Assembly (NCBI RefSeq): GCF_029893805.1 | Contig: NZ_JARXYP010000002.1 | Coordinates: 3,100,001 to 3,164,000 of the forward strand | Direction: 5' to 3' | Origin: Streptomyces sp. SAI-135 | GTDB lineage: Bacteria; Actinomycetota; Actinomycetes; Streptomycetales; Streptomycetaceae | Length of the DNA: 64,000 nt | Shown: piece by piece, positions 1 through 64,000 of the stretch | Position numbering within the stretch: the first letter of the stretch is position 1 | Layout of the letters: each line of letters starts with the position of its first letter | Position numbers and translations under genes: made by a program | Notes under the pieces: generated by a model | What the model saw: the letters and a program-made list of their open reading frames with translations, nothing else | The model's database searches: none | Told to the model about the DNA's origin: nothing

Positions 1-500
1 TCGATCCGCCGCGTCGGCGAGTCGACGTAGTACATGAGCCGGCCGTCCGGGCTCCAGCCGGTGCCGTTGCTGACGGCCACGTCGTCGAGGACCGTGCGGT
101 GCGTGCCGTCACCGGTGACACGGGACAGGGTGCCGCCGCCCGGGGCCTCGTCGTAGCGCATGGTGCCGGCCCACAGGGAGCCGTCGGGGGCCACGGCGGC
201 GTCGTTGGCGCGGCGGCCGGGGACGGGCTCGTGGTGGAGCCAGCGGAAGGAGTCGTCGGGGGCCAGCAGGGCCACACCGTCCCGCAGGTTCAGGACGAGT
301 CCGCCGCCCGCGCGCGGCTTGACGGCGCCGATGTGCTGGTCGAGGACGCGGACCGTGCGGCGGCCGGAGACGGGGTCGAAACTGTGCAGCCGGGCGCCGA
401 GGATGTCGATCCACAGCAGCCGCTCACCGTCCCAGGTGGGCCCCTCGCCGAGGGTGGCCCCGGCGCGCACGGCGACGTCGTAGTGCGCGTACGGGGTCAT
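1..500 (-). CDS. SMP-30/gluconolactonase/regucalcin family protein (N-terminal 166 residues, runs off left edge)
   Basis: Six-bladed propeller lactonase family that hydrolyses sugar lactones such as gluconolactone in the cytoplasm. The visible part shows the family's metal ligands: Glu in LGEGPTWD near the N-terminus, Asn in GRRANDAAV, Asn in VSNGTGWSPD and Asp in YYVDSPT. These are the calcium/zinc-binding residues of regucalcin-type lactonases. The ATG at 498-500 overlaps the stop of the upstream IclR gene (ATGA), so the two are translationally coupled and the regulator probably controls this gene. The C-terminal half lies outside the window, so substrate cannot be inferred; a sugar or sugar-acid pathway is likely because IclR/SMP-30 pairs usually sit in such operons. 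Confidence 0.88.
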   Translation of the reverse strand, partial: MTPYAHYDVAVRAGATLGEGPTWDGERLLWIDILGARLHSFDPVSGRRTVRVLDQHIGAVKPRAGGGLVLNLRDGVALLAPDDSFRWLHHEPVPGRRANDAAVAPDGSLWAGTMRYDEAPGGGTLSRVTGDGTHRTVLDDVAVSNGTGWSPDGRLMYYVDSPTRRI

Positions 501-1270
501 CCCACGCTCCGGTGGCCGAGGCGCTCGGACAGCTCGGCGGCGCCCTTGGCGGCCAGCTGCTCCAGCTCGCCGCGGCGGTCGTCGCTCCAGCGGATCATCG
601 GCACGGAGATGGAGAGCGCGGCGACGACCTGCCCGGTGCGGTCGCGGACCGGGGCGGCCACGCAGGAGACGTCCGGGTTGGACTCGCGGTTCTCGACGGC
701 GACCCCGCGCCGGCGGATCTCGTCCAGGGCCTCGCGCAGGGCGGCCGGGTCGGTGATGCTGTTGGGCGTCATGGCCACGAGCTTGCCGTCCTCCGGGATC
801 CGGGAGGCGAGCTGCGGCTCGGGAAGGGAGGCGAGGAGCATCTTGCCGACGGAGGTGCAGTGCGCGGGCAGCCGCCGGCCGGCGGCCGACACCATCCGCA
901 CCGCGTGCGTCGAGTCGACCTTGGCGATGTAGATGACGTCGGTGCCCTCCAGGATCGCCACGTGCACGGTCTCGTCACAGGTCTCGGCGACGGACCGGGC
1001 GACCTGCTGGCCCTCGGCGGCGAGGTCCAGCTGCTCGGCGTACCGGCTGCCGAGCTGGTAGGGCCGCACCCCGAGCCGGTAGCGTCCCGGCTGTCCCGGG
1101 ACCTGGACGATGTACGACCGGGCGGCGAGAGTGGTCACCAGCTCGTGCACGGTGGTGCGCGGCAGCTGGAGCTTGCGCACGATGTCGGGGGCGGAGAGCG
1201 TCCCGTCTCCGTCGAGGAAGAGCTCGAGAATGTCGAGAGCCCGGGTCACGGCAGGTACGAGGCGTCCCAC
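497..1270 (-). CDS. IclR-family transcriptional regulator
   Basis: A 257-residue protein with the two-domain IclR layout. A winged helix-turn-helix occupies about residues 5-65 (AVTRALDILELF, then the recognition segment LPRTTVHELVTTL). The effector-binding IclR domain is about 75-250, with the conserved GRRLPAHCTSVGKMLLA and VAAPVRDRTGQVVAALSIS segments. It is the first gene of a two-gene unit with the SMP-30 lactonase, which it overlaps by 4 bp. A palindrome in its upstream region is a candidate autoregulatory site. Family members bind small acids or sugars derived from the substrate of the adjacent enzyme; the actual ligand is unknown here. Confidence 0.93.
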   Translation of the reverse strand: MGRLVPAVTRALDILELFLDGDGTLSAPDIVRKLQLPRTTVHELVTTLAARSYIVQVPGQPGRYRLGVRPYQLGSRYAEQLDLAAEGQQVARSVAETCDETVHVAILEGTDVIYIAKVDSTHAVRMVSAAGRRLPAHCTSVGKMLLASLPEPQLASRIPEDGKLVAMTPNSITDPAALREALDEIRRRGVAVENRESNPDVSCVAAPVRDRTGQVVAALSISVPMIRWSDDRRGELEQLAAKGAAELSERLGHRSVG

Positions 1271-1305
1271 AACCGGCCCCCTCCCTTTGCGTCTAAGAAG
1301 TCTGC

Positions 1306-1320
1306 GTTCGAAATTTCAAC
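1306..1320. promoter_or_regulatory. Candidate IclR operator overlapping the iclR promoter
   Basis: The sequence GTTCGAAATTTCAAC contains the perfect 8-bp palindrome GAAATTTC (1310-1317), flanked by GTT and AAC. Read on the minus strand it overlaps a possible -35 box (TTGAAA). A weak -10-like TTAGAC lies 17 bp further on, upstream of the IclR start. It is the only A/T-rich palindrome in this gap. Assignment to IclR is inferred from position and from the size of known IclR operators. Confidence 0.4.
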
Positions 1321-1425
1321 AGACGATCGGCATGACGAACACAGGCTAGCGACAGGCGGTTTCTCCGGGCAATGGGCAAGGAGGACGAAGACCCACTTCG
1401 TGTGCGGCACGTCACACCGGGTCGC

Positions 1426-2649
1426 TCACGCCAGCTCCCCCCGCAACCGCCGCGCCCGCAGCACCAGCTCCAGTTCGAAGCGGCGGTCCGGGTCGTCGAT
1501 CTCGTCGCCCCACAGCTCGCGGATCTGGCGGAGGCGGTAGCGGACGGTCTGGGGGTGGACGCCGAGGCGGGCCGCGACCTCCGGGGCCCCGCCGCGGGTC
1601 TCCAGCCAGGCGAGCAGGGTCTCGGCGAGGCGGCGGCCGTGGGTGGGGCCGCAGTGGCGCAGGGGGGCCAGGCAACGCAGGGCCAGGTCGTCGATCAGCT
1701 CCTCGGGCTGGAGCAGGACCAGGGCCTCGGTGTGCTCGGTGCAGTAGAGCACGTCCCCGGCGGGGAGCAGGTCGCGCTCCATCAGGCGTACGGCGGCCTC
1801 GGCCCAGCGCAGGGACTTCGCCGCGTCGGCCAACGGGACCGGGGGGCCGATCGCGCCGGCCCAGCCGGTCAGGGCCCGGTGCAGGAGTTCGGGGCGGCCC
1901 GCCGCGTCCGGTTCCGGGACGACCATGCGGGGCTGTTCGTAGTCCATGTCCAGCAGGACGCTCTGGCCCACCGCGGGGGGCACCGCCTCGCGGGCCGGGC
2001 GGAGCAGGACGCCGACCGCCACCTTCTTCGGCAGGGGCCAGCCGATGCGGGCCGCGCGTTCCGTCAGCGCGTCCGCCGGATCACCCCGGTGGCGTTCGGC
2101 GAGGAGTAACTCCATCAGACGGCGCTGGAGGCGCAGGCGCTCTCCGGCCTGGCGGGCCGCGGCCTCCGCATAACCCCGGACCGACTGGTCGACCAGGCCG
2201 TCCAGGTACTCGTAGCCCGCGTCCACCAGCTCGTACATCGCGGGCGGCGGGATCTCGACGCGCTGGCCGATGTCGGCGAAACGGCGCCAGGCCAGGCGTA
2301 CGCCCATGCGGTAGATCGCCTGGAGCGAGTCCAGGCTGCGGCCGTTCAGCCCCTCGCCCCTGCCGAACTCCTGGAAGACGCCGGGCGGGACCGTGGGGCG
2401 GCCCTCCGCCGTCTCCAGGTGCTGGACGAAGACCTCGATCGCCCGGCGGATGCCGACCAGGGCCATCGGCTCGCCGGACTCGTCCAGGACCACGGGCAGG
2501 TGGGGGTACTCGCGGCGGATCTCGCGCAGGATCTCCTCCGCGAGCGAGGGGGCCTCGGACATCGCGATGGCAGCGAACCGGCGGACCTTCAGACGCGGGA
2601 CGTCATGCCAGGCCGACCGGTTGTTCACGGCTGCCGGACGGGCGGCCAC
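1426..2649 (-). CDS. PucR/CdaR-type helix-turn-helix transcriptional regulator
   Basis: A 407-residue protein of the PucR C-terminal HTH class. The N-terminal 200 residues resemble the RsbR/PucR-associated sensory region (IRRAIEVFVQHLETAEG, then GRSLDSLQAIYRMGVRLAWRRF). The middle is a GGDEF-like PucR linker. The C-terminus carries the typical HTH: ETLLAWLETRGGAPEVAARL followed by GVHPQTVRYRLRQIRELWGD. In this family the HTH activates genes for nitrogen, purine or fatty-acid metabolism. No obvious target lies adjacent, since upstream and downstream genes are unrelated, so it may act elsewhere. The first 30 residues are not family-like, and the MSEAPSLAEEI methionine is an alternative start. 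Confidence 0.85.
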   Translation of the reverse strand: MAARPAAVNNRSAWHDVPRLKVRRFAAIAMSEAPSLAEEILREIRREYPHLPVVLDESGEPMALVGIRRAIEVFVQHLETAEGRPTVPPGVFQEFGRGEGLNGRSLDSLQAIYRMGVRLAWRRFADIGQRVEIPPPAMYELVDAGYEYLDGLVDQSVRGYAEAAARQAGERLRLQRRLMELLLAERHRGDPADALTERAARIGWPLPKKVAVGVLLRPAREAVPPAVGQSVLLDMDYEQPRMVVPEPDAAGRPELLHRALTGWAGAIGPPVPLADAAKSLRWAEAAVRLMERDLLPAGDVLYCTEHTEALVLLQPEELIDDLALRCLAPLRHCGPTHGRRLAETLLAWLETRGGAPEVAARLGVHPQTVRYRLRQIRELWGDEIDDPDRRFELELVLRARRLRGELA

Positions 2650-2652
2650 CGG

Positions 2653-2805
2653 TCAACTCCCCTGGTCCGTCTGCTCGTAGGTGATCAGGGGTGTGTTGGG
2701 CTGCTCGGGCGTCGCCTCAAGGAGCGCGACGATGCCGAGGGCGGCACCGAGGGCGAGCAGTGCGGCGGCCACGACGGTCAGTGCGGCGGCGAGCAGTCTG
2801 GACAT
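2653..2805 (-). CDS. Small single-pass membrane protein (DUF2613-like)
   Basis: A 50-residue protein starting MSRLLAAALTVVAAALLALG, with one hydrophobic segment (about residues 4-29) and a short polar tail ending QTDQGS. The ATG at 2803-2805 is chosen because an AGAGAGG ribosome-binding sequence lies about 10 nt upstream and the longer reading adds an uncharged, unconserved leader. It ends 3 bp before the PucR gene's start codon region and is probably in the same transcript. Small proteins of this shape are widespread in Streptomyces; no function is known. Confidence 0.55.
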   Translation of the reverse strand: MSRLLAAALTVVAAALLALGAALGIVALLEATPEQPNTPLITYEQTDQGS

Positions 2806-2902
2806 CGCAGGGGCAGCCTCTCTCGAGCGGCTCGATCCGGCGTCCCACCCAGCATCCAAGCCCGGTACCCACCCTGCCTGTCGACCCAGTGTCGACAGGC
2901 GA

Positions 2903-2950
2903 TTGACAATCCGTCAAGACATTGACACCCCGTGCCAGGACGCCTACGGT
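2903..2950 (+). promoter_or_regulatory. HrdB-type promoter for the DUF3068 gene, with an overlapping inverted repeat
   Basis: TTGACA at 2922-2927 is followed by a 17-bp spacer and TACGGT at 2945-2950, a good match to the principal sigma consensus. It lies 55 bp upstream of the gene start at 3006. A second TTGACA (2903-2908) begins an inverted repeat, TTGAC (2903-2907), 5 bp, GTCAA (2913-2917), that could be an operator just upstream of the -35 box. Confidence 0.6.
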
Positions 2951-3005
2951 CTCCGGCCCATAGAGCGGCCCGAACTCCGTCATCTCACGCCACAGGAGTG
3001 TCCGG

Positions 3006-3995
3006 ATGCGCCGTACAGCCTCTCCAATCTCCCTGATTCTGCTGGGACTCGGCACGTTTTTGCTGGTACTGGCGCCCCTGCTCGCGTGGTACGTGGAACC
3101 GCGAGCGGCCGTGAACCCGATCGACATCGACCAGACCGCCGTCTACCGCGGGACGGGCAGCGTCTTCGACACCGAGGAGCTGGAGACGGTTCCCGGGCAG
3201 CGGATCACCGTCACCCAGCGGGTGCGCGGCGACGTCGAGGACAGCGAGCGCAGCGGCCGGGCCGCGGTGTGGGACGTGACCACCACCGTCGACACCGACA
3301 AGTCGCTGCCAGCCTCCGACCCGCACGACGCCCTGGAGTTCGTCCCGCACCGCTGGGTCATGGACCGGAGGACCACCAAGCCGGTGCACTGCTGCGGCGA
3401 GAAGCCGTACATCGAGGGCGAGGCCTACCTGAAGTTCCCCTTCGACGTGCAGCGACGCTCCTACCAGTGGTGGGACAACTCGCTGGGTTCGACGGTGACT
3501 TTGCGTTACCAGGGTACGAAGAAGGTTCAGGGGTACACGGGTTACCGGTTCACCGGCACGGTCGCCCCGGCGAAGGTCGGGACACGGCTCGTGCCGGGCA
3601 CGATCGTGGACGAACCCGGCCGGCCGCAGGTGCTGGCCGAGGAGTGGTACTCCAACCACGGCATCGAGCTGGTCGTCGACCAGCGCACCGGCCGGGTGGT
3701 CTACGCGCAGGTCGGCCCGAAGCGCACCCTGCGGGCACCCGGCGCGAAGAAGGACGCCGTGGTCCTGCTGGACAGCCGGAAGATCGCGTTCACCACCGCG
3801 ACCCAGAAGGAGGCGGTGCGGCTGGCGAAGCGGGACAGCGGACAGCTGCGCGCGGTGGGCGAGACGTTGCCGATCGGGGCGGCTGTGGCTGGATTCGTTC
3901 TGGCTGCCGTGGGGGGCGTTTTGGTGGTACGGGGACGCAGGCGCCCCGAGTCAACCGATATGAGCGGTACGCCCCAGCCTGTCCTCACGATGTGA
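3006..3995 (+). CDS. DUF3068 / PorA-family membrane-anchored protein
   Basis: A 329-residue protein with an N-terminal transmembrane helix (residues 8-29) and a C-terminal one (about 285-308) followed by an Arg-rich stop-transfer. The roughly 250-residue extracytoplasmic domain between them contains a Cys-Cys pair (HCCGEKPYIEG) and the family pattern of a twice-anchored beta-rich domain. This is the DUF3068 family, named after porin PorA of mycolate-containing actinobacteria. Streptomyces has no mycomembrane, so a porin role is unlikely. It sits upstream of a glycan-synthesis operon containing an AftD-like enzyme, which suggests a role in cell-surface polymer assembly (inference). It has its own promoter at 2922-2950. 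Confidence 0.85.
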   Translation: MRRTASPISLILLGLGTFLLVLAPLLAWYVEPRAAVNPIDIDQTAVYRGTGSVFDTEELETVPGQRITVTQRVRGDVEDSERSGRAAVWDVTTTVDTDKSLPASDPHDALEFVPHRWVMDRRTTKPVHCCGEKPYIEGEAYLKFPFDVQRRSYQWWDNSLGSTVTLRYQGTKKVQGYTGYRFTGTVAPAKVGTRLVPGTIVDEPGRPQVLAEEWYSNHGIELVVDQRTGRVVYAQVGPKRTLRAPGAKKDAVVLLDSRKIAFTTATQKEAVRLAKRDSGQLRAVGETLPIGAAVAGFVLAAVGGVLVVRGRRRPESTDMSGTPQPVLTM

Positions 3996-4027
3996 CTGGA
4001 CGTCAGCTCTAATAAGCCCGGAAATTG

Positions 4028-4039
4028 TCACGTACGTGA
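4028..4039. promoter_or_regulatory. Perfect 12-bp palindrome upstream of the glycan operon
   Basis: TCACGTACGTGA is a perfect palindrome that overlaps a TTGTCA hexamer (4025-4030). It lies 150 bp upstream of the first gene of the glycan operon and just after the DUF3068 stop. It could be a regulator-binding site for the operon. No recognised family matches and no clear -10 box was found. Confidence 0.35.
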
Positions 4040-4187
4040 GTAGCCACGGCGTTCGGGTGGGCGAAAACTGTGCCACCCCACCCGAGCACAACCCGTCCAC
4101 ACCACACTCCTAGGAAGCGCTCAGTCCCCCCACAACCAGCTGAAAAAAACCGCTGAGTTCCGCACCCTGAGACGAGTTGGAGCACCC

Positions 4188-5369
4188 ATGCCCCAGCACG
4201 TGCCCCACCCGCTGCGGACGTCCCCCCAGGCGTCGCAGCGGCAACCCTCACCGCACAGCCCGCACCACACGTCGGCGCTCCCCCCACCCCCTCGCCGAAT
4301 CGTTTTTCTCGCCCATCGTGACCTCGACAACCCGGCCGCCGGCGGCTCCGAGCTCCTCGTCGACCGGCTCGCCGACGGACTGACCCGGCTCGGCCACCAG
4401 GTGACCCTGCTGTGCGGCGGCCCGGCCTCCTACCGGGACTACCGCGTGGTGTCGGCGGGCGGCGAGTTCGGCCACTACCTGCGCGCCCGCACGGCCTTCG
4501 CCCGCCAGGTCGGCGAGACCGACCTGCTGGTCGAGGTCTGCAACGGCATGCCGTACCTCGCGCCCCTGTGGCACCGCGGCCCCACCCTGTGCCTGGTCAA
4601 CCACGTGCACACCGACCTGTGGAAGATGCGGTTCGGCGGGCCGCTGGCCCCGGCCGCCCGGATCGGCCGAAGACTCGAACACTGGGCGCTGGCCGGTGCG
4701 GCGGCCCGGCACCGGAGTCTGCTGGTCGCCGTGTCCCCGTCCACGGCCCAGGCCCTGCGGGCGATCGGGGTGGAACGGGACCGTATCCGGGTCGTGCACA
4801 ACGGGGTCGAGGAGCCCGAACCCCTGGTGCGCCGCTCCCCGGAACCGCTCTTCGTGGCCGTGGGCCGGCTCGTCGAGTACAAGCGGATCGACCTGCTGCT
4901 GAGACTGTGGGAGCGGGTGCGGCCGGTGACCGGAGGCCGGCTGGTGATCGTCGGCGACGGACCCGAGCGCGCCCGGCTGGAACAACTCGCCGGCCCCGGT
5001 GTGGAGTTCACCGGCCATGTCTCCGAGGCCGAGAAGCACCGGCTGCTGTGCGAGGCGTGGCTGCTGCTGCACCCCTCGGCCGTGGAGGGGTGGGGCCTGG
5101 TCGTCACCGAGGCCGCGACCCGCCAGACGCCGACCGTCGCCTTCGACGTACCCGGGCTGCGGGACTCCGTCGTGGACGGGGAGACCGGCGTGCTGGCGCG
5201 GGGCGAGTCCTCGTTCGCCGCCGCCTGGTGCACGCTTGCCCTGTCGGGACATCGCCGGGAAGTGATGGGCAAGGCGGCGCGGGACCGGGCGGCGCGTTAT
5301 CGCTGGCACCGGACTGTCAGACAGTTCCGGGCTGTTGCCGCCGAGGCGGTGAGGGGCTGGGGGCCGTGA
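4188..5369 (+). CDS. Glycosyltransferase family 4 protein
   Basis: A 393-residue cytoplasmic GT-B fold glycosyltransferase. After a Pro/His-rich 35-residue leader, the acceptor domain begins RRIVFLAHRDLDNPAAGGSE. The donor domain contains LFVAVGRLVEYKRIDLLLR and GGRLVIVGDGPERARLE. The retaining-GT4 E-x7-E signature is EGWGLVVTE in HPSAVEGWGLVVTEA. It transfers an activated sugar to a lipid-linked or nascent glycan. It heads a run of genes that overlap by 4 bp each; the next gene's GTG overlaps its TGA. The start is supported by a TTGGAG ribosome-binding sequence. The unconserved leader may mean the true start is further in. Confidence 0.9.
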   Translation: MPQHVPHPLRTSPQASQRQPSPHSPHHTSALPPPPRRIVFLAHRDLDNPAAGGSELLVDRLADGLTRLGHQVTLLCGGPASYRDYRVVSAGGEFGHYLRARTAFARQVGETDLLVEVCNGMPYLAPLWHRGPTLCLVNHVHTDLWKMRFGGPLAPAARIGRRLEHWALAGAAARHRSLLVAVSPSTAQALRAIGVERDRIRVVHNGVEEPEPLVRRSPEPLFVAVGRLVEYKRIDLLLRLWERVRPVTGGRLVIVGDGPERARLEQLAGPGVEFTGHVSEAEKHRLLCEAWLLLHPSAVEGWGLVVTEAATRQTPTVAFDVPGLRDSVVDGETGVLARGESSFAAAWCTLALSGHRREVMGKAARDRAARYRWHRTVRQFRAVAAEAVRGWGP

Positions 5370-6175
5370 CGCGGCTGCGGGTGCGTCGTGGCTGGTCGCG
5401 CCTGCGCGGCGGTAGCCGCATGGCCGACACCGCCCCGCGCCCCCAGACATTCAAGGACCCCTCGTTCAGACGTTCCCTGCATCTGTTCCGGGCCTTCCTG
5501 CACGAGCAGGACGACCCCGGGGCCTGCTACGCGCTGCTCGCCCGCGACGCCGTGGACCAGGTCGAGGCCTACGACGGTCCCGTCGCCGGACGTACGGTCG
5601 TGGACGTCGGCGGCGGCAGCGGGTACTTCACCGAGGAGTTCCGCAGACGGGGTGCCGACGCATTCCTCTTCGAGCCCGACCCGCGCGAACTGGGGGAGAA
5701 ACCGCCCGGCTCCACCGTGATCGCCGACGGCTATCTGCTGCCCCTGCGGGACGCGGCGGCCGACGTCACCTTCTCCTCCAACGTCCTGGAGCACGTCGCC
5801 GATCCGGAGACCTTCCTCAGCGAGCTCGTCCGGGTGACCCGGCCCGGCGGGCTGATCTACGTGTCGTTCACCAACTGGCTGTCCCCGTGGGGCGGTCACG
5901 AGTGGGCGCCCTGGCACTACCTGGGTGCCGAGCGGGCCCGCGCCCGCTATCGGCGCCGTACCGGAAAGGCCGCCAAGCACACCCTCGGCGAGAACCTGTT
6001 CGCCGTGCACATCGGCCCGACCCTGCGGCAGGTGCGCGCCCGGGACGACGTCACGGTCGTCTCGGCGCGCTCCCGCTACTGGCCCGTCCTCGCGGAGACC
6101 GTCGTACGGGCTCCCGGCATCCGCGAGGTCGCCACCTGGAACCTCCTCCTCATCCTCCGGCGGTGTCCACCATGA
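5366..6175 (+). CDS. Class I SAM-dependent methyltransferase
   Basis: A 269-residue methyltransferase of the Methyltransf_11 type. Motif I is VVDVGGGSGYFTEEF, the acidic loop LFEPDP follows, and the post-motif FSSNVLEHVADPETFLSELVRV-TRPGG is diagnostic. The GTG at 5366-5368 overlaps the TGA of the glycosyltransferase gene, favouring this start; ATG 5420 (MADTAPRPQ) is an alternative. Its stop overlaps the ATG of the AftD-like gene. Together with a second methyltransferase and an FkbM enzyme in the operon, it suggests O-methylated sugars in the product glycan (inference). Confidence 0.88.
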   Translation: MTRLRVRRGWSRLRGGSRMADTAPRPQTFKDPSFRRSLHLFRAFLHEQDDPGACYALLARDAVDQVEAYDGPVAGRTVVDVGGGSGYFTEEFRRRGADAFLFEPDPRELGEKPPGSTVIADGYLLPLRDAAADVTFSSNVLEHVADPETFLSELVRVTRPGGLIYVSFTNWLSPWGGHEWAPWHYLGAERARARYRRRTGKAAKHTLGENLFAVHIGPTLRQVRARDDVTVVSARSRYWPVLAETVVRAPGIREVATWNLLLILRRCPP

Positions 6176-9100
6176 CGACGTCCACGGTCCAGGCCCCTCC
6201 ACCGGCAGCCGTCCCCACCACCGCGATCATGTCGGGCCCCCCGGAGGGCCCGCGGTCGCGGAGCTGGCTGCTGGGGTTCTGGGCCGTGGTCTTCGTGCTG
6301 TTCCTGGCGGTGCACCCGGGCCGGCAGACCTTCGACACCAAGTTGGGCGTCACCACGGACCCGGGGCGGTTCCTCGCCGACCTCGGACAGCTCTGGCACG
6401 ACCAGGGCTCCTTCGGCGGCATCCAGGACCAGTACGTCGGCTATCTGTGGCCGATGCTGCCGTTCTACTGGCTGGGCCACGCCCTCCAGTTGCCGGTGTG
6501 GCTGGTGGAGCGGCTGTGGTTGTCGGTGGTCGTGTCGGTGGCCTTCTGGGGGGCGCTGCGGCTGGCCGAGCGGTTGCGTGTGGGCACGGGGGCGTCCCGG
6601 CTGCTCGCCGCCGTCGCGTACGCGCTGTGGCCGACCTTCACCATCGTCGTCGGCTCGACCTCCGCGGCCGCGCTGCCCGGTGCCTTCCTGCCCTGGGTGC
6701 TGCTGCCCCTGACGAACGAGCGGTACAGCGCCCGGATCGCCGCCCTGCGCTCGGCACTGGTCGTCCCGTTCATGGGCGGGGTCAACGCGGCCTCCACCCT
6801 GGCCTGTCTGCTCCCGGTCGGGCTGTACCTCCTGTCCCGGCCCCCCGGACCACGGCAGCGCAAGCTGATCGCCTGGTGGGTGCCGGGCGTCATCCTGGCG
6901 ACGGCCTGGTGGGTGATCCCGCTGCTGCTGCTCGGCTTCTACGGCGAGAACTTCCTGCCCTACGTCGAGAGCGCACGCACCACCACGGAGACGATGTCGG
7001 CGACCGAAGCCCTGCGCGGGGCCGGGAACTGGGTCGCCTATCTGCATCTGGGGGAGGCGTGGCTGCCGGCCGGCTGGAGCGTGGCCTCCTCGGTGATCGT
7101 GGTCCTGTGCTCGGCGTGCGCGGCCGGGCTCGGACTCGCGGGCCTGGCGCGGCGGGACCTGCCGGAGCGCAGGTGGCTGGTGCTGACCGCGCTGACGTCC
7201 GTGCTGGTGCTGCTCGCGGGGTACGGCGGCGCGTTCGGCGCCCCCTTCCACGGGGTGGTGCAGGACTGGCTGGACGGCGGTCTCGCCCCGTTCCGCAACA
7301 TCTACAAGTTCCAACCGGGGCTGGCCCTCGCGCTGGTGCTGGGCCTGGCCCATGTGGTGGGCGTGGCCGCCGAGGCCCGCGGGGCGCGAGAGATCAGAGG
7401 CCGCCGGTACGCCCCGCTCGTCGCGGCCGTCCTCATCCTCCCCGGGCTGCTGTGGCCGTACCTCAACGGCTCGATCCTCAACCCCGGGTCCTTCCAGGAG
7501 CTGCCGAAGTACTGGCACACCACGGCCGACTGGCTGGAGAAGTACTCCCCCGACTCGCGCGCGCTCGTCGTCCCCGCGACCGCGCACGGCATCTACACCT
7601 GGGGCTCCCCCATCGACCAGCCGCTCGACGTCCTCGCCGAGTCCCGCTGGGCGCAACGGGACTACGTCCCCTTCGGCACCCCCGGCAACCGGCGGGCCAC
7701 GGACGCGGTCGAGCAGGCGCTGCTGACCGGCGGCGAGATACCGGGCCTGGCCGACTACCTGAGCCGGGCCGGCGTCTACTACGTCGTCGTCCGCAACGAC
7801 CTCGACCCGGACCAGATCGGCGCGGTGTCGTCCTCGGTGGTCAAGCGGGCCCTCGAACAGTCCGGCTACGAGCGGGTGACGGGCCTCGGGCCGCTCATGA
7901 CGGGCGGGCGGATCGCGCACGACACCCCGCTCCAGATCGAGGGGCTGTACCCGAGGCAGCGGGCGGTGGAGATCTACCGTCCGGCGAGCGAGGACGTGCC
8001 GCGGCCCGGACAGGCCGGTCTGCTGCCGGTCGCCGACACCGCCCAGGTGTCCGGCGGCCCCGAGTCACTGCTGCCGCTCGCGGCCGAACTGCGGGGCCGG
8101 GCCACGGTGCTGACCGGTGACAACCACCCCGGTCTCGGCACCCCGCCGCTCCAGATCGCCGGCGACGGACTGCGGCGGGCGGACACCCGCTTCGGGCTCG
8201 TCAACGCGAACACGTCGTACACGTACACGAGCGACGAGCGCAACGCCTCCGGGGCCGCCCAGGACGCCGGTGAGAAACCGCACCAGATCCTGCCGACGAC
8301 GGGCCGGACGCACCAGACGGTCGCCGAACTGCGCGGCGCCCGCTCGGTGACGGCGTCCTCGTACGGCAACTGGCTGTTCCACCTGCCGCAGTTCGACCCG
8401 GTCAATGCCTTCGACGGCAACCCGGACACCGCCTGGGCGGAGGGTGTCGCGGGCTCGCCGGACGGGCAGTGGCTGCGCATCGGCCTGTCCGATCCCGCGT
8501 ACGACATGCCCTCCTCCTTCAAGGTCACGCCGTTGCCGCAGGAGAGCGTGCGGTCGGCGGCGACCAAGGTGCGGGTGGAGACGGAGCGGGGCTCGCGGAC
8601 CAGCTTCCTGCGGGCCGACGGATCGACGCAGAGCGTCAAGGCGCCGCCCGGGGCGACGGGTTGGATGAAGCTCACCATCGTCGACTCGGTCGCGCGGCGA
8701 GCCGGTCTCGCCGGGGCCGGGTTCTCCGAGATCGACCTGCCGCACGTGCAGGTGACCCGGCTGCTGCGGCTGCCGACCGACGCCGAGCGCACGGACTCCG
8801 CCGCCGAGGTCGTCTCCCTGCACCGGGTGCCCGACCCGGCCGGGATCTCCCCGACCGGCACCGAGGCCGGCCTGCACCGCCGCTTCACCACCGAGTCCTC
8901 GGGGACGTACTCGGTGAAGGCGAGCGCGGTGCCGGTGACCGGGGAAGCACTCGACAGACTGCTGTACGAGGTGGCTCCGGACCAGCGCAACCGCATCACC
9001 GCGACCGCCGACTCGACGGCCGGCCTCGGCACCGGCCTGTCGGCCCGCAACCTCACCGACGGCGACCTCACGACCGCCTGGATCGCGGGCGACCGCCCCA

Positions 9101-10365
9101 CCGTCCACCTCAGCTGGAACGGCAAGCAGCCCGTCTCCGAGATCGTGCTGGCAGCGGCGGGCGGCCTCTCCACCCGTCCCACCGAGGTCGACATCACCTC
9201 GCCCGACGGGGCGACGGTCGCCGGGGTCGACGAGAACGGCGCGGTGCGCTTCCCCGCGATCACCACCGACCGTCTCGACATCACGATCACCAAGACGGCC
9301 CCGCTGGTTTTGCACAACCCGGTCGCCGACGAGGACCTCCAGCTCCCGGTGGGACTCACGGAGGCGTACCTCCCGGCCCTCGACCAGTACCGGACCCCGC
9401 AGCCGAAGGCCGGCCGGACGTTCTCCCTGCCGTGCGGCAAGGGCCCTGTCCTGGCGGTCGACGGGAAGCTGTACGAGACGGGTGTGTCGGGCCGGATCCG
9501 CGACCTGACCGAACGGCGTGCGCTCACCGTGACGCTGTGCCGGTCGGGCCGCTCGGACGCCGACCTGTCCCTCGCCGCCGGTGAGCACACCGTCGAGGGC
9601 GGGGACGCCGGGCCGCTCGCGCTGACCGACATCACCCTGACCCGCGGCACGATCGCCGAACCCACCTCCCTCAACCGGGAGTTGCGGATACGGGACTGGC
9701 TGGGCGACCGGCGCGAGGTGACCGTCGGGTCCGGCGCCGCCTCGTACCTGACGACGTACGAGAACTACAACGACGGCTGGAAGGCCACGCTGAACGGCGA
9801 GTCCCTCACCCCGCTGCGGCTCGACGGCTGGCAGCAGGGCTGGCGGATCCCGGCGGGGGCGGGCGGCGCCGTGAAGCTGTCGTACGAGCCGGCGACGACG
9901 TACGACGGCGCGCTGGTCGGCAGCGCGGTCGCACTGGCGGTGCTGGTGGGCCTGGTGCTGTGGCGCAGGCGCACCCCCAACCCGGACGAACCCCAGCCGG
10001 TGCCTCCGGCGCCGGGGGTGTGGCTCGGGGTGGTGGCACTCACGCTGGTCGGTGTGGTGATCGCCGGATGGTTCGCACTGCTGGTCCCGGCGCTGGCGCT
10101 GCTCGCGTCCCGACGCCATGCCTGGCTGGTGCCGATCGCCTTCGCGGCCCTGGCCGGGGCGGGCATCGCCGCGGCGGTGGGCGCGGGCGAACCGGTGGGC
10201 GCCGGCGAGGGAGGCTTCGGGCACGCGGCCCAACTGCTGGCCCTGATCGGACTGTTCGCAGCACTGGTGAGCGTCCGGGAACCGCAGGCACCTCCCGGTT
10301 CCGAGGCACCTACGCAGCAACTCCCGCCGGTCCAGGTGGAAAAGGGAAGGGGCGAACCGGCATGA
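6172..10365 (+). CDS. AftD-like alpha-(1->3)-arabinofuranosyltransferase (DUF3367)
   Basis: A 1397-residue membrane enzyme. The N-terminal third is a GT-C polytopic domain, with TM helices from about residue 25 and the early extracytoplasmic loop HPGRQTFDTKLGVTTDPGRF typical of DUF3367. A large extracytoplasmic region follows, with a discoidin-like carbohydrate-binding module (NAFDGNPDTAWAEG) and a second similar module (NLTDGDLTTAWIAG). A C-terminal group of four or so TM helices closes it. Mycobacterial AftD uses decaprenyl-phosphoarabinose to branch arabinan. Streptomyces lacks mycolyl-arabinogalactan, so the acceptor here must be a different wall or extracellular glycan. Start and stop each overlap the neighbours by 4 bp. 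Confidence 0.9.
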   Translation: MTTSTVQAPPPAAVPTTAIMSGPPEGPRSRSWLLGFWAVVFVLFLAVHPGRQTFDTKLGVTTDPGRFLADLGQLWHDQGSFGGIQDQYVGYLWPMLPFYWLGHALQLPVWLVERLWLSVVVSVAFWGALRLAERLRVGTGASRLLAAVAYALWPTFTIVVGSTSAAALPGAFLPWVLLPLTNERYSARIAALRSALVVPFMGGVNAASTLACLLPVGLYLLSRPPGPRQRKLIAWWVPGVILATAWWVIPLLLLGFYGENFLPYVESARTTTETMSATEALRGAGNWVAYLHLGEAWLPAGWSVASSVIVVLCSACAAGLGLAGLARRDLPERRWLVLTALTSVLVLLAGYGGAFGAPFHGVVQDWLDGGLAPFRNIYKFQPGLALALVLGLAHVVGVAAEARGAREIRGRRYAPLVAAVLILPGLLWPYLNGSILNPGSFQELPKYWHTTADWLEKYSPDSRALVVPATAHGIYTWGSPIDQPLDVLAESRWAQRDYVPFGTPGNRRATDAVEQALLTGGEIPGLADYLSRAGVYYVVVRNDLDPDQIGAVSSSVVKRALEQSGYERVTGLGPLMTGGRIAHDTPLQIEGLYPRQRAVEIYRPASEDVPRPGQAGLLPVADTAQVSGGPESLLPLAAELRGRATVLTGDNHPGLGTPPLQIAGDGLRRADTRFGLVNANTSYTYTSDERNASGAAQDAGEKPHQILPTTGRTHQTVAELRGARSVTASSYGNWLFHLPQFDPVNAFDGNPDTAWAEGVAGSPDGQWLRIGLSDPAYDMPSSFKVTPLPQESVRSAATKVRVETERGSRTSFLRADGSTQSVKAPPGATGWMKLTIVDSVARRAGLAGAGFSEIDLPHVQVTRLLRLPTDAERTDSAAEVVSLHRVPDPAGISPTGTEAGLHRRFTTESSGTYSVKASAVPVTGEALDRLLYEVAPDQRNRITATADSTAGLGTGLSARNLTDGDLTTAWIAGDRPTVHLSWNGKQPVSEIVLAAAGGLSTRPTEVDITSPDGATVAGVDENGAVRFPAITTDRLDITITKTAPLVLHNPVADEDLQLPVGLTEAYLPALDQYRTPQPKAGRTFSLPCGKGPVLAVDGKLYETGVSGRIRDLTERRALTVTLCRSGRSDADLSLAAGEHTVEGGDAGPLALTDITLTRGTIAEPTSLNRELRIRDWLGDRREVTVGSGAASYLTTYENYNDGWKATLNGESLTPLRLDGWQQGWRIPAGAGGAVKLSYEPATTYDGALVGSAVALAVLVGLVLWRRRTPNPDEPQPVPPAPGVWLGVVALTLVGVVIAGWFALLVPALALLASRRHAWLVPIAFAALAGAGIAAAVGAGEPVGAGEGGFGHAAQLLALIGLFAALVSVREPQAPPGSEAPTQQLPPVQVEKGRGEPA

Positions 10366-11751
10366 CGCCTGCCGCACGGATCCCGTTCCCGGTCGTGGAC
10401 GAGGTCTCCCGCCACTGCCTCCAGGAGGAGGAACCGGAGACGGTCCACATCGAGGTGCACCTGCCGGGCCGGCTGGACCGGTCCCGGCTGCGGAAGGCGT
10501 TCCTGGAGGCCCTGCACCGCCACCCCCGGATCCTGATGCGGGAGGCCCAGGGGGGTTGGTTGCGCCGCCGCTACGAGTGGGAGCTGACGGCGGAACCGGA
10601 TGTGGAGGTGGTGACCTTTCCGACGCCGGGGAGGAACGCGTTGCGGGACGCAAGGACGAGGGCCCTGGAGGAGGCACCCCCACTCTCGCTGTCCCCACCG
10701 ATCCGTCTGGAGGTGGTGGAGGGAGCGGGCCCGGCGGAAGGCAGCGAGGCATCGGACATGGTCGGCCTGCACCCACCTGATTGGGGGCGCGGGGCTGTAT
10801 CGATCAGCGGCTCCGCCGCGGGGCGCGACCAGCCCCCACTCCCCCGCACCCGAAACGCGACCGTCCTCTTCCTCACCATCAACCACACAGCCCTGGACGG
10901 CCCCGCCTGCCTCCGCATACTCGCCACGGCGGCCGAGATCTACGGCGGCAAGGACAACTCCCCCACCCCAGCTCCCACCCGCGCACCGGACCCCCCGCAG
11001 AGCCCGGAGACACCCTCCAACTGGGCCCGCCCGGCCCGCGTAGCGAAGGGCACACCCGAGCACACCCCCGGCAACGGCCTCCTCGTCACCGAACTCCCCC
11101 TCCCCCACCGCCCCAAGGGCTCCCCCTACACGGTCAACGACCAGCTCATGGCCGCCACCGCCCTGACGGTCGCCCACTGGAACCGGGAACACGGCCAGTC
11201 CCCCCGCCCCCTGCGCATCACGATGCCCGTGGACGACCGTCCCAGGGACGCGACCATGCCCATAGGCAACGGCACACGGCTGGTCGAAGTCCCCTTCTCC
11301 CCCTCGGAGTTGCCGCACGACCCGGCCGGCATGCCCGAGTTCCTGCGCCGCACGGCCGAGCGGACCCGGGCCCTGAAATCCCTCCCCCGCCCCCAGCTCG
11401 GCCACGGGGCCGGCCTCCTCACGGCCCCGGTCACCCCGGTGGCGTGGCGGGCCGCCCTCACCCGCGGCCTGCGCAGGGCGGCGGCCCCCCTGGACCTCCA
11501 CCACCCTCCTCAGCAACATCGGCCGCATCCCGTACCCCCTGGACTTCGGCGAGGAGGCCGGCCGCGCGCACGCCGTGTGGTTCTCGGCGCCCGCGAGGAT
11601 GCCCCGCGGCCTCACCGTCACGACCGCCTCCACCGCGGGCCGGCTGCACCTCGCCCTGCGCTGGTCCCGGGCCCTGCTCGGCCACGGCGACGGCGCCCAT
11701 CTGCGGGACCTGTTCGAGCACTACCTGCACACCACGGAGGTGGCCCCGTGA
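10362..11751 (+). pseudogene. Condensation-domain/acyltransferase-like protein, disrupted by a 1-base homopolymer frameshift
   Basis: Encodes an NRPS condensation-fold protein (about 462 residues if repaired). TINHTALDG corresponds to the HHxxxDG active site, with Asn in the first His position. From 10362 the frame is open past the end of the family homology and runs into the next gene. At the C-run 11485-11490 homology moves to the +1 frame, where SNIGRIPYPLDFGEEAGRA and WFSAPARMPRGLTVTTAS continue to a TGA at 11749-11751. Five Cs instead of six restore one frame. This may be a sequencing error or a true lesion. The gene also holds an in-frame palindromic repeat (10783-10837) encoding about 20 foreign residues. 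Such proteins may acylate the glycan made by this operon (inference). Confidence 0.8.
10783..10837. repeat. Streptomyces-type palindromic repeat inserted in frame in the condensation gene
   Basis: The element begins GGGGGCGCGGGG and ends GCGCGACCAGCCCCC, followed by CCCCCGCACCCG. The same ends recur at 55611-55640 and, in reverse, at 61755-61783. The pattern is familiar as an intergenic repeat in many Streptomyces genomes (from memory). Here it keeps the reading frame and adds a low-similarity segment between SDMVGLHP and RNATVLFLT, just before the catalytic motif. Confidence 0.75.
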
Positions 11752-12485
11752 ACACCACCGCGCCCCCGCGCCGCGGCGGCCTCAGGGACTTCTACGAGGA
11801 CCCGGCCGTCCCGGTCGCCTCCGGTACGCCCCGCTCCCTGCGCCAGGCCCGCATGCTGGCCGCCGCCCTCGGAGCCGGCGGAACGGCCCCGTGCACCGTC
11901 CTGGACATCGGCTGCGGCGACGGCACCGCGGCCGCCACCGCCGCCCCGCTCCTCACCGGCCACCGGATCGTCGGCGTCGACTGGTCCCAGGACGCCCTGC
12001 GGCGCGCCCGCGCCCGGCTGCCGTACGCCGTTCGCGGGGAACTGACCGGCGAAGGACTGCCGTTCAAGGATTCCTCCGTCGACGCCGTGCTGTTCAGCGA
12101 GGTCGTCGAGCACCTCGTCGACCCCGACGCCGCACTCGACGAGATCCGCCGCATCCTGCGGCCGGGGGGCCATCTCATGCTGTCCACACCGAACCTGGCC
12201 GCCTGGTACAACCGCGGACTGCTGCTGGCCGGTGTCCAGCCGGTGTTCTCGGAGGTGAGCCTGCGGGCGATCCACGGACGGCCGGGCCATGAGGTCGTGG
12301 GGCATCTGCGGCTGTACACGGCCCGTGCGCTGCGCGGGTTCGTCACGGCGGCCGGCTTCGAGGTCGTACGGCTGGCGGGGGCGCCCTTCCACGGGGTGCC
12401 GCGTCCGCTGCGCGCACTGGACCGGCTGGCCTGCGCCAGACCCTCGCTCGCGTCGATCCTGCTGCTGCACGCGCGCAAGACCTGA
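11748..12485 (+). CDS. Class I SAM-dependent methyltransferase
   Basis: A 245-residue methyltransferase with motif I VLDIGCGDGTAAAT, acidic residue in IVGVDWS, and VVEHLVDPDAALDEIRRILR-PGGHLMLSTPN as motif II/III. It fits the Methyltransf_11/UbiE type. The GTG at 11748 overlaps the TGA that terminates the repaired condensation gene, which supports both this start and the frameshift interpretation. The uninterrupted reading from 10362 to 12485 is therefore an artificial fusion. Probable substrate is a sugar or lipid intermediate of the glycan operon; a small-molecule target cannot be excluded. Confidence 0.88.
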   Translation: MNTTAPPRRGGLRDFYEDPAVPVASGTPRSLRQARMLAAALGAGGTAPCTVLDIGCGDGTAAATAAPLLTGHRIVGVDWSQDALRRARARLPYAVRGELTGEGLPFKDSSVDAVLFSEVVEHLVDPDAALDEIRRILRPGGHLMLSTPNLAAWYNRGLLLAGVQPVFSEVSLRAIHGRPGHEVVGHLRLYTARALRGFVTAAGFEVVRLAGAPFHGVPRPLRALDRLACARPSLASILLLHARKT

Positions 12486-12497
12486 GGGGCGGGGACC

Positions 12498-13415
12498 ATG
12501 TGGTGGGGAGTGGCGGCGGCCCTGTTGGCGAACACCCTGTACAGCGTCGGATTCGTCCTGGAGAAGAGGGCACTCACCGCGCTCCCCCAGGTGACGATCC
12601 GTCAGCCTCTGCGGCTGCTGGGGCTGGTGATCAGAAGCCCGCTCTGGATCGGCGGTTCGCTCTCGCTGGCGGCCGGGTTCGGGGCGCAGCTCGCGGTCTA
12701 CCGGACACTGCCCATCGCGGCGGCGCAGGGCATCTTCGTCTCCGGTCTGGTGCTGCTCGTCCTGCTGTCGGCGCGGCTGCTGGGCGAGGAGACCACCGGC
12801 CGGGAGCGGTACGCGCTGGGCGCCATCCTCGCCGCGCTCCTCATGGTCGTGCTGTCCCTGAAGGAGGGCTCGGACCGGGTCAGCCGGGACGCCCCGTACC
12901 AGCTGATCCTGCTGGTGTGCGTGCCGTCGCTGGCGGCGGGCGTGTGGCTGTACGGGTCCGCCGAGCGGCGCACCAGGCACCGGCACCGCATGCCGACGAC
13001 CGGCGTCGAGTACGGCGTGGCGGTGGGCCTGCTGTACGGGGTCAGCTCGCTCGCGATCAAGGGGGTGTCGAGCTACGCGACCTCAAGTGGGCTCGGTGGC
13101 GCGGTGGTTGAGCTGCTGGGCTCCCCGTATCCGTATCTCCTGTTGTTCACCGGGGCGTTCGGCCTGGTGATGTCGCAGGCGGCGCTGCAACGCTGCCGGG
13201 CCTCGCTGATCGTGCCGGTGTGCACGACGGTGACCTGTCTGTACACCGCGGTGCTGGGCACGCTCTCGTTCGGCGAGTCCCTGCCCCACGACCCGCTGCG
13301 GCTCGCGCTGCGGCTCGCGGGCACGGTGCTCGCCGTCGGCGTGCTGCTGAGCATGCCCAAGCACGATCCGGCGCCCCAACCCGCCATCGGTGCCAAGGAG
13401 TTGACGCCCCCATGA
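12498..13415 (+). CDS. EamA/DMT-type integral membrane protein
   Basis: A 305-residue protein with roughly nine to ten hydrophobic helices and no soluble domain. It starts MWWGVAAALLANTLYSVGFVLEKRAL, resembling the first helix of DMT-superfamily carriers. An internal duplication is visible: LPIAAAQGIFVSGLVLLVLL matches QRCRASLIVPVCTTVTCLYT. The position between two methyltransferase genes in an overlapping operon suggests movement of a lipid-linked or nucleotide-sugar intermediate across the membrane (inference). It is 12 bp downstream of the methyltransferase and overlaps the next gene by 4 bp. Confidence 0.8.
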   Translation: MWWGVAAALLANTLYSVGFVLEKRALTALPQVTIRQPLRLLGLVIRSPLWIGGSLSLAAGFGAQLAVYRTLPIAAAQGIFVSGLVLLVLLSARLLGEETTGRERYALGAILAALLMVVLSLKEGSDRVSRDAPYQLILLVCVPSLAAGVWLYGSAERRTRHRHRMPTTGVEYGVAVGLLYGVSSLAIKGVSSYATSSGLGGAVVELLGSPYPYLLLFTGAFGLVMSQAALQRCRASLIVPVCTTVTCLYTAVLGTLSFGESLPHDPLRLALRLAGTVLAVGVLLSMPKHDPAPQPAIGAKELTPP

Positions 13416-13651
13416 ACCCCGACGACCCGCTGCTGCAGATCCTGGCCTGCCCGCTCGACAAGGGCCCCCTGCACCTCGTACCGCCGGACGAGGCCCTCTA
13501 CAACCCCCGGCTGCACCGCCGTTACCCGATCGTCGACGGCATCCCGCAGCTGCTGCCGGCCTCCGGCGAGCAGGTGACCGACGACGAGCACGAGGACCTC
13601 CTGCGCCGCTGTACCGGGGGTTCCCCCCAGACCCCCGGGATGACCCCATGA
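13412..13651 (+). CDS. Trm112-like (UPF0434) small protein with a repeat-encoded C-terminus
   Basis: A 79-residue protein. Residues 1-55 match the Trm112/YcaR family: LLQILACPLDKGPLHLV and YNPRLHRRYPIVDGIPQLLP. Trm112-type proteins bind and activate methyltransferases in eukaryotes and archaea; bacterial versions are little studied. Here the gene overlaps the FkbM methyltransferase start by 4 bp, so partnership with that enzyme is plausible. The last dozen residues (TGGSPQTPGMTP) are translated from a G/C palindrome, so the ancestral protein probably ended near EDLLRRC. Confidence 0.82.
   Translation: MNPDDPLLQILACPLDKGPLHLVPPDEALYNPRLHRRYPIVDGIPQLLPASGEQVTDDEHEDLLRRCTGGSPQTPGMTP
13614..13638. 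repeat. Palindromic repeat at the end of the Trm112-like gene
   Basis: CCGGGGGT (13614-13621) and ACCCCCGG (13631-13638) form a perfect 8-bp stem around a 9-nt loop. It lies inside the coding end of the Trm112-like gene and only 9 bp before the FkbM start codon. In RNA it could damp translation of the next gene or protect the upstream message. Its composition is like intergenic palindromes common in Streptomyces. Confidence 0.6.
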
Positions 13652-14481
13652 CCGTGCCCGCACGCACCTGGGCGGCGAGAGTGGCCCCCCATCTGCCCAC
13701 CCGTCTCGTCGCGGCGGCCGCCCGGGCCGTGTACCCGCGCTTCGAGCCGGAGCTGGCGCGGCTGCCCGAACTGTGCCCGGAGGGCTGCCGGACGGCGGTG
13801 GACGTGGGTGGCTGGTACGGGCCGTGGACCCGCCGGCTCGCCGGGCGGGCACGGCGGGTGGTGACCGTCGAACCGGTCCCCCATCTGGCCCGGCTGCTGA
13901 CCGCGGCGGCCCCGGCGAACGTCCAGGTCGTCCAGGCGGCCGCCGCCGACCGGCCGGGCACCGCCCGGCTGTGGCTGCCGCCCGGAGACGAGGGCGACCG
14001 CGGGGTGTCCTCCCTGGTCCGGCGCGACATCCACGGCCGGGCGGTGGACGTCCGCTGCGTCACGCTGGACGAACTGAACCTGAAGGACGTCGGTTTCATC
14101 AAGATCGACGTGGACGGGAGCGAGCTGGCGGTCCTGCGCGGGGCCACCGGAATCCTCACGCGCGACCGGCCCGCGCTCTTCGTCGAACTGGAGTCCCGGA
14201 TCCAGCCGATCGCACCGGTGGTGACCTACCTCGCCCTCCTCGGCTACGACGGCTGGGTGCTGCCCCGGGCCACCTGGGTCCCGCTGTCCGGCTTCCCTCT
14301 GGAGGCCCACCAGGAGACGGCCTCGTACGTCGTCGGCCAGGGCCTGCTGCGCCGGGTCCTGCCCTTCCTCCGCCGCCCCCGCTACGTCAACTCGGTGCTC
14401 TTCCTCCCCGACGGCCGCAGGCCCGGTGTCAGTGCCGTGGGGGACGATGGGGGTCATGCCCTCCGGAAAGCCCCCGGCTAG
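13648..14481 (+). CDS. FkbM-family SAM-dependent methyltransferase
   Basis: A 277-residue O-methyltransferase. The N-terminal motif I is TAVDVGGWYGPWTRRLAGRA. The FkbM hallmark FIKIDVDGSELAVLRGATGI is followed by RPALFVELE. FkbM enzymes methylate sugar or polyketide hydroxyls, and many belong to surface-polysaccharide clusters. The ATG overlaps the Trm112-like stop, and the 3' end overlaps the next gene by 26 bp. It is the third methyltransferase in the operon, which strengthens the case for a methylated glycan. Confidence 0.9.
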   Translation: MTVPARTWAARVAPHLPTRLVAAAARAVYPRFEPELARLPELCPEGCRTAVDVGGWYGPWTRRLAGRARRVVTVEPVPHLARLLTAAAPANVQVVQAAAADRPGTARLWLPPGDEGDRGVSSLVRRDIHGRAVDVRCVTLDELNLKDVGFIKIDVDGSELAVLRGATGILTRDRPALFVELESRIQPIAPVVTYLALLGYDGWVLPRATWVPLSGFPLEAHQETASYVVGQGLLRRVLPFLRRPRYVNSVLFLPDGRRPGVSAVGDDGGHALRKAPG

Positions 14482-15043
14482 CCCCTTCACCGTCCACGAC
14501 TTCCAGCTGGTCCTGCTGCGCCGCATGGCCGACCACAACCCCGGCCTGGTGGAGGACGCCCGGCACACGCTGGGGGTGTCGATCGCGGAGATGCGGGAGG
14601 CCAACAGGCGCTGGCAGGCGATGGTCCGCTCCCCCCGGGCCCGCGCCGCCGCGTCCCGGTACCGCTCGGTCCTCGGTGCCCCGGAGACCGTCCTGACCCG
14701 CGCGGTGGGCGACCTGGAGTGCGAGGCCTGGCTCTGGCCGGTCCCGCTCTGGCCCGACCTCCGCTTCGAGGTCCTCCTCTCCCCGACCGGCGCGGTCTGG
14801 AACGAGTGGCTGATCCGCGCGCCGGGAGCCGGGAGCCCCGCCCTCCGCACCCTCGCCGACCTCACCCCCTGGTCATGCACGGTCGACGAGGCGGCCCGCG
14901 CCTTCCCCCCGGCCCGCCCCCTGGAGGGCACGGCCCCGACCCGCTGGGGCCTGGCTTTCACGGCCCCGGACGAGACGGGCGCACGGCGCGAGGTGGTGGC
15001 CGAGTTCACGTGGGGGCTGCTGCAACGCCTGACCGTACGCTGA
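14456..15043 (+). CDS. Hypothetical protein, last gene of the glycan operon
   Basis: A 195-residue soluble, Arg-rich protein that I do not recognise. It begins MPSGKPPASPFTVHDFQLVL and ends EFTWGLLQRLTVR. Alternating helices (AEMREANRRWQAMVRSPRAR) come first, then a Trp-rich beta region (CEAWLWPVPLWPDLRFEVLL). The ATG at 14456 is preferred over the upstream alternative at 14426 because GATGGGGG lies 5 nt upstream. It overlaps the end of the FkbM gene, so co-translation is likely. A strong stem-loop follows the stop. Confidence 0.7.
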   Translation: MPSGKPPASPFTVHDFQLVLLRRMADHNPGLVEDARHTLGVSIAEMREANRRWQAMVRSPRARAAASRYRSVLGAPETVLTRAVGDLECEAWLWPVPLWPDLRFEVLLSPTGAVWNEWLIRAPGAGSPALRTLADLTPWSCTVDEAARAFPPARPLEGTAPTRWGLAFTAPDETGARREVVAEFTWGLLQRLTVR

Positions 15044-15061
15044 CCTCGTCCCGCGGGCTGC

Positions 15062-15084
15062 CGGGAGCGCCTCAGGTGCTCCCG
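15062..15084. terminator. Bidirectional terminator between convergent genes
   Basis: A 10-bp stem with one G-T pair and a 3-nt TCA loop (CGGGAGCGCC / GGTGCTCCCG). It lies between the end of the glycan operon (15043) and the end of the MerR-PP2C gene (15113). No T-tract is present, as is usual in Streptomyces. Confidence 0.65.
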
Positions 15085-15112
15085 ATCACCGGGCACCGCT
15101 TCCCCACCGGCG

Positions 15113-16165
15113 TCAGGCCGTCCCCTCCACCACGTCCGCCACCACGCAGCTGACGTTGTCCGGGCCGCCCGCGGTGTTCGCCGCGTCGACCAGGGCGTGT
15201 ACGGCCGTGTCGGGGGTGGGGGCGGCGGTGAGCAGGGTGCGGATGGCCGGGTCGGGGACGACGGCGGACAGGCCGTCGGAGCACAGGAGATAGCGGTCGC
15301 CGGGTTCGGCGTCGTGCAGTCCGAGGTCCGGGGTGCCGGTGGTGAGGGCCTTGAGGAGCAGGGCCCGCCGGGGGTGCGTGACCGCCTCCTCCGGGGTCAG
15401 CCGGCCCTCGTCGACCAGGGACTGGACCACCGTGTGGTCGTGGGTGATGCGGAAGAGGTCCCCACCGCGCAGCACATAGGCGCGCGAGTCGCCGATGTGG
15501 ACCAGGGCGAGCCGGGAGCCGGTCCACAGCAGGGCGGTCAGCGTGGTGCCGTTCTCGTCCGTGCCGGCGGCCACGTCCCGCACCGCCTCGCTCGCCCCGT
15601 GCACGGCGTCCGCCAGCAGGTCGAGGACGTTGCCGGCCGGCAGCTCGGCGCTGTCCAGGAACCGCAGCGCCGCCACGGCCGCGCTGCTGGCGGGGGCGCC
15701 CGCCGGGCCGTAGCCGTCGGCGACCGCGAGGAGCCGGGCACCCGCGTGGGCCGTGTCCTGGTTGGCGGGGCGGACCCGGCCGGGGTCCGAGTGGGCGCAG
15801 TAACGCAGTTCGAGCACGGTGGTGTCCTTCCTCGGTGCGGCCGTCAGCTCCTGCACCAGGAACGCGGCGAGGTCCCGCCGTACGGCCGTCTCCGCCTCGA
15901 CCTGCGCCCAGTACGCCCGGATCTCGACGGCCGCGGCCTCGGGCGCGAGCCCGCACACCGCGCGGATACGGGCCAAGGGCATGCCGAGCCGCCGCAGCCA
16001 GGCCACCAGCCGGGCCTGTTCCAGCTGGTCCGGGGTGTAGTAGCGGTAGCCCGTGACCGCGTCGACGCGGGCCGGACGCAGCAGCTCCAGCTCGTCGTAG
16101 AGCCGCAGCGCCTTCGGCGTCAGCCGGCACGCCCGCGCGAAGGCCCCGATCGTCAGCCACTCCAT
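15113..16165 (-). CDS. MerR HTH - PP2C phosphatase fusion regulator
   Basis: A 350-residue two-domain protein. Residues 1-115 are a MerR winged HTH plus dimerisation helix (LTIGAFARACRLTPKALRLYDE, then VTGYRYYTPDQLEQARLVAW). Residues 118-345 are a PP2C-type Ser/Thr phosphatase with its metal-binding motifs intact: RPANQDTA, VADGYG, GTTLTALLW, LVHIGDSRAYVLRGG, LCSDGLS and GGPDNVSCVVADV. The fusion implies a DNA-binding protein whose sensor is a phosphatase, or a phosphatase recruited to a promoter. It is divergent from the ATP-grasp gene with a 123-bp shared region, a likely target. Start is the ATG of MEWLTIGAF. Confidence 0.9.
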   Translation of the reverse strand: MEWLTIGAFARACRLTPKALRLYDELELLRPARVDAVTGYRYYTPDQLEQARLVAWLRRLGMPLARIRAVCGLAPEAAAVEIRAYWAQVEAETAVRRDLAAFLVQELTAAPRKDTTVLELRYCAHSDPGRVRPANQDTAHAGARLLAVADGYGPAGAPASSAAVAALRFLDSAELPAGNVLDLLADAVHGASEAVRDVAAGTDENGTTLTALLWTGSRLALVHIGDSRAYVLRGGDLFRITHDHTVVQSLVDEGRLTPEEAVTHPRRALLLKALTTGTPDLGLHDAEPGDRYLLCSDGLSAVVPDPAIRTLLTAAPTPDTAVHALVDAANTAGGPDNVSCVVADVVEGTA

Positions 16166-16288
16166 ACGGCCTCCTCCGTTCCTCGCCCCGATGGTGGGGC
16201 TTCACCGAGGGGGAAGGTAAAGCGGTTGCGGCGGTTGCGTCCGTCACGGTTAGCCTGCCGGTCGACCCGTAAGGGAAAGGAACCCGCC

Positions 16289-17161
16289 GTGCCCCGAATC
16301 GCCCTCGTCACCTACGACCCCGGCCCCGAGCCCCACAAGGACGCCGACCTGCCCGTGCTGGTGGCGGCGCTGCGCGAGGCCGGCGCCGACGCGCGGGCCG
16401 TGTGCTGGGACGACGCCGACGTCGACTGGGCCGGCTACGACCTGGCCGTCATCCGGTCCACCTGGGACTACAGCTGGCGGGCGGCCGAGTTCGTGGCGTG
16501 GGCGGAGCGGTGCGGCAAGGCGACGCGGCTCGCCAATCCGGCGGAGGTCGTGCGCTGGAACACCGACAAGCGCTACCTCGGGGAGCTCGCGGAGGCGGGG
16601 GTGCCGGTGGTGCCGACCCGCTATCTCGCGCCCGGCGACCCGGCCGACCTGCCCGTCGGCCACGAGTACGTCGTCAAGCCCACGTCCGGGGCGGGCGCGC
16701 GCTACGCCGCGCGGTACACGCCGGAGCAGCACGAGGATGCCGTACGGCACCTGGAGCGCATGCACGCGGAGGGCCTGACCGCGATGGTGCAGCCGTACAT
16801 GCGGGGCATCGACGCGGGCGGTGAGCGGGCGCTGCAGTTCTTCGGGGGGCGGCTGCTGCACGCCGGCCGAAAGCGGGCCGTCCTCGCTCCCGGTACGTCC
16901 TTCGACGCGGAGAAGGTCGCCCACCCGGGTCTGGAACCCTGGACCCCCACCCCGGCCGAAGTAGCCGTCGCCGAACGCGCCCTGGCCGCCGTGCCGGACG
17001 CGCCCGAACTGCTGTACGCGCGCGTGGACCTCGTCGACGGGGAGGACGGGCAGCCGCGGGTCATGGAACTGGAACTGGTCGAACCGAACCTCTTCCTGTT
17101 CCTGCACCCGCGGTCCCTGGGGCCGGTGGTGGAGGCGCTGCTGGCAGCGGCCGGACGCTGA
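16289..17161 (+). CDS. ATP-grasp domain protein (RimK/glutathione synthetase type)
   Basis: A 290-residue protein. The N-terminal region (PRIALVTYDPGPEPHKDADL, VIRSTWDYSW) and central ATP-grasp segments (HEYVVKPTSGAGARYAARYT, MVQPYM) are those of small peptide-ligase-like ATP-grasp enzymes. The metal-binding end is LYARVDLVDGEDGQPRVMELELVEPNLFLFL. It would ligate a carboxylate to an amine using ATP; substrate unknown. The GTG at 16289 is preceded by AAAGGAA 8 nt upstream, whereas a much longer upstream reading is antisense to the MerR-PP2C gene and is discarded. Confidence 0.88.
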   Translation: MPRIALVTYDPGPEPHKDADLPVLVAALREAGADARAVCWDDADVDWAGYDLAVIRSTWDYSWRAAEFVAWAERCGKATRLANPAEVVRWNTDKRYLGELAEAGVPVVPTRYLAPGDPADLPVGHEYVVKPTSGAGARYAARYTPEQHEDAVRHLERMHAEGLTAMVQPYMRGIDAGGERALQFFGGRLLHAGRKRAVLAPGTSFDAEKVAHPGLEPWTPTPAEVAVAERALAAVPDAPELLYARVDLVDGEDGQPRVMELELVEPNLFLFLHPRSLGPVVEALLAAAGR

Positions 17162-17193
17162 CGCGAGCGGCTCCCGGCCCCGCCCCGGGCCCG

Positions 17194-17901
17194 TTACCCG
17201 CCGTCCTCCGGCTCCCAGTCCAGCAGCCGTACCTTCGCCACCGTGCGGACATGGCGGCGCATCGCCGTGGCCGCCTGGCCCGGGCGCCGCAGGTCGATCG
17301 CGTCGAGGATCGCCCGGTGCTGGGCGAGGGAGCGCTCGGGGCGGTGCGGCTGGCGCAGGGACTCGGTGCGGCTCTCGGCGATCTGGTCGGCGATGGAGCG
17401 CATGAACTCCGCGAGCAGGCTGCTGTGCGCGGCCGCGGTGACCGCCGCGTGGAACAACCGGTCGCCCTCGACACCGTGACCGCCGTCCTCGATCTCGCCG
17501 GCCATCGTCGCGAGCGCGGTCCGCATCGCGACCAGGTCCTCGTCGGTGCGGCGCTCGGCGGCGAGTTCGGCGAGCTTGGTCTCCAGGGCCTCGCGGGCCT
17601 CGAGGACGTCGGGCAGACGCCGGCGCCGCTCGACCATCTTCTCGACGGGTTCGACGTCGAGGCTGTCGCGGACGAGATACGTGCCGCCGCCGTGCCGTGC
17701 CTCGACCAGGCCCTGGACCTCCAGGACGACGATGGCCTGCTTCACGGAGGCCCGGCTGACCCCGAGGCGGGTGGCCAGATCGCGTTCGGGCGGGAGCCGG
17801 TCGCCGGCCCGCAGCCCGGCCTCGGTGACGTACTGGCGCAGCCGGTCCAGCACCTGTTCGTACAGGCGCGGTTTGCTCATGGGGCGCAGGGCGTCGGTCA
17901 C
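17194..17901 (-). CDS. GntR/FCD-family regulator of the malonate locus
   Basis: A 235-residue FadR-subfamily repressor. The winged HTH is about residues 10-75 (YEQVLDRLRQYVTEAGLRAG, DLATRLGVSRASVKQAIVVL), and the all-helical FCD ligand domain is about 90-230 (LEAREALETKLAELAAERR, FHAAVTAAAHSSLLAEF, HRAILDAI). The GTG at 17899-17901 follows a GAGAGGGGG ribosome-binding sequence; the longer upstream reading crosses the operators and is rejected. The gene is divergent from matC-matB with two repeated operator-like sites between them. Repression relieved by malonate or malonyl-CoA is the expected behaviour (inference). Confidence 0.9.
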   Translation of the reverse strand: MTDALRPMSKPRLYEQVLDRLRQYVTEAGLRAGDRLPPERDLATRLGVSRASVKQAIVVLEVQGLVEARHGGGTYLVRDSLDVEPVEKMVERRRRLPDVLEAREALETKLAELAAERRTDEDLVAMRTALATMAGEIEDGGHGVEGDRLFHAAVTAAAHSSLLAEFMRSIADQIAESRTESLRQPHRPERSLAQHRAILDAIDLRRPGQAATAMRRHVRTVAKVRLLDWEPEDGG

Positions 17902-17958
17902 GGGTCCCCCTCTCGTTCGTCGGGAGAGTAACACCCCGTAACACCCCCATAGGCGGTC

Positions 17959-17983
17959 AATTGGCCAAGTGGCTGAGCCAATT
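17959..17983. promoter_or_regulatory. GntR operator site A
   Basis: AATTGGC (17959-17965) and GCCAATT (17977-17983) are perfect 7-bp inverted arms with an 11-bp centre containing AGTGGCT. A near-identical 22-mer occurs at 18042-18063. The location in the GntR/matC divergent region makes it a likely GntR binding site. Confidence 0.7.
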
Positions 17984-18041
17984 CTGCGCGCGCCCTTGAC
18001 GTTCCGCGCGCCTCGCACCACGCTAACCAGCCACCACCCAC

Positions 18042-18063
18042 TGGCCGAGTGGCTCAGCCAATT
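18042..18063. promoter_or_regulatory. GntR operator site B
   Basis: TGGCCGAGTGGCTCAGCCAATT repeats site A with two substitutions (A to G and G to C), in the same orientation, 81 bp away. A further partial copy, TCAGCCAAT, follows at 18070-18078. It lies 75-95 bp upstream of the matC start codon. Confidence 0.65.
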
Positions 18064-18136
18064 GACCATTCAGCCAATCACCCAGTGAGCCGCTCAGCCC
18101 ACCCAACCGCTCCGGGGCCCAACGACGGGAGCCCGT

Positions 18137-19522
18137 ATGTCCCCCGAACTCATCTCGATCCTCGTCCTCGTCGTGGTGTTCGTCATCGCCACCACCCGTT
18201 CCGTCAACATGGGCGCCCTCGCCTTCGCCGCCGCCTTCGCGGTGGGCGAGCTGGTCGCCGGCCTCGACGCGGACGGCATCTTCGCCGGCTTCCCCGGCGA
18301 TCTGTTCGTCGTCCTCGTCGGCGTGACCTACCTGTTCGCGATCGCGCGGGCCAACGGCACCACGGACTGGCTGGTCCACGCGTCCATCCGGCTGGTGCGC
18401 GGGAGGGTGGCGCTGATCCCGTGGGTGATGTTCGCGCTCACGGGGGCGCTGACGGCGATCGGCGCGGTCAGCCCGGCCGCGGTCGCGATCGTCGCGCCGA
18501 TCGCGCTGAGCTTCGCCGCGCGGTACGGGATCAGCCCCTTGCTGATGGGCGCGATGGTGGTGCACGGCGCGCAGGGCGGCGGCTTCTCCCCGATCAGCAT
18601 CTACGGGACGATCGTCAACGGCATCGTCGAGCGCGAACACCTCCCGGGCAACGAGGTGTTCCTCTTCCTGGCCTCCCTCATCGTCAACCTCGTCATCGCG
18701 GGCGTGATGTTCGTGCTGTTCGGCGGGCTGAAGCTGTGGGCGCGGGGGGCGGTGCCGCCGGCCGAGACCGGCGCCGCCGGGGACACCCCCGACGGGCGCG
18801 AAGTACCGGACACCGGCACCACCCCCGGCCCCTCGGGCACCACCGCTCCAGCCGCCTACGCCCCGGCCGCCTCCGGTACCGCCACCGCCGTGGTCACCCG
18901 CCCCGGCGCCCCCGACACCACCCGCCTCACCCCCGCCCGCGTCGCGACCCTGACCGCCCTGGTCGCCCTGGTCGTGGCCGTCCTCGTCTTCGACCTCGAC
19001 GCCGGGCTCACGTCGATCACCCTCGCGGTGATCCTGAGTGCCGCCTGGCCGCAGGACAGCCGCACGGCGGTCGGACAGATCGCCTGGACCACGGTGCTGC
19101 TGATCTGCGGAGTCCTCACCTACGTGGGTGTGCTGGACGAGATGGGCACGATCAAGTGGGCCGGTGAGGGCGTCGGCGGCATCGGCGTCCCGCTGCTGGC
19201 CGCCGTACTGCTGTGCTACATCGGCGCGATCGTCTCCGCGTTCGCCTCCTCCGTGGGGATCATGGGCGCGCTGATCCCGCTGGCCGTGCCGTTCCTCGCG
19301 CAGGGCGAGATCGGCGCGGTGGGGATGGTGGCGGCGCTTGCGGTGTCGGCGACGGTCGTGGACGTGAGCCCCTTCTCGACGAACGGGGCGCTGGTGCTGG
19401 CCGCGGCGCCGGACGTGGACCGCGAGCGTTTCTTCCGGCAGCTGATGGTCTACGGAGGCATCGTGGTCGCGGTGGTGCCCGCGGTGGTGTGGCTGGTGAT
19501 GGTCGTGCCGGGGTTCGGGTAG
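18137..19522 (+). CDS. matC: MatC-like dicarboxylate (malonate) carrier
   Basis: A 461-residue integral membrane protein of the ArsB/NhaD/SLC13-like superfamily with the MatC N-terminal domain. About 11-12 hydrophobic helices flank a hydrophilic Pro/Thr-rich loop around residues 205-265. Conserved segments are GALTAIGAVSPAAVAIVAPI with GAQGGGFSPISIYG in the first half, and ALAVSATVVDVSPFSTNGAL in the second, the paired hairpins typical of these carriers. It is followed 36 bp later by the malonyl-CoA synthetase gene, so malonate or methylmalonate is the likely substrate. The ATG is spaced behind GACGGGAG. Confidence 0.85.
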   Translation: MSPELISILVLVVVFVIATTRSVNMGALAFAAAFAVGELVAGLDADGIFAGFPGDLFVVLVGVTYLFAIARANGTTDWLVHASIRLVRGRVALIPWVMFALTGALTAIGAVSPAAVAIVAPIALSFAARYGISPLLMGAMVVHGAQGGGFSPISIYGTIVNGIVEREHLPGNEVFLFLASLIVNLVIAGVMFVLFGGLKLWARGAVPPAETGAAGDTPDGREVPDTGTTPGPSGTTAPAAYAPAASGTATAVVTRPGAPDTTRLTPARVATLTALVALVVAVLVFDLDAGLTSITLAVILSAAWPQDSRTAVGQIAWTTVLLICGVLTYVGVLDEMGTIKWAGEGVGGIGVPLLAAVLLCYIGAIVSAFASSVGIMGALIPLAVPFLAQGEIGAVGMVAALAVSATVVDVSPFSTNGALVLAAAPDVDRERFFRQLMVYGGIVVAVVPAVVWLVMVVPGFG

Positions 19523-19558
19523 GACCGACAGGCGACAACACGTCAGGAGTTGTGAAGC

Positions 19559-21010
19559 GTGACCTCTCTCTTCCCGGCCCTCAGGGGCATCGCGGCGGAC
19601 CGTCCCGCCCTGCGGTTCGGCGACCGCTCGCTCACCTACGCGCAACTCGCCGCCGCGGCCGGCGGCCTGGCCACCCGTCTGGCGCGGTACGACCGCGTGG
19701 CCGTCTGGGCGACACCGGAGCTGGAGACCGCGGTGGCCGTGGTGGCGGCGCTGGAGGCCGGTGTCGCGGCGGTGCCGCTGAACCCGAAGTCCGGCGAGAA
19801 GGAGCTCGGGCACATCCTCAACGACAGCGCCCCCGGTCTGCTGCTCTCCGCACCGGGTGCCGAACTCCCCTCCGCGCTCGCCGGCTTGGAACGCCTGGAC
19901 ATCGACGTGCACGGCACCGGCGCCCCCGTCCCCGCCCTCGAGAGCCCGGCGCGAGACGCGGACCCGGCCCTGGTCGTCTACACCTCCGGCACCACGGGGC
20001 CGCCGAAGGGCGCGGTGATCCCCCGCAGGGCGGTCACCGCCACCCTGGACGCCCTCGCCGACGCCTGGCAGTGGACCGCGCGGGACGTCCTCGTGCACGG
20101 CCTGCCCCTGTTCCATGTGCACGGCCTGGTCCTGGGCATCCTCGGCCCGCTGCGCCGCGGCGGTTCGGTCCGCCACCTCGGCCGTTTCAGCACGGCCGGT
20201 GTGGCCCGTGAGCTGAACGGCGGCGCGACCATGCTCTTCGGTGTCCCGACGATGTACCACCGCATCGCCGAAACCCTCGCCGAAGAACCCGAGTTGGTGA
20301 AGGCGCTGGCCGGTGCCCGCCTCCTGGTCTCCGGCTCGGCGGCCCTCCCCGTGCACGACCACGAGCGCATCACGGCCGCGACCGGCCGCCGGGTCGTCGA
20401 GCGCTACGGCATGACGGAGACGCTGATGAACACCAGCGTGCGCGCGGACGGCGAGCCGCGTGCGGGCACGGTGGGCGTACCGCTGCCGGGTGTCGAGCTG
20501 CGGCTGGTGGAGGAGGACGGGTCGCCGATCACGTCGTACGACGGCGAGACGGTGGGCGAGATCCAGGTGCGCGGGCCCAACCTGTTCACCGAGTACCTCA
20601 ACCGTCCCGACGCGACGGCGGCCGCGTTCACGGCGGACGGCTGGTTCCGTACGGGGGACATGGCGGTGCGGGACGCGGACGGATACGTCCGGATCGTCGG
20701 CCGGAAGGCCACCGACCTGATCAAGAGCGGGGGTTACAAAATCGGGGCGGGCGAGATCGAGAACGCGCTGCTGGAGCACCCCGGGGTGCGGGAGGCGGCG
20801 GTGACCGGGGAGCCGGACCCCGACCTGGGCGAGCGGATCGTGGCGTGGATCGTTCCGGCGGACGCCCAGTCACCGCCCTCCCTCGACGAGTTGGCGGACC
20901 ACGTGGCCCGCCGACTGGCACCCCACAAGCGCCCCCGGGTCGTCCACCACATCGACTCCCTCCCCCGCAACGACATGGGGAAGATCATGAAGCGGGCGCT
21001 GCATGGCTGA
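19559..21010 (+). CDS. matB: Malonyl-CoA/methylmalonyl-CoA synthetase MatB
   Basis: A 483-residue ANL-superfamily ligase that activates malonate (and often methylmalonate) with ATP and CoA. Motifs are LVVYTSGTTGPPKGAV (P-loop), ERYGMTETLMNT (A5), GWFRTGDMAV (A7), GRKATDLIKSGGYKIGAGEIE (A8 hinge) and the catalytic lysine near the C-terminus in PRNDMGKIMKRAL. Substrate-site residues and overall sequence closely match what I recall of S. coelicolor MatB, including LVSGSAALPVHDHERI. The GTG start has AGGAG 9 nt upstream. It follows matC and overlaps the carboxyltransferase gene by 8 bp. Confidence 0.95.
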   Translation: MTSLFPALRGIAADRPALRFGDRSLTYAQLAAAAGGLATRLARYDRVAVWATPELETAVAVVAALEAGVAAVPLNPKSGEKELGHILNDSAPGLLLSAPGAELPSALAGLERLDIDVHGTGAPVPALESPARDADPALVVYTSGTTGPPKGAVIPRRAVTATLDALADAWQWTARDVLVHGLPLFHVHGLVLGILGPLRRGGSVRHLGRFSTAGVARELNGGATMLFGVPTMYHRIAETLAEEPELVKALAGARLLVSGSAALPVHDHERITAATGRRVVERYGMTETLMNTSVRADGEPRAGTVGVPLPGVELRLVEEDGSPITSYDGETVGEIQVRGPNLFTEYLNRPDATAAAFTADGWFRTGDMAVRDADGYVRIVGRKATDLIKSGGYKIGAGEIENALLEHPGVREAAVTGEPDPDLGERIVAWIVPADAQSPPSLDELADHVARRLAPHKRPRVVHHIDSLPRNDMGKIMKRALHG

Positions 21011-22379
21011 GCGTCCGTCCGCACGCGAGGTGCTCGCGCTGCTCGCCGACGACTTCTCCGAGATCCCGTACCCCGAACGGCGGCCGAAGCCCGACGGGCC
21101 GCTCGCCTGGGAGGGCTACGACGCCTCGCGCGCCCGCGCCGCCGAGCGCACCGGCGAGCAGGAGTCGGTCATCTGCGGCACCGCACACGTGGAGGGCACC
21201 CGAGCCGTCCTGATCGCCTTCGAGTTCGGCTTCCTCGGCGGCTCGCTGGGCGAACGCACCGGCGACCGGCTGGAGGCGGCGTACCGGTACGCCCGCGAAC
21301 ACCGCCTCCCCGTCGTGCCGTTGGTGGCCACGGGTGGCAGTCGTATGCAGGAGGGCATGCTCGCCCTGTCCCAACTCCAGCGCGTGGCACGCGAGTCGGC
21401 CCTGACGCGGGCGGCGGGCCTGCCCCAGATCGCGGTCCTGCGCGACCCCACCACGGGCGGCGGCTGGGCCACCCTGGGCGCGGGCGCCGACGTGATCCTC
21501 GCCCTGCCGGGGGCCCAGGTCGGCTTCGCGGGTTCCCGGGTCCGCCCGCCGGACGCGGATCCGTCGGCGTACTCGGCACAGGCGCAGGTGGCGGCGGGCG
21601 CGGCGGACGCGGTCGTACGGCCGCAGGAGCTGCGGGAGACGCTGGGGAGGTGGCTGCGCCTGCTGGCCCGCCCGTCGACCGGATCCGGCGACGGCCGGTC
21701 CACCGAACCCGCACCCGCTCCCGTCCCGGCCCCGCTCGGTGCGACCGGGCTGCCCGCCACCGGATGGGACGCGGTCCGCCGTGCCCGTTCCCCCGAACGG
21801 CCCAGGGCGAAGGCGTACCTGGACGCCTACTTCACCCGCCGCGAGGCGGTGTCCGGCGACCGCTGCGGCGGCACCGACCCGGGCATGCTGTGCGGCTTCG
21901 GCGAGCACGCGGGCCGCACCATCGCCTATGCCGCCCAGACCGGCACGGCGACCCGCCCCGCGGGCTATCGCACCGCCGCCCGCCTCATCCGCCTCGCGGA
22001 CCGTCTCGGCATCCCGGTGCTCACGCTGGTGGACACCCCGGGCGCGGCCAACGACGCGGAGGCCGAACGCCAGGGCGCGGGCGCGGCCATCGCCGACCTG
22101 TTCGCCGCGGTCGCCTCCGTCCGCACCCCGATCACCACCCTGCTCATCGGCGAGGGCGGCTCCGGCGGCGCCCTGGCCCTGGCGGCGCCCGGAGCCACGT
22201 ACGCGACACCGGACAGCTACTTCTCGGTGATCGCACCGGAACTGGCGGCGGCGATCCTGAAGCGCGGTCCGGAGGAGGTCGAGTCGACGGCGGACCAGCT
22301 GCGGATCCGGCCGCAGGACCTGGTGGAGCTCGGGGTGGTCGCACCGTTCGGGGAAAGCGGCCGCCCACGGCACCTGTGA
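21003..22379 (+). CDS. Fused AccD/AccA-like carboxyltransferase
   Basis: A 458-residue protein with two crotonase-fold halves. The N-half resembles AccD without the zinc ribbon (VEGTRAVLIAFEFGFLGGSLG, PVVPLVATGGSRMQEGMLAL). The C-half resembles AccA (TPGAANDAEAERQGAGAAIADL, TLLIGEGGSGGALALAAP). No biotin carboxylase or carrier gene is nearby. Beside matB it could be the carboxyltransferase of an acetyl-CoA carboxylase, or, like biotin-independent malonate decarboxylase subunits, a malonyl-CoA decarboxylase that completes malonate breakdown; a matA-type decarboxylase is absent. The second possibility is inference from context. Confidence 0.85.
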   Translation: MAERPSAREVLALLADDFSEIPYPERRPKPDGPLAWEGYDASRARAAERTGEQESVICGTAHVEGTRAVLIAFEFGFLGGSLGERTGDRLEAAYRYAREHRLPVVPLVATGGSRMQEGMLALSQLQRVARESALTRAAGLPQIAVLRDPTTGGGWATLGAGADVILALPGAQVGFAGSRVRPPDADPSAYSAQAQVAAGAADAVVRPQELRETLGRWLRLLARPSTGSGDGRSTEPAPAPVPAPLGATGLPATGWDAVRRARSPERPRAKAYLDAYFTRREAVSGDRCGGTDPGMLCGFGEHAGRTIAYAAQTGTATRPAGYRTAARLIRLADRLGIPVLTLVDTPGAANDAEAERQGAGAAIADLFAAVASVRTPITTLLIGEGGSGGALALAAPGATYATPDSYFSVIAPELAAAILKRGPEEVESTADQLRIRPQDLVELGVVAPFGESGRPRHL

Positions 22380-22406
22380 CCCCGCCTCACGCCACCTTAC
22401 GGGGAA

Positions 22407-22423
22407 CTTATTTAGGTCATAAG
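22407..22423. promoter_or_regulatory. A/T-rich inverted repeat upstream of mbl
   Basis: CTTAT (22407-22411), 7-bp spacer, ATAAG (22419-22423). It is the only A/T-rich patch in the 178-bp gap between the carboxyltransferase and mbl genes. It may be a promoter element or operator; no regulator is assigned. Confidence 0.3.
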
Positions 22424-22557
22424 CGACAAAACCCCCCATTCAGCCGCGCCCCGCCCGGCCCTCTAATAAAGGCGCCCCCTCCCTCGCCCGCGCACGATGC
22501 CACTAAGCCCCGCCACCCGGCGCGGCCCCACGGTCTGTGCTCTCGGGAGGACCTGCC

Positions 22558-23595
22558 ATGACCGCCAGTCTGGAGCAGCTGCGCCGCTGCCACTTCGCCG
22601 TCGACCTGGGCGCGGCGCGGACGCGGGTGTACGTGAAGGGGGCCGGGCTCGTCGTCGACCAGCCGTCGGCCGCCGCCGTGAACACCCGCACCGGCGCGCT
22701 GATCGCGGTCGGTGAGTTCGCCGAGAAGATGACGGGCCGCACCCCCGACTACATCCGTGTCGTCCGGCCCGTCTCCGGCGGCACCGTCGTCGACATCGAG
22801 ATGGCCCAGCGCATGCTGCGCCATCTGCTGGGCGACAGGATCCGCCGCAACCTGCGCCGCAAGCCCCGGCTGCGGGCCGCCGCCTGCACCCCGCACGACG
22901 CCGACCCGCTGGCCCAGCGCGCGGCGATCGAGACCCTCGTCGGGCTCGGGGCACGGCGTGTGGAGCTCGTGGACACCCTCATCGCCGCCGCCGTGGGCTG
23001 CGGACTTCCCGTCGAGCGGCCCGAGGCCACCATGATCATGGTGTGCGGGGCCGCCGCCACCCAGGTCGCCGTGCTCTCCCTCGGGTCGATCGTGACCGCC
23101 GAGCGCATCCCGGTCGGCGGCGAGGCCGTGGACCACGCGATCGTCCAGCACCTGCGCCACGAGCACGAGCTGATGCTGCCCAGCCAGTCCGTACGACCCT
23201 TGCAGCTGGCCCTCTCCGGCAACGGCCTCACCCCGCAGGGCCCCGCCTCCACCGAGATCCACGGCCGGGACGTCGCCACCGGGCTGGCCCGTTCCGTGCA
23301 GGTCGACACCGCCGCCGTACGGGACGCGATCGAGACGCCGCTGACCGCCGTGCTCGACGGCATCGGCCGGGTGCTGCGCAACTGCCCGCCCGACCTGGTG
23401 GCCGACCTCGCCGACCGCGGCATCATGATGGTCGGCGGCTCCGCGCTGCTGCCGGGGCTCGACCAGATGCTGCGGCACGCCACCGGGATGCCGGTGCACA
23501 TCGCCGAGCGGCCCGACGTCTGCGCCGTACAGGGGCTCGGGTACATGCTGGAGGGCCGCATCGAGCCGCTGTCGCTCGACCCCCTGGCCACCTGA
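22558..23595 (+). CDS. mbl: MreB/Mbl actin-like protein with degenerate nucleotide motifs
   Basis: A 345-residue actin-fold protein of the MreB family, which in Streptomyces functions in spore-wall synthesis rather than rod growth. Recognisable segments are FAVDLGAARTRVYVKGAGLV, GTVVDIEMAQRMLRHLL and IMMVGGSALLPGLDQML. The phosphate-2 loop is MVCGAAATQVAVLSLG where MreB has a DIGGGTT-type sequence, so ATP binding may be weakened. Streptomyces Mbl proteins are known to be divergent. The ATG at 22558 follows GGGAGG with 7-nt spacing; a GTG at 22537 would place that site inside the gene. Confidence 0.85.
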   Translation: MTASLEQLRRCHFAVDLGAARTRVYVKGAGLVVDQPSAAAVNTRTGALIAVGEFAEKMTGRTPDYIRVVRPVSGGTVVDIEMAQRMLRHLLGDRIRRNLRRKPRLRAAACTPHDADPLAQRAAIETLVGLGARRVELVDTLIAAAVGCGLPVERPEATMIMVCGAAATQVAVLSLGSIVTAERIPVGGEAVDHAIVQHLRHEHELMLPSQSVRPLQLALSGNGLTPQGPASTEIHGRDVATGLARSVQVDTAAVRDAIETPLTAVLDGIGRVLRNCPPDLVADLADRGIMMVGGSALLPGLDQMLRHATGMPVHIAERPDVCAVQGLGYMLEGRIEPLSLDPLAT

Positions 23596-23631
23596 GACGC
23601 GACTCCCCCCGCCGGAGACGGCCTTGCCGGC

Positions 23632-23660
23632 GACGGGGCCGGTGACGGTGAGGCCCCGTC
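23632..23660. terminator. Bidirectional terminator between mbl and the TetR gene
   Basis: GACGGGGCC (23632-23640) and GGCCCCGTC (23652-23660) form a perfect 9-bp stem with an 11-nt loop, located where the two convergent genes meet. It includes the TetR stop codon. Confidence 0.7.
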
Positions 23661-24288
23661 AGACCATCTCGGGCACCCGGGCCGTGCCCTCGGGGTGGAA
23701 CCGCTCCAGCCGCCGCGGCGGCACGATGCTCGGCAGCAGCATCTCCCACATCAGGGTGGTCTCCTCGGTCAGGTCGGCGCGGCCGCTGAGGACCTGGCTG
23801 CTGAGCTGCACTCCGGTCCAGGAGCCGACGATCAGCCGGGCCACCCGTCCGGGGTCGAGGTCCGCCTTGACGTCCCCGCGCTGCTGGGCCTGGACGAGGC
23901 ACTCCCGGATGAGCTCGATCCACCGGGCGTACGGCGCGCCGGCGAGGCCGGCCCTGGAGCTCCGGTCGATGACCAGCCGGATGCCGGCCCGCACCCGGAC
24001 GTCGGCCACCAGCCGCCGGGCCATGGAGTGCACGATGTCGATGACGGTCTGCACGCCGGGCCTCGTGGTGTCCGTGACCGGTTCCAGGGCGGCGAACTGC
24101 TCGTCGACGAGGGCCTGGGCGAGCTCCTCCTTGGAACCGAAGTGGAAGTACAGCGCCCCCTTGGTCACCCCGGCCTCCTTCACGATGTCCCCGAGCGACG
24201 TCCCGTGGTACCCCTCGGCGGCGAAGACGCGGGCCGCCCCGTCGAGGATGGCCGACCGGGTGACCTCCGCGCGCTCCTGCCTGACCAT
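23659..24288 (-). CDS. ScbR-like TetR-family gamma-butyrolactone receptor homologue
   Basis: A 209-residue TetR protein starting MVRQERAEVTRSAILDGAAR. The HTH GYHGTSLGDIVKEAGVTKGALYFHFGSKEELAQAL matches the strongly conserved DNA-binding domain of the ScbR/ArpA/CprB family. The C-terminal ligand domain contains RAGIRLVIDRSS and ARLIVGSWTGVQLSSQVLSG. These receptors bind gamma-butyrolactones and control antibiotic production and development. No butyrolactone synthase (AfsA type) is adjacent, so it may be an orphan receptor. A near-canonical autoregulatory element lies 61 bp upstream. The ATG 24288 start is chosen because homologues begin at this point. Confidence 0.88.
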   Translation of the reverse strand: MVRQERAEVTRSAILDGAARVFAAEGYHGTSLGDIVKEAGVTKGALYFHFGSKEELAQALVDEQFAALEPVTDTTRPGVQTVIDIVHSMARRLVADVRVRAGIRLVIDRSSRAGLAGAPYARWIELIRECLVQAQQRGDVKADLDPGRVARLIVGSWTGVQLSSQVLSGRADLTEETTLMWEMLLPSIVPPRRLERFHPEGTARVPEMV

Positions 24289-24348
24289 GCGTCCCACCCC
24301 TGCCTGAGTCACGAGCTCTCGGGAGCAGTCTGCCTTCCTGATCAACAG

Positions 24349-24374
24349 AGAAACCAACCGACTGGTACTTTTCT
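24349..24374. promoter_or_regulatory. ARE-like operator for the ScbR-family receptor
   Basis: The 26-bp site has outer arms AGAAA and TTTTCT and the core ACCAACCGACTGGT. This fits the ACNAACCGNNNGGT pattern of autoregulatory elements bound by ArpA/ScbR-type receptors. It sits in the region shared by the TetR gene and the divergent SLOG gene, so it could control both. Confidence 0.65.
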
Positions 24375-24556
24375 CGACGGTCCGGGCGAACACCGATGAC
24401 GGACGCCGGGGCCCTGATGGCCGACCTGGACGTCGATACGGTCACCCCCGCGTCCCAACTCCCCGCCGGCGAGCCCGGAGTGAGCGGGTGCGCCCCTGTG
24501 TGCTCCCCGCCGAGGGCGCTACGGTGGAGGTTCCGACGGCTGTGGGAGGCTCTCTC

Positions 24557-25105
24557 GTGACGAGCGGAACCGCGACGACCCGACAGGCCGGAACCTCTTC
24601 CGCCGTGACCGCACCGGCTCTCACCTCCGTCACCCGGATCGGGGTGACCGGGCACCGCCGCATCCCGGGCCCGCTCCTGCCGGGCGTGCGGGCGGAGATG
24701 CGCAGACATCTCGGCGCCGGCACCCTGGAGGCCCTCACCTGTCTCGCTGCCGGCGCCGACCAGCTGTTCGCGGACATCGCCCTGGACAACGGTGTCCCGG
24801 TGACGGCGGTGATCCCGGGCATGGACTACGAGGCCCACCTCGACGACGACGCCGCGCGCGCCGGGTACCGCAGGCTGCTGCGCGCCTGTGCGCGCCGTGT
24901 CCAGCTGCCGCGGGAGGCGACGCACGAGGAGGCGTACCTGGCGGCGGGCCGCTGGATCGTCGACCACTGCGACCGGCTGATCGCCGTGTGGGACGGCCGG
25001 CCGGCCCGGGGCCTCGGGGGCACCGGTGACGTGGTGGCTCACGCACGCAGGACGGGGGTCCCGGTGACCGTCCTGTGGGACCCGGACGTGCGCCGCGAAC
25101 CCTGA
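24557..25105 (+). CDS. SLOG-like (Rossmann/DprA-LOG-like) nucleotide-binding protein
   Basis: A 182-residue protein with a single Rossmann-like domain: IGVTGHRRIPGPLLPGVRAE, then LTCLAAGADQLFADIALDNG, VTAVIPGMDYEAHL and CDRLIAVWDGRPARGLGGTGD. The order GxTGHR, LAAGAD, VIPxxDY, WDGxPxxGxGGT is that of SLOG-type nucleotide-binding proteins described in nucleotide-signalling conflict systems. The GTG at 24557 has GGGAGG 7 nt upstream; the longer reading from 24488 lacks support. It converges with the SLATT gene, 21 bp apart. SLOG proteins are proposed to make or sense a nucleotide that gates a SLATT effector. Confidence 0.75.
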   Translation: MTSGTATTRQAGTSSAVTAPALTSVTRIGVTGHRRIPGPLLPGVRAEMRRHLGAGTLEALTCLAAGADQLFADIALDNGVPVTAVIPGMDYEAHLDDDAARAGYRRLLRACARRVQLPREATHEEAYLAAGRWIVDHCDRLIAVWDGRPARGLGGTGDVVAHARRTGVPVTVLWDPDVRREP

Positions 25106-25126
25106 CGCACGGCTCCTGACGGTCTG

Positions 25127-26041
25127 TCAGCCACCGAACCGGCCCAGCCAGTCCGAGTGCTGCGGCGACACCAGCCGCTCCGCCTCCGCCACCGCGAGGG
25201 CCCACCGGTCCTCGGTCACGGTCGTGCTCATCTCGACCCGCAGGGTCTCCAGGTCCTGCTCGACGAGCGAGTGCGCGTAGGTCAGCGGCCGGTGCCTGCG
25301 CACCTCCTGCCAGGCCACGCCGGCCGCCGCGGACGCGCTGAGCACTCCGGTCAGGTCCCAGCCGCCGAGCATCCCGGCCGCCCTGAGCACGGCGGCGAGC
25401 AGCGCCAGCAGGGTCAGTACGGCGGTCACCGACGACCACTGCACGGAGGCGCGGTGGGCCTGCGCGGCGCGCCGCCGGTACCAGGCGTGCTGCTCCAGTA
25501 ATCGCTCCCGCAGATAGACGTCCCGCCGCACCGGGAAGGGCTTCGCCCGCACCTGCCGCATCACCGCGGTGATCTGACCCTCGCCGCGGGTGTGGGTGCC
25601 GTTCCTGGAGTCCTCCCAGCCCACCTTGCGCATCTCCCTGAGCCGTTCCTCGACGCGCTCGGCGAACAGCGCGTCGGCGTTGGCGACTTGGGAGTGGAAG
25701 ATGCCCCCGTGCACCATGTACTGCCACGCCAGGGACTTCAGCATCTCGGCGACGGCCCGATGGGCCTGCCAGCGTGCGCGGGCCCTGCGGCGCGTGGTGC
25801 GCAGACCGATGCCGATGGTCAGGGCGTACAGCAGCGCGGCCAGGACCGCCGGGACATGACTGTCCAGGCGTTCGGCCAGCATGGCGGAGGTCGTGGCGGC
25901 CAGCAGGACGACCAACTGGGCCCGGACGGCACGGAACGATTCACTCTGATGGGTGATCGCCAGTTGATCGTTAACACGGAAGAGCGGAGGGAGGTCGTCG
26001 TCGTTCCAAGTGACTCCCGGCCCCGGAATACCGACCCTCAT
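25127..26041 (-). CDS. SLATT-domain (DUF4231-like) membrane protein
   Basis: A 304-residue protein with two hydrophobic helical pairs: residues about 40-80 (QLVVLLAATTSAMLAE, VPAVLAALLYALTIGIGL) and about 203-248 (VTAVLTLLALLAAVLR, GVLSASAAAGVAWQ). A long charged helical region lies between (AVAEMLKSLAWQYMVHGG, VEERLREMRKVGWED, VRRDVYLRERLLEQHAWYRR). This is the layout of SLATT proteins, two-TM modules predicted to form pores in response to nucleotide signals in bacterial conflict systems. The partner would be the convergent SLOG gene. The upstream face borders the fxsA precursor gene, 204 bp away and divergent. Confidence 0.8.
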   Translation of the reverse strand: MRVGIPGPGVTWNDDDLPPLFRVNDQLAITHQSESFRAVRAQLVVLLAATTSAMLAERLDSHVPAVLAALLYALTIGIGLRTTRRRARARWQAHRAVAEMLKSLAWQYMVHGGIFHSQVANADALFAERVEERLREMRKVGWEDSRNGTHTRGEGQITAVMRQVRAKPFPVRRDVYLRERLLEQHAWYRRRAAQAHRASVQWSSVTAVLTLLALLAAVLRAAGMLGGWDLTGVLSASAAAGVAWQEVRRHRPLTYAHSLVEQDLETLRVEMSTTVTEDRWALAVAEAERLVSPQHSDWLGRFGG

Positions 26042-26245
26042 GGCCCACCCCCGACATCAGGCTCCCCCGGACATCCGAGTATGGGCGCGTACGCCTCCCC
26101 CAGCCATGCTCCGGAGCCCTCCGGCTGAGGTATCGTCCGCCTAAAACCGGGTTGTCTCTGTCTCATGGTTCGAATTCCGACACCGGGCCTCTGGTCTCCT
26201 TGGGCCGGGGACACGCCGGTCCCCACGGAAGGAGACATCAGACAG

Positions 26246-26410
26246 ATGAAGGCTCAGACGGTCACGGAACGCGCGACGGCCGCCGGTTCCGCCCCCCAGG
26301 GGCAGCACACCCCGCTGGGTGCGATCGACTCCACTGCCACGACGAAGGCCGCTGACCGGGTCACGGGTGGTCCGGGACGGCGTCCCACGACCTTCGACTC
26401 GGCGCTGTAG
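26246..26410 (+). CDS. fxsA: FxsA: FxSxx-COOH RiPP precursor peptide
   Basis: A 54-residue peptide, MKAQTVTERA to the C-terminus TTFDSAL. The final five residues FDSAL fit the FxSxx-COOH signature exactly. The PLGAIDST segment (about 23-30) is a plausible leader recognition region. It is preceded by GGAAGGAGA 11 nt upstream and followed by the cognate radical SAM gene. By analogy with three-residue cyclophane-forming rSAM systems, a crosslink from Phe50 to a nearby residue such as Ser52 is expected (inference). There is no obvious protease or exporter gene, so the peptide may act inside the cell. Confidence 0.9.
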   Translation: MKAQTVTERATAAGSAPQGQHTPLGAIDSTATTKAADRVTGGPGRRPTTFDSAL

Positions 26411-26482
26411 GGCGCACATCCGGCCGCGACCGCGCCCGCCGTTCACCACGGCGTGCGCGGTCGATCCGCCGGAGTACGGTCC

Positions 26483-26509
26483 GATACCACAACACAGGTG
26501 TGCGGTATC
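26483..26509 (+). promoter_or_regulatory. Stem-loop between fxsA and fxsB
   Basis: GATACC (26483-26488) pairs with GGTATC (26504-26509), with an inner ACAC/GTGT helix separated by a small internal loop. It lies in the 154-bp gap between the precursor and maturase genes. It could act as an attenuator or processing barrier giving more fxsA than fxsB mRNA, or as an operator for a separate fxsB promoter. Confidence 0.45.
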
Positions 26510-26564
26510 CCAATTGGCCGATACAGGCCGTGCGGGGGTGACGGCGCGCGGTAGCGTGTGCTAA

Positions 26565-28754
26565 GTGACCGTTTCCTCGGGGGACCACCCACTCCAGCAA
26601 CTCGTCCTGAAGATCCACAGTCGCTGTGATCTGGCGTGCGACCACTGCTATGTGTACGAGCACGCGGACAAGAGCTGGAAGACCCGCCCGGTCGTGATCG
26701 GCCAGGACACGGTCCGCCGGACCGCGGCCCGGTTCGCCACGTACGCGCGCGAGCACGACCTGGCCTCCGTCACCGTCATCCTGCACGGTGGGGAGCCCCT
26801 GCTGGCCGGTCCCGCCCGACTGCGCGCCATCTGCGCCGAGTTCAGCTCCGCGCTGGCCGGGATCGCCGAGCTGGAGCTGAAGATCCACACCAACGGCGTG
26901 CAGCTGAGCCGCCGTCACCTGGACGTCTTCCGGGAGTACGGCGTCCTCGTGAGCGTCTCGCTCGACGGCGACCAGGCCGCCAACGACCGGCACCGCCTCG
27001 ACCGCAGGTACCGGAGCAGCTATCACCGCGTCCTGCGCGCGATCGACCTGCTGCGCACCGAGGAGTACCGGCACCTGTTCGGCGGACTGCTCTGCACGGT
27101 GGACGTGGCGAACGACCCCGTCGCCGTGCACGACAGCCTGTCGGCCCTCGAACCGCCCCGGATCGACTACCTGCTGCCCCACTCCACCTGGGACACCCCG
27201 CCGCCGCGCGGCTCCTCCGGTTCGGCGACGCCGTACGCCGACTGGCTGCTCGCCGTGTTCGACCGCTGGACGGAACAGGGCCGCAAGGTGCGGGTGCGGA
27301 CCTTCGACTCGGTGCTCAGCACCCTGCGGGGCGGCCCCAGCCTGACCGAGGCGATGGGGCTGGCCCCCTCCGACCTGGCGGTCGTGGAGACGGACGGCTC
27401 CTTCGAGCAGGTGGACTCGCTCAAGACGGCCTACGACGGTGCACCCGCCACGGGATACCACGTCGACGAGCACACCTTCGAGCAGGTGGCCCGGCATCCC
27501 GGCGTCCAGGCGCGGCAGCGCGGCCTGCTCGGGCTCTCGGAGACCTGTCGGGCGTGCCCGGTGGTCGAGTCCTGCGGTGGCGGCCTCTACGCCCACCGCT
27601 ACAGCAGCGAACGCGAGTTCGACAACCCCTCGGTGTTCTGCGCCGATCTGCGCGCCCTCGTCGACGGGATCGCCGAACGGATCACCGACCGCGCCCTCTC
27701 ACCGGCGGTCCTCGACCCGGAAGCCCTGCGGTTCGCCCGCCAGGAGCTGGACCGGGCGCTCCTCGCCTACGCCAACAAGCGGCTGGCCGGGCACCCCGAC
27801 TGGGACGCGACCTGGCCGGCCCTGCTCCGGCTGGACGCGGACCGGAGCACCGCGGAGCACCTCAACCGGGTGCTGTCCCACCCCTACCTGCGGGCCGCCC
27901 TGCGTCATGCCGAGGCGGCCCACATCACCTCCGCCCGCTTCGCCCGGGTCGCCGTGGCGGCGGCCGTCCACGCGCACGCCCCGCTGCGGCTGGCCTGGGA
28001 GCAACCGGACCGGGAGCTGCACCTGCCGACCCTCGGCACCCTGACCCTGCCCGCGCCGGGGCGGGTGGAGGCGGTCGTGAGCGCGCGGGGTCTCGACGTC
28101 CGCACCGCCGACGGGACGTGCCTGTCCGCGGGCGACCAACCCAGCGCCACCTGGCGGCCGTTGACAGTGCTGAAGGTGGCGGCAGCCGAGCCGCTTCTCA
28201 TCGACGACGCGGACCCCCGCCGTGCCGTCTATCCGGCCCCCGTCACCGACCCGCTGGACCCTGCCGGGCTCAGCGCGTTCCGCGAGCGGCTGCGGACCGC
28301 CTACGAGCTGCGGGCGGAGCAGGGGGCGGGGACGGACGACGACCGCAACGCCCTGCGGGTCGACGCCGTCACCCCGCTCGTCGCCGGGGCCGGGGTGCGG
28401 CTCGCCGGCGACGGCCTGGGCGGGCTGGGCGTGGCCGTCGACTTCGAACCCGCCGCCTTCGTCAGGGAGTTGCCCCGTCTGGGGCGCCGGGCCCGGCTGG
28501 CCGCCCTGCGCGCGACGACCGATCTGCATGTGCCGGGCAACCAGGCCGGCCGGCTGCTCACGGAGGCCGTCGAGGGACTGGGCGACGTGGCGTACTGGGG
28601 CCGTGAGACTCCGCAGGGCCTCCAGGCCCTGGCCCGGGCCGGCCACGCCCTGACCTCACTGTCCGAACTCCCCGGCCGCGACCTCACCGAGAGCGGCGAG
28701 GTACTGGCCGGGGAGCTGCGTGCGGAGTGGGCGACGATCGCGGAGCGGCCGTGA
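26565..28754 (+). CDS. fxsB: FxsB: radical SAM/SPASM cyclophane-forming maturase
   Basis: A 729-residue enzyme. The radical SAM cluster motif is CDLACDHCY (Cys21, Cys25, Cys28), with the SAM-binding ILHGGEPLLAG. SPASM-type cysteines occur at about 328, 331, 337 and 359 (CRACPVVESCGGGLY, then FCADL), binding an auxiliary Fe-S cluster. The C-terminal 350 residues are the degenerate metallohydrolase-like extension typical of FxsB (AEHLNRVLSHPYLRAALRHA). It would install a C-C crosslink on FxsA. The GTG at 26565 has no strong ribosome-binding site, which may keep it low. Its stop overlaps the GTG of the acetyltransferase gene. Confidence 0.92.
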   Translation: MTVSSGDHPLQQLVLKIHSRCDLACDHCYVYEHADKSWKTRPVVIGQDTVRRTAARFATYAREHDLASVTVILHGGEPLLAGPARLRAICAEFSSALAGIAELELKIHTNGVQLSRRHLDVFREYGVLVSVSLDGDQAANDRHRLDRRYRSSYHRVLRAIDLLRTEEYRHLFGGLLCTVDVANDPVAVHDSLSALEPPRIDYLLPHSTWDTPPPRGSSGSATPYADWLLAVFDRWTEQGRKVRVRTFDSVLSTLRGGPSLTEAMGLAPSDLAVVETDGSFEQVDSLKTAYDGAPATGYHVDEHTFEQVARHPGVQARQRGLLGLSETCRACPVVESCGGGLYAHRYSSEREFDNPSVFCADLRALVDGIAERITDRALSPAVLDPEALRFARQELDRALLAYANKRLAGHPDWDATWPALLRLDADRSTAEHLNRVLSHPYLRAALRHAEAAHITSARFARVAVAAAVHAHAPLRLAWEQPDRELHLPTLGTLTLPAPGRVEAVVSARGLDVRTADGTCLSAGDQPSATWRPLTVLKVAAAEPLLIDDADPRRAVYPAPVTDPLDPAGLSAFRERLRTAYELRAEQGAGTDDDRNALRVDAVTPLVAGAGVRLAGDGLGGLGVAVDFEPAAFVRELPRLGRRARLAALRATTDLHVPGNQAGRLLTEAVEGLGDVAYWGRETPQGLQALARAGHALTSLSELPGRDLTESGEVLAGELRAEWATIAERP

Positions 28755-30277
28755 CGAAGCCGGCGGCCACGACCACCTCGACCGACCCGCCGCGCCACCG
28801 ACTCCCCGACGGCCACCCCGGGCCCCCGACCTGGTCAGACACCGACCACCCGGCCACCGGCCGCGCCGACGCCCCTCCCTCGGCACCGGACACCTGCCGC
28901 CCCGACGCGCGCCCCTCCGCACTGCCCCCAGGCCGCCCAGACACCCAGCTGTCCGGCCCACACCCCAGGCGCCTCGGCTCCCTCCCGACCGCCCGGCCGA
29001 GCGGCCAGCAACTGACCGCCGAACAGCCCGAGTTACCCCTGCGCCCCGACAACCGCCCCTCCCCACCACCCACCAGGCACCCCGACACCCGGCCATCCGG
29101 CCCACACCCCGGGCGCCGCGACCCCTTCCCGCCCGACCCGCCGGGCGGCGAGCAACTGACCGCCGAACCGGCCGAGTTACCCCTGCGCCCCGACACCCGC
29201 CCCTCGGCACCGCACACCGGCCACCCCGACACACGCCCCTCCCCACCACCCACCATGCACCCCGACACCCGGCCACCTGACCCACACCCCGGGCGCCGCG
29301 GCCCCTTCCCGCCCGACCCGCCGGGCGGCGAGCAACTTACCGCCGAACCGGCCGAGTTACCCCTGCGCCCCGACACCCGCCCCTCGGCACCGCACACCGG
29401 CCACCCCGACACACGCCCCTCCCCACCACCCACCATGCACCCCGACACCCGGCCATCCGGCCCACACCCCGGGCGCCGCGACCCCTTCCCGCCCGACCCC
29501 CCGGGCGACGAGCAACTGGGCGCTCTCCTGGCCGGGTTACCCCTGCGCCCCGAAGCCCCCCTCATGGTCCACGCCTCCCTGAGCGGCACCCGCCTCTCCC
29601 CCACCCAGGTCCGCGACGCGCTGCTCGACGCGCTCGGTCCCCGTGGCACGCTCGTCGTGCCCGCCTTCACGCCCGAGAACTCGGACAGCTCCCGCGCCCA
29701 CCGGGCCCTCGTCGCGCACCTGAGCGCCGAGGAGGCCGAGGAGTTCCGTGCGTCGATGCTCCCCTTCGAGCCGGACGCCACTCCCTGCCCCTCGATGGGC
29801 GCGCTGGCCGAATGTGTGCGGAGCACTCCGGGAGCCGTGCGCAGCGCCCACCCGCAGACCTCGCTGGCCGCGATCGGCCCCCGGGCGGGCGAGTTGCTCG
29901 CCGGGCACGACCCGCAATGCCACCTCGGCGAGCGCTCGCCCCTCGCCAAGCTGTACGACGCCGATGCCCAAGTGCTGTTGCTCCGGGTGGGGTTCGAGGT
30001 GTGCAGCGCCTTCCACCTCGCCGAGTACCGCATGACCCCGCGACCACCCCTGCGGGAGTACCGCTGCGTGCTGGGCGACAAGGGGAACTGGGTCACCTAC
30101 CAGGACCTGACCTTGGACGACGGTGACTTCGCGGAGGCCGGCGCACGGCTTCCGGATGAACTCCTCGTGCGGCGGGAATGGTCCGGAAGACCGGTCACGC
30201 TGTTCGGAATGCGGGCCGCCGTCGACGACGTACGCGATCAACTGTCCAGATCTCGTCTCCGGAATGACGTGAAATAA
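28751..30277 (+). CDS. AAC(3)-family N-acetyltransferase with an expanded N-terminal tandem repeat
   Basis: A 508-residue protein. Residues about 265-505 are an antibiotic N-acetyltransferase (AAC(3)) domain: LMVHASLSGTRLSPTQVRDA, GTLVVPAFTPENSD, SAHPQTSLAAIG, HLGERSPLAKLYDADAQVLL and SAFHLAEYRMTPRPP. Normal AAC(3) proteins have about 30 residues before the LMVHASL segment. Here there are about 250, made of a Pro-rich 60-residue repeat. Each copy ends ELPLRP like the native LPLRPEAPLMVHAS. Four in-frame TTA codons (29033, 29177, 29357, 29537) occur in the repeats. In FxsABC loci this enzyme may acetylate the peptide or a partner rather than an antibiotic (inference). Start coupled to fxsB by GTGA; ATG 29435 is an alternative. 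Confidence 0.85.
   Translation: MTKPAATTTSTDPPRHRLPDGHPGPPTWSDTDHPATGRADAPPSAPDTCRPDARPSALPPGRPDTQLSGPHPRRLGSLPTARPSGQQLTAEQPELPLRPDNRPSPPPTRHPDTRPSGPHPGRRDPFPPDPPGGEQLTAEPAELPLRPDTRPSAPHTGHPDTRPSPPPTMHPDTRPPDPHPGRRGPFPPDPPGGEQLTAEPAELPLRPDTRPSAPHTGHPDTRPSPPPTMHPDTRPSGPHPGRRDPFPPDPPGDEQLGALLAGLPLRPEAPLMVHASLSGTRLSPTQVRDALLDALGPRGTLVVPAFTPENSDSSRAHRALVAHLSAEEAEEFRASMLPFEPDATPCPSMGALAECVRSTPGAVRSAHPQTSLAAIGPRAGELLAGHDPQCHLGERSPLAKLYDADAQVLLLRVGFEVCSAFHLAEYRMTPRPPLREYRCVLGDKGNWVTYQDLTLDDGDFAEAGARLPDELLVRREWSGRPVTLFGMRAAVDDVRDQLSRSRLRNDVK
29017..29553. repeat. 180-bp tandem repeats inside the acetyltransferase gene
   Basis: Units at 29161-29340 and 29341-29520 are nearly identical over exactly 180 bp (60 codons). 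A shortened 144-bp copy lies at 29017-29160, and the start of a diverged copy at 29521-29553 leads into the enzyme domain. All preserve the reading frame. Near-identity implies recent duplication, so copy number may vary between strains. Confidence 0.9.
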
Positions 30278-30363
30278 GCGATCCGCCGGGCCTCCTGGTC
30301 AGGCACATTGTTCTTCCGGTTCCAGGTGGCTCCGGCTACGGGGTCATCGACGCGCAGGGGGGC

Positions 30364-31695
30364 GTGTTGGACACACCTGACGGGGAGTGGGGGCAGGCCT
30401 CGGCCGAGGGGCAGCCCTATTTCTTCCTCAGCTACGCCCACACCCCGCCGTGGGGATCGGGCGGCGGCGACCCCGACCACTGGGTGCACCAGCTCTACCG
30501 GGACCTGTGCAACCACATCATGGCGCTGACCGACCTGCCCGCCGGTGCCGAAGTCGGCTTCATTGACCGGGAGATGGGCTCCGGCGACGGCTGGCCGCGC
30601 AAGCTCAGCGAGAACCTCGCCCGCTGCCGCGTCTTCGTACCGCTGCTGTCACCGCGCTACTTCACCAGCGAGATGTGCGGCCGGGAACTGTACGCGTTCA
30701 ACGAACGCCTCCTGCACGCCAAGGCTGCCGGCGGACGCGAGGTGTCCGCCATCGTCCCGGCCCTGTGGACGCGCGTCGACTTCCAGCAACTGCCGGACTC
30801 CATACGCCACATCCACCTGGACCGCACGACCTTCGGCGACCGTTACGCCACCAACGGCTTCTACGGGCTCATCAAACTCAGCCGACTGCGCGACGAGTAC
30901 GAGGAGACCGTCCTCACCCTCGCCCAGCGCATCGTCCAGGTGGCCGAGGAGTCACCGCTGCCGCCCGGCCGGCTGCGCGACTACGAGTCCACGCCGAGCG
31001 CGTTCCGGCCGCGCGGCGAGGAACCCCGGCACATCCATCTGACGGTGGCCGCGCCCACCCTCGACAGCGTGCCCGAGGACCGGGACCCGCGCCCGTACGG
31101 CGAGGACCCGCTGGACTGGAACCCGTACCACTCCGAGTCGACGCGCCCGCTGCCCGCGCTGGCGGAGGAACTGATCCGCTCGCTGGACTACCGGCCCACG
31201 GTCTCCTCCTTCGACGACGAGGACACCGAGGGCCCGCACTCCGCCGGCGCCGACGAGGAGGGCGGCAAGACGGGCCGCCCGCGCATCCTGCTCGTGGACC
31301 GGTGGACGCTGACGGACGAGGAACGGCGGCGCAGGCTGAAGGCGTTCGACGCGCAGGCCCAGCCGTGGGTGAGCGCGGTCGTCCCCTGGAACCGCGCCGA
31401 CCTCCAGTGCCACGGCGACGAGGGCCAGCGCCTGACCATGGAGTTCGAGCGCACCCTGCCCCTGCTGCTGGAACGCGGCAGGCGCACCGACTGCCGTACC
31501 GCGGTCAACGGCGTCCCCACGCTCAAGGCGTTCACCGACGTGCTGCCCGCCGTCGTGGCGCACACCACCCGGCAGTACCTGAAACACGCGGAGGCCCATC
31601 CGCCGCCGGGTCCGCACGTGCCCAGGCCCCGTCTGCTGGGCCCCATCCAGCCGCCGTACCCGGAAGGCGGACCCGACCACGGAGGAGAAGCATGA
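30364..31695 (+). CDS. fxsC: FxsC: TIR-like protein
   Basis: A 443-residue protein. The N-terminal 200 residues are a TIR-like domain: PYFFLSYAHTPPW (box 1), VGFIDREMGSGDGW, CRVFVPLLSPRYFTSEMCGR and ELYAF, where Glu108 sits at the position of the catalytic Glu of NADase TIRs. The C-terminal half (PRILLVDRWTLTDEERRRRL, QPWVSAVVPWNRADLQC) is the FxsC-specific domain found only in these loci. The GTG at 30364 follows GGGGGG closely. Its stop overlaps the ATG of the NB-ARC gene. TIR domains often signal through or destroy NAD, which would place the FxsABC system among immunity-type systems (inference). Confidence 0.88.
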   Translation: MLDTPDGEWGQASAEGQPYFFLSYAHTPPWGSGGGDPDHWVHQLYRDLCNHIMALTDLPAGAEVGFIDREMGSGDGWPRKLSENLARCRVFVPLLSPRYFTSEMCGRELYAFNERLLHAKAAGGREVSAIVPALWTRVDFQQLPDSIRHIHLDRTTFGDRYATNGFYGLIKLSRLRDEYEETVLTLAQRIVQVAEESPLPPGRLRDYESTPSAFRPRGEEPRHIHLTVAAPTLDSVPEDRDPRPYGEDPLDWNPYHSESTRPLPALAEELIRSLDYRPTVSSFDDEDTEGPHSAGADEEGGKTGRPRILLVDRWTLTDEERRRRLKAFDAQAQPWVSAVVPWNRADLQCHGDEGQRLTMEFERTLPLLLERGRRTDCRTAVNGVPTLKAFTDVLPAVVAHTTRQYLKHAEAHPPPGPHVPRPRLLGPIQPPYPEGGPDHGGEA

Positions 31696-34600
31696 CGGGC
31701 CCGCGCGACGGACGTGTCATCACTTTCTACAGCTACAAGGGCGGTACGGGCCGCACCATGGCACTGGCCAACACCGCCTGGATCCTGGCCGCCAACGGCA
31801 AACGGGTCCTGGCCGTCGACTGGGACCTGGAGGCGCCGGGCCTGCACCGCTTCTTCCACCCGTTCCTCGACCCCAAGGCGCTGTCCGCGACCCCGGGCGT
31901 CATCAACATCATCCAGGACTACGCCTGGGCCGCGACCACCGGAACCCAGCGCCCCGACGACTGGCACCTGTCCTACGCCCAGGTCGAGCAGCACGCGGTG
32001 TCCATCCGCCCCGAACGCTTCGACCTGCACTTCCCCGAGGGCGGCTCGCTTGACTTCCTGTCCGCGGGCCGCCAGGACCGGGCCTACTCGGCGGCGGTCA
32101 CCTCGTTCGAGTGGGACAACTTCTACGAACGCCTGGGCGGCGGCACCTTCCTCAGGGCCCTGCGGGCCAGCATGAAGGCGACGTACGACTACGTCCTGAT
32201 CGACAGCCGCACCGGCCTGTCGGACAACGCGGACATCTGCACCATGGAGATGCCCGACGTCCTGGTGGACTGCTTCACCCTGAGCGACCAGGCGCTGGAG
32301 GGCGCCGCGGTCGTCGCCCGCAGTGTGGAGGAGGGCTACCGGCCGCGCCGGATACGGGTCCTGCCGGTGCCGATGCGCATCGACGAGGGCGAGAAGGAGA
32401 AGGTCGACGCGGGCCGCGCGCTGGCCCGGATGCGGTTCGAGGGGCTGCCCAAGGGGGCGGACGGCCGGCCGCTGAGCCAGGAGGAGCTCAGCGCCTACTG
32501 GGGCAACGTCGAGATCCCGTACCGGCCCTACTACGCCTACGAGGAGACTCTCGCCACCGTCGGCGACGAGAGCGGCATCGCCAACTCGCTGCTGTCCGCC
32601 TTCGAGCGGCTCACCGCCGTCATCTCCGACCGCGAGGTCACCTCGCTGCCGCAGATCCCCGAGCCGGTCCGGCTGCGCTGCCGGGACGCCTACCTCAGGC
32701 GCCGGCCGCTGACCAGCGTGGCCGACGTCGTCGTCGCGTACGCGGCGGAGAAGCGGATGTGGGCCGACTGGGTCGAGTACCTGCTCAAGCGGGCGGGCTG
32801 CGAGGTCACGCTGCACGAGATCTCCACCGGTCCGGTCGAGCCGGCCGAGACCACCGCCCACACCGTGGTCCTGCTGTCGAAGACCTTCCAGGAGTCCCGG
32901 TACGCCGACTCCGTCTGGCGTGCCCTCGGCGAGCGGACCCCGGACGGCGCCCGCGGCTCGGTGGTGCCGCTGCGGGTCGAGGAGGTCCCGCTCCCGGAAC
33001 CGTGCACCGACCTGCACCGGCTCGACGAGGCGGAGTGCGTGGCCGCGCTCCAGCGGGCACTGGAACTCCCCTTGCAGCAGGCGGAGAACAGCCCGTCGGC
33101 GCCCCGCTTCCCCGGCATCACCCCCGGCATCTGGAACGCGCCCCAGCGCAACACGACCTTCACCGGCCGGGCCCCGATCATGGACCGCATCCGCACCCAG
33201 CTCGGCGAGCTGTCCGGGCCGCCGCAGCCGCAGGCACTGTTCGGCCTGGGCGGCGTGGGCAAGACGCAGCTCGCCATCGAGTACGTGCACCGGTTCATGG
33301 CCGACTACGACCTGGTCTGGTGGATGTCCGCCGAGCACATCGACGACGTGGTGGCCTCGCTCGCCGAACTAGCCCCGCTGATAGGCGCGACGGGCACCGA
33401 GGAGGACATGACGAAGGCCAGCCAGGAGGCCGTGCAGCGGCTGTCCAGGGGGTTACCGACCAAGCGCTGGATCCTGGTCTTCGACAACGCGGGCGACCCC
33501 GCGGAGCTGGCCCGCTACTTCCCCACCGGGGACGGCGGCCACATCCTCGTCACCTCCCGCAACCAGGCCTGGTCCCAGCACGGGGCGTCCCAGCAGATCG
33601 ACGTGTTCGAACGCCAGGAGAGCATCGAGCACCTGACCCGGCGCCGCGAGGGCGGCCTGTCGGCCGAGGACGCCGACCGGGTGGCGGAGGCCGTCGGCGA
33701 CCTGCCGCTGGCCGTCGAACAGGCGGCGGCCTGGCTGGCCGAGACCGCCACCCCGATCGAGGACTATCTGCGCCAGCTGGCCCGGCAGACCACCGAGGTC
33801 CTGGACCTCAACCAGCCGCCCGACTACCCGCGTACGGTCGCGGCGACCTGGAACGTCTCGATCGAGCAGCTGGAGAAACGCTCACCGGCGGCGGTACGGC
33901 TGCTCCAGCTGTGCGCCTTCCTCGCGCCCGAGCCGATCTCCCAGCAACTGCTGTACAGCAAGGAGATGATCGCGGCACTCAAGCCGTACGACCCCTCGCT
34001 CCAGGAGAGTCTGCTGCTCGGCCGGATCATCCGCGAGATCGGCCGGTTCGCGCTCGCCAAGGTCGACCAGAAGACCAACAGCCTCCAGGTGCACCGGCTG
34101 GTGCAGGCGGTGATCCGCTCCCAGATGCCCGAGGAGAAGCAGCAGGAGGCGCGGCACGTCGTGCACACCGTCCTGGCGGGCACCCGGCCCGACGGCGACG
34201 AGCCCATAGACGATCCGAGCACCTGGCCCCGCTTCGCCGTCATCTGGCCCCACCTGGCCGCCTCCGACGCCCGCAACTGCCGTGAGGCCGACACCCGCCG
34301 ACTGCTCATCGACCGCGTCCGCTACCAGTGGAAGCGCGGTGACTTCCTGGCCGCGCGGCGCCTCGCGGAGGACCTGCTCCAGCACTGGAAGCCGGTGCTG
34401 GGGGAGGACGACGTGTACTACCTCTACCTGCGCTTCCACCTGGCCAACGTGCTGCGTTCCCAGGGGCGTTACGTGGAGGCCCGGGAGATCGGCGAGGACC
34501 TGCTGGAGCGCCAGCGCCGGGAACTGGGCGAGCAGCATCCGCACACCTACGCCACCATGTCCGGGCTCTCCAGCGACCTGGCGGCGCTCGGCGAGTACAC

Positions 34601-35612
34601 GAAGGCGGTCGAGCTGGCCAAGGAGGCGCACACCGGCTTCAGCGAGATCTTCCACGAGTCGCACCGGCGCACCCTGAGCGCGGCCAACAACCTCGCCCTG
34701 GCCCTGCGGATGGTGGGCAACTACGGCGAGGCCCGCGGCATCGACCAGGACACGCTCGACCGCCGCATGGCCGTCCTCGGCCCCGACCACCCGTACACGC
34801 TGGCCTCGGCCGAACGCCTCGGCCGGGACCTGCGGGAGGTAGGGCGGTACGCGGAGTCGGTGTCGATCCTCTCCCGCACCTACGCGGCTCACAAACGGAT
34901 CCTGACCAGGGAGTTCCCCGGCACCCTGCGCTGCGCCAAGTCCCTGGCGGTGTCGCTGCGCCGCAACGGCCAGCTGGAGGACGCCCGCCGGCTGACCGAG
35001 GCGACCCGCAAGCAGTACAAGGACCAGTACTCGGCCCCCACGCCGGACTCGCTGGCCTGCGACCTGAACCTGGCGGCCGACCTGTTCGCGGCCGACGAAC
35101 GGGACCGGGCCCGCGAGGTGGCCAGGGAGGTGCTCGCCGAGTACATGAAGGTGCCGGGCGAGGCGCACCCGTACACCCAGGCCGCCCTGAACAACCTGGG
35201 GATCTTCCACTGGGGCTGCCGGGACCTGGACGAGGCGGAGGCGGTGTTCCTGAAGGTGCTGCCCCGTATGGCGGAGGTGCTGGGCGAGCACCATCCGCAC
35301 GCGGTGTTCTGCAGCGTGAACTACGCCAACGTCCTCTACGACCAGGGCCGTTACGAGGAGGCACGGGAACGCGACGAGGCGGCGCTGCCGGTCCTGCGCG
35401 AGGCCCTCGGCGGCCACCACCCCGAAACGCTCGCCGTCGTCACCAACCTGGGGCTCACCCTGCGGGCCCTGGGCCGGGACGGCGAGGCCCGCGCCCTGCG
35501 GGAGGAGGCGATGGCGGAACTGCGCCTGCTCCTCGGCGAGGACAACGGCATCACCCTGCTGGCCGGCCGCGAACGGCGGATCTACCGGGACCTGGAGCCC
35601 CTCTCCGTGTGA
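31692..35612 (+). CDS. FxSxx-COOH system STAND protein: KGGVGR ATPase - TIR-like - NB-ARC - TPR
   Basis: A 1306-residue multidomain protein. Residues 1-330: SIMIBI-type P-loop ATPase with the variant FYSYKGGTGRTMALAN (Lys16-Arg21), VDWDLEAPG and LIDSRTGLSDNAD. About 335-465: TIR-like fold (VVVAYAAEKRMWADWVEYL, VVLLSKTFQESRYADSVWRA) that appears to lack the catalytic Glu. About 490-800: NB-ARC STAND NTPase with LFGLGGVGKTQLAIEY (Lys524), WILVFDNAGDP, HILVTSR and LPLAVEQAAAWL. From about 870: TPR repeats (NNLALALRMVGNYGEAR and similar). One in-frame TTA codon (33453-33455). STAND proteins oligomerise on ligand sensing by the TPRs; here the ligand might be the FxsA peptide (inference). Confidence 0.9.
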   Translation: MTGPRDGRVITFYSYKGGTGRTMALANTAWILAANGKRVLAVDWDLEAPGLHRFFHPFLDPKALSATPGVINIIQDYAWAATTGTQRPDDWHLSYAQVEQHAVSIRPERFDLHFPEGGSLDFLSAGRQDRAYSAAVTSFEWDNFYERLGGGTFLRALRASMKATYDYVLIDSRTGLSDNADICTMEMPDVLVDCFTLSDQALEGAAVVARSVEEGYRPRRIRVLPVPMRIDEGEKEKVDAGRALARMRFEGLPKGADGRPLSQEELSAYWGNVEIPYRPYYAYEETLATVGDESGIANSLLSAFERLTAVISDREVTSLPQIPEPVRLRCRDAYLRRRPLTSVADVVVAYAAEKRMWADWVEYLLKRAGCEVTLHEISTGPVEPAETTAHTVVLLSKTFQESRYADSVWRALGERTPDGARGSVVPLRVEEVPLPEPCTDLHRLDEAECVAALQRALELPLQQAENSPSAPRFPGITPGIWNAPQRNTTFTGRAPIMDRIRTQLGELSGPPQPQALFGLGGVGKTQLAIEYVHRFMADYDLVWWMSAEHIDDVVASLAELAPLIGATGTEEDMTKASQEAVQRLSRGLPTKRWILVFDNAGDPAELARYFPTGDGGHILVTSRNQAWSQHGASQQIDVFERQESIEHLTRRREGGLSAEDADRVAEAVGDLPLAVEQAAAWLAETATPIEDYLRQLARQTTEVLDLNQPPDYPRTVAATWNVSIEQLEKRSPAAVRLLQLCAFLAPEPISQQLLYSKEMIAALKPYDPSLQESLLLGRIIREIGRFALAKVDQKTNSLQVHRLVQAVIRSQMPEEKQQEARHVVHTVLAGTRPDGDEPIDDPSTWPRFAVIWPHLAASDARNCREADTRRLLIDRVRYQWKRGDFLAARRLAEDLLQHWKPVLGEDDVYYLYLRFHLANVLRSQGRYVEAREIGEDLLERQRRELGEQHPHTYATMSGLSSDLAALGEYTKAVELAKEAHTGFSEIFHESHRRTLSAANNLALALRMVGNYGEARGIDQDTLDRRMAVLGPDHPYTLASAERLGRDLREVGRYAESVSILSRTYAAHKRILTREFPGTLRCAKSLAVSLRRNGQLEDARRLTEATRKQYKDQYSAPTPDSLACDLNLAADLFAADERDRAREVAREVLAEYMKVPGEAHPYTQAALNNLGIFHWGCRDLDEAEAVFLKVLPRMAEVLGEHHPHAVFCSVNYANVLYDQGRYEEARERDEAALPVLREALGGHHPETLAVVTNLGLTLRALGRDGEARALREEAMAELRLLLGEDNGITLLAGRERRIYRDLEPLSV

Positions 35613-35688
35613 TCCCAGCGCGCACGGTCGACCCGGCCGCCCGGCAGCACTCCGCCGCGGACACGCGCCCGCGGGGGCAACCCGCCCG

Positions 35689-36567
35689 TCAACCCGTCCG
35701 GGCGTCGGTGAGGAGCCAGTCCAGTACGGCGGGCAGGGCGCGCAGGGCGGCGAAGTGGGCCGAGGTGGGTTCCAGGACGGCCGTGGCGCGCGGGATGCGG
35801 TCGGCGAGCCAGGAGGCGTGCGAGGCCGGGGAGAAGACGTCGTCCTTGCCGTGCCACAGCAGCACCGGCACCTTGATCCGCGCCGGGTCGAAGCCCCAGG
35901 AGGCGGTGAGGGCGAGGGCGTCGTCGATCCAGCCGTACGGCGAAGTGCGCAGTGCCTCACGGTAGTTGCGCAGCAGCATCGAGCGGATGGTGTTGTCCGA
36001 GACGATGAGCCGGTCGTCGGCGGTGAGGTCCTCGCGCAGTTCCTCCAGCAGCCGCGCCGGGTTGCTGCGGATGGCGGCGGAGCGCGGGATGATCCCGGCG
36101 GCGAACCGCTCGGGGTCGCTGGCGGCCGTGCTCAGGGCGGCGACGTTGGACGGCGCCATCCCCGCGTACCAGTCCAGGCCCTCGGCGTCGCGCGGTGCCC
36201 AGCCCACCATCGCCGCCGCCCGGGTGACCCGGTCGGGCAGCAGCGCGGCGCAGGCCAGGGCGTGCGGGGCGCCGGCGGACCGGCCGGCCACCGCGAACCG
36301 GTCCAGTTCCAGGGCGTCGGCGACATCGGCGACGTCCTGGGCCACGTCCGCCACCCGGCGGCGCGGCATCCGGTCCGAACCGCCGTATCCGGGACGGTCG
36401 TAGCTGATGAGACGGGCACCGCGCTGGTGGAGGAACATCGAGCGGGGTTTGGGCCCCACGCGGCTGCCCGGCATGCCGTGCAGGAGGAACACGGGGCGTC
36501 CGTGCGGATCCCCGGAGACCTCCACCCGTAACCGTCGTCCGTCCGCCGTGCGCACATGGTCGGGCAC
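35689..36567 (-). CDS. Alpha/beta hydrolase
   Basis: A 292-residue hydrolase starting MPDHVRTADGRRLRVEVSGD. Oxyanion loop VFLLHGMPGSRVG, strand RLISYDRPGYGGSD, nucleophile elbow VAGRSAGAPHA (Ser), acid near LLWHGKDDVFSP (Asp) and catalytic His in TSAHFAALRA. It belongs to the large proline-iminopeptidase/epoxide-hydrolase-like group; the substrate cannot be named. It converges on the end of the FxsABC operon with 76 bp between and is probably unrelated to it. Confidence 0.88.
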   Translation of the reverse strand: MPDHVRTADGRRLRVEVSGDPHGRPVFLLHGMPGSRVGPKPRSMFLHQRGARLISYDRPGYGGSDRMPRRRVADVAQDVADVADALELDRFAVAGRSAGAPHALACAALLPDRVTRAAAMVGWAPRDAEGLDWYAGMAPSNVAALSTAASDPERFAAGIIPRSAAIRSNPARLLEELREDLTADDRLIVSDNTIRSMLLRNYREALRTSPYGWIDDALALTASWGFDPARIKVPVLLWHGKDDVFSPASHASWLADRIPRATAVLEPTSAHFAALRALPAVLDWLLTDARTG

Positions 36568-36759
36568 CGCCGCGCTCCCCCCACCCGAGGCCTTGACCGG
36601 GCCACGCTGCCCGAACCTTGCCCACAGGGGCGTACGGCGAAACGAACTCGCAGGTCAAAGGGGGACCACGGCCGCGAGGACCGGCGCAGTTCGGCCATCA
36701 CGGCCGACTGCCGTCACCGCCGGCCGGCCATCAGTCGGACGCGTGCGGGACGCGGCCGG

Positions 36760-37779
36760 TCAGAGGGCGAACCAGCAGCGGACGGCCGTGCCGTCCGGCC
36801 CGGTGTGCGTCCGCACCAGGTCGGCGACGAGGTTGACCATGAGCAGGCCCCGGCCGCCCTGACGGTCCCGGGAGGGCGGCCGGCGGCCGGCCAGCAGGTC
36901 GGTGAGGCGCCCCTGGTCGCGGACCTCGCACACCACGTGCCCGTCCTCGGCCCACACCCGCAGCAGGCCCGAACCGCCGCCGTGCACCACGCTGTTGGTG
37001 GTCAGTTCGGCGACGGCCAGCGCCAGGTCGTCGAGCCGGGGCCGTACGAGCCCGAACCGCTCGGCCGCGTCGGACGCGAAGTGCCGGATCTCGCCGAGCA
37101 CGTCGGCGACGAAGGCGTGCGCGGCCACGTCCGGGGCCGGGGGCAGCGGGGCGTTGTAGCGGGCGTGCACGCCCTCGAAGTCGTAATGTCCGCTCGTCTC
37201 CTGCCGCCCTGAGCCGGCGTCGACGACCACGGGGTGGGTGGCGTACGCGTCGGCGACGGCCTGCGGGTCGAGGCGGCGGGTGTCGTAGGGGCACAGGATG
37301 GTGACCGTGCGGCCCCGGAAGGCGGCGTTGATCAGCGCCTCGTGCTGGACGCACGCGGGGTACTCGGCGGCCGAGCGGCCGGCCCAGACCGGTTCGCCGA
37401 CGATCCGCACCCGGGTGCCGGCCGGCTGGGCGTCGGCGAAGGCGCGCAGCACTCCCGGGATGATCCGGCCGGGGTTGCGCCCGGCCTCCCGCATGTCGAG
37501 GAACCGTACGGCCTTCTCGGCGCCGACCTCCGCCTTCAGCAGCCGCAGGTTCTCGGTGGGCACGGCCACGGCCACCGGTTCCCCGGCGGTGAGCGCCTCG
37601 TTGACGAACGGCACCACCGCGGCCAGGTACTCCTGTTCGTCGCGGTAGAAGAGCGCGGGATGCACGAACGGATCCGCGGCTTCCGTCACGGCGTTCACAG
37701 CGGGGTCACCGCGGCCCCGCACACCGCGGGTCGGCGCCGCCGTGGCGCCCGGTACCGGATCCTCACACCGACTCCCCAT
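36760..37779 (-). CDS. MEDS domain - HATPase_c anti-sigma regulatory protein (RsbA-like)
   Basis: A 339-residue protein. Residues about 35-195 form a MEDS sensory domain (FVHPALFYRDEQEYLAAVVPF, CPYDTRRLDPQAVADAYATH). Residues about 225-338 form a GHKL/HATPase domain (LDDLALAVAELTTNSVVHGG, DRQGGRGLLMVNLVADLV, GTAVRCWF). Such proteins act as serine-kinase anti-sigma factors or as sensors for organic ligands, without a DHp domain. It is divergent from the STAS-ANTAR gene, a natural partner in SigB-type networks. A GTG at 37698 (VNAVTEAADPF) is an alternative start. Confidence 0.85.
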   Translation of the reverse strand: MGSRCEDPVPGATAAPTRGVRGRGDPAVNAVTEAADPFVHPALFYRDEQEYLAAVVPFVNEALTAGEPVAVAVPTENLRLLKAEVGAEKAVRFLDMREAGRNPGRIIPGVLRAFADAQPAGTRVRIVGEPVWAGRSAAEYPACVQHEALINAAFRGRTVTILCPYDTRRLDPQAVADAYATHPVVVDAGSGRQETSGHYDFEGVHARYNAPLPPAPDVAAHAFVADVLGEIRHFASDAAERFGLVRPRLDDLALAVAELTTNSVVHGGGSGLLRVWAEDGHVVCEVRDQGRLTDLLAGRRPPSRDRQGGRGLLMVNLVADLVRTHTGPDGTAVRCWFAL

Positions 37780-38031
37780 TGCTGACTCGACCCTGTCCCT
37801 TCCGATACGTCTCCCCTCCCGAAACGTCTCCTGTCAAGACCTGCACGAGACCGCGTTTACCCGCGGAGTGCGCCCGTCACGCCCCGGCCGTCCGGGTGTA
37901 CTCCCCGAAGGGCCGGGCAGGCGCATCCCAGCACCGACGGATGCCGCTCCACCACACCCCGGGCCGGGGCCGGATCCGGCGGGGATCGGTGACTCAACGT
38001 CGTGACGACTGTGGGGAGCAGCGAGGCGGAC

Positions 38032-38703
38032 ATGAGCTCAGCGACACACTCTTCGCTCGCAGGGCGGCTCGACACCCTGACCATCGACAGCGACGTGGAG
38101 AGGGGCAGGGCCGTGCTCGCCGCCCGCGGCGATCTGGTCCACGGCTGTGCGGAGATCCTGGCCAGGACCCTGGCCCGGCTGCCGGAGGGCACCGGTCGGG
38201 TGCACCTGGACATGGCCGGTGTCGGCTTCATGGACACGACGGGGCTGCAGTTCCTGGAAGTACTCGACACCTACGCCCGCGGCCGTCGCGTACAGGTGTC
38301 GGCGACCGGCTGGGGCGAGCAGCCGCGCCGGGTCCTCGCGACCGCCGGTCTGGATCCCGACGACCCGTTGCACGGCCCCGGGACGCGCCGGGAGGCCGTG
38401 CCGTCCCTGCTGGTCCTGGAGCGCACCCAGCAGCTGGACCGGCTGCGCACGGAGGTCGAGCAGCTGCGGCAGGCGATCCTGACCCGCCCGGTCATCGACC
38501 AGGCGCGCGGGGTCCTGATGGCCGCCCACGCCTGCTCCTCGGACCAGGCGTGGGACGTCCTGCGGGAGGCCTCCCAGCTGTCCAACACCAAGCTGCGCGA
38601 GGTCGCCGCGGTGGTCGCGGCCGGCGCCGGGAGCGAGGGTCCGGCCCCGTCGCCCGAGCTGCGCCGGGCGCTGCGGACGGCGATCGACCGCTGTCTGAAC
38701 TGA
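38032..38703 (+). CDS. STAS-ANTAR domain protein
   Basis: A 223-residue protein. The N-terminal STAS domain (about 10-115) has VHLDMAGVGFMDTTGLQFL with the conserved phosphorylatable-type position, here MDTTGLQ. The C-terminal ANTAR domain (about 140-200) has LRTEVEQLRQAILTRPVIDQ then ARGVLMAAHACSSDQAWDVL, a three-helix RNA-binding fold that binds antiterminator hairpins. The combination links anti-anti-sigma signalling to transcription antitermination. The ATG at 38032 follows GCGAGGCGG, whereas upstream GTGs (38002, 38011) have no good site. It pairs with the divergent RsbA-like gene. Confidence 0.85.
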   Translation: MSSATHSSLAGRLDTLTIDSDVERGRAVLAARGDLVHGCAEILARTLARLPEGTGRVHLDMAGVGFMDTTGLQFLEVLDTYARGRRVQVSATGWGEQPRRVLATAGLDPDDPLHGPGTRREAVPSLLVLERTQQLDRLRTEVEQLRQAILTRPVIDQARGVLMAAHACSSDQAWDVLREASQLSNTKLREVAAVVAAGAGSEGPAPSPELRRALRTAIDRCLN

Positions 38704-39214
38704 CCGGCGTCAGTACGGCAGCAGTCGTCCCGAGGGGGTCCTGCGGTCGATCTCGGGCTGCCGGGTGTCACGGGAGGACGAGGGCCGACGGGTGACGCGA
38801 ACGCGGATCTGGCGGTTCATGGCGCCCTCCTCGGGCCTTGGCTGCTGTTCCCGACACGGACCAGCCTCGTCCCCGAGTCCCGCCCGCACATCGTGCCCAC
38901 GAAGGCACCTGCCCTGCCTCCCCCGGACGACCGCACCGCCTCCCGCTACTCCCGGGGGAGGACAACTACCCCCGAGAACGCCCGATCAAGCCTTGTCCGA
39001 GAGGACGCGAGGGAACACCCGCCGGCGCGCGAGGCGCACACTGGAGGAGCGCGGCAGCCGGAACCGGGGCCTCCGCGCTCCCGTGGGGCCGACCCGGAGC
39101 ATCCGGCCGGGCCTGCGCCCGCGGCACCCGTCGGCGCCGGAACCGCGGCGGTCGCGGGGCCCAGCGGCCCGCCGCGCCCGGAGGCCGCGGACGACACGCA
39201 CGCCAGGAGGGTCC
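38704..39214. other. 511-bp region without a convincing gene
   Basis: Several open frames exist but they have no family-like features. The region is Arg/Pro-coding in all frames and shows no strong ribosome-binding site until AGGAGG at 39205-39210. It probably holds the promoter of the following gene. Confidence 0.5.
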
Positions 39215-39874
39215 ATGCGCACAGGCACAGCCCCGGACGCGCCCGCACCCCGGGGCGCACGGCAGTTCGGCGGCTCACGACGGCTCGGTGACGCGCGGTG
39301 GCTCGGCGGCTTGCGGTGGCTCGGCGACTCACGACGGCTCGGCGGGTCGCGGTGGCTCGGCGGCTTGCGACGGCTTGGCGGGTCGCGGTGGCTCGCGGCC
39401 GTGCGGCCGCTTCTGCGCCCCCTCCTGCGCCCCCGCCGGCGCCCCGGCCCCACCCCCACCCCCGCCTGCCCGTCGCGGGCTCACCAGTTGCGGGCGCTCG
39501 TCGCGGTGCTGGACGAGGCGGTGGCCGCGCAGAGGCCGGCCGACGAGGCGGTGGCCGCGTGCGGCGAACCCGGCCCGCCGGCCCGCGGGGCGGCCCGGGA
39601 CTGCGGGCTCCAGAGCATCACCCTGCACCGGCTGCGCGCCCGGCTCCAGGACCTGTGGACCACGGACCCGGACCTGGTGGCGGCACAGGCACGCGCGGCC
39701 CGGCTGCTCGCCTACGACCTGTGGATGCTGCGCGCCTCGATGAACCTGGCCTGCACCACCCACCCCGTCGACCGCACCGAGGCGGCCCGGCTGCGCCTCA
39801 ACGGCCTGGGCCGCCCCGCGGACGACCTGCGCCGACTGCGCGACACCCTGCGCGCGGAGCTCTCCGGGGCGTAG
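39215..39874 (+). CDS. Hypothetical protein with a hexapeptide-repeat N-terminus
   Basis: A 219-residue protein beginning MRTGTAPDAPAPRGARQFGG. Residues about 20-60 are seven consecutive imperfect hexapeptides of the form (G/D)(S/A/L)R(R/W)L(G/A), for example GSRRLG, GLRWLG and GSRWLG. A Pro/Arg-rich linker follows, then a roughly 120-residue helical domain (HQLRALVAVLDEAVAAQRPA, AARLLAYDLWMLRASMNLAC). I do not recognise the family. The start is well supported by AGGAGG 5 nt upstream. The Arg/Trp/Leu repeats could form a membrane- or nucleic-acid-binding surface (inference). Confidence 0.6.
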   Translation: MRTGTAPDAPAPRGARQFGGSRRLGDARWLGGLRWLGDSRRLGGSRWLGGLRRLGGSRWLAAVRPLLRPLLRPRRRPGPTPTPACPSRAHQLRALVAVLDEAVAAQRPADEAVAACGEPGPPARGAARDCGLQSITLHRLRARLQDLWTTDPDLVAAQARAARLLAYDLWMLRASMNLACTTHPVDRTEAARLRLNGLGRPADDLRRLRDTLRAELSGA

Positions 39875-39900
39875 CGCTCCGGAGCGAGGCCGCCGTCCCG

Positions 39901-39957
39901 CTCCCGTCTGTCCCGCTCCCGTCTGTCCTCTCCCGTCTGTCCTCTCCCGTCTGTCCC
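39901..39957. repeat. 14-15-bp tandem repeat, four copies
   Basis: CTCCCGTCTGTCCCG, then CTCCCGTCTGTCCT twice, then CTCCCGTCTGTCCC. It lies between the hypothetical gene and the APC transporter gene. A pyrimidine-only strand of this length may affect transcription; the copy number probably varies between strains. Confidence 0.85.
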
Positions 39958-40066
39958 TTTCGGCAACACCCGGTCAAAAGTTCCCAATGAACGCTTGTGG
40001 GCCAGTCCGGCGGCGCCGATCATTGGCCGAATTCCGCCTGTCCCCGCTCATCCGCAGGAGCCCCCG

Positions 40067-41599
40067 GTGACCGCTGGCCCCCTCGTCTCAGAGCCGGCCG
40101 ACGCGCCGCCGGCAGCCCGGTCGGAGCGCCAGAAGCTGCGCAAGCACTTTGGCCGCTTCGACATCCTGTTCTTCCTGCTGTGCACGATCGTCGGCGTGGA
40201 CACCATCGGCACGGTGGCCTCCTCCGGCGCGGAGGCGTTCACCTGGCTCATCGTGCTGGCCGTCGTGTTCTTCGTCCCCTCGGCCCTGCTGACCGCCGAG
40301 CTCGGCGCCGCGTTCCCCGACGAGGGCGGCCCCTACATATGGACCAGCCGCGCCTTCGGCCGCCTGGCCGGCGCGGTCAACAACTTCCTGTACTGGATCA
40401 CCAATCCGGTCTGGCTCGGCGGCACCCTCTCCGTCTCCGCCGTCACCGCCTTCACGACCTTCTTCCACGACGGCAAGGACCTGAGCACCCCCGCCTTCTA
40501 CGTCTTCACCCTCGCCTTCGTCTGGATCGGGGTCCTCGCCGCGATCCTCTCCTTCGACGTCGGCAAGTGGATCCCGACCATCGGCGCGTGGAGCCGCTTC
40601 CTCCTCCTCGGCCTGTTCACCGTCACCGTCGTGGTCTACGCCGCCCGGCACGGCCTGCACGGTTTCGGCCTCGGTGACTTCTCCCCCACCTACGCGGGCT
40701 TCGTGGGCCTCGTGCCCGTCCTGATGTTCAACTACGTCGGCTTCGAACTGCCCAGCACGGCGGGCGACGAGATGACCGACGCCCAGAAGGACGTGCCGTA
40801 CGCCGTCTTCCGCAGCGCCGCCCTCGCCGTACTCCTCTACGCCCTGCCGATCCTCGGCATCCTGCTCGTCCTGCCCGTGCAGGCCGTCACCGGCCTCGGC
40901 GGCTTCCTCGACGCGATCCGCCAGGTCTTCACGGTCTACGGCGGCCATGTGGCCGGCGACGGCACCGCCACCCTCAGCGGCGCCGGGAGCGCGCTCGGGG
41001 ACCTGGCCGCGATCCTGTTCATCCTCACCGTGCTGTCCTCGGGCGTGACCTGGGTGATGGGCTCCGACCGGGCCCTCGCCGTCTCCGGGTACGACGGGGC
41101 GGCTCCCCGCTTCCTCGGCGTCATCTCCAGCCGCTTCGGCACCCCGGTCCGCGTCAACGTCCTCAGCGGCCTGGTCTCCACCGCCGTGCTGGTCCTGGCC
41201 CACGAACTCACCGACGGCAGCGCGGCGAAGCTCTTCGGCGCGGTTCTGGGCCTCGCCGTCTCGACCACCCTGGTCAGCTATCTGGGCATCTTCCCGGCGC
41301 TCGCGGTCCTGCGCCGCAAGGCCCCGGACGTGCCCCGCCCGTACAGGGCACCCGCGCCCCTCGCCATCAGCGTGGTCCTCACCGCGCTCGTCCTCTTCGC
41401 GAGCGTGCAGCTGGTCGCCCCGGGCCTGGGCGACCACTGGTTCGGCCAGGACTACGCGCCGGACGGCTGGCATCACGACGAACGGGTGAAGTACCTCCTG
41501 ACCGAGGCACTCCCCCTGCTCGGCTTCATGCTCCTCGGCGTCCTGTTCTGGGCCCTGGGCACGCCGACCCGCAGGGCGGCGGCCGACACGGCGGAGTGA
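40067..41599 (+). CDS. APC-superfamily amino acid/amine permease
   Basis: A 510-residue permease with about 12 TM helices. The N-terminal cytoplasmic tail ends SERQKLRKHFGRFDILFFLL. TM1 carries IVGVDTIGTVASSGAEAF, a GSxxG-like unwound segment, and TM6 NYVGFELPSTAGDEMTDAQK is typical of glutamate:GABA-antiporter-like APC members. The C-terminus ends with two helices and RRAAADTAE. The substrate is likely an amino acid or amine. The GTG at 40067 follows GCAGGAG 6 nt upstream; the longer reading from 39995 adds an unconserved leader. Confidence 0.88.
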   Translation: MTAGPLVSEPADAPPAARSERQKLRKHFGRFDILFFLLCTIVGVDTIGTVASSGAEAFTWLIVLAVVFFVPSALLTAELGAAFPDEGGPYIWTSRAFGRLAGAVNNFLYWITNPVWLGGTLSVSAVTAFTTFFHDGKDLSTPAFYVFTLAFVWIGVLAAILSFDVGKWIPTIGAWSRFLLLGLFTVTVVVYAARHGLHGFGLGDFSPTYAGFVGLVPVLMFNYVGFELPSTAGDEMTDAQKDVPYAVFRSAALAVLLYALPILGILLVLPVQAVTGLGGFLDAIRQVFTVYGGHVAGDGTATLSGAGSALGDLAAILFILTVLSSGVTWVMGSDRALAVSGYDGAAPRFLGVISSRFGTPVRVNVLSGLVSTAVLVLAHELTDGSAAKLFGAVLGLAVSTTLVSYLGIFPALAVLRRKAPDVPRPYRAPAPLAISVVLTALVLFASVQLVAPGLGDHWFGQDYAPDGWHHDERVKYLLTEALPLLGFMLLGVLFWALGTPTRRAAADTAE

Positions 41600-41612
41600 A
41601 CCGGCGGGTCCG

Positions 41613-42305
41613 CTACGACCAGGATCCGGGATCCAGCCGCTGGGCCAGTTCGTGCGCGGTGGCACTGGTGAGGTCTCCGTCGAAGGGCCCGGCGATCTGG
41701 AGACGGCCGCCGGTGATCGAGGTGGTCACGTAGGGGGTGCCCCAGAGCTTGCCGTCGATGACGACGGCCACCTCGTTGCGCGGCAGCGGTTTCGATGCCA
41801 GGGAGCCGGTGAGGGCGGCGAACCGCTCCCGGTCGGTGGAGCCGAGGCTCACCTCGACGTGCCAGGTGCCGTTGCTCATCGCGGCCTTGGCGGAGGTGAC
41901 CCGCACGTCGGTCATGCCCGCGGCCCGGTCGGCCCGGACGCAGTACTGCGGGTGGCTCGCGCTCGCGGGCACGGAGTAGCCACCGCTGCCGGGAGCGCAC
42001 GCCTCCTCGTCGGACGACGTGACCGGCAGGAGGGAGATCAGCGCCGCTTTCCCGGTGCCGTCGCCCGTCCCGGGCTGGACCACGTGCGCGCGCGGGGTCG
42101 CCCCGTCCGCGACGGCCGCCCAGGTGGTGGCGACCGCGACGGCGGCGACGACGCCGACCCCGGCCCGGGTCAGCCGCTGCCGCCGCCGGGCGATCCGCAG
42201 CGCTCCGTCGGCCAGACCCGCCAGCTGGGCACCGGCGTCTGCGCCGCTGTCCCGGACATGGGCGTGCAGGGCCTCGTGCAGCGGGTGTTCGGTCGAGTCG
42301 GTCAT
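41613..42305 (-). CDS. Membrane protein co-encoded with SigE-family sigma factor (possible anti-sigma)
   Basis: A 230-residue protein with a short cytoplasmic N-terminus (HPLHEALHAHVRDSGADAGA), one TM helix (about 45-67, GVGVVAAVAVATTWAAVADG) and an extracytoplasmic domain containing CAPGSGGYSVPASASHPQYC and VVIDGKLWGTPYVTTSITGG. The latter resembles SecDF first-periplasmic-domain folds. Its ATG overlaps the stop of the sigma factor gene. A single-pass protein with a short N-terminal region after an ECF-like factor suggests an anti-sigma role, although no classical zinc motif (HxxxCxxC) is present. Confidence 0.75.
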   Translation of the reverse strand: MTDSTEHPLHEALHAHVRDSGADAGAQLAGLADGALRIARRRQRLTRAGVGVVAAVAVATTWAAVADGATPRAHVVQPGTGDGTGKAALISLLPVTSSDEEACAPGSGGYSVPASASHPQYCVRADRAAGMTDVRVTSAKAAMSNGTWHVEVSLGSTDRERFAALTGSLASKPLPRNEVAVVIDGKLWGTPYVTTSITGGRLQIAGPFDGDLTSATAHELAQRLDPGSWS

Positions 42306-42862
42306 GCGACGGCGCCCCTTCCGGAGGCAGTGGAGGAGGCGGTGGAGGAGGCGGTGGGCGGCCCCGCCTCGGCCAAGGTCGTGCGGAGGGAGGCGAGGGC
42401 CTTGTGGGTCTGGCTGCGGACCGTTCCCTGGGCGACGCCGAGGATCGCCGCGATCTCCGCGTCCGGCCGGTCCTCGAAGTAGCGCAGCACGATCACCGCG
42501 CGCTGGCGCTTGGGCAGCCGCCGCAGCGCGGCCATGATGTCCTGCCGCTGCACGACGGTGTCGGCCCAGTCGGCGGCCTGCGCGGACGGCTGGTCGGGCA
42601 GGGTGTCGGTGACCGTCTCCCGTCCCCAGCTCAGCAGCCGGAAGCGGTCCACCTGGGCGTGGTAGAGGGCCCGGCGGACATAGATCTCCGGTTGCTCGCG
42701 GTCACGCAGCCTCGACCAGCGCCGGGCGGTGGCGGCAAGCGCGGTCTGGAGCAGGTCCCGGCCCTGCTCCCAGTCCCCGGTCAGCAGGTAGGCCGTGTGC
42801 AGCAGCGATCTCGACCGCGCCGCCACGAACTCGCGGAACTGGCGTTCCTCGTCGGCGTTCAA
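42302..42862 (-). CDS. SigE-family (ECF-like) RNA polymerase sigma factor
   Basis: A 186-residue sigma factor with regions 2 and 4 only. Region 2 is FREFVAARSRSLLHTAYLLT...GRDLLQTALAAT, and region 4 is ALRRLPKRQRAVIVLRYFED then PDAEIAAILGVAQGTVRSQT. This is the actinobacterial SigE-type group. The TTG start at 42860-42862 is supported by GGGAGGG 4 nt upstream. A low-complexity Ser/Thr/Ala tail (TASSTASSTAS) precedes the overlap with the membrane-protein gene. Confidence 0.9.
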   Translation of the reverse strand: MNADEERQFREFVAARSRSLLHTAYLLTGDWEQGRDLLQTALAATARRWSRLRDREQPEIYVRRALYHAQVDRFRLLSWGRETVTDTLPDQPSAQAADWADTVVQRQDIMAALRRLPKRQRAVIVLRYFEDRPDAEIAAILGVAQGTVRSQTHKALASLRTTLAEAGPPTASSTASSTASGRGAVA

Positions 42863-43044
42863 TGCGCCCTCCCTCGTTCCCCTGTAAAGACGGGTGCGGA
42901 AGGAGGTTCGACTGCCCCGCGGGCCGAACTTTCCCGACCACGACGCGGGAGCCCTCTCGCGTGCGCAGAGGTGTCGTCAGGGCCGATTCGGGAACGCGAA
43001 GTAGTGCCTTCCCCCGGTACTCCGAGCCGTGAAGGGACCCAGGG

Positions 43045-43401
43045 ATGATCCAGAGTGCGGATATCCGTGAGTGGCGCACTCACGACGTCGTCGACGCGGG
43101 CGGTCACAAGATCGGCACGTTGGAGTCCGTCTATGTGCGCACCAGCACCGACGAGCCCGCCATGGGCACGGTCCAGGTCGGGCTGCCCACCCGCCGCCAG
43201 CTGGTCTTCGTCCCGTTGGACGGCGCGGTCGTGGGGCCGGGCTACGTCAAGGTGAACTACGACCGGTCGCTGGTGAAGAAGGGCCCGTCGATCGGCACGG
43301 ACGACGTACTGCCCGCCGAGGACGAGGCGGCGATCTTCGCGCACTACGGCCTGCCCTACCAACCCGGTGCGAACGGTGAGCGTCAGCTCGCCCGCCGCTG
43401 A
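43045..43401 (+). CDS. PRC-barrel domain protein
   Basis: A 118-residue soluble protein. The PRC-barrel is residues 1-85: SADIREWRTHDVVDAGGHKI, GTLESVYVRTSTDEPAMGTV and LVFVPLDGAVVGPGYVKVNY. The remainder, DDVLPAEDEAAIFAHYGLPY, is the usual C-terminal helix of Streptomyces members. These proteins are abundant, often stress-induced and of unknown function. ATG start after AGGGACCCAGGG. A small membrane-protein gene follows 29 bp later. Confidence 0.88.
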   Translation: MIQSADIREWRTHDVVDAGGHKIGTLESVYVRTSTDEPAMGTVQVGLPTRRQLVFVPLDGAVVGPGYVKVNYDRSLVKKGPSIGTDDVLPAEDEAAIFAHYGLPYQPGANGERQLARR

Positions 43402-43430
43402 CCCGTCCCGCCGAGGAGGTGCTTCACGTC

Positions 43431-43595
43431 ATGACACTCTTCCTGCTCCTCGTCCTCGCGGCGATCGTGCTCGGCATCATCGGCGTCGCCGTCAAGGGGC
43501 TGTTCTACCTGCTGATCATCGGCGTCGTGGTGTTCGTCGCGGCCCTGGTGTTCCTGGGCATGCAACTGGGCCGCCACCGCCGCCCCCTGCGCTGA
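43431..43595 (+). CDS. Small two-helix membrane protein
   Basis: A 54-residue protein, MTLFLLLVLAAIVLGIIGVA... ending GRHRRPLR. Two hydrophobic stretches (about 2-21 and 25-44) are separated by a single Lys-Gly. A strong GAGGAGGT ribosome-binding sequence lies 11 nt before the ATG. The positively charged C-terminus should remain cytoplasmic. It resembles the short hydrophobic proteins frequently found beside PRC-barrel or hydrophobic-stress genes in Streptomyces. No function can be stated. Confidence 0.75.
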   Translation: MTLFLLLVLAAIVLGIIGVAVKGLFYLLIIGVVVFVAALVFLGMQLGRHRRPLR

Positions 43596-43628
43596 GCATG
43601 CCGACGCCCTGGCCTCCCTGGCCGGCGG

Positions 43629-44084
43629 TCAGCCGTCGGCCGCCGCCTTCTTGATCGCTTCGCGGATCCGGGAGTACGTACCGCAACGGCAGACGTTCTC
43701 GATGGCGTCGATGTCGGCGTCCGTCGGGTGGGGCGTCCTCTTCAGCAGGGCCGCCGCCGCCATGATCTGGCCCGGCTGGCAGAAGCCGCACTGCGCGACA
43801 TCACGTTCGAGCCATGCCTGCTGCACGGGGTGCAGCCTGTCGCCGTCGGCCAGGCCCTCGATCGTGGTGAGTTCGCGGTCCGCACAGTCCGCGACCCGCA
43901 CGACACACGGCTGGATCTCCTCGCCGTCGAGATGACTCGTACAGGCACGGCAGACGCCCACTCCGCAGCCGTACTTGGGTCCCGTGACGTTCAGCATGTC
44001 CCGCAGGACCCACAGCACCGGCATGTCGGACGGGGCCTCGACGGTGACCGGCTTCCCGTTGAGGACGAAGGAGTAGGACGGCAT
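43629..44084 (-). CDS. (2Fe-2S) small subunit of a molybdenum hydroxylase (IorA-like)
   Basis: A 151-residue protein with two [2Fe-2S] domains. The plant-type ferredoxin domain has CGVGVCRACTSHLDG with a later CVV, and the helical domain has AQCGFCQPGQIMAA and NVCRCGTYSRI. It transfers electrons from the molybdenum centre of the large subunit encoded 22 bp upstream. There is no signal peptide, so it probably travels to the cell surface with the Tat-exported partner. The ATG has GAAGG 8 nt upstream. The longer reading starting at 44312 is antisense-like and is rejected. Confidence 0.92.
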   Translation of the reverse strand: MPSYSFVLNGKPVTVEAPSDMPVLWVLRDMLNVTGPKYGCGVGVCRACTSHLDGEEIQPCVVRVADCADRELTTIEGLADGDRLHPVQQAWLERDVAQCGFCQPGQIMAAAALLKRTPHPTDADIDAIENVCRCGTYSRIREAIKKAAADG

Positions 44085-44106
44085 CGGCACCTTCTCGGAG
44101 ATCGGG

Positions 44107-46245
44107 TCAGAAGTTGAGCGGGAAGCGGCGGGGCCTTGAACCGGTCGCCCGGGCATAGGCGTTGGCGACGGCACCGGCCGCCGCGGGGACGCCGAGTTCG
44201 CCCGCCCCGCCCGGTTCCCGCCGGGAGGGCATGATGTGCGCCTCGAAGCGCAACGGGGCGTGCCGCTGGCGGGCGTAGTGGAAGTCGGCGTAGCTGCTCT
44301 CGCGGACGGCACCCCGGTCGATGTGCAGACCGGCCCGCAGGACGGTGGAGATGCCGTCGATCGCGGTGCCCATGAGCTGGGCCTCGAGGCCGCGCGGGTT
44401 GACGGCCGTTCCGACGTCGGCCGCCATCACGACCTTGGTCACCCGAGGGTCCTTCGGGTCGGTGGCGTCGATCTCGACCAGGCAGGCCACGCAGGAGCCG
44501 TACTCCTCGTGGACGGCGACACCCTGTGCCTGACCCGCCGGCAGGGTCCGCCCCCAGTCACCGGCGTCCGCGACCTTGTCGAGCACGGCCTTGACGGCCT
44601 TGTTCCGGAGAGTGGCGCGCCGGAAGGCGACCGGGTCCTTTCCCAGGCTTCGCGCGACTTCGTCGACGACGATCTCCTCCGCGGTCCGCATCGTCCCCGA
44701 GTCCACGGACCGCCAGGCGCCGAGGGGCATCGCCAGTTCGACGGATCCCGTGTTCCCGGACACGCGGCCGAAGTTGTACAGGCCGCTGTCGCTGGGCAGC
44801 GGGCCGGAACCAGCTGCCGCAGCCGGCCTCACCCCGTTGCCGGCGCGCCCCTGAGCGGACAGGCCCTGTCCTTCGTACGACTCGCTCACCGAGGCCATCG
44901 CGTGGGTGAACGCCACCACCCTGCCCCCCTTGTGGCTGGCCCGGATCCGGTGGTGGCTGGCAGGGCGCATCCGCCCGTGCCGGATGTCGTCGGCGCGGCT
45001 CCACATCAGCTTGACCGGCCGACGGGCCGCCTTCGAGATGAGGGCCGCCTCGATCGCGGCGTCGTGGTTCAGTCGCCGGCCGAAGGAACCGCCGCCTCGT
45101 ACGACGTGAACCTGCACCTTCGAAGCGGGCAGTCCGACCGCCGAGGCGATGCTCTCCCGTGCGTCCATCGGTGTCTGGGAGGAGAACCAGATCTCGGCGT
45201 GGCCCGCACGAACGTCCGCCACCGCTGTCAGCACCTCCATGGGGGCGTGACTGACGAAGGCGAACTCGAACTCGCCCTCCGTCTGCGCCGATCCCTGCGG
45301 CGGAGTGCCGAGCCGGGGGACGGCGGCCCGCAGCCGCGAGCGGATCGCGGCATCGGAGAGCGACGCGAGCGGACCCGGCGCCCAGGTGATCCGCAGGGCG
45401 TCCCGCGCCTGGAAAGCGTGGTGGAAGGACTCCGCCACCACGGCGACGACACCGGCGACCTGGACGACGGCGTGTACGCCCGGCATCGCGCGGGCGGCCC
45501 GGGAGTCGACCGAGACGAGCTTCCCGCCGAGTGTCGGCGACCGGGCCACGACGGTGGGCTTCGCTCCGGCCACCGCCAGGTCCCCGGCGTACTCGGCCTT
45601 GCCGGTGACGATGTCGCGGGCGTCGATCCGGGTCGTCGGTCGCCCGATCACCCGGTGCCGGGACGCGGGCTTGGGTTTGGCGGACACGGCCGGCCGGGTG
45701 ATCCGGGCGGCGCTCGCGGTCAGTGAGCCGAAGGTGGCCGAACGGCCGTCCGGTGCGATCACCCTCGTGTTCCGGGTGTACAGGAACCGCGCGGGAAGGC
45801 GCCAGCGCCTGGCCGCCGCGGTCACCAGCTTGGCGCGCGCCAGGGCGGCCAGTTCACGGGCCGGACCGTACAGCGAACTCACCGAGCTGGAACCGCCCGT
45901 GAACTGGTTGCCCTTGGCGCGGGCGCCGGCGAGCGGGATGTCGACATCGTCGAGCCGCGCGTCCAGCTCCTCGGCGATCATCATGGCGACCGCGGTGGTG
46001 ACGCCCTGACCGACCTCGACCCGCGGCAGCCGTACGACGACCTTGTTGGCCTCGGTGACTTCGAGGACCAGCATCTCCTCGTCGGCCCCGGTCACCAGGA
46101 CGTCGGAGGGCCGGCGCGGCGCGGCCGCACCGGGCTCGGCGCCTTCCGCCGGCGCCGCGTCGCAGCCGAGCGGCGCGGCGACGGTCAGGGTGGACGCCGC
46201 GAGCGAGTAGACCACGAACTTCCTGCGGGACCACTGACGGGCCAA
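44107..46245 (-). CDS. Molybdopterin-binding large subunit, isoquinoline 1-oxidoreductase/aldehyde oxidase family (IorB-like), Tat-exported
   Basis: A 712-residue molybdenum hydroxylase. The N-terminus has a twin-arginine signal (SRRKFVVYSLAAS) followed by a lipobox-like PLGC, suggesting Tat export and lipid anchoring. Conserved segments are LPRVEVGQGVTTAVAMMIAE, GGGSFGRRLNHDAAIEA, PLGAWRSV and the catalytic Glu in GGAGELGVPAAAGAVANA. The TTG start (46243-46245) is chosen because GGAGAGGAG lies 6 nt upstream and no ATG/GTG fits. With the small subunit it forms a two-subunit IorAB-type enzyme lacking the FAD subunit, so a quinone or cytochrome would be the acceptor. Substrate unknown, probably an aldehyde or N-heterocycle. 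Confidence 0.88.
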   Translation of the reverse strand: MARQWSRRKFVVYSLAASTLTVAAPLGCDAAPAEGAEPGAAAPRRPSDVLVTGADEEMLVLEVTEANKVVVRLPRVEVGQGVTTAVAMMIAEELDARLDDVDIPLAGARAKGNQFTGGSSSVSSLYGPARELAALARAKLVTAAARRWRLPARFLYTRNTRVIAPDGRSATFGSLTASAARITRPAVSAKPKPASRHRVIGRPTTRIDARDIVTGKAEYAGDLAVAGAKPTVVARSPTLGGKLVSVDSRAARAMPGVHAVVQVAGVVAVVAESFHHAFQARDALRITWAPGPLASLSDAAIRSRLRAAVPRLGTPPQGSAQTEGEFEFAFVSHAPMEVLTAVADVRAGHAEIWFSSQTPMDARESIASAVGLPASKVQVHVVRGGGSFGRRLNHDAAIEAALISKAARRPVKLMWSRADDIRHGRMRPASHHRIRASHKGGRVVAFTHAMASVSESYEGQGLSAQGRAGNGVRPAAAAGSGPLPSDSGLYNFGRVSGNTGSVELAMPLGAWRSVDSGTMRTAEEIVVDEVARSLGKDPVAFRRATLRNKAVKAVLDKVADAGDWGRTLPAGQAQGVAVHEEYGSCVACLVEIDATDPKDPRVTKVVMAADVGTAVNPRGLEAQLMGTAIDGISTVLRAGLHIDRGAVRESSYADFHYARQRHAPLRFEAHIMPSRREPGGAGELGVPAAAGAVANAYARATGSRPRRFPLNF

Positions 46246-46470
46246 CGAACGCTCCTCTCCGAGTACCCCGGCGGTTCGACTGGTAGGAGGGGTCAGCGCT
46301 CTTCGGGGTTGTCTGAGTGAGGGAGCCGGTGCGCACCGGGAACGTCGGAGAGATACATGGCAAACACAACTTGTTCGGCGCGGCCGCCGGTGCATCCAGC
46401 CGGTCCGGTGGGGCAGAAGCATTCGCACAGGCCCCTGAACCGGGGACGGAGTCAGACAGCCGAGGAGACG

Positions 46471-46839
46471 GTGACCGACATCGAGCAAGCGGAGGGCCCG
46501 GAGCGGCTGTCCGTCGAGCAGCGCTCCGTGGACGGCGTCCATGTCGTCACGGTGCGCGGCGAGATCGACCACGCGACCAACGGCGCCCTCCACGAAGCCC
46601 TGTTTCCTGAAGACGGTGCGTTGGCGCCCGCACGGGTCGTGGTGGACCTCAGTGACGTGACGTTCATGGACTCCAGCGGGATCAACGCCCTTCTCGCCGC
46701 CCATCAGCGGGCGAGCGACGCCCAGGGCTGGCTGCGCATCGCCGGAGCCCAACGGACCGTCGCACGTCTGCTGAACATCACCGGCATCGGCCAGGTGATC
46801 TCCTGCCACCCCAGCGTGGAGCAGGCTCTGCACACCTGA
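46471..46839 (+). CDS. STAS-domain anti-sigma factor antagonist
   Basis: A 122-residue single STAS domain: [20 protein letters not shown], then [20 protein letters not shown], where the Ser in MDSSG is the usual phosphorylation site. The GTG at 46471 gives the normal family length; GAGGAG lies just upstream. An ATG at 46357 would add 38 residues without family similarity. It overlaps the convergent SpoIIE phosphatase gene by 62 bp, and the two probably form a partner-switching pair: kinase-phosphorylated STAS protein reactivated by the phosphatase. Confidence 0.82.
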
Positions 46840-48079
46840 CTGTCGCCGTCTGTGCGCCGTTGCCTTCGTACCGGTTCCCCCTGGCCGGGGGATCGAGCGG
46901 GTCCGCACCCCGCGGGCCGTACCAGTCCAGGCACAGGACGGTGGCGTCGTCCTTCGGGGGCAAGCCGTGGTAGGCGTCGGCGACCGCGCCGACCAGCGTG
47001 CGCACGACCTCCCGCGGATGCTCGGCGGCGGTGGCACGGAGAAGGCCGGGCAGGTCCACTGCCGAGGCTTCACGTTCCTGCATGCCGTCGGTGTACAGGA
47101 CCAGACGGTCACCGGGACGCAGGTCGAGGTTCTGGACCCGGTAGGGGCCCTGCCCGACGACGCCGAAGGGCAGGTTCACGGCCAGCTGCACTTCCTCGAC
47201 CGTGTTCCTGCGCAGCAGCAACGGCCAGGGGTGACCGGCGTTGACGAGCTGCGCGCCGGTTCCGTCCAGGGCGATGCGCAGCAGTTGGCCGGTGGCGAAG
47301 GTGCGCCGGCCGTGTTCGAGAAGGGCCTGGTGGGTCTGGCGGGCCTGCTCGGCGAGGTCGACGCCGGCGCGGCGGGCGCCGCGGGAGGCGTTGACCAGGA
47401 GAGTGGCCATGAGTGAGGCGTTCACGTCGTGGCCCATGGCGTCGGTGACGGACAGGTGCAGCACCTCTTGGTCGAGGCTGTAGTCGTACGTGTCGCCGGC
47501 GATGTCGGAGGCGGGGATCAGCGCGCCCGCGAGAGTGAACTCGGGAGCTTCGCAGGAGGGGGCCGAGGGCAGGAGCTGGCGTTGGACCTCGGCGGCCAGG
47601 CTGACCGCGGTGGTGCGGTTGCCCCAGTGGTAGAGGTCGGTGAAGCGGCGGTCGGTGACGATGATGTACGCCAGCGCGTGCGCGACTTCCTGAACCTGCT
47701 CCAGCACGTCATCGGTGACATGGTCCAGGAAGAGTTCCAGGACACCGATGGTGTCACCGCGGTTGGTGACCGGGGCGAGCACCCGCTGCCCCTGGTCCTC
47801 CCCCTGCGGCGTCTGGGCCACCTTCTGGGTGCGCAGGACCTCGTCGTAGACGCCGCTTCCGGCCAGGGGCACGCGCTCGGCACGGCCCTCCTGCTGCTTG
47901 GCCGCCGTGTCGTGGACCCGCAGCAGGCGCCGTCCGACGACGTCGACGAAGAGGAAGGACACGTATCGCGCATCGAACCGGTCGCGCAGATTGCGCGCCA
48001 CGACGTCGAGCGAGTCCACCGGTGCGGCATCCTCCGCAGCAGCCAGCACATCCGCCAGACCCATCCGATCACGCAGCAC
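46778..48079 (-). CDS. GAF - PP2C (SpoIIE-type) serine phosphatase
   Basis: A 433-residue protein. The GAF-like sensory domain spans about residues 20-160 ([40 protein letters not shown]). The SpoIIE domain follows from about 175: [72 protein letters not shown] and [12 protein letters not shown], with all metal Asp residues. It would dephosphorylate STAS proteins in response to a cytoplasmic signal. The GTG at 48077-48079 is chosen because GAGGAGG lies 5 nt upstream; GTG 48154 has no good site. The C-terminal tail is antisense to the STAS gene. Confidence 0.88.
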
Positions 48080-48425
48080 ATCAGCCTCCTCGGTTACGAG
48101 CTCTTCTTCCCGGCGACACGGGAAGCATTGCCCCTGTGACGACTCCCCCAGCACGTGCCCCTAGGGGCAGCAAGCGCTGACCGACGACGGCTGGGCGGAC
48201 CCTCTCCCCGCCGAGGAGACGGTCTGGATGCGCCCCGCAGGCATCGATCAGCCGGCAACCGCAAGGAAGTCGGACGCCGATCCCACCTCCACCTCGACGT
48301 TCCGGTAGATCGCCGAGACGAGGTCCTTGGAATGAGCCTCGTCCTGGTTTCCTCGGCCGCTTTTGACAGGCCAGCCCCTCTGCCGCCTTCCACCAAAGGG
48401 CCATACATAAAAGATCTTGTATCTT
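48080..48425. other. Gap with a possible decayed reading frame and the vapB leader
   Basis: No intact gene. A minus-strand stretch ending at 48248 reads AHSKDLVSAIYRNVEVEVGS, which looks protein-like but has no start or domain, so it may be a gene remnant. The end of the gap (48395-48425) turns A/T-rich and includes the palindrome AAGATCTT (48411-48418). Confidence 0.4.
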
Positions 48426-48447
48426 GGTATACTCCAGTTGATATACC
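48426..48447. promoter_or_regulatory. vapBC operator/promoter
   Basis: GGTATA (48426-48431) and TATACC (48442-48447) are perfect inverted arms 10 bp apart. The left arm coincides with an extended -10 sequence (TTGGTATACT). The GGAGG ribosome-binding sequence of vapB follows at once. Autoregulation by the VapBC complex is expected at such a site. Confidence 0.7.
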
Positions 48448-48459
48448 CAGGAGGTACCC

Positions 48460-48717
48460 ATGAGCCGTACCGTGATCGACCTCGATGACGAGGCCTTGGA
48501 AGAAGCGGCCAAGGAACTCGGCACCACCACCAAGCGCGAGACCATCAACACCGCGCTGCGGGAAGTCACGGCCCGTTACAGGCGTCTGCGCGCGCTCGAC
48601 GAAGCCCGCGAGCTGGTGACCGACGGAGCGCTGGACATGGACCTTCTCCTGGACAAGAGCAGGTACCGGCCCGCGAGCACAGCCGACGCCGCCTCCGACG
48701 CCGGAGCGCATGAGTGA
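48460..48717 (+). CDS. vapB: VapB-family type II antitoxin
   Basis: An 85-residue antitoxin. The N-terminal ribbon-helix-helix begins MSRTVIDLDDEALEEAAKEL and continues GTTTKRETINTALREVTARY, matching the VapB pattern found with PIN toxins in actinobacteria. The C-terminal region (ALDMDLLLDKSRYRPAS) should wrap the toxin's active site. ATG preceded by CAGGAGG. Its TGA overlaps the GTG of vapC, and the operator lies immediately upstream. Confidence 0.9.
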   Translation: MSRTVIDLDDEALEEAAKELGTTTKRETINTALREVTARYRRLRALDEARELVTDGALDMDLLLDKSRYRPASTADAASDAGAHE

Positions 48718-49127
48718 CCGTCGCCGATTACCTCATCGACACCTCCGCGCTCGCCCGCGTCCTGCTCCGCCAGAACACGGCCGACTGGGATGACAGGATC
48801 GGCGCCGGCCTCGTCGCGATCTGCGACATCACCGAACTCGAGGTCCTGTACTCATCCCGTTCGGCCGCAGACCGTACGCGTGTGAAGGCGGCGCTCGACG
48901 CCCACTACGTCTGGTGCCCGATGCCGGAGGGCGTCTACCGCCGCTCCCGCGTCGTCCAGGAACAGCTGACCGCCAAGGGCGAGCACCGCAGCGCGGGCCC
49001 CGTCGACCTCCTGGTGGCTGCCGCCGCCGAGGAAGCGGGGCTCACACTGCTCCACTGCGACCACGACTTCGACACCATCGCCCGCACTACGGGACAGCCG
49101 GTCCGCATGATCGACCTCAGACAGTAG
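48714..49127 (+). CDS. vapC: VapC-family PIN-domain ribonuclease toxin
   Basis: A 137-residue PIN protein with the acidic catalytic set: Asp9 in DYLIDTSALAR, Glu in CDITELEVLYSS, Asp in AGPVDLLVAAAA and Asp in LLHCDHDFDTIA. VapC toxins cleave tRNA or rRNA with Mg2+. The GTG overlaps the vapB stop. The operon ends about 200 bp from a cluster of tRNA genes on the opposite strand, a common insertion neighbourhood for mobile toxin-antitoxin modules. Confidence 0.92.
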   Translation: MTVADYLIDTSALARVLLRQNTADWDDRIGAGLVAICDITELEVLYSSRSAADRTRVKAALDAHYVWCPMPEGVYRRSRVVQEQLTAKGEHRSAGPVDLLVAAAAEEAGLTLLHCDHDFDTIARTTGQPVRMIDLRQ

Positions 49128-49311
49128 AGCCTCCCCAGCCACATGGCACTGGGCCCGCACCGTGCACGCTGTGTTGAGGTGGCCTCGAAGGCACGGCGCA
49201 TTCACGCCGGTCAGCGCCATGCCTACCGCCGCCCGCCGTCGAACTCGCGAGCAGCGGATGCGGTCCGATGAGCCCGAGTTGACGATCCGACACCTCAGAG
49301 GAGACGTTTCC

Positions 49312-49328
49312 GCAGGTCAAAGACCTGC
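49312..49328 (-). terminator. Stem-loop after the tRNA(CAU) gene
   Basis: GCAGGTC (49312-49318) and GACCTGC (49322-49328) form a perfect 7-bp stem with an AAA loop, 6 bp beyond the tRNA 3' end. It probably terminates or helps to process the tRNA transcript. Confidence 0.55.
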
Positions 49329-49334
49329 ACAGGT

Positions 49335-49408
49335 GGGGCGGGTGGGACTCGAACCCACGGCCGACGGATTATGAGTCCGCTGCTCTAACCGGCTGAGCTA
49401 CCGCCCCA
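49335..49408 (-). tRNA. tRNA with CAU anticodon (elongator Met, or Ile2)
   Basis: A 74-nt cloverleaf. The acceptor GGGGCGG pairs with CCGCCCC, the anticodon loop is CTCATAA, and the T-arm is GTGGGTTCGAGTCCCAC. CCA is not encoded. The CAU anticodon could be elongator methionine or the lysidine-modified isoleucine-2 tRNA. It is not the initiator, because the three consecutive G-C pairs before the anticodon loop are absent. Confidence 0.88.
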
Positions 49409-49541
49409 TAGCGGCGTGTCGCGTACATGCGTGCGCGCCGTCTGCCGCAGCATAGCCGCTCATACGATCTCCTGCTTCGCAGGGGCGACTTCGCATGCCC
49501 AAGAGGACTCCGCTGTGACCTGGGCAGTTCCCTCGGACATG

Positions 49542-49565
49542 AAAAAGGACCCCATCGGGGCCCTT
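49542..49565 (-). terminator. Rho-independent terminator of the tRNA-Asn pair
   Basis: On the minus strand the stem AAGGGCCCC/GGGGTCCTT (loop GAT, one mismatch) is followed by TTTTT. It lies 10 bp beyond the 3' end of the downstream tRNA-Asn gene. Confidence 0.8.
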
Positions 49566-49575
49566 CCTCTTCCTG

Positions 49576-49648
49576 CTCTCCCGACTGGACTCGAACCAGT
49601 AACCTGCCGGTTAACAGCCGGCTGCTCTGCCAATTGAGCTACGGAAGA
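49576..49648 (-). tRNA. tRNA-Asn (GUU), copy 1
   Basis: A 73-nt cloverleaf with acceptor TCTTCCG/CGGGAGA (one G-U pair), D-arm GCTCAATTGGCAGAGC, anticodon loop CTGTTAA and T-arm ACTGGTTCGAGTCCAGT. CCA is not encoded. Only acceptor-stem bases differ from copy 2. Confidence 0.96.
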
Positions 49649-49654
49649 TCGAAG

Positions 49655-49727
49655 CTCCCCCGACTGGACTCGAACCAGTAACCTGCCGGTTAACAGCCGG
49701 CTGCTCTGCCAATTGAGCTACGGAGGA
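49655..49727 (-). tRNA. tRNA-Asn (GUU), copy 2
   Basis: A 73-nt cloverleaf with acceptor TCCTCCG/CGGGGGA. The body is identical to copy 1, from which it is separated by 6 bp. The two are probably co-transcribed from the right, ending at the terminator 49542-49565. Confidence 0.96.
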
Positions 49728-49907
49728 TCGCCTCGTTGCATCGAACGTACCTCCCTGGGTATTCGCCAGGGGGCGGGCGCTCGCTGCGACACATACATTA
49801 GCGCAAGCAGGGGGGTGCTCCGCCAATCGGTTCCTCCGGCGCCGACACCGACGCCGGTACCGACACCGACGTCGCACCGGATACCTACGCAAGGAAGGGT
49901 GACCGCC

Positions 49908-50213
49908 ATGCGCTACAAGCTCACGTTCGTGGTCGGACTGACTCTGGGTTACGTGCTGGGCACCCGTGCCGGGCGCGAACGCTACGAACAGTTGAAGAAA
50001 TCCGCCCGTCAGGTCGCCCAGAACCCCGCCGTCCGCAACACCGCGGAGACGGCCGCCCAGCAGGGCCGCCAGTTCGCCGGCAAGGCGTACCACGTGGTCA
50101 GCGACAAGGTGGGCGACCGGGTGCCGGAGTCCGTGACGCAGCGGGTGCGCTCGCTGCGGGACCGCAACACCAACGGCACGGCCCAGGACGACTGGGGCAC
50201 GAGCTCCCCATGA
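49908..50213 (+). CDS. YtxH-like small membrane-associated protein
   Basis: A 101-residue protein. An N-terminal TM segment, KLTFVVGLTLGYVLGTRAGR, is followed by a conserved ERYEQLKKSARQVAQNPAVR. An amphipathic Gln/Ala-rich helix (TAAQQGRQFAGKAYHVVSDK) completes it, typical of YtxH/gas-vesicle-GvpT-like stress proteins. Function unknown. The ATG has AAGGAAGGG 9 nt upstream. A long perfect stem-loop follows the stop. Confidence 0.8.
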   Translation: MRYKLTFVVGLTLGYVLGTRAGRERYEQLKKSARQVAQNPAVRNTAETAAQQGRQFAGKAYHVVSDKVGDRVPESVTQRVRSLRDRNTNGTAQDDWGTSSP

Positions 50214-50235
50214 ATCAGCGGTGACACGGAGCACC

Positions 50236-50274
50236 CGCGGGCGTGGGACCGGTGAGGCCGGTCCCACGCCCGCG
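50236..50274 (+). terminator. Strong stem-loop terminator after the YtxH-like gene
   Basis: A perfect 17-bp stem (50236-50252 with 50258-50274) around a 5-nt TGAGG loop. It has no T-tract, as is usual for Streptomyces. It separates the YtxH-like gene from the FGGY kinase gene. Confidence 0.85.
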
Positions 50275-50318
50275 CTCCACGCGCACCGCCGCGACGCTAC
50301 GCCCATAGAATTTCCGCC

Positions 50319-51755
50319 ATGGGGATAGTCGCCGGGTTGGACAGCTCACCCGATTTCACTCGCATCGTCGTCTGCGACGCGGACACGGGTGCCGTGCTCA
50401 AACAGGGGTACGCGCCGCACCCGGTCGAGGGGCGTCCGTCCGACGTGGACCCCCAGGCCTGGCTCCTGTCCCTCGGCGAGGCCGCCGGGGGCGGTCTCCT
50501 GGAGGGCGTGCAGGCCATCGGTGTGTCGGCCCAGCAGAACGCCGTCGTGCCGCTCGACGCCCAGGGCAACACCGTGCGCCCCGCCATGGTCGGCGGTGAC
50601 AAGCGCGCGCAGGTCGCCGCGGCCGACCTGGTCGACGCGCTCGGCGGACGCGAGGCGTGGGCGCAGGCGGTGGGATGTGTCCCGCAGGCCGCGCAGCCCG
50701 TCACCAAGCTGCGCTGGCTGAACAAGACCGAGCCCGACGCCGCCCTGCGCACCGCCGTGCTCCTCCAGGCGCACGACTGGCTGGTGTGGCAGCTGCTCGG
50801 CCGGCCGGTGCGCAGGACCACCGACCGCGGCGGTGCCTCCGGGACCGGCTACTGGTCCGCCGCCACCGGCGCCTACCGCTCCGACCTCGTGGAACTGGCC
50901 CTCGGCCACCAGGCGATGCTGCCCGAGGTGATCGGCCCGGCGGACGCAGCCGGTACGACCCCGGAGGGCCTGCTGATCTCCGCCGGGACCGGGGAGACCA
51001 TGGCCGCCGCCTTCGGGCTCGGCATCGGGCTCGGGGACGCCGTCGTGTCGCTGGGCGCGTCCGGGTCCGTGATGGCCGTGCACCCCGAGGCGCTCGTCGA
51101 CAACACCGGGATGATCACCGCCCTGGCCGACGCGACCGGCATGCACCTGCCCGTCGTCACCACCCTGAACGCCGTACGGACCCTGCGCGGGGCCGCCGAG
51201 ATGCTCGGGCTGAGCGACCTGGAGAGCCTGTCCGACCTGGCGATGAAGTCGACTCCGGGCGCCCACGGCCTCGTACTGCTGCCCTATCTGGAAGGCGAGC
51301 GGACGCCGAACCTGCCGCACACCGCGGGGACGCTGACCGGGCTCCGGAGGGAGTCGATGAAGCCGGAGCATCTGGCGCGGGCCGCGTTCGAGGGCATGCT
51401 GTGCGGGCTCGCCGACGCGCTCGACGTGCTGCGCGGCCGGGGGGTCGAGGTGCGGCGGGTCTTCCTGCTGGGGGCCGCCGCCGAGCTGTCCGCCGTACAG
51501 GCCTCGGCGCCCGCGCTGTTCGGCGCGCAGGTCGTCGTGCCGCAGCCGGCGGACTACGCGGCGATCGGTGCCGCCCGGCAGGCGGCCTGGGCGCTCGGGG
51601 TGTCGCAGGGCACGCTCGACCCGCGCACCCCGCCGATGTGGCAGGGTCCGGCCGCGCAGGTCCTGGAGCCGGGCGAGGAACTGGCGGTGGGGCAGGCGGT
51701 GCGGCAGCAGTTCGTGTCGGTGCGGGAGCAGACCTACCCCGGGGCGTTCCGCTAG
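50319..51755 (+). CDS. FGGY-family carbohydrate kinase (xylulokinase-like)
   Basis: A 478-residue two-domain sugar kinase. The N-terminus MGIVAGLDSSPDFTRIVVCD is phosphate-1-like. IGVSAQQNAVVPLDAQGNTV corresponds to the xylulokinase substrate loop. AVVSLGASGSVMAVHPEALV is phosphate-2-like, and RRVFLLGAAAELSAVQASAP is the adenosine region, usually GGGA. It resembles XylB. The usual WxDxR substrate motif is replaced by VGGDKRA, so the sugar may differ from xylulose. There are no sugar genes adjacent. Starts at ATG 50319, with CCATAGAATTTCCGCC upstream and only a weak ribosome-binding site. Confidence 0.85.
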   Translation: MGIVAGLDSSPDFTRIVVCDADTGAVLKQGYAPHPVEGRPSDVDPQAWLLSLGEAAGGGLLEGVQAIGVSAQQNAVVPLDAQGNTVRPAMVGGDKRAQVAAADLVDALGGREAWAQAVGCVPQAAQPVTKLRWLNKTEPDAALRTAVLLQAHDWLVWQLLGRPVRRTTDRGGASGTGYWSAATGAYRSDLVELALGHQAMLPEVIGPADAAGTTPEGLLISAGTGETMAAAFGLGIGLGDAVVSLGASGSVMAVHPEALVDNTGMITALADATGMHLPVVTTLNAVRTLRGAAEMLGLSDLESLSDLAMKSTPGAHGLVLLPYLEGERTPNLPHTAGTLTGLRRESMKPEHLARAAFEGMLCGLADALDVLRGRGVEVRRVFLLGAAAELSAVQASAPALFGAQVVVPQPADYAAIGAARQAAWALGVSQGTLDPRTPPMWQGPAAQVLEPGEELAVGQAVRQQFVSVREQTYPGAFR

Positions 51756-51920
51756 AGCCCGGAAGGTAAGGGTCCGGTAGGAGTCGGCGGCCACGGGGAC
51801 CCGTCAGGCCGTACGGAGCACTGCTGTCGGCTTAATCGGTTGAGGTAACACGGGTGGAGTGTCCGACGATAGGGGCCAGGGGCAACCACCCGCCCCGTCG
51901 CCGACTCCGAGAGACGTAGC

Positions 51921-53654
51921 GTGCTCATACGACTTCTGCGGACCTATCTCAGGCCCTACAGGAAACCCATCACCGTTCTGGTGCTGCTGCAGTTCGTGCA
52001 GACCTGCGCCACCCTCTACCTGCCCACGCTGAACGCGGACATCATCGACGAAGGCGTCGTGAACGGCGACACCGGCTACATCCTCAGCTACGGCGCCCTG
52101 ATGATCGGCATCTCGCTGGCGCAGGTGGTGTGCAACATCGGGGCGGTGTACTACGGCGCCCGGACCGCCGCCGCGCTCGGCCGGGACGTGCGGGCGGCGG
52201 TCTTCGACCGGGTGCAGTCGTTCTCGGCACGCGAGGTGGGCCAGTTCGGCGCGCCCTCGCTGATCACCCGCACGACCAATGACGTGCAGCAGGTCCAGAT
52301 GCTGGCCCTGATGACGTTCACCCTGATGGTGTCGGCGCCCATCATGTGCGTGGGCGGCATCGTGCTGGCGCTCGGCCTCGACGTGCCGCTGTCCGGGGTG
52401 CTGGTGGCCGTGGTGCCGACGCTGGGCATCTGCGTGACGTTGATCGTGCGGCGGCTGCGGCCGCTGTTCCGGTCCATGCAGGTCCGCCTCGACACGGTGA
52501 ACCGGGTGTTGCGCGAGCAGATCACCGGCAACCGGGTCATCCGGGCGTTCGTCCGGGACCAGTACGAGGAGGAGCGTTTCCGCAAGGCGAACACCGACCT
52601 GACGGAGATGTCCCTGAGGACCGGCAACCTGCTCGCGCTGATGTTCCCCGTGGTCATGACGACGGTGAACCTGTCCTCGATCGCCGTGGTGTGGTTCGGC
52701 GCCCATCGCATCGACAGCGGGGGGATGCAGATCGGCGATCTGACCGCGTTCCTCGCCTATCTGATGCAGATCGTCATGTCCGTGATGATGGCCACCTTCA
52801 TGTTCATGATGGTGCCGCGCGCCGAGGTGTGCGCCGAGCGTGTCCAGGAGGTCCTCGACACCTCCTCCAGCGTGGTGCCTCCCTCCGCCCCCGTCCGCGA
52901 GCTGCGCCGGCACGGGCACCTGGAGATCCGGGGGGCGGGCTTCCGCTACCCCGGCGCCGAGGAGCCGGTGCTCAAGGCGATCGACCTGGTGGCCCGGCCC
53001 GGTGAGGTGACCGCCGTGATCGGCTCGACCGGCAGTGGCAAGTCCACGCTGCTCGGACTGGTCCCCCGGCTCTTCGACGCGACCGACGGCGAGGTGCTCG
53101 TCGACGGCACCGAGGTGTCGACCATCGAGCCGAAGCTGCTCGCGAAGACCGTCGGGCTCGTCCCGCAGAAGCCGTACCTCTTCGCGGGCACGGTCGCCAC
53201 CAATCTCCGCTACGGCAATCCGGACGCCACGGACGAGGAGCTGTGGCACGCGCTGGAGGTGGCGCAGGCCAAGGACTTCGTATCCAAGCTGGAGAACGGC
53301 CTCGACTCCCCCGTCGCCCAGGGCGGCACCAACGTCTCCGGCGGTCAGCGGCAGCGGCTCGCGATCGCGCGCACGCTCGTGCAGCGGCCGGAGATCTACC
53401 TCTTCGACGACTCCTTCTCCGCCCTCGACTACGCGACCGACGCGGCCCTCAGGGCGGCGCTCGCCGAGGAGACCTCGGAGGCGACCGTCGTGATCGTCGC
53501 CCAGCGGGTGGCCACCATCCGCGAGGCCGACCGGATCGTCGTCCTCGACGAGGGCCGGGTCGTCGGCACCGGCACCCACCGCGAGCTGATGGCGGACAAC
53601 GAGACCTACCGGGAGATCGTGCTCTCCCAGCTCACGGAAGCGGAGGCTGCCTGA
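51921..53654 (+). CDS. ABC exporter half-transporter A (non-catalytic nucleotide site)
   Basis: A 577-residue half-transporter: six TM helices (residues about 15-310), then a nucleotide-binding domain. Walker A is IGSTGSGKSTLL, the signature NVSGGQRQRLAIA is canonical, and Walker B is YLFDDSFSALD with Asp in place of the catalytic Glu. The H-loop His also appears replaced (IVAQRVATI in place of IAHRLSTI). This pattern defines the degenerate member of a heterodimeric exporter such as TM287/288 or BmrC/D. The stop overlaps the ATG of its partner by one base (TGATG). Substrate unknown; multidrug or lipid export is typical. Confidence 0.93.
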   Translation: MLIRLLRTYLRPYRKPITVLVLLQFVQTCATLYLPTLNADIIDEGVVNGDTGYILSYGALMIGISLAQVVCNIGAVYYGARTAAALGRDVRAAVFDRVQSFSAREVGQFGAPSLITRTTNDVQQVQMLALMTFTLMVSAPIMCVGGIVLALGLDVPLSGVLVAVVPTLGICVTLIVRRLRPLFRSMQVRLDTVNRVLREQITGNRVIRAFVRDQYEEERFRKANTDLTEMSLRTGNLLALMFPVVMTTVNLSSIAVVWFGAHRIDSGGMQIGDLTAFLAYLMQIVMSVMMATFMFMMVPRAEVCAERVQEVLDTSSSVVPPSAPVRELRRHGHLEIRGAGFRYPGAEEPVLKAIDLVARPGEVTAVIGSTGSGKSTLLGLVPRLFDATDGEVLVDGTEVSTIEPKLLAKTVGLVPQKPYLFAGTVATNLRYGNPDATDEELWHALEVAQAKDFVSKLENGLDSPVAQGGTNVSGGQRQRLAIARTLVQRPEIYLFDDSFSALDYATDAALRAALAEETSEATVVIVAQRVATIREADRIVVLDEGRVVGTGTHRELMADNETYREIVLSQLTEAEAA

Positions 53655-55582
53655 TGGCCGGGCCCATGGGGCGCATGATGGCAGGCGGCGGTCCCGAGAC
53701 CCGCTCGCTGGACTTCAAGGTGTCCGGCAGGCGGCTGCTCGCCCAGTTCAAGCCGGAGCGGTTCACCCTCTACGCGATGCTGGCCTGCGTGGTGGTGAGC
53801 GTCGGCCTGAACGTGGTCGGACCGAAGATCCTCGGCCAGGCCACCGACCTGGTCTTCGCGGGCATCGTCGGACGGCAGATGCCGGCCGGGGCGAGCAAGG
53901 AGGAGGTCCTCGCGCGGATGCGGGAGCGCGGCGACGGTCAGGTCGCCGACATGCTCCGCAGCACCGACTTCACGCCCGGCGAGGGCATCGACTTCACCGC
54001 CGTGGGACATGTCCTGCTGTTCGCGGTCGGGGTGTTCCTGATCGCCGGACTGCTGATGGCGGTGGCGACCCGGCTGGTCAACCGGACCGTCAACCGGACG
54101 ATGTTCCGGATGCGCGAGGACGTGCAGACGAAGATGTCGCGGCTGCCGCTGTCGTACTTCGACAAGCGCCAGCGCGGCGAGGTCCTGTCCCGGGCCACGA
54201 ACGACATCGACAACATCGGCCAGACCCTCCAGCAGTCGATGGGCCAGCTCATCAACTCGCTGCTCACCATCATCGGGGTGCTCGCGATGATGTTCTGGGT
54301 GTCCTGGCTGCTGGCCCTGGTCGCGCTGGTCACCGTGCCGCTGTCGTTCGTCGTCGCCACGCGCGTGGGCAAGCGCTCGCAGCCGCACTTCGTGCAGCAG
54401 TGGCGCTCCACCGGCAAGCTCAACGCCCACATCGAGGAGATGTACACCGGGCACACCCTGGTGAAGGTGTTCGGCCGTCAGGACGAGTCGGCCGCGCAGT
54501 TCGCCGAGCAGAACGAGGCGCTGTACGAGGCCGGGTTCAAGGCGCAGTTCAACAGCGGGGTCATGCAGCCGCTGATGATGTTCGTGTCGAACCTCAACTA
54601 CGTCCTGGTGGCGGTCGTCGGCGGTCTGCGGGTCGCCTCCGGTGCCCTGTCCATCGGTGACGTGCAGGCCTTCATCCAGTACTCCCGGCAGTTCTCGATG
54701 CCGCTGACGCAGGTCGCGTCGATGGCGAACCTGGTGCAGTCGGGCGTGGCCTCCGCGGAACGGATCTTCGAGCTCCTGGACGCAGAGGAGCAGGAGGCCG
54801 ACCCGGTCCCGAGCGCGAAGCCGGAGGAACTGCGCGGGCGGGTCGCCCTGGAGCACGTCTCCTTCCGCTACGACCCCGAGAAGCCGCTCATCGACGACCT
54901 CTCGCTGAAGGTCGAACCCGGGCACACGGTCGCGATCGTCGGCCCGACCGGCGCCGGCAAGACGACCCTGGTCAACCTGCTGATGCGGTTCTACGACGTC
55001 TCGGGCGGCCGGATCACCCTGGACGGCGTGGACATCGCCACGATGTCCCGGGACGACCTGCGCGCCGCGATCGGCATGGTCCTCCAGGACACCTGGCTGT
55101 TCGGCGGCACGATCGCGGAGAACATCGCGTACGGCGCCGCGCGCGAGGTCACCCGGGGCGAGATCGAGGAGGCGGCGCGGGCGGCGCACGCGGACCGTTT
55201 CATCCGCACGCTCCCCGAGGGCTACGACACCGTCATCGACGACGAGGGCAGCGGGGTGAGCGCGGGCGAGAAGCAGCTCATCACCATCGCCCGGGCGTTC
55301 CTGTCGGACCCGGTGATCCTGGTCCTGGACGAGGCGACGAGTTCGGTGGACACCCGCACCGAGGTCCTGATCCAGAAGGCGATGGCCAAACTGGCCCACG
55401 GCCGCACGTCGTTCGTGATCGCCCACCGCCTGTCGACGATCCGCGACGCCGACACCATCCTGGTGATGGAGAACGGCTCGATCGTCGAACAGGGCACGCA
55501 CACCGACCTGTTGGAGGCGGACGGCGCCTACGCCCGCCTGTACAAGGCGCAGTTCGCACAGGCGGTGGCAGAGGTCGACTGA
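53654..55582 (+). CDS. ABC exporter half-transporter B (catalytic nucleotide site)
   Basis: A 642-residue partner. A Gly/Met-rich N-terminal tail and an extended first extracytoplasmic loop (VGRQMPAGASKEEVLARMRE...) distinguish it. The nucleotide-binding domain has Walker A VGPTGAGKTTLV, Walker B ILVLDEATSSVD with the catalytic Glu, and H-loop VIAHRLSTI. The signature is non-canonical, GVSAGEKQLITIA. Paired with half A this yields one hydrolytic site (Walker B of B with signature of A) and one degenerate site. A palindromic repeat/terminator follows the stop. Confidence 0.93.
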   Translation: MAGPMGRMMAGGGPETRSLDFKVSGRRLLAQFKPERFTLYAMLACVVVSVGLNVVGPKILGQATDLVFAGIVGRQMPAGASKEEVLARMRERGDGQVADMLRSTDFTPGEGIDFTAVGHVLLFAVGVFLIAGLLMAVATRLVNRTVNRTMFRMREDVQTKMSRLPLSYFDKRQRGEVLSRATNDIDNIGQTLQQSMGQLINSLLTIIGVLAMMFWVSWLLALVALVTVPLSFVVATRVGKRSQPHFVQQWRSTGKLNAHIEEMYTGHTLVKVFGRQDESAAQFAEQNEALYEAGFKAQFNSGVMQPLMMFVSNLNYVLVAVVGGLRVASGALSIGDVQAFIQYSRQFSMPLTQVASMANLVQSGVASAERIFELLDAEEQEADPVPSAKPEELRGRVALEHVSFRYDPEKPLIDDLSLKVEPGHTVAIVGPTGAGKTTLVNLLMRFYDVSGGRITLDGVDIATMSRDDLRAAIGMVLQDTWLFGGTIAENIAYGAAREVTRGEIEEAARAAHADRFIRTLPEGYDTVIDDEGSGVSAGEKQLITIARAFLSDPVILVLDEATSSVDTRTEVLIQKAMAKLAHGRTSFVIAHRLSTIRDADTILVMENGSIVEQGTHTDLLEADGAYARLYKAQFAQAVAEVD

Positions 55583-55590
55583 TGGGCAGA

Positions 55591-55640
55591 GGGGGCTGGT
55601 CCGACCTTCAGGGGCGCGGGGAACTGCGCGACCAGCCCCC
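55591..55640. repeat. Palindromic repeat acting as bidirectional terminator
   Basis: GGGGGCTGGT (55591-55600) and ACCAGCCCCC (55631-55640) form a perfect 10-bp stem between the convergent ABC exporter and hrdA genes. The inner part, GGGGCGCGGGGAACTGCGCG, is the same repeat family as at 10783 and 61755. Confidence 0.75.
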
Positions 55641-55658
55641 ACACACCCGCACCCGGCA

Positions 55659-56786
55659 TCAGTCCAGATAGCCCCGCAGCTGATCCGCAAAAGCATGATC
55701 CCGCAGCTTGTTCAGCGTCTTGGACTCGATCTGCCGTATCCGCTCCCGGGTCACCCCGAAGATCCGCCCGATCTCCTCCAAGGTACGAGGACGGCCATCA
55801 GCCAACCCGTACCGAAGCTGTACGACCTTCCTCTCCCGCTCCCCCAGGGTGGACAGCACCGCCTCCAGGTGCTCCCTGAGCAGCAGGAACGCCGCCGACT
55901 CAACGGGCGAGGCCGCGTCCCCGTCCTCGATGAGGTCACCGAGGGCGACGTCGTCCTCCTCGCCCACCGGCGCGTGCAACGACACCGGCTCCTGGGCGAG
56001 GCGCAGCACCTCACTCACCCGCTCCGGGGCGAGGTCGAGATGCGCGGCCACCTCCTCCGGCGTCGGCTCGTACCCGCGTTCCTGGAGCATGCGCCGCTGC
56101 ACGCGGACGACCCGGTTGATCAGCTCGACGACGTGGACCGGGACCCGGATCGTGCGGGCCTGGTCGGCGAGGGCCCGGGACATGGCCTGGCGGATCCACC
56201 AGGTGGCGTAGGTGGAGAACTTGTAGCCGCGGGCGTAGTCGAACTTCTCGACCGCCCGGATGAGGCCCAGGTTGCCTTCCTGGACGAGGTCCAGCATGGT
56301 CAGGCCGCGGCCGACGTAGCGTTTCGCGACGGACACGACGAGCCGCAGGTTCGCCTCGATGAGGCGGCGCTTGGCCATCCGGCCCAGGACGACCAGGCGG
56401 TCCAGGTCGAGCGCCAACTGGCTGTCCAGGTCGGGGGTGTTGCTCAGTTTCTCCTCGGCGAACAGGCCGGCCTCGACCCGGCGGGCGAGTTCGACCTCCT
56501 CGGCCGCGGTGAGCAGCGGGATGCGGCCGATCTCCCGCAGGTACTGGCGGAACAGGTCCGAGGACGGGCCGCCGGTGTCGACGCGGCCGCGGGGCGGCTC
56601 GGGCGCTTCGACCGGCTCGGTCTCCACGTTCTCGAGGGCTTCCGCGGGCGGGGCGTCGGGCTCCGCCTCGGGGTGGTGCACGACACGGTTCTGCGGGGGC
56701 ACCGCGACGAGAACGTCGGGCTCGGCGTCCTGCTCTGTCGTGTCGTCCGTACTGTTCTCGGTCTGTGTGAGGGTCTGGGTCTGCAC
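55659..56786 (-). CDS. hrdA: RNA polymerase principal-like sigma factor HrdA
   Basis: A 375-residue sigma-70 factor. An acidic variable N-terminus is followed by region 1.2 ([20 protein letters not shown]). Region 2 has [20 protein letters not shown] and [20 protein letters not shown]. Region 3 has [17 protein letters not shown], and region 4 [20 protein letters not shown]. It belongs to the Hrd group. The location just downstream of dnaG matches hrdA in S. coelicolor (from memory). The GTG at 56784-56786 has a perfect GGAGG 8 nt upstream. Reading from 56984 would add 66 unconserved residues. HrdA-type factors are usually dispensable. Confidence 0.85.
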
Positions 56787-57049
56787 GGGGGCGACCTCCA
56801 GGATGATCGCTGCCAAGGAGTGCGGCAGCGGTACTTCGGGAGCGGAGTCGGCGGCCTCGCCGCTGTCCGTCCCGTACGCGTTGAGCGGAATCGCGGGGGT
56901 GTGGGACCCGCTGGGGACGGATCGGCCGCGCTCCGAGGACTCAGGCACCGGAACCCAGTGTGGAGTACGACACACAGCCGCCACGAGGGGCGTGCGGTGA
57001 CTTTTTGCAATCGGGCCGTGACCGCGCAGTTACTCCGCCGTATGCGCGG

Positions 57050-58957
57050 CTAGAGGGCGGCGGCCCCGTGCTCGCGCAGTGCCTGGTCGTACTGCTGGAG
57101 CACCCACATCTCGTTCTGCACGGCGGCCAGGTGGGCCGGGTCGCCGCCGGTGCCCAGACGGATGAGGGTGCCCTGGATCTCCTGGATCCGGCGCTCGACG
57201 GCACGGCGACGGACCTGGACCAGGACTGTGCCCGCGTACACCTCGTCGACCGTGCGCCGCATGATCGCCTCGACGGCCAGCTCCGTGACCATCGCGCGGA
57301 CCGCGTCGTCGGGGGCGGCCTCGCGGACCCGGACGAGGTAGTCCTGGGAGTCCTGCACGCCGTACTCGGCGCCGCCCGCGTCCATGATGGCCTGGCGCAC
57401 GGCGGCGTAGGGCGGGGCGGTGAACTCGTCGATGCCGTACGCGTCGAAAGCCGGGGAGACCAGGTCGGGGCGTTGGAGGGCGAGCTTGAGCAGCTCACGC
57501 TCGGTGGCGTAGACGGGGTTGCGCAGGGTGAGGGCGGGGCCGGAGAAGGCGGGGCGGTGGGCTCCGTCGTACGACGGCTGCTGCGGGCCGCGTCCGGCGG
57601 GGGCCGGGCCCTTGCCGCCGCGGTCGCGGGCCCACCGGGCCAGCTGGGCGACCCGCTTGACGACGAACTGGGTGTCGAGGATGCCGAGCATGCCGGCGAG
57701 CTGGACGGCGACCTCGTGCTGGGCTCCGCTGTTCTTGATGCGGGCGACGATCGGGGCGGCCTCGTCCAGGGCGGCGGCGCGGCCGGCGGGGGTGTCGAGG
57801 TCGTAGCGGACGACGATCTGGCGGAGCGCGAACTCGAAGAGCGGGGTGCGGGGTTCGACCAGGTCGGCGACCGCGTCGTCGCCCTTGGCGAGGCGCAGGT
57901 CGCAGGGGTCCATGCCGTCGGGGGCGATCGCGATGTAGGTCTCGGCGGCGAACTTCTGGTCGTCCTCGAAGGCGCGCAGGGCCGCCTTCTGGCCCGCCGC
58001 GTCGCCGTCGAAGGTGAAGATCACGCGGGCCGAGCCGTTGTCCATCAGCAGGCGGCGCAGGATCTTGATGTGGTCGCCGCCGAAAGCCGTGCCGCAGGTC
58101 GCGATGGCGGTGGTGACGCCGGCGAGGTGGCAGGCCATGACGTCGGTGTAGCCCTCGACGACGACCGCGCGGGACGCCTTGGCGATGTCCTTCTTGGCGA
58201 GGTCGATGCCGTAGAGGACCTGGGACTTCTTGTAGATCGCCGTGTCGGGTGTGTTGAGGTACTTGGGGCCGTTGTCCGCCTCGTAGAGCTTTCGCGCGCC
58301 GAAGCCGACGACGTCTCCGCCGATGTCGCGGATGGGCCACATCAGGCGGCCGCGGAAGCGGTCGATGGGGCCGCGGCGGCCCTCCTGGGCGAGACCGGAG
58401 AGCAGGATCTCCTTGTCGCTGAAGCCCTTGCCCCGCAGGAAGCGGGTGAGGTGGTCCCAGCCCTGGGGGCTGTAGCCGACGGAGAAGTGCGCGGCGGCGG
58501 CCTGGTCGAAGCCGCGCTCGGCGAGGAACTGGCGGCCGGTGTCGGCCTCCGGGCTGGTGGCCAGCTGCTCCATGTACCAGTCGGCGGCGATCTTGTGGGC
58601 CTCGACCAGGCGGATGCGCTCGCCGCGCTGGTGGGAGGGGTTGTAGCCGCCCTCCTCGTAGCGCAGGGTGATGCCGGCCTGGCCGGCGAGGCGCTCGACC
58701 GCCTCGGAGAAGGAGAGGTGGTCGACCTTCATCACGAACGTGATGGTGTCGCCGCCCTCCTGGCAGCCGAAGCAGTGGAAGAGACCCTTGCTCGGGCTGA
58801 CCTGGAAGGACGGCGACTTCTCGTCGTGGAAGGGGCACAGGCCCTTGAGGTTGCCACCGCCCGCGTTGCGCAGCTGGAGGTACTCGGACACCACGGCGTC
58901 GATCGGGACCGCGTCCCGTACCGCCTTCACGTCCTCGTCGTTGATCCGTCCTGCCAC
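57050..58957 (-). CDS. dnaG: DNA primase DnaG
   Basis: A 635-residue primase that lays RNA primers at the replication fork. The zinc-binding domain has Cys41, His44, Cys62 and Cys65 (CPFHDEKSPSF, HCFGC). The RNA polymerase domain includes the basic motif LMWPIRDIGGDVVGFGARKL, and TOPRIM residues appear in VVVEGYTDVMACHLAG (Glu) and IFTFDGDAAGQKAA (Asp). The C-terminal helicase-interacting domain is from about 470. Length and motifs are complete. The gap to hrdA is 263 bp. Confidence 0.97.
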   Translation of the reverse strand: MAGRINDEDVKAVRDAVPIDAVVSEYLQLRNAGGGNLKGLCPFHDEKSPSFQVSPSKGLFHCFGCQEGGDTITFVMKVDHLSFSEAVERLAGQAGITLRYEEGGYNPSHQRGERIRLVEAHKIAADWYMEQLATSPEADTGRQFLAERGFDQAAAAHFSVGYSPQGWDHLTRFLRGKGFSDKEILLSGLAQEGRRGPIDRFRGRLMWPIRDIGGDVVGFGARKLYEADNGPKYLNTPDTAIYKKSQVLYGIDLAKKDIAKASRAVVVEGYTDVMACHLAGVTTAIATCGTAFGGDHIKILRRLLMDNGSARVIFTFDGDAAGQKAALRAFEDDQKFAAETYIAIAPDGMDPCDLRLAKGDDAVADLVEPRTPLFEFALRQIVVRYDLDTPAGRAAALDEAAPIVARIKNSGAQHEVAVQLAGMLGILDTQFVVKRVAQLARWARDRGGKGPAPAGRGPQQPSYDGAHRPAFSGPALTLRNPVYATERELLKLALQRPDLVSPAFDAYGIDEFTAPPYAAVRQAIMDAGGAEYGVQDSQDYLVRVREAAPDDAVRAMVTELAVEAIMRRTVDEVYAGTVLVQVRRRAVERRIQEIQGTLIRLGTGGDPAHLAAVQNEMWVLQQYDQALREHGAAAL

Positions 58958-58986
58958 GCGTGAAGTCTACGGGGAGGTACTGACAC

Positions 58987-60252
58987 CTACGGGACGAGGC
59001 TGACGAGTGGAACGTGCGGGTCCGCCAGTGCCTCCGTGTCCACCTGAGCCCCGGACCGGATCAGTGCCTGGATCGGCTCCGTGACGTCCCACACGTTGAC
59101 GTTCATCCCGGCCAGCACCCGGCCCTGCTTCACCCAGAAGGCGATGAACTCGCGCTTGCCCGCGTCTCCCCGGATCACCACTTCGTCGTAGGAGCCGGGG
59201 GGCGCCCAGCCGCTGTACTCCATGCCGAGGTCGTACTGGTCGGAGAAGAAGTAGGGCACGCGGTCGTACGTCACCTGGCGGCCCAGCATCGCGCGCGCCG
59301 CCGCCGGGCCGCCGTTGAGCGCGTTGGCCCAGTGCTCGACGCGCAGCCGGTTTCCGAAGAGGGCGTGGTGGAAGGAGGCCACGTCGCCCGCCGCGTAGAT
59401 GTCCGGGTCGGAGGTGCGCAGGTGTCCGTCCACGGCGATCCCGCCGCCGTGCGCCCGGTCCGCGAGTTCCAGCCCGGCCGCCTCCGCGAGGGCGGTGCGC
59501 GGGGCCGCGCCGACCGCCGCGAGGACGTCGTGCGCGGGGTGCTCCTCGCCGTCGTCGGTGCGGGCCGCGAGGACCATGCCGTCCTGGCCGACGATCTCCG
59601 TCAGTCTCGCCCCGAAGTGGAAGCGGACGCCGCGCTCGCGGTGCAGTTCGGCGAAGAGGTTGCCGAGCTCGGGTCCGAGGACGGAGTGCAGCGGGGTCGA
59701 CAGGGGCTCGACGACGGTGACCTCGGCGCCGTACTCGCGGGCCGCCGCCGCGACCTCCAGGCCGATCCAGCCGGCGCCGGCGATCACCAGGTGGCCGTTG
59801 TCCCGGCCCAGGGCGGCGAGGACGCCCTTGAGGCGTTCGGCGTGGGCGAGCCGGCGCAGATGGTGGACGCCCGCGAGATCGGTCCCCGGGATGTCCAGCC
59901 GGCGCGGCTCGGCGCCCGTCGCCAGCAGCAGCTTGTCGTAGCGGACGGCGGTGCCGTCCTCGCCGAAGCGGACCGTCTTGGCCGCGCGGTCGATGGCGTC
60001 CACGGTCTCGCCCAGGTGCAGCTCGATGTCGTTGCGCGCGTACCAGGCGGGTTCGTGCACGAAGACGCTGTCGCGCTCCTCCTTGCCGAGGAGGTAGCCC
60101 TTGGAGAGCGGCGGACGCTCGTAGGGGTGGTCGCGTTCGTCGCAGATCAGTATCACGCGGCCGGTGAAGCCCTCCGTCCGGAGCGTCTCGGCCGCCTTCG
60201 CGCCGGCGAGCCCTCCGCCCACGATGACAAATGTCTGATCCGCGTCGACCAC
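58987..60252 (-). CDS. FAD-dependent ferredoxin-reductase-type oxidoreductase
   Basis: A 421-residue flavoprotein with two Rossmann motifs: FAD-binding FVIVGGGLAGAKAAETLRTE and NAD(P)-binding LVIAGAGWIGLEVAAAAREY. PYERPPLSKGYL and the DIYAAGDVASFHHALFG signature are those of rubredoxin/ferredoxin/putidaredoxin reductases (Pyr_redox_2 plus reductase C-terminal domain). It would pass electrons from NADH to a small ferredoxin or Rieske protein, often for P450s or dioxygenases. No ferredoxin gene is adjacent. The GTG at 60250-60252 has GGAGG 6 nt upstream. Confidence 0.9.
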   Translation of the reverse strand: MVDADQTFVIVGGGLAGAKAAETLRTEGFTGRVILICDERDHPYERPPLSKGYLLGKEERDSVFVHEPAWYARNDIELHLGETVDAIDRAAKTVRFGEDGTAVRYDKLLLATGAEPRRLDIPGTDLAGVHHLRRLAHAERLKGVLAALGRDNGHLVIAGAGWIGLEVAAAAREYGAEVTVVEPLSTPLHSVLGPELGNLFAELHRERGVRFHFGARLTEIVGQDGMVLAARTDDGEEHPAHDVLAAVGAAPRTALAEAAGLELADRAHGGGIAVDGHLRTSDPDIYAAGDVASFHHALFGNRLRVEHWANALNGGPAAARAMLGRQVTYDRVPYFFSDQYDLGMEYSGWAPPGSYDEVVIRGDAGKREFIAFWVKQGRVLAGMNVNVWDVTEPIQALIRSGAQVDTEALADPHVPLVSLVP

Positions 60253-60386
60253 TTGATGCCTCCTCGTAAAGGTGCCGCCACATGGGAGCGTCCCGCACGG
60301 AGCGTGAGGGGGGAAGAGGGAGTGGCCCGATCAGGCCACGGAGGGTCACATTCGGGCACCTTTCCCGTCACTCCCGCATATGTCTT

Positions 60387-61673
60387 CTACACGTGCCCCA
60401 TGAGACGGGCGTGAAGCGAACGGGCGGACGCGTCGGTCAGGGACGCGATCTGGTCCACGATCACCCGCTTGCGCGCACGGTCGTCGGGCGCCCGGTCGAA
60501 CAGCGCACGGAACTGCGGGTCGAGGCCGTCGGGGGCGCGGGCGGTGAGCGCCTCGGCGAGTTCGGCGACGACGATCCGCTGGTCGGCACGCAGCCGCTCC
60601 TGCTCGGCGCGCTGCATGACGTACCGGTCGGCGACGGCCTTGAGCACCGCGCACTCCAGACGGATCTCGCGCGGTACGACGAGTTCGGCGCCGTACCTCG
60701 TGAGCCTCCCGGTGCCTCCCCCAGTGCCTGAAGGGCCTGGGCGGTGCCCCCATCGCGCGCGGGTGGCGGCCTCGGCGGACAGGCAGAAGCGGCCGATGAG
60801 CTGGCTGGTGGCGTCCTTGAGGCGGGCCTGGGCCACGGCCGAGCCGTCGTAGCCGTGGGGCCACCACTCCTGGTCCTGGAGGCGGTCCAGGGCGGCGGCG
60901 AGTTCGGCGGGGTCGGTGTCCTCGGGGACGTACCTGCCGAGGGCGACCTCGAAGACCGCCCGGCGCTCCGGTTCGGCGTGCAGGCAGTTGGGGTCGATGT
61001 GGCCCGCGTGCAGTCCGTCCTCGACGTCGTGCACCGAGTACGCCACGTCGTCGGCCCAGTCCATGACCTGGGCCTCGAAGGTGGTGCGGGCGTCGGGGGC
61101 GTCCTTGCGGATCCAGTCGAAGACGGGGCGGTCGTCCTCGTAGACGCCGAACTTCCGGGAGCTGGGGTCGGTGGGGTGCGCTCCGCGGGGCCAGGGGTAC
61201 TTGGTGGCCGCGTCCAGGGTGGCCCGGGTGAGGTTGAGGCCCACCGAGCCCTCCTCGGTGAACCGCTTGGGCTCGATGCGGGTCAGCAGCCGCAGGGACT
61301 GGGCGTTGCCCTCGAAGCCGCCGCAGTCCTCCGCGAATTCGTTCAGGGCGTGTTCGCCGTTGTGGCCGAACGGCGGGTGGCCGAGGTCGTGGGCCAGACA
61401 GGCGGCCTCCACGAGGTCGGGGTCGCAGCCGAGGGCCGCGCCGAGCTCCCGGCCCACCTGGGCGCACTCCAGCGAGTGGGTGAGGCGGGTGCGGGGGCTG
61501 GCGTCCCACATCTGGTTCCTGGTGCCCGGTGTGACGACCTGCGTCTTGCCGGCGAGCCTTCTGAGCGCGGCGGAGTGGAGGATGCGGGCGCGGTCACGCT
61601 GGAAGGCGGTGCGGCCGGGGCGCTTGTCGGGTTCTGGGGCCCAGCGTTCGGTTGACTGCGGGTCGTACGGCAT
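60387..61673 (-). CDS. dgt: dGTP triphosphohydrolase (dGTPase-like HD enzyme)
   Basis: A 428-residue HD-domain enzyme that converts dNTP (typically dGTP) to deoxynucleoside and triphosphate. Metal ligands: His66 in RLTHSLEC, His95-Asp96 in [17 protein letters not shown], and the distal Asp in [18 protein letters not shown]. The C-terminal helical region is that of the short dGTPase subfamily. An atypical segment, [15 protein letters not shown], is encoded by an in-frame palindromic repeat (60711-60751). The [14 protein letters not shown] start is typical of actinobacterial homologues. It lies 5' of the flavoprotein gene, 134 bp away. Confidence 0.9.
60711..60751. repeat. Palindromic repeat inserted in frame in dgt
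   Basis: GGTGCCTCCCCCAGTGCC... through GGCCTGGGCGGTGCCCCC, an imperfect inverted repeat of a type common between Streptomyces genes (from memory). It encodes a Gly/Pro/Thr-rich loop of about 13 residues without breaking the dGTPase frame. Confidence 0.6.
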
Positions 61674-61729
61674 GTCTTGACAGTACGGGCAGCGACTGAC
61701 AATTCGCCGGTGCGTCCGCCGGGTTCCGG

Positions 61730-62542
61730 TTATATGGCGAGTGCGCGCACTTTGTGGCTGGGCGCGCAGTTCCCCGCGCCCCGGAGGTCAGTCACCTGGT
61801 CGTAGCGGTGGAGGATCAGGTCCGTCATTGCGGGGTGCGTGCCCAAAGGCGCTGACGCGATCCACGGGGCCTTCTGCGCGCACTGCCTCGCGAAGAGGCC
61901 CGGAGCTGTGAAGTACGACGCCACCGCGACCCTGTGGCGGCCCCTCGCCGTCAATGCCCTGATCGCTGTTTCCACCGTCGGCGTCGCCGCGGAGGCGTAG
62001 GCCGGGATGACCGGGACGCCCAAGCGGTCCGCCAGGAGCTGGGCCGTGCGGCGGGTGTCCGTGGCCGACTCCGGGTCCCGGGAACCTGCCGCCGCCAGGA
62101 CGACCGCGCTCTCGCGGCGGGTCTCCTCGTCCATCCCGCTGTGCCAGCCCGCTTCCATCAGACGGGCGTGCAGGGTGTCCACGAGCAGCGGATGCGGGCC
62201 CAGCGGAGCCGCCACGCGCGTGCGTGCCGGGGAGGCCGCCGCCATCTCGGGGATGTCGCGCTTGACGTGGTAGCCGCGGGAGAGGAGCAGCGGGACCAGG
62301 ACCGCCTCCGCCGTGCCCAGGGACGCCAGCGTGTCCGGCAGCAGCGGTTCGTTGAGCTCGATGTGGCCCAGGTGCACCGGCAGGTCGGGGCGCTGGGCGC
62401 GGACCTGGTCCAGGAGCTGGTGGACCGTGGCGAGGGTGCGCGGATCGCGGCTGCCGTGGGCCACCAGGACGAGCGCGGGCGGCTCGGGGCGGCGCCGGTC
62501 GTCGAGACGGACGATGCTGGGCTGGCTGCTGCTCCGGTTCAT
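61730..62542 (-). CDS. CbiX/SirB-like sirohydrochlorin chelatase family protein
   Basis: A 270-residue protein with two CbiX-like halves. The first has the metal/tetrapyrrole-binding residues: [17 protein letters not shown] (His) and [17 protein letters not shown] (His). The second half ([19 protein letters not shown]) keeps the fold but lacks the His, as in long-form chelatases. It would insert Co or Fe into sirohydrochlorin. Location near assimilatory nitrate reductase suggests siroheme for nitrite reductase (inference). The last roughly 18 residues ([17 protein letters not shown]) are encoded by a palindromic repeat. Confidence 0.82.
61755..61783. repeat. Palindromic repeat read as the CbiX C-terminus
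   Basis: The reverse complement reads CGGGGCGCGGGGAACTGCGC then GCCCAGCCA, matching the element at 55611-55637 with a single difference. The CbiX stop codon lies beyond it, so the repeat has replaced or extended the original C-terminus. Confidence 0.75.
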
Positions 62543-62753
62543 GGGTCGATGGTGTCGGCTGGAGGTTGCCTCCCCGTTTCACGGCAATAACGCGTCCTTT
62601 CCGGCGGTTCACCGTGCCGGGCAACGGGATGTGAGGAGGCTTGACCTGCGGTTTCCCGCCGGGAAGTGAGTCTGCTCACGCGCCGGCGGGTGAACCGGCC
62701 GACCAGGGGGCGCGTCTTCGCTGGTCGGAAGGCGAGCCGGGAGGGACCGTCCG

Positions 62754-63452
62754 ATGCGACTGCCGAGGGTACGCAGACCGCGCCTGCCACGCACGCGTGC
62801 CGGGCGGCGCAGGCTGGTGCAGGCGGTGATGGCGGGGTGTGTGCTGGCGCTGCTTCCGTCGACCTGGATGTACGTGGTGACGGGCGACCGGCTGCGGACG
62901 ACGGCCGACGTGCCGCGCACCCAGGTGGCCGTCGTCTTCGGGGCCGGGCTGTGGGACGGCGAGCCGTCCCCGTATCTCGCCCACCGGCTCGACGCGGCGG
63001 CGAAGCTGTACCGGGAGAACCGGATCGAGGTCGTCCTGGTCACCGGCGACAACAGCCGCGAGGACTACGACGAGCCCGACGCCATGCGCGCCTATCTGAC
63101 CCGGCACGGCGTCCCCGGCACGCGGATCGTCAGCGACTACGCCGGCTTCGACACCTGGGACTCCTGCGTCCGGGCCCGGAAGATCTTCGGGGTGCACGAG
63201 GCCGTGCTGATCAGTCAGGGGTTCCACATCCGGCGCGCGGTCGCCCTGTGTCAGGCCGCCGGGGTGACGTCGTACGGCATCGGCGTCGACGCCAAGCACG
63301 ACGCCACCTGGTACTACGGCGGCACCCGGGAGATCCTCGCGGCGGGGAAGGCGGCCCTGGACGCGGTGTTCCGGCCCGACCCCCGGTTCCTGGGCCCGAG
63401 GGAGCCGGGCGTGGCGGACGCGCTGGCCTCGGCCCGCCGAGCGGGCGGGTGA
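62754..63452 (+). CDS. SanA/YdcF-like DUF218 membrane-anchored protein
   Basis: A 232-residue protein with a basic N-terminus (RLPRVRRPRLPRTRAGRRRL), one TM helix (about 22-42) and an extracytoplasmic DUF218 domain. The domain begins VAVVFGAGLWDGEPSPYLAH and continues VVLVTGDNSREDYDEPDAMR, SDYAGFDTWDSCVRARKIFG and ISQGFHIRRAV. SanA homologues contribute to envelope barrier function and vancomycin tolerance in E. coli. No operon partner; a perfect stem-loop follows the stop. Confidence 0.85.
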   Translation: MRLPRVRRPRLPRTRAGRRRLVQAVMAGCVLALLPSTWMYVVTGDRLRTTADVPRTQVAVVFGAGLWDGEPSPYLAHRLDAAAKLYRENRIEVVLVTGDNSREDYDEPDAMRAYLTRHGVPGTRIVSDYAGFDTWDSCVRARKIFGVHEAVLISQGFHIRRAVALCQAAGVTSYGIGVDAKHDATWYYGGTREILAAGKAALDAVFRPDPRFLGPREPGVADALASARRAGG

Positions 63453-63456
63453 CGCG

Positions 63457-63485
63457 CCCGCAGCGGTGTTTCTCACCGCTGCGGG
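63457..63485 (+). terminator. Terminator after the SanA-like gene
   Basis: CCCGCAGCGGTG (63457-63468) and CACCGCTGCGGG (63474-63485) form a perfect 12-bp stem with a TTTCT loop, starting 4 bp after the stop codon. Confidence 0.85.
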
Positions 63486-63514
63486 GGTGCCGCGGGGGAG
63501 GTCGCCGTCTCGGT

Positions 63515-63548
63515 GGCGTAACACGGAGCCGTCACCGGCGTAACACGG
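63515..63548 (+). promoter_or_regulatory. Probable GlnR box upstream of the nitrate reductase gene
   Basis: GGCGTAACACGG occurs twice (63515-63526 and 63537-63548), placing GTAAC cores exactly 22 bp apart. That is the spacing of the two a-sites in the GlnR consensus (gTnAC-n6-GaAAC-n6 repeated). The intervening b-site is poor. It lies 20 bp upstream of the ATG. nasA is a GlnR target in S. coelicolor. Confidence 0.6.
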
Positions 63549-63567
63549 CCGACGCACGCTGAGGAGC

Positions 63568-64000
63568 ATGCAGAACTCCGCGACGCCCACGCACTGCCCG
63601 TACTGCGCCTTGCAGTGCGGCATGAACCTGACCCCCGCTCCGGACGGGACCGTCGAGGTGAGCGAGCGCGCGGACTTCCCGGTGAACCGGGGCGCGCTGT
63701 GCGGCAAGGGCCGTACCGCGCCCGCGGTGCTCTCGTCCCGGGTGCGCCTGACCTCCCCGTTGGTGCGCTCCGGGGGCACATTGGTGCCCGCGACGTGGGA
63801 CGAGGCGCTGGACCGGATCGCCGAGGGGCTGTCCCGCACGCGTACGGAGCATGGCCCGGACGCGTGCGGGGTCTTCGGCGGGGGCGGCCTGACCAACGAG
63901 AAGGCGTACACGCTCGGCAAGTTCGCCCGGGTCGTCCTCGGCACCTCGCAGATCGACTACAACGGGCGCTTCTGCATGTCGTCCGCGGCGGCCGGCGGCA
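63568..64000 (+). CDS. nasA: Assimilatory nitrate reductase-type molybdopterin oxidoreductase (N-terminal 144 residues, runs off right edge)
   Basis: The visible N-terminus MQNSATPTHCPYCALQCGMN carries the [4Fe-4S] ligands of the DMSO-reductase superfamily: CPYCALQC and, later, GALCGKG. It is followed by PATWDEALDRIAEGL, GVFGGGGLTNEKAYTLGKF and NGRFCMSSAAAGG, where the Cys in RFCMSSAA is the usual molybdenum ligand of NasC/NapA-type nitrate reductases. ATG at 63568 follows GAGGAG. A GlnR-type box upstream and a siroheme chelatase-like gene nearby support nitrate assimilation. The rest of the protein is outside the window. Confidence 0.9.
   Translation, partial: MQNSATPTHCPYCALQCGMNLTPAPDGTVEVSERADFPVNRGALCGKGRTAPAVLSSRVRLTSPLVRSGGTLVPATWDEALDRIAEGLSRTRTEHGPDACGVFGGGGLTNEKAYTLGKFARVVLGTSQIDYNGRFCMSSAAAGG

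Follow-up and report, generated by a model that had tools for sequence, protein, structure and literature searches.

TTA codons in the front part of an acetyltransferase gene and possible bldA control of Fxs operons in Streptomyces

The Fxs operon and its TTA codons

The window, i.e. the whole 64,000-nt stretch of Streptomyces sp. SAI-135 DNA which was analysed, harbours an FxSxx-COOH cyclophane RiPP system with an FxsB-type maturase, a precursor with FxSxx ending, FxsC and an FxSxx-system TPR protein (Table 1). FxsB was recognized by TIGR04269 (583 bits, cut-off 370) and NF040587 (304 bits, cut-off 225), and FxsT by NF040586 (1011 bits, cut-off 300). The match of FxsA to TIGR04268 reached 15.6 bits, which is under the cut-off of 28; an FxSxx-ending ORF located 5' of FxsB is present in the window and in most relatives. 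According to excerpts of Kaur et al. 2020 (PMC7159879), FxSxx-COOH systems with an AP-ATPase combine an FxSxx peptide and a radical SAM/SPASM enzyme with a STAND ATPase that contains TIR and TPR and, in addition, a MinD/ParA-like domain which is inactive; the peptide was proposed to be a toxin or a signal. The operon in the window additionally contains an acetyltransferase gene and TTA codons, neither of which we found mentioned in these excerpts.

Table 1. Features of the Fxs operon in the window.
Feature	Position	Strand	Basis or remark
FxsA precursor peptide, C-terminus FDSAL (FxSxx-COOH)	26246..26410	+	ORF with FxSxx ending, 5' of FxsB
FxsB, cyclophane-forming radical SAM/SPASM maturase, inactive HExxH extension	26565..28754	+	TIGR04269, NF040587
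GGAG, likely ribosome-binding site of the acetyltransferase gene	28742..28745	+	5 nt before GTG 28751
AAC(3)-fold acetyltransferase gene (PF02522), four in-frame TTA	28751..30277	+	GTG start overlaps FxsB stop
Tandem repeat array, periods 36, 144 and 180 bp	28850..29553	+	TRF
In-frame TTA, repeat copy	29033..29035	+	frame check, copy alignment
In-frame TTA, repeat copy (+144)	29177..29179	+	frame check, copy alignment
In-frame TTA, repeat copy (+180)	29357..29359	+	frame check, copy alignment
In-frame TTA, enzyme-domain start	29537..29539	+	homologous codon is TTA in G189 (L077) and G292 (L252)
Conserved non-coding element, CCGGAATGACGTGAAA ... GGCACATTGTT	30259..30312	+	between acetyltransferase and FxsC
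FxsC, TIR-like protein	30364..31695	+	NF040588, 226 bits (cut-off 130); TIGR04276, 169 bits (cut-off 55)
FxsT, ParA/MinD-like + TIR + NB-ARC (STAND) + TPR protein	31692..35612	+	NF040586, domain search
In-frame TTA, FxsT codon 588	33453..33455	+	sole in-frame TTA of FxsT

The acetyltransferase matches PF02522 with 215.8 bits in residues 272-497, so that its assignment goes as far as the fold family. Its score with NF033082, the NCBIfam equivalog model AAC_3 of aminoglycoside 3-N-acetyltransferases (resistance enzymes), is far under the cut-off (102.5 bits, cut-off 270). The nearest solved chain to the enzyme domain is FrbF (PDB 3sma; 137.9 bits, E = 4.8e-39), while the true aminoglycoside acetyltransferases gave weaker scores of at most 90.6 bits.

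An earlier note on this DNA had reported four in-frame TTA codons in the acetyltransferase gene and one in the STAND gene FxsT, and both counts were confirmed by the frame check. In the frame starting at GTG 28751, TTA is present exactly at 29033, 29177, 29357 and 29537; a fifth TTA of this gene, at 29337, is out of frame. No in-frame TTA was found in FxsB or FxsC, and FxsA contains no TTA at all. Three observations back the GTG start: it shares GTGA with the FxsB stop codon, GGAG lies upstream of it, and relatives show the same overlap. A simple gene caller placed the start at ATG 29564, since the Pro-rich region has unusual codons; this is against the homology, to which we gave precedence. 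If the gene caller were right, the Pro-rich repeats would be untranslated and the gene, starting past the last TTA, would be independent of bldA. The atypical codon usage across the repeat region fits this possibility, but relatives begin at the FxsB stop codon, approximately 20 conserved residues before the VHASL strand would be lost, and visual inspection showed no ribosome-binding site at 29564. We therefore consider this start hardly credible. Moreover, TTA 29537 is located in the conserved beginning of the enzyme domain, and ATG 29564 is the sole in-frame ATG, GTG or TTG between it and the conserved VHASL strand and would cut into the domain. Thus, at least TTA 29537 should be translated from any sensible start.

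The expected rarity of TTA and the existence of the bldA tRNA were also borne out. In 400 kb sampled from the genome, TTA was found in 3 of 329 called genes (3/10993 Leu codons), and a tRNA-Leu(UAA) gene with the anticodon taa is present (L070; 12 tRNA stretches were scanned out of 67 tRNA matches). When 400 kb beside Fxs operons were taken from 20 further genomes, genes with TTA numbered 9 out of 277 (9/11359 Leu codons). For comparison, excerpts of PMC10327506 report between 51 and 505 ORFs with TTA per Streptomyces genome, on average 177, and in 92% of these ORFs TTA occurs only once. The statement that four TTA codons in one gene are exceptional holds in so far as no gene with two TTA codons was found in either 400-kb sample; with respect to regulation its weight is lower, as explained below.

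The tandem repeat array

The array encodes a Pro-rich N-terminal extension of approximately 230 residues, which is absent in the relatives examined. It occurs once in the genome, save one 50-bp match at 77%. TTA codons 29033, 29177 and 29357 lie in 144- or 180-bp copies of the segment containing 29537. With three of the codons belonging to tandem repeats of a single segment, the four TTA codons are not independent events; they are one ancestral codon which was multiplied. Tandem duplication as the source of the extra TTA codons, proposed previously, is in agreement with both the TRF array and the comparison of the copies. The ancestral codon would be the one with which the enzyme domain starts (29537), and the TTA-bearing segment may then have been duplicated in a linker prone to expansion, by slippage or by unequal recombination, resulting in a row of repeats with four UUA codons.

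It could be argued that the number of UUA codons is itself the adaptation: an immune-like system composed of a radical-SAM-modified peptide, a TIR protein and a STAND ATPase would be developmentally controlled by repeated placement of UUA in the front of the acetyltransferase gene, and the array would be a length-variable gate with four UUA codons, in which the number of copies determines how much bldA tRNA is required as a threshold and slippage tunes it. The TTA is retained in all four copies although they differ elsewhere, and the periods of 144 and 180 bp preserve the reading frame. On the other hand, the array was seen in this genome only, among the relatives examined, and in known bldA targets one UUA is usually enough. 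In addition, the copies are young, which left little time for TTA loss. Such tuning by copy number is therefore very doubtful, and the additional TTA copies are probably a by-product.

Front TTA codons in related loci

A first set was composed of the 80 top-scoring matches listed, the window's own left aside (156 of the 246 genomes searched had a match), two named loci and the window. Among these 83 loci, 30 are without FxsB upstream and were used as control, and 53 are Fxs loci. Three of the latter were dropped, two without an assigned start (L089, L155) and one without the anchor motif and without TTA (L152), resulting in 50 genes. L073 was dropped too, its contig being shared with L076. In these 50 Fxs acetyltransferase genes, TTA accounts for 18 of 274 Leu codons in the front part and for one of 1181 in the body (Fisher, p = 9e-13). 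When the window was left out, the ratios were 14/254 and 1/1151 (p = 4e-10). A front TTA is present in 15 of the 50 genes vs one of 125 genes whose start is coupled to an upstream gene. If the front is defined very generously, the background rises to 19/2755, the enrichment is only about seven-fold and p is 5e-8. The p-values are inflated by near-copies among the rows.

The enrichment is specific for TTA and does not reflect a general rise of A/T-ending codons. In the same 50 genes of the best-80-of-156 set, A/T at third positions amounts to 13.5% in the front and 14.7% in the body, and CTA and CTT together were counted 10 times in the front and 68 times in the body. A relaxed, A/T-rich gene start is thus rejected as the source of TTA, other A/T-ending codons not being elevated, and so is a foreign codon usage of the whole gene, the body having one TTA despite its 68 CTA and CTT codons. 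Neither is TTA a general trait of acetyltransferases with this fold, since the 30 related enzymes outside Fxs operons (same set) have no front TTA among 162 Leu codons. In two of these related genes (L145, L146), TTA is located just past the front region.

In a held-out set of 31 matches in new genomes, for which a member of the other clade served as query, the same bias was found in a weaker form (front 3/91, body 1/440, p = 0.017). Here three rows are without anchor and without TTA (L206, L210, L225), and L227 has unread bases in the front part. The rate of front TTA, 3 of 22 genes, is half that of the first set. Altogether, front TTA is absent in 58 of 77 Streptomyces Fxs acetyltransferase genes (the first set being the best 80 of 156). 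Considering complete operons, one or more of the four large genes contain TTA in 26 of 36, while approximately 22% would be expected at the rate of the flanks. Outside Streptomyces, three Fxs acetyltransferases were among the loci listed, all without TTA, which is too few to test a limitation to bldA users. A scan of the genome contigs yielded three loci only.

The position of the codon changes among relatives. In the 50 genes of the best-80-of-156 set, front TTA codons are found at seven distinct distances from the anchor motif, and the domain tree of this set shows 12 TTA changes, at least six of which are forced by starred branches. The TTA label is not clustered on this tree (144 of 500 shuffles were as low), which fits fast turnover and also noise. 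In the eight closest loci including the window, the codon homologous to 29537 is TTA in three, TTG in four and CTG in one; the sister locus G201, which is 93% identical, has TTG, while G189 and G292 have TTA without the array. In the conservation check suggested in the earlier note, three of the eight closest loci, including the window, have the TTA of the acetyltransferase gene; TTA 33453 of FxsT was found in none of the six closest orthologues (96-98% identical), which refutes a conserved TTA in FxsT and leaves this codon without support from conservation. For the acetyltransferase, TTA is kept or regained in orthologues beyond chance, and most orthologues lack it.

Possible bldA gating of Fxs operons

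According to these data, we estimate with a probability of approximately 0.6 that the Fxs operon is gated by the bldA tRNA in Streptomyces, mostly via a TTA within some tens of codons from the start of the acetyltransferase gene. When charged tRNA-Leu(UAA) is scarce, ribosomes re-initiating on this gene after completion of FxsB would stall at the UUA codons. FxsA and FxsB could then be produced, while the acetyltransferase could not, nor could FxsT with its own UUA. Since relatives repeatedly gain and lose TTA in the same short front part, the operon is probably restrained until late development.

The bldA control of the operon proposed in the earlier note is thus upheld in part. The TTA codons downstream of the real start, the tRNA gene and the front enrichment in relatives are in line with it; the lack of TTA conservation in FxsT and the arrangement of the downstream genes are not. 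The latter were thought to be coupled to the acetyltransferase gene, but FxsC starts 86 nt past its stop codon and has its own G-rich ribosome-binding region, with the conserved element in between, which excludes translational coupling of FxsC and FxsT. In a scan of this element for promoters and terminators, neither a sigma-70-like promoter nor a terminator was found. The acetyltransferase gene is coupled upstream, to FxsB, by the overlapping start and stop codons. FxsC and FxsT could depend on it only by transcriptional polarity or, in the case of FxsT, by its own TTA.

Alternatively, the front could be a fast-evolving, weakly constrained linker in which TTA arises by chance, often from TTG, and is cheap, so that the gene would be sensitive to bldA without selected regulation. 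The linker indeed varies widely in length and sequence and contains low-complexity expansions in several relatives; two copies of the repeat differ mainly by amino-acid-changing substitutions (8 codons changed, 3 silent), and TTG is the homologous codon in half of the close loci mentioned above. Excerpts of PMC10327506 also describe most TTA codons in Streptomyces as poorly conserved, and a skew of TTA toward gene starts was reported (excerpts of PMC4255298 and PMC2635970). Against chance argue the lack of elevation of CTA, CTT and other A/T-ending codons in the front and the 0/162 in related non-Fxs enzymes. Further, TTG is no more frequent in the front (16/274 Leu codons) than in the body (89/1181; all in the best-80-of-156 set). 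Taken together, we regard an origin by chance as unlikely, albeit worth consideration, and prefer bldA gating.

A comparable case is the SapB (amf/ram) cluster, which also directs a modified peptide and in which TTA moves between genes: excerpts of PMC4255298 place it in ramR or ramC depending on the species, in most Streptomyces. SapB differs in being a lanthipeptide with a dedicated regulator, whereas in Fxs the commonest TTA site is the front of an acetyltransferase gene, and the operon is devoted to a cyclophane peptide and also encodes TIR and STAND proteins. Genes with conserved TTA such as adpA share the in-frame codon read by the bldA tRNA. While adpA kept its single TTA in 14 of 14 surveyed genomes (same excerpts), the Fxs codon changes place and is gained and lost, and the window has copies of it. 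A search of the open-licence literature in PMC revealed nothing on TTA codons in Fxs operons, although they may be in print elsewhere.

Fxs systems are common among Streptomyces, and gating by bldA, if it is real, would make them part of the developmental programme, which would tell when the peptide should be sought and which mutant should be compared. Further, a gate which roams among Leu codons and operon genes and yet is fixed to the front of one gene would offer a clean test of the selection of UUA for regulation.

The Fxs locus and its TTA codons

The gene order of the Fxs operon in the window is that of its relatives. The precursor FxsA has the C-terminus FDSAL, FxsB matches TIGR04269 in the profile search, FxsC is a TIR-like protein, and FxsT contains ParA-like, TIR, NB-ARC and TPR domains. 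The acetyltransferase has the AAC(3) fold and matches PF02522; its score against the model of true aminoglycoside enzymes falls short of the cut-off, and the closest solved chain to its domain is FrbF. Kaur et al. 2020 (PMC7159879) describe FxSxx systems of this stand-alone type, which include an ATPase, as conflict systems making a peptide toxin or signal. The SLATT-domain gene listed below contains an in-frame TTA (codon 139 from the called start at 25915, approximately 25499-25501). SLATT proteins are tied to conflict systems.

Coordinates of features in the window
Feature	Position	Strand	Remarks
SLATT-domain gene	25127-26041	-	NF033610, NF033634; upstream of FxsA, opposite strand
FxsB	26565-28754		C-terminal part matches NF040587, inactivated beta-hydroxylase extension (lost HExxH)
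Acetyltransferase gene	28751-30277	+	
Conserved non-coding element	30259-30312		acetyltransferase-FxsC gap; same gap in relatives
Tandem repeat	39267-39399		18/36/54-bp
Two tandem tRNA-Asn(GTT) genes	49575-49727		79-bp repeat, 97% identical

The TTA codons at 29033, 29177, 29357 and 29537 (acetyltransferase) and 33453 (FxsT) are in frame exactly where the earlier note placed them. The acetyltransferase start, GTG 28751, overlaps the FxsB stop, has GGAG 5 nt upstream and corresponds to the start place in relatives. ATG 29564, the choice of a simple gene caller, was rejected because a conserved stretch would be cut away. TTA is rare in the host (3 of 329 sampled genes, two TTAs in none), and one TTA only is stated for 92% of TTA-bearing ORFs (PMC10327506). 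The host genome (10.37 Mb, two contigs) harbors a tRNA-Leu(UAA) gene.

TTA at the front of Fxs acetyltransferase genes

The best 80 domain matches listed from a search of 246 genomes of the genus, with the window and two named loci added, gave 83 loci. FxsB lies directly upstream in 53 of them, and 50 of these, with start and VHASL anchor, were counted. Ahead of the anchor (front), TTA makes up 18 of the 274 Leu codons; after it (body), 1 of 1181. With the window excluded, the counts are 14/254 and 1/1151. A relaxed gene start as the cause was rejected, because CTA and CTT together show the opposite trend (10 front, 68 body) and A/T at third positions is no more frequent in the front (13.5%) than in the body (14.7%).

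Thirty related enzymes not behind FxsB have TTA at 0/162 front and 3/664 body Leu codons, two of the three directly behind the anchor. For the first 35 codons of background genes the values are 3/1056 (flanks, 20 genomes) and 1/1218 (window's genome). In a set of 125 genes with starts coupled to the stop of the preceding gene, one bears TTA (1/479 Leu), compared to 15 of the 50 Fxs genes (p 1.6e-8; p-values here and below assume independent genes, which near-copies are not). When a very generous front region is used, which takes in untranslated DNA, the background (19/2755) is still 7-fold lower than the Fxs genes without the window (17/345). A held-out set of 31 matches in new genomes, 22 of them with FxsB, revealed front TTA in three of the 22 genes (3/91 front vs 1/440 body, p 0.017), and four further Fxs loci of the genus contributed one, L252. 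Overall, 19 of 77 Fxs acetyltransferase genes of the genus have a front TTA.

These TTAs occupy seven distances from the anchor. On a domain tree with the front part left out, the TTA label requires 12 changes, at least six of them on starred branches; it is unclustered (144 of 500 shuffles are equally low), and therefore gain and loss appear to be fast. At the sequence level, the core idea of the earlier note, that the Fxs operon may be controlled by bldA (the UUA-reading tRNA-Leu gene), thus gains real comparative support.

Origin of the four codons

The special weight given to four TTA codons in one gene is lost, since three are copies of one segment holding the 29537-type TTA. The enzyme domain begins ...LAELPLRP..PLMVHASL; in the window the Leu of AEL-P is TTA 29537, and TTA recurs in three upstream copies of that segment, spaced 144 and 180 bp. 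The copies produced a Pro-rich extension of 230 residues, which was not found in the other Fxs acetyltransferases examined. No protein-level constraint was seen (3 silent vs 8 changed codons in two copies compared). The proposed check of TTA conservation had a divided outcome: the same Leu is TTA in L077 (genome G189) and L252 (G292), both without the array, and TTG in four and CTG in one of the other close loci. Parsimony points to one original TTA that was copied later; in the sister locus G201, which has TTG, TTA was either lost afterwards or its history was more complicated.

L119, L126, L131 and L243 harbor other, unrelated low-complexity expansions (GPP-R-TD, GALPGPT, SASGTGTA and long PTA-rich) at the corresponding N-terminal position. 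This linker of Fxs acetyltransferases appears to be a hot spot where repeats expand.

Predicted bldA dependence of the operon

TTA per Leu also exceeds the flank rate of 0.079% in FxsB (11/3598), FxsC (7/1361) and FxsT (10/5513), partly due to shared positions. Positions common within clades of relatives are FxsB codon ~630 (L075, L078, L079), FxsC profile position 134 (five loci) and FxsT position 157 (four loci). The TTA of the window's FxsT is absent from all six closest orthologues. At least one TTA is present among the four large genes in 26 of 36 complete operons.

Ribosomes ending FxsB would re-initiate at the GTG and then encounter four UUAs. In an S. coelicolor bldA mutant, the protein of a TTA gene is reported absent and the mRNA of the TTA gene and its coupled neighbour lowered (PMC2000904), and therefore stalling at the UUAs may reduce downstream message in the Fxs operon too. 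The suggested coupling of downstream genes to the acetyltransferase gene does not hold: FxsC starts 86 nt past it, behind the conserved non-coding element, and may thus be independent. The element, kept in relatives with acetyltransferases ~65-70% identical and lost in locus L088, is possibly a promoter or regulator site of FxsC-FxsT. Without the tRNA, FxsA and FxsB are predicted to be present, and the acetyltransferase and FxsT missing.

Such a TTA arrangement is not new: SapB clusters are described as likewise bearing TTA that moves between genes (PMC4255298). What is added is a second modified-peptide system with a SapB-like TTA habit, the codon being concentrated at one gene's front.
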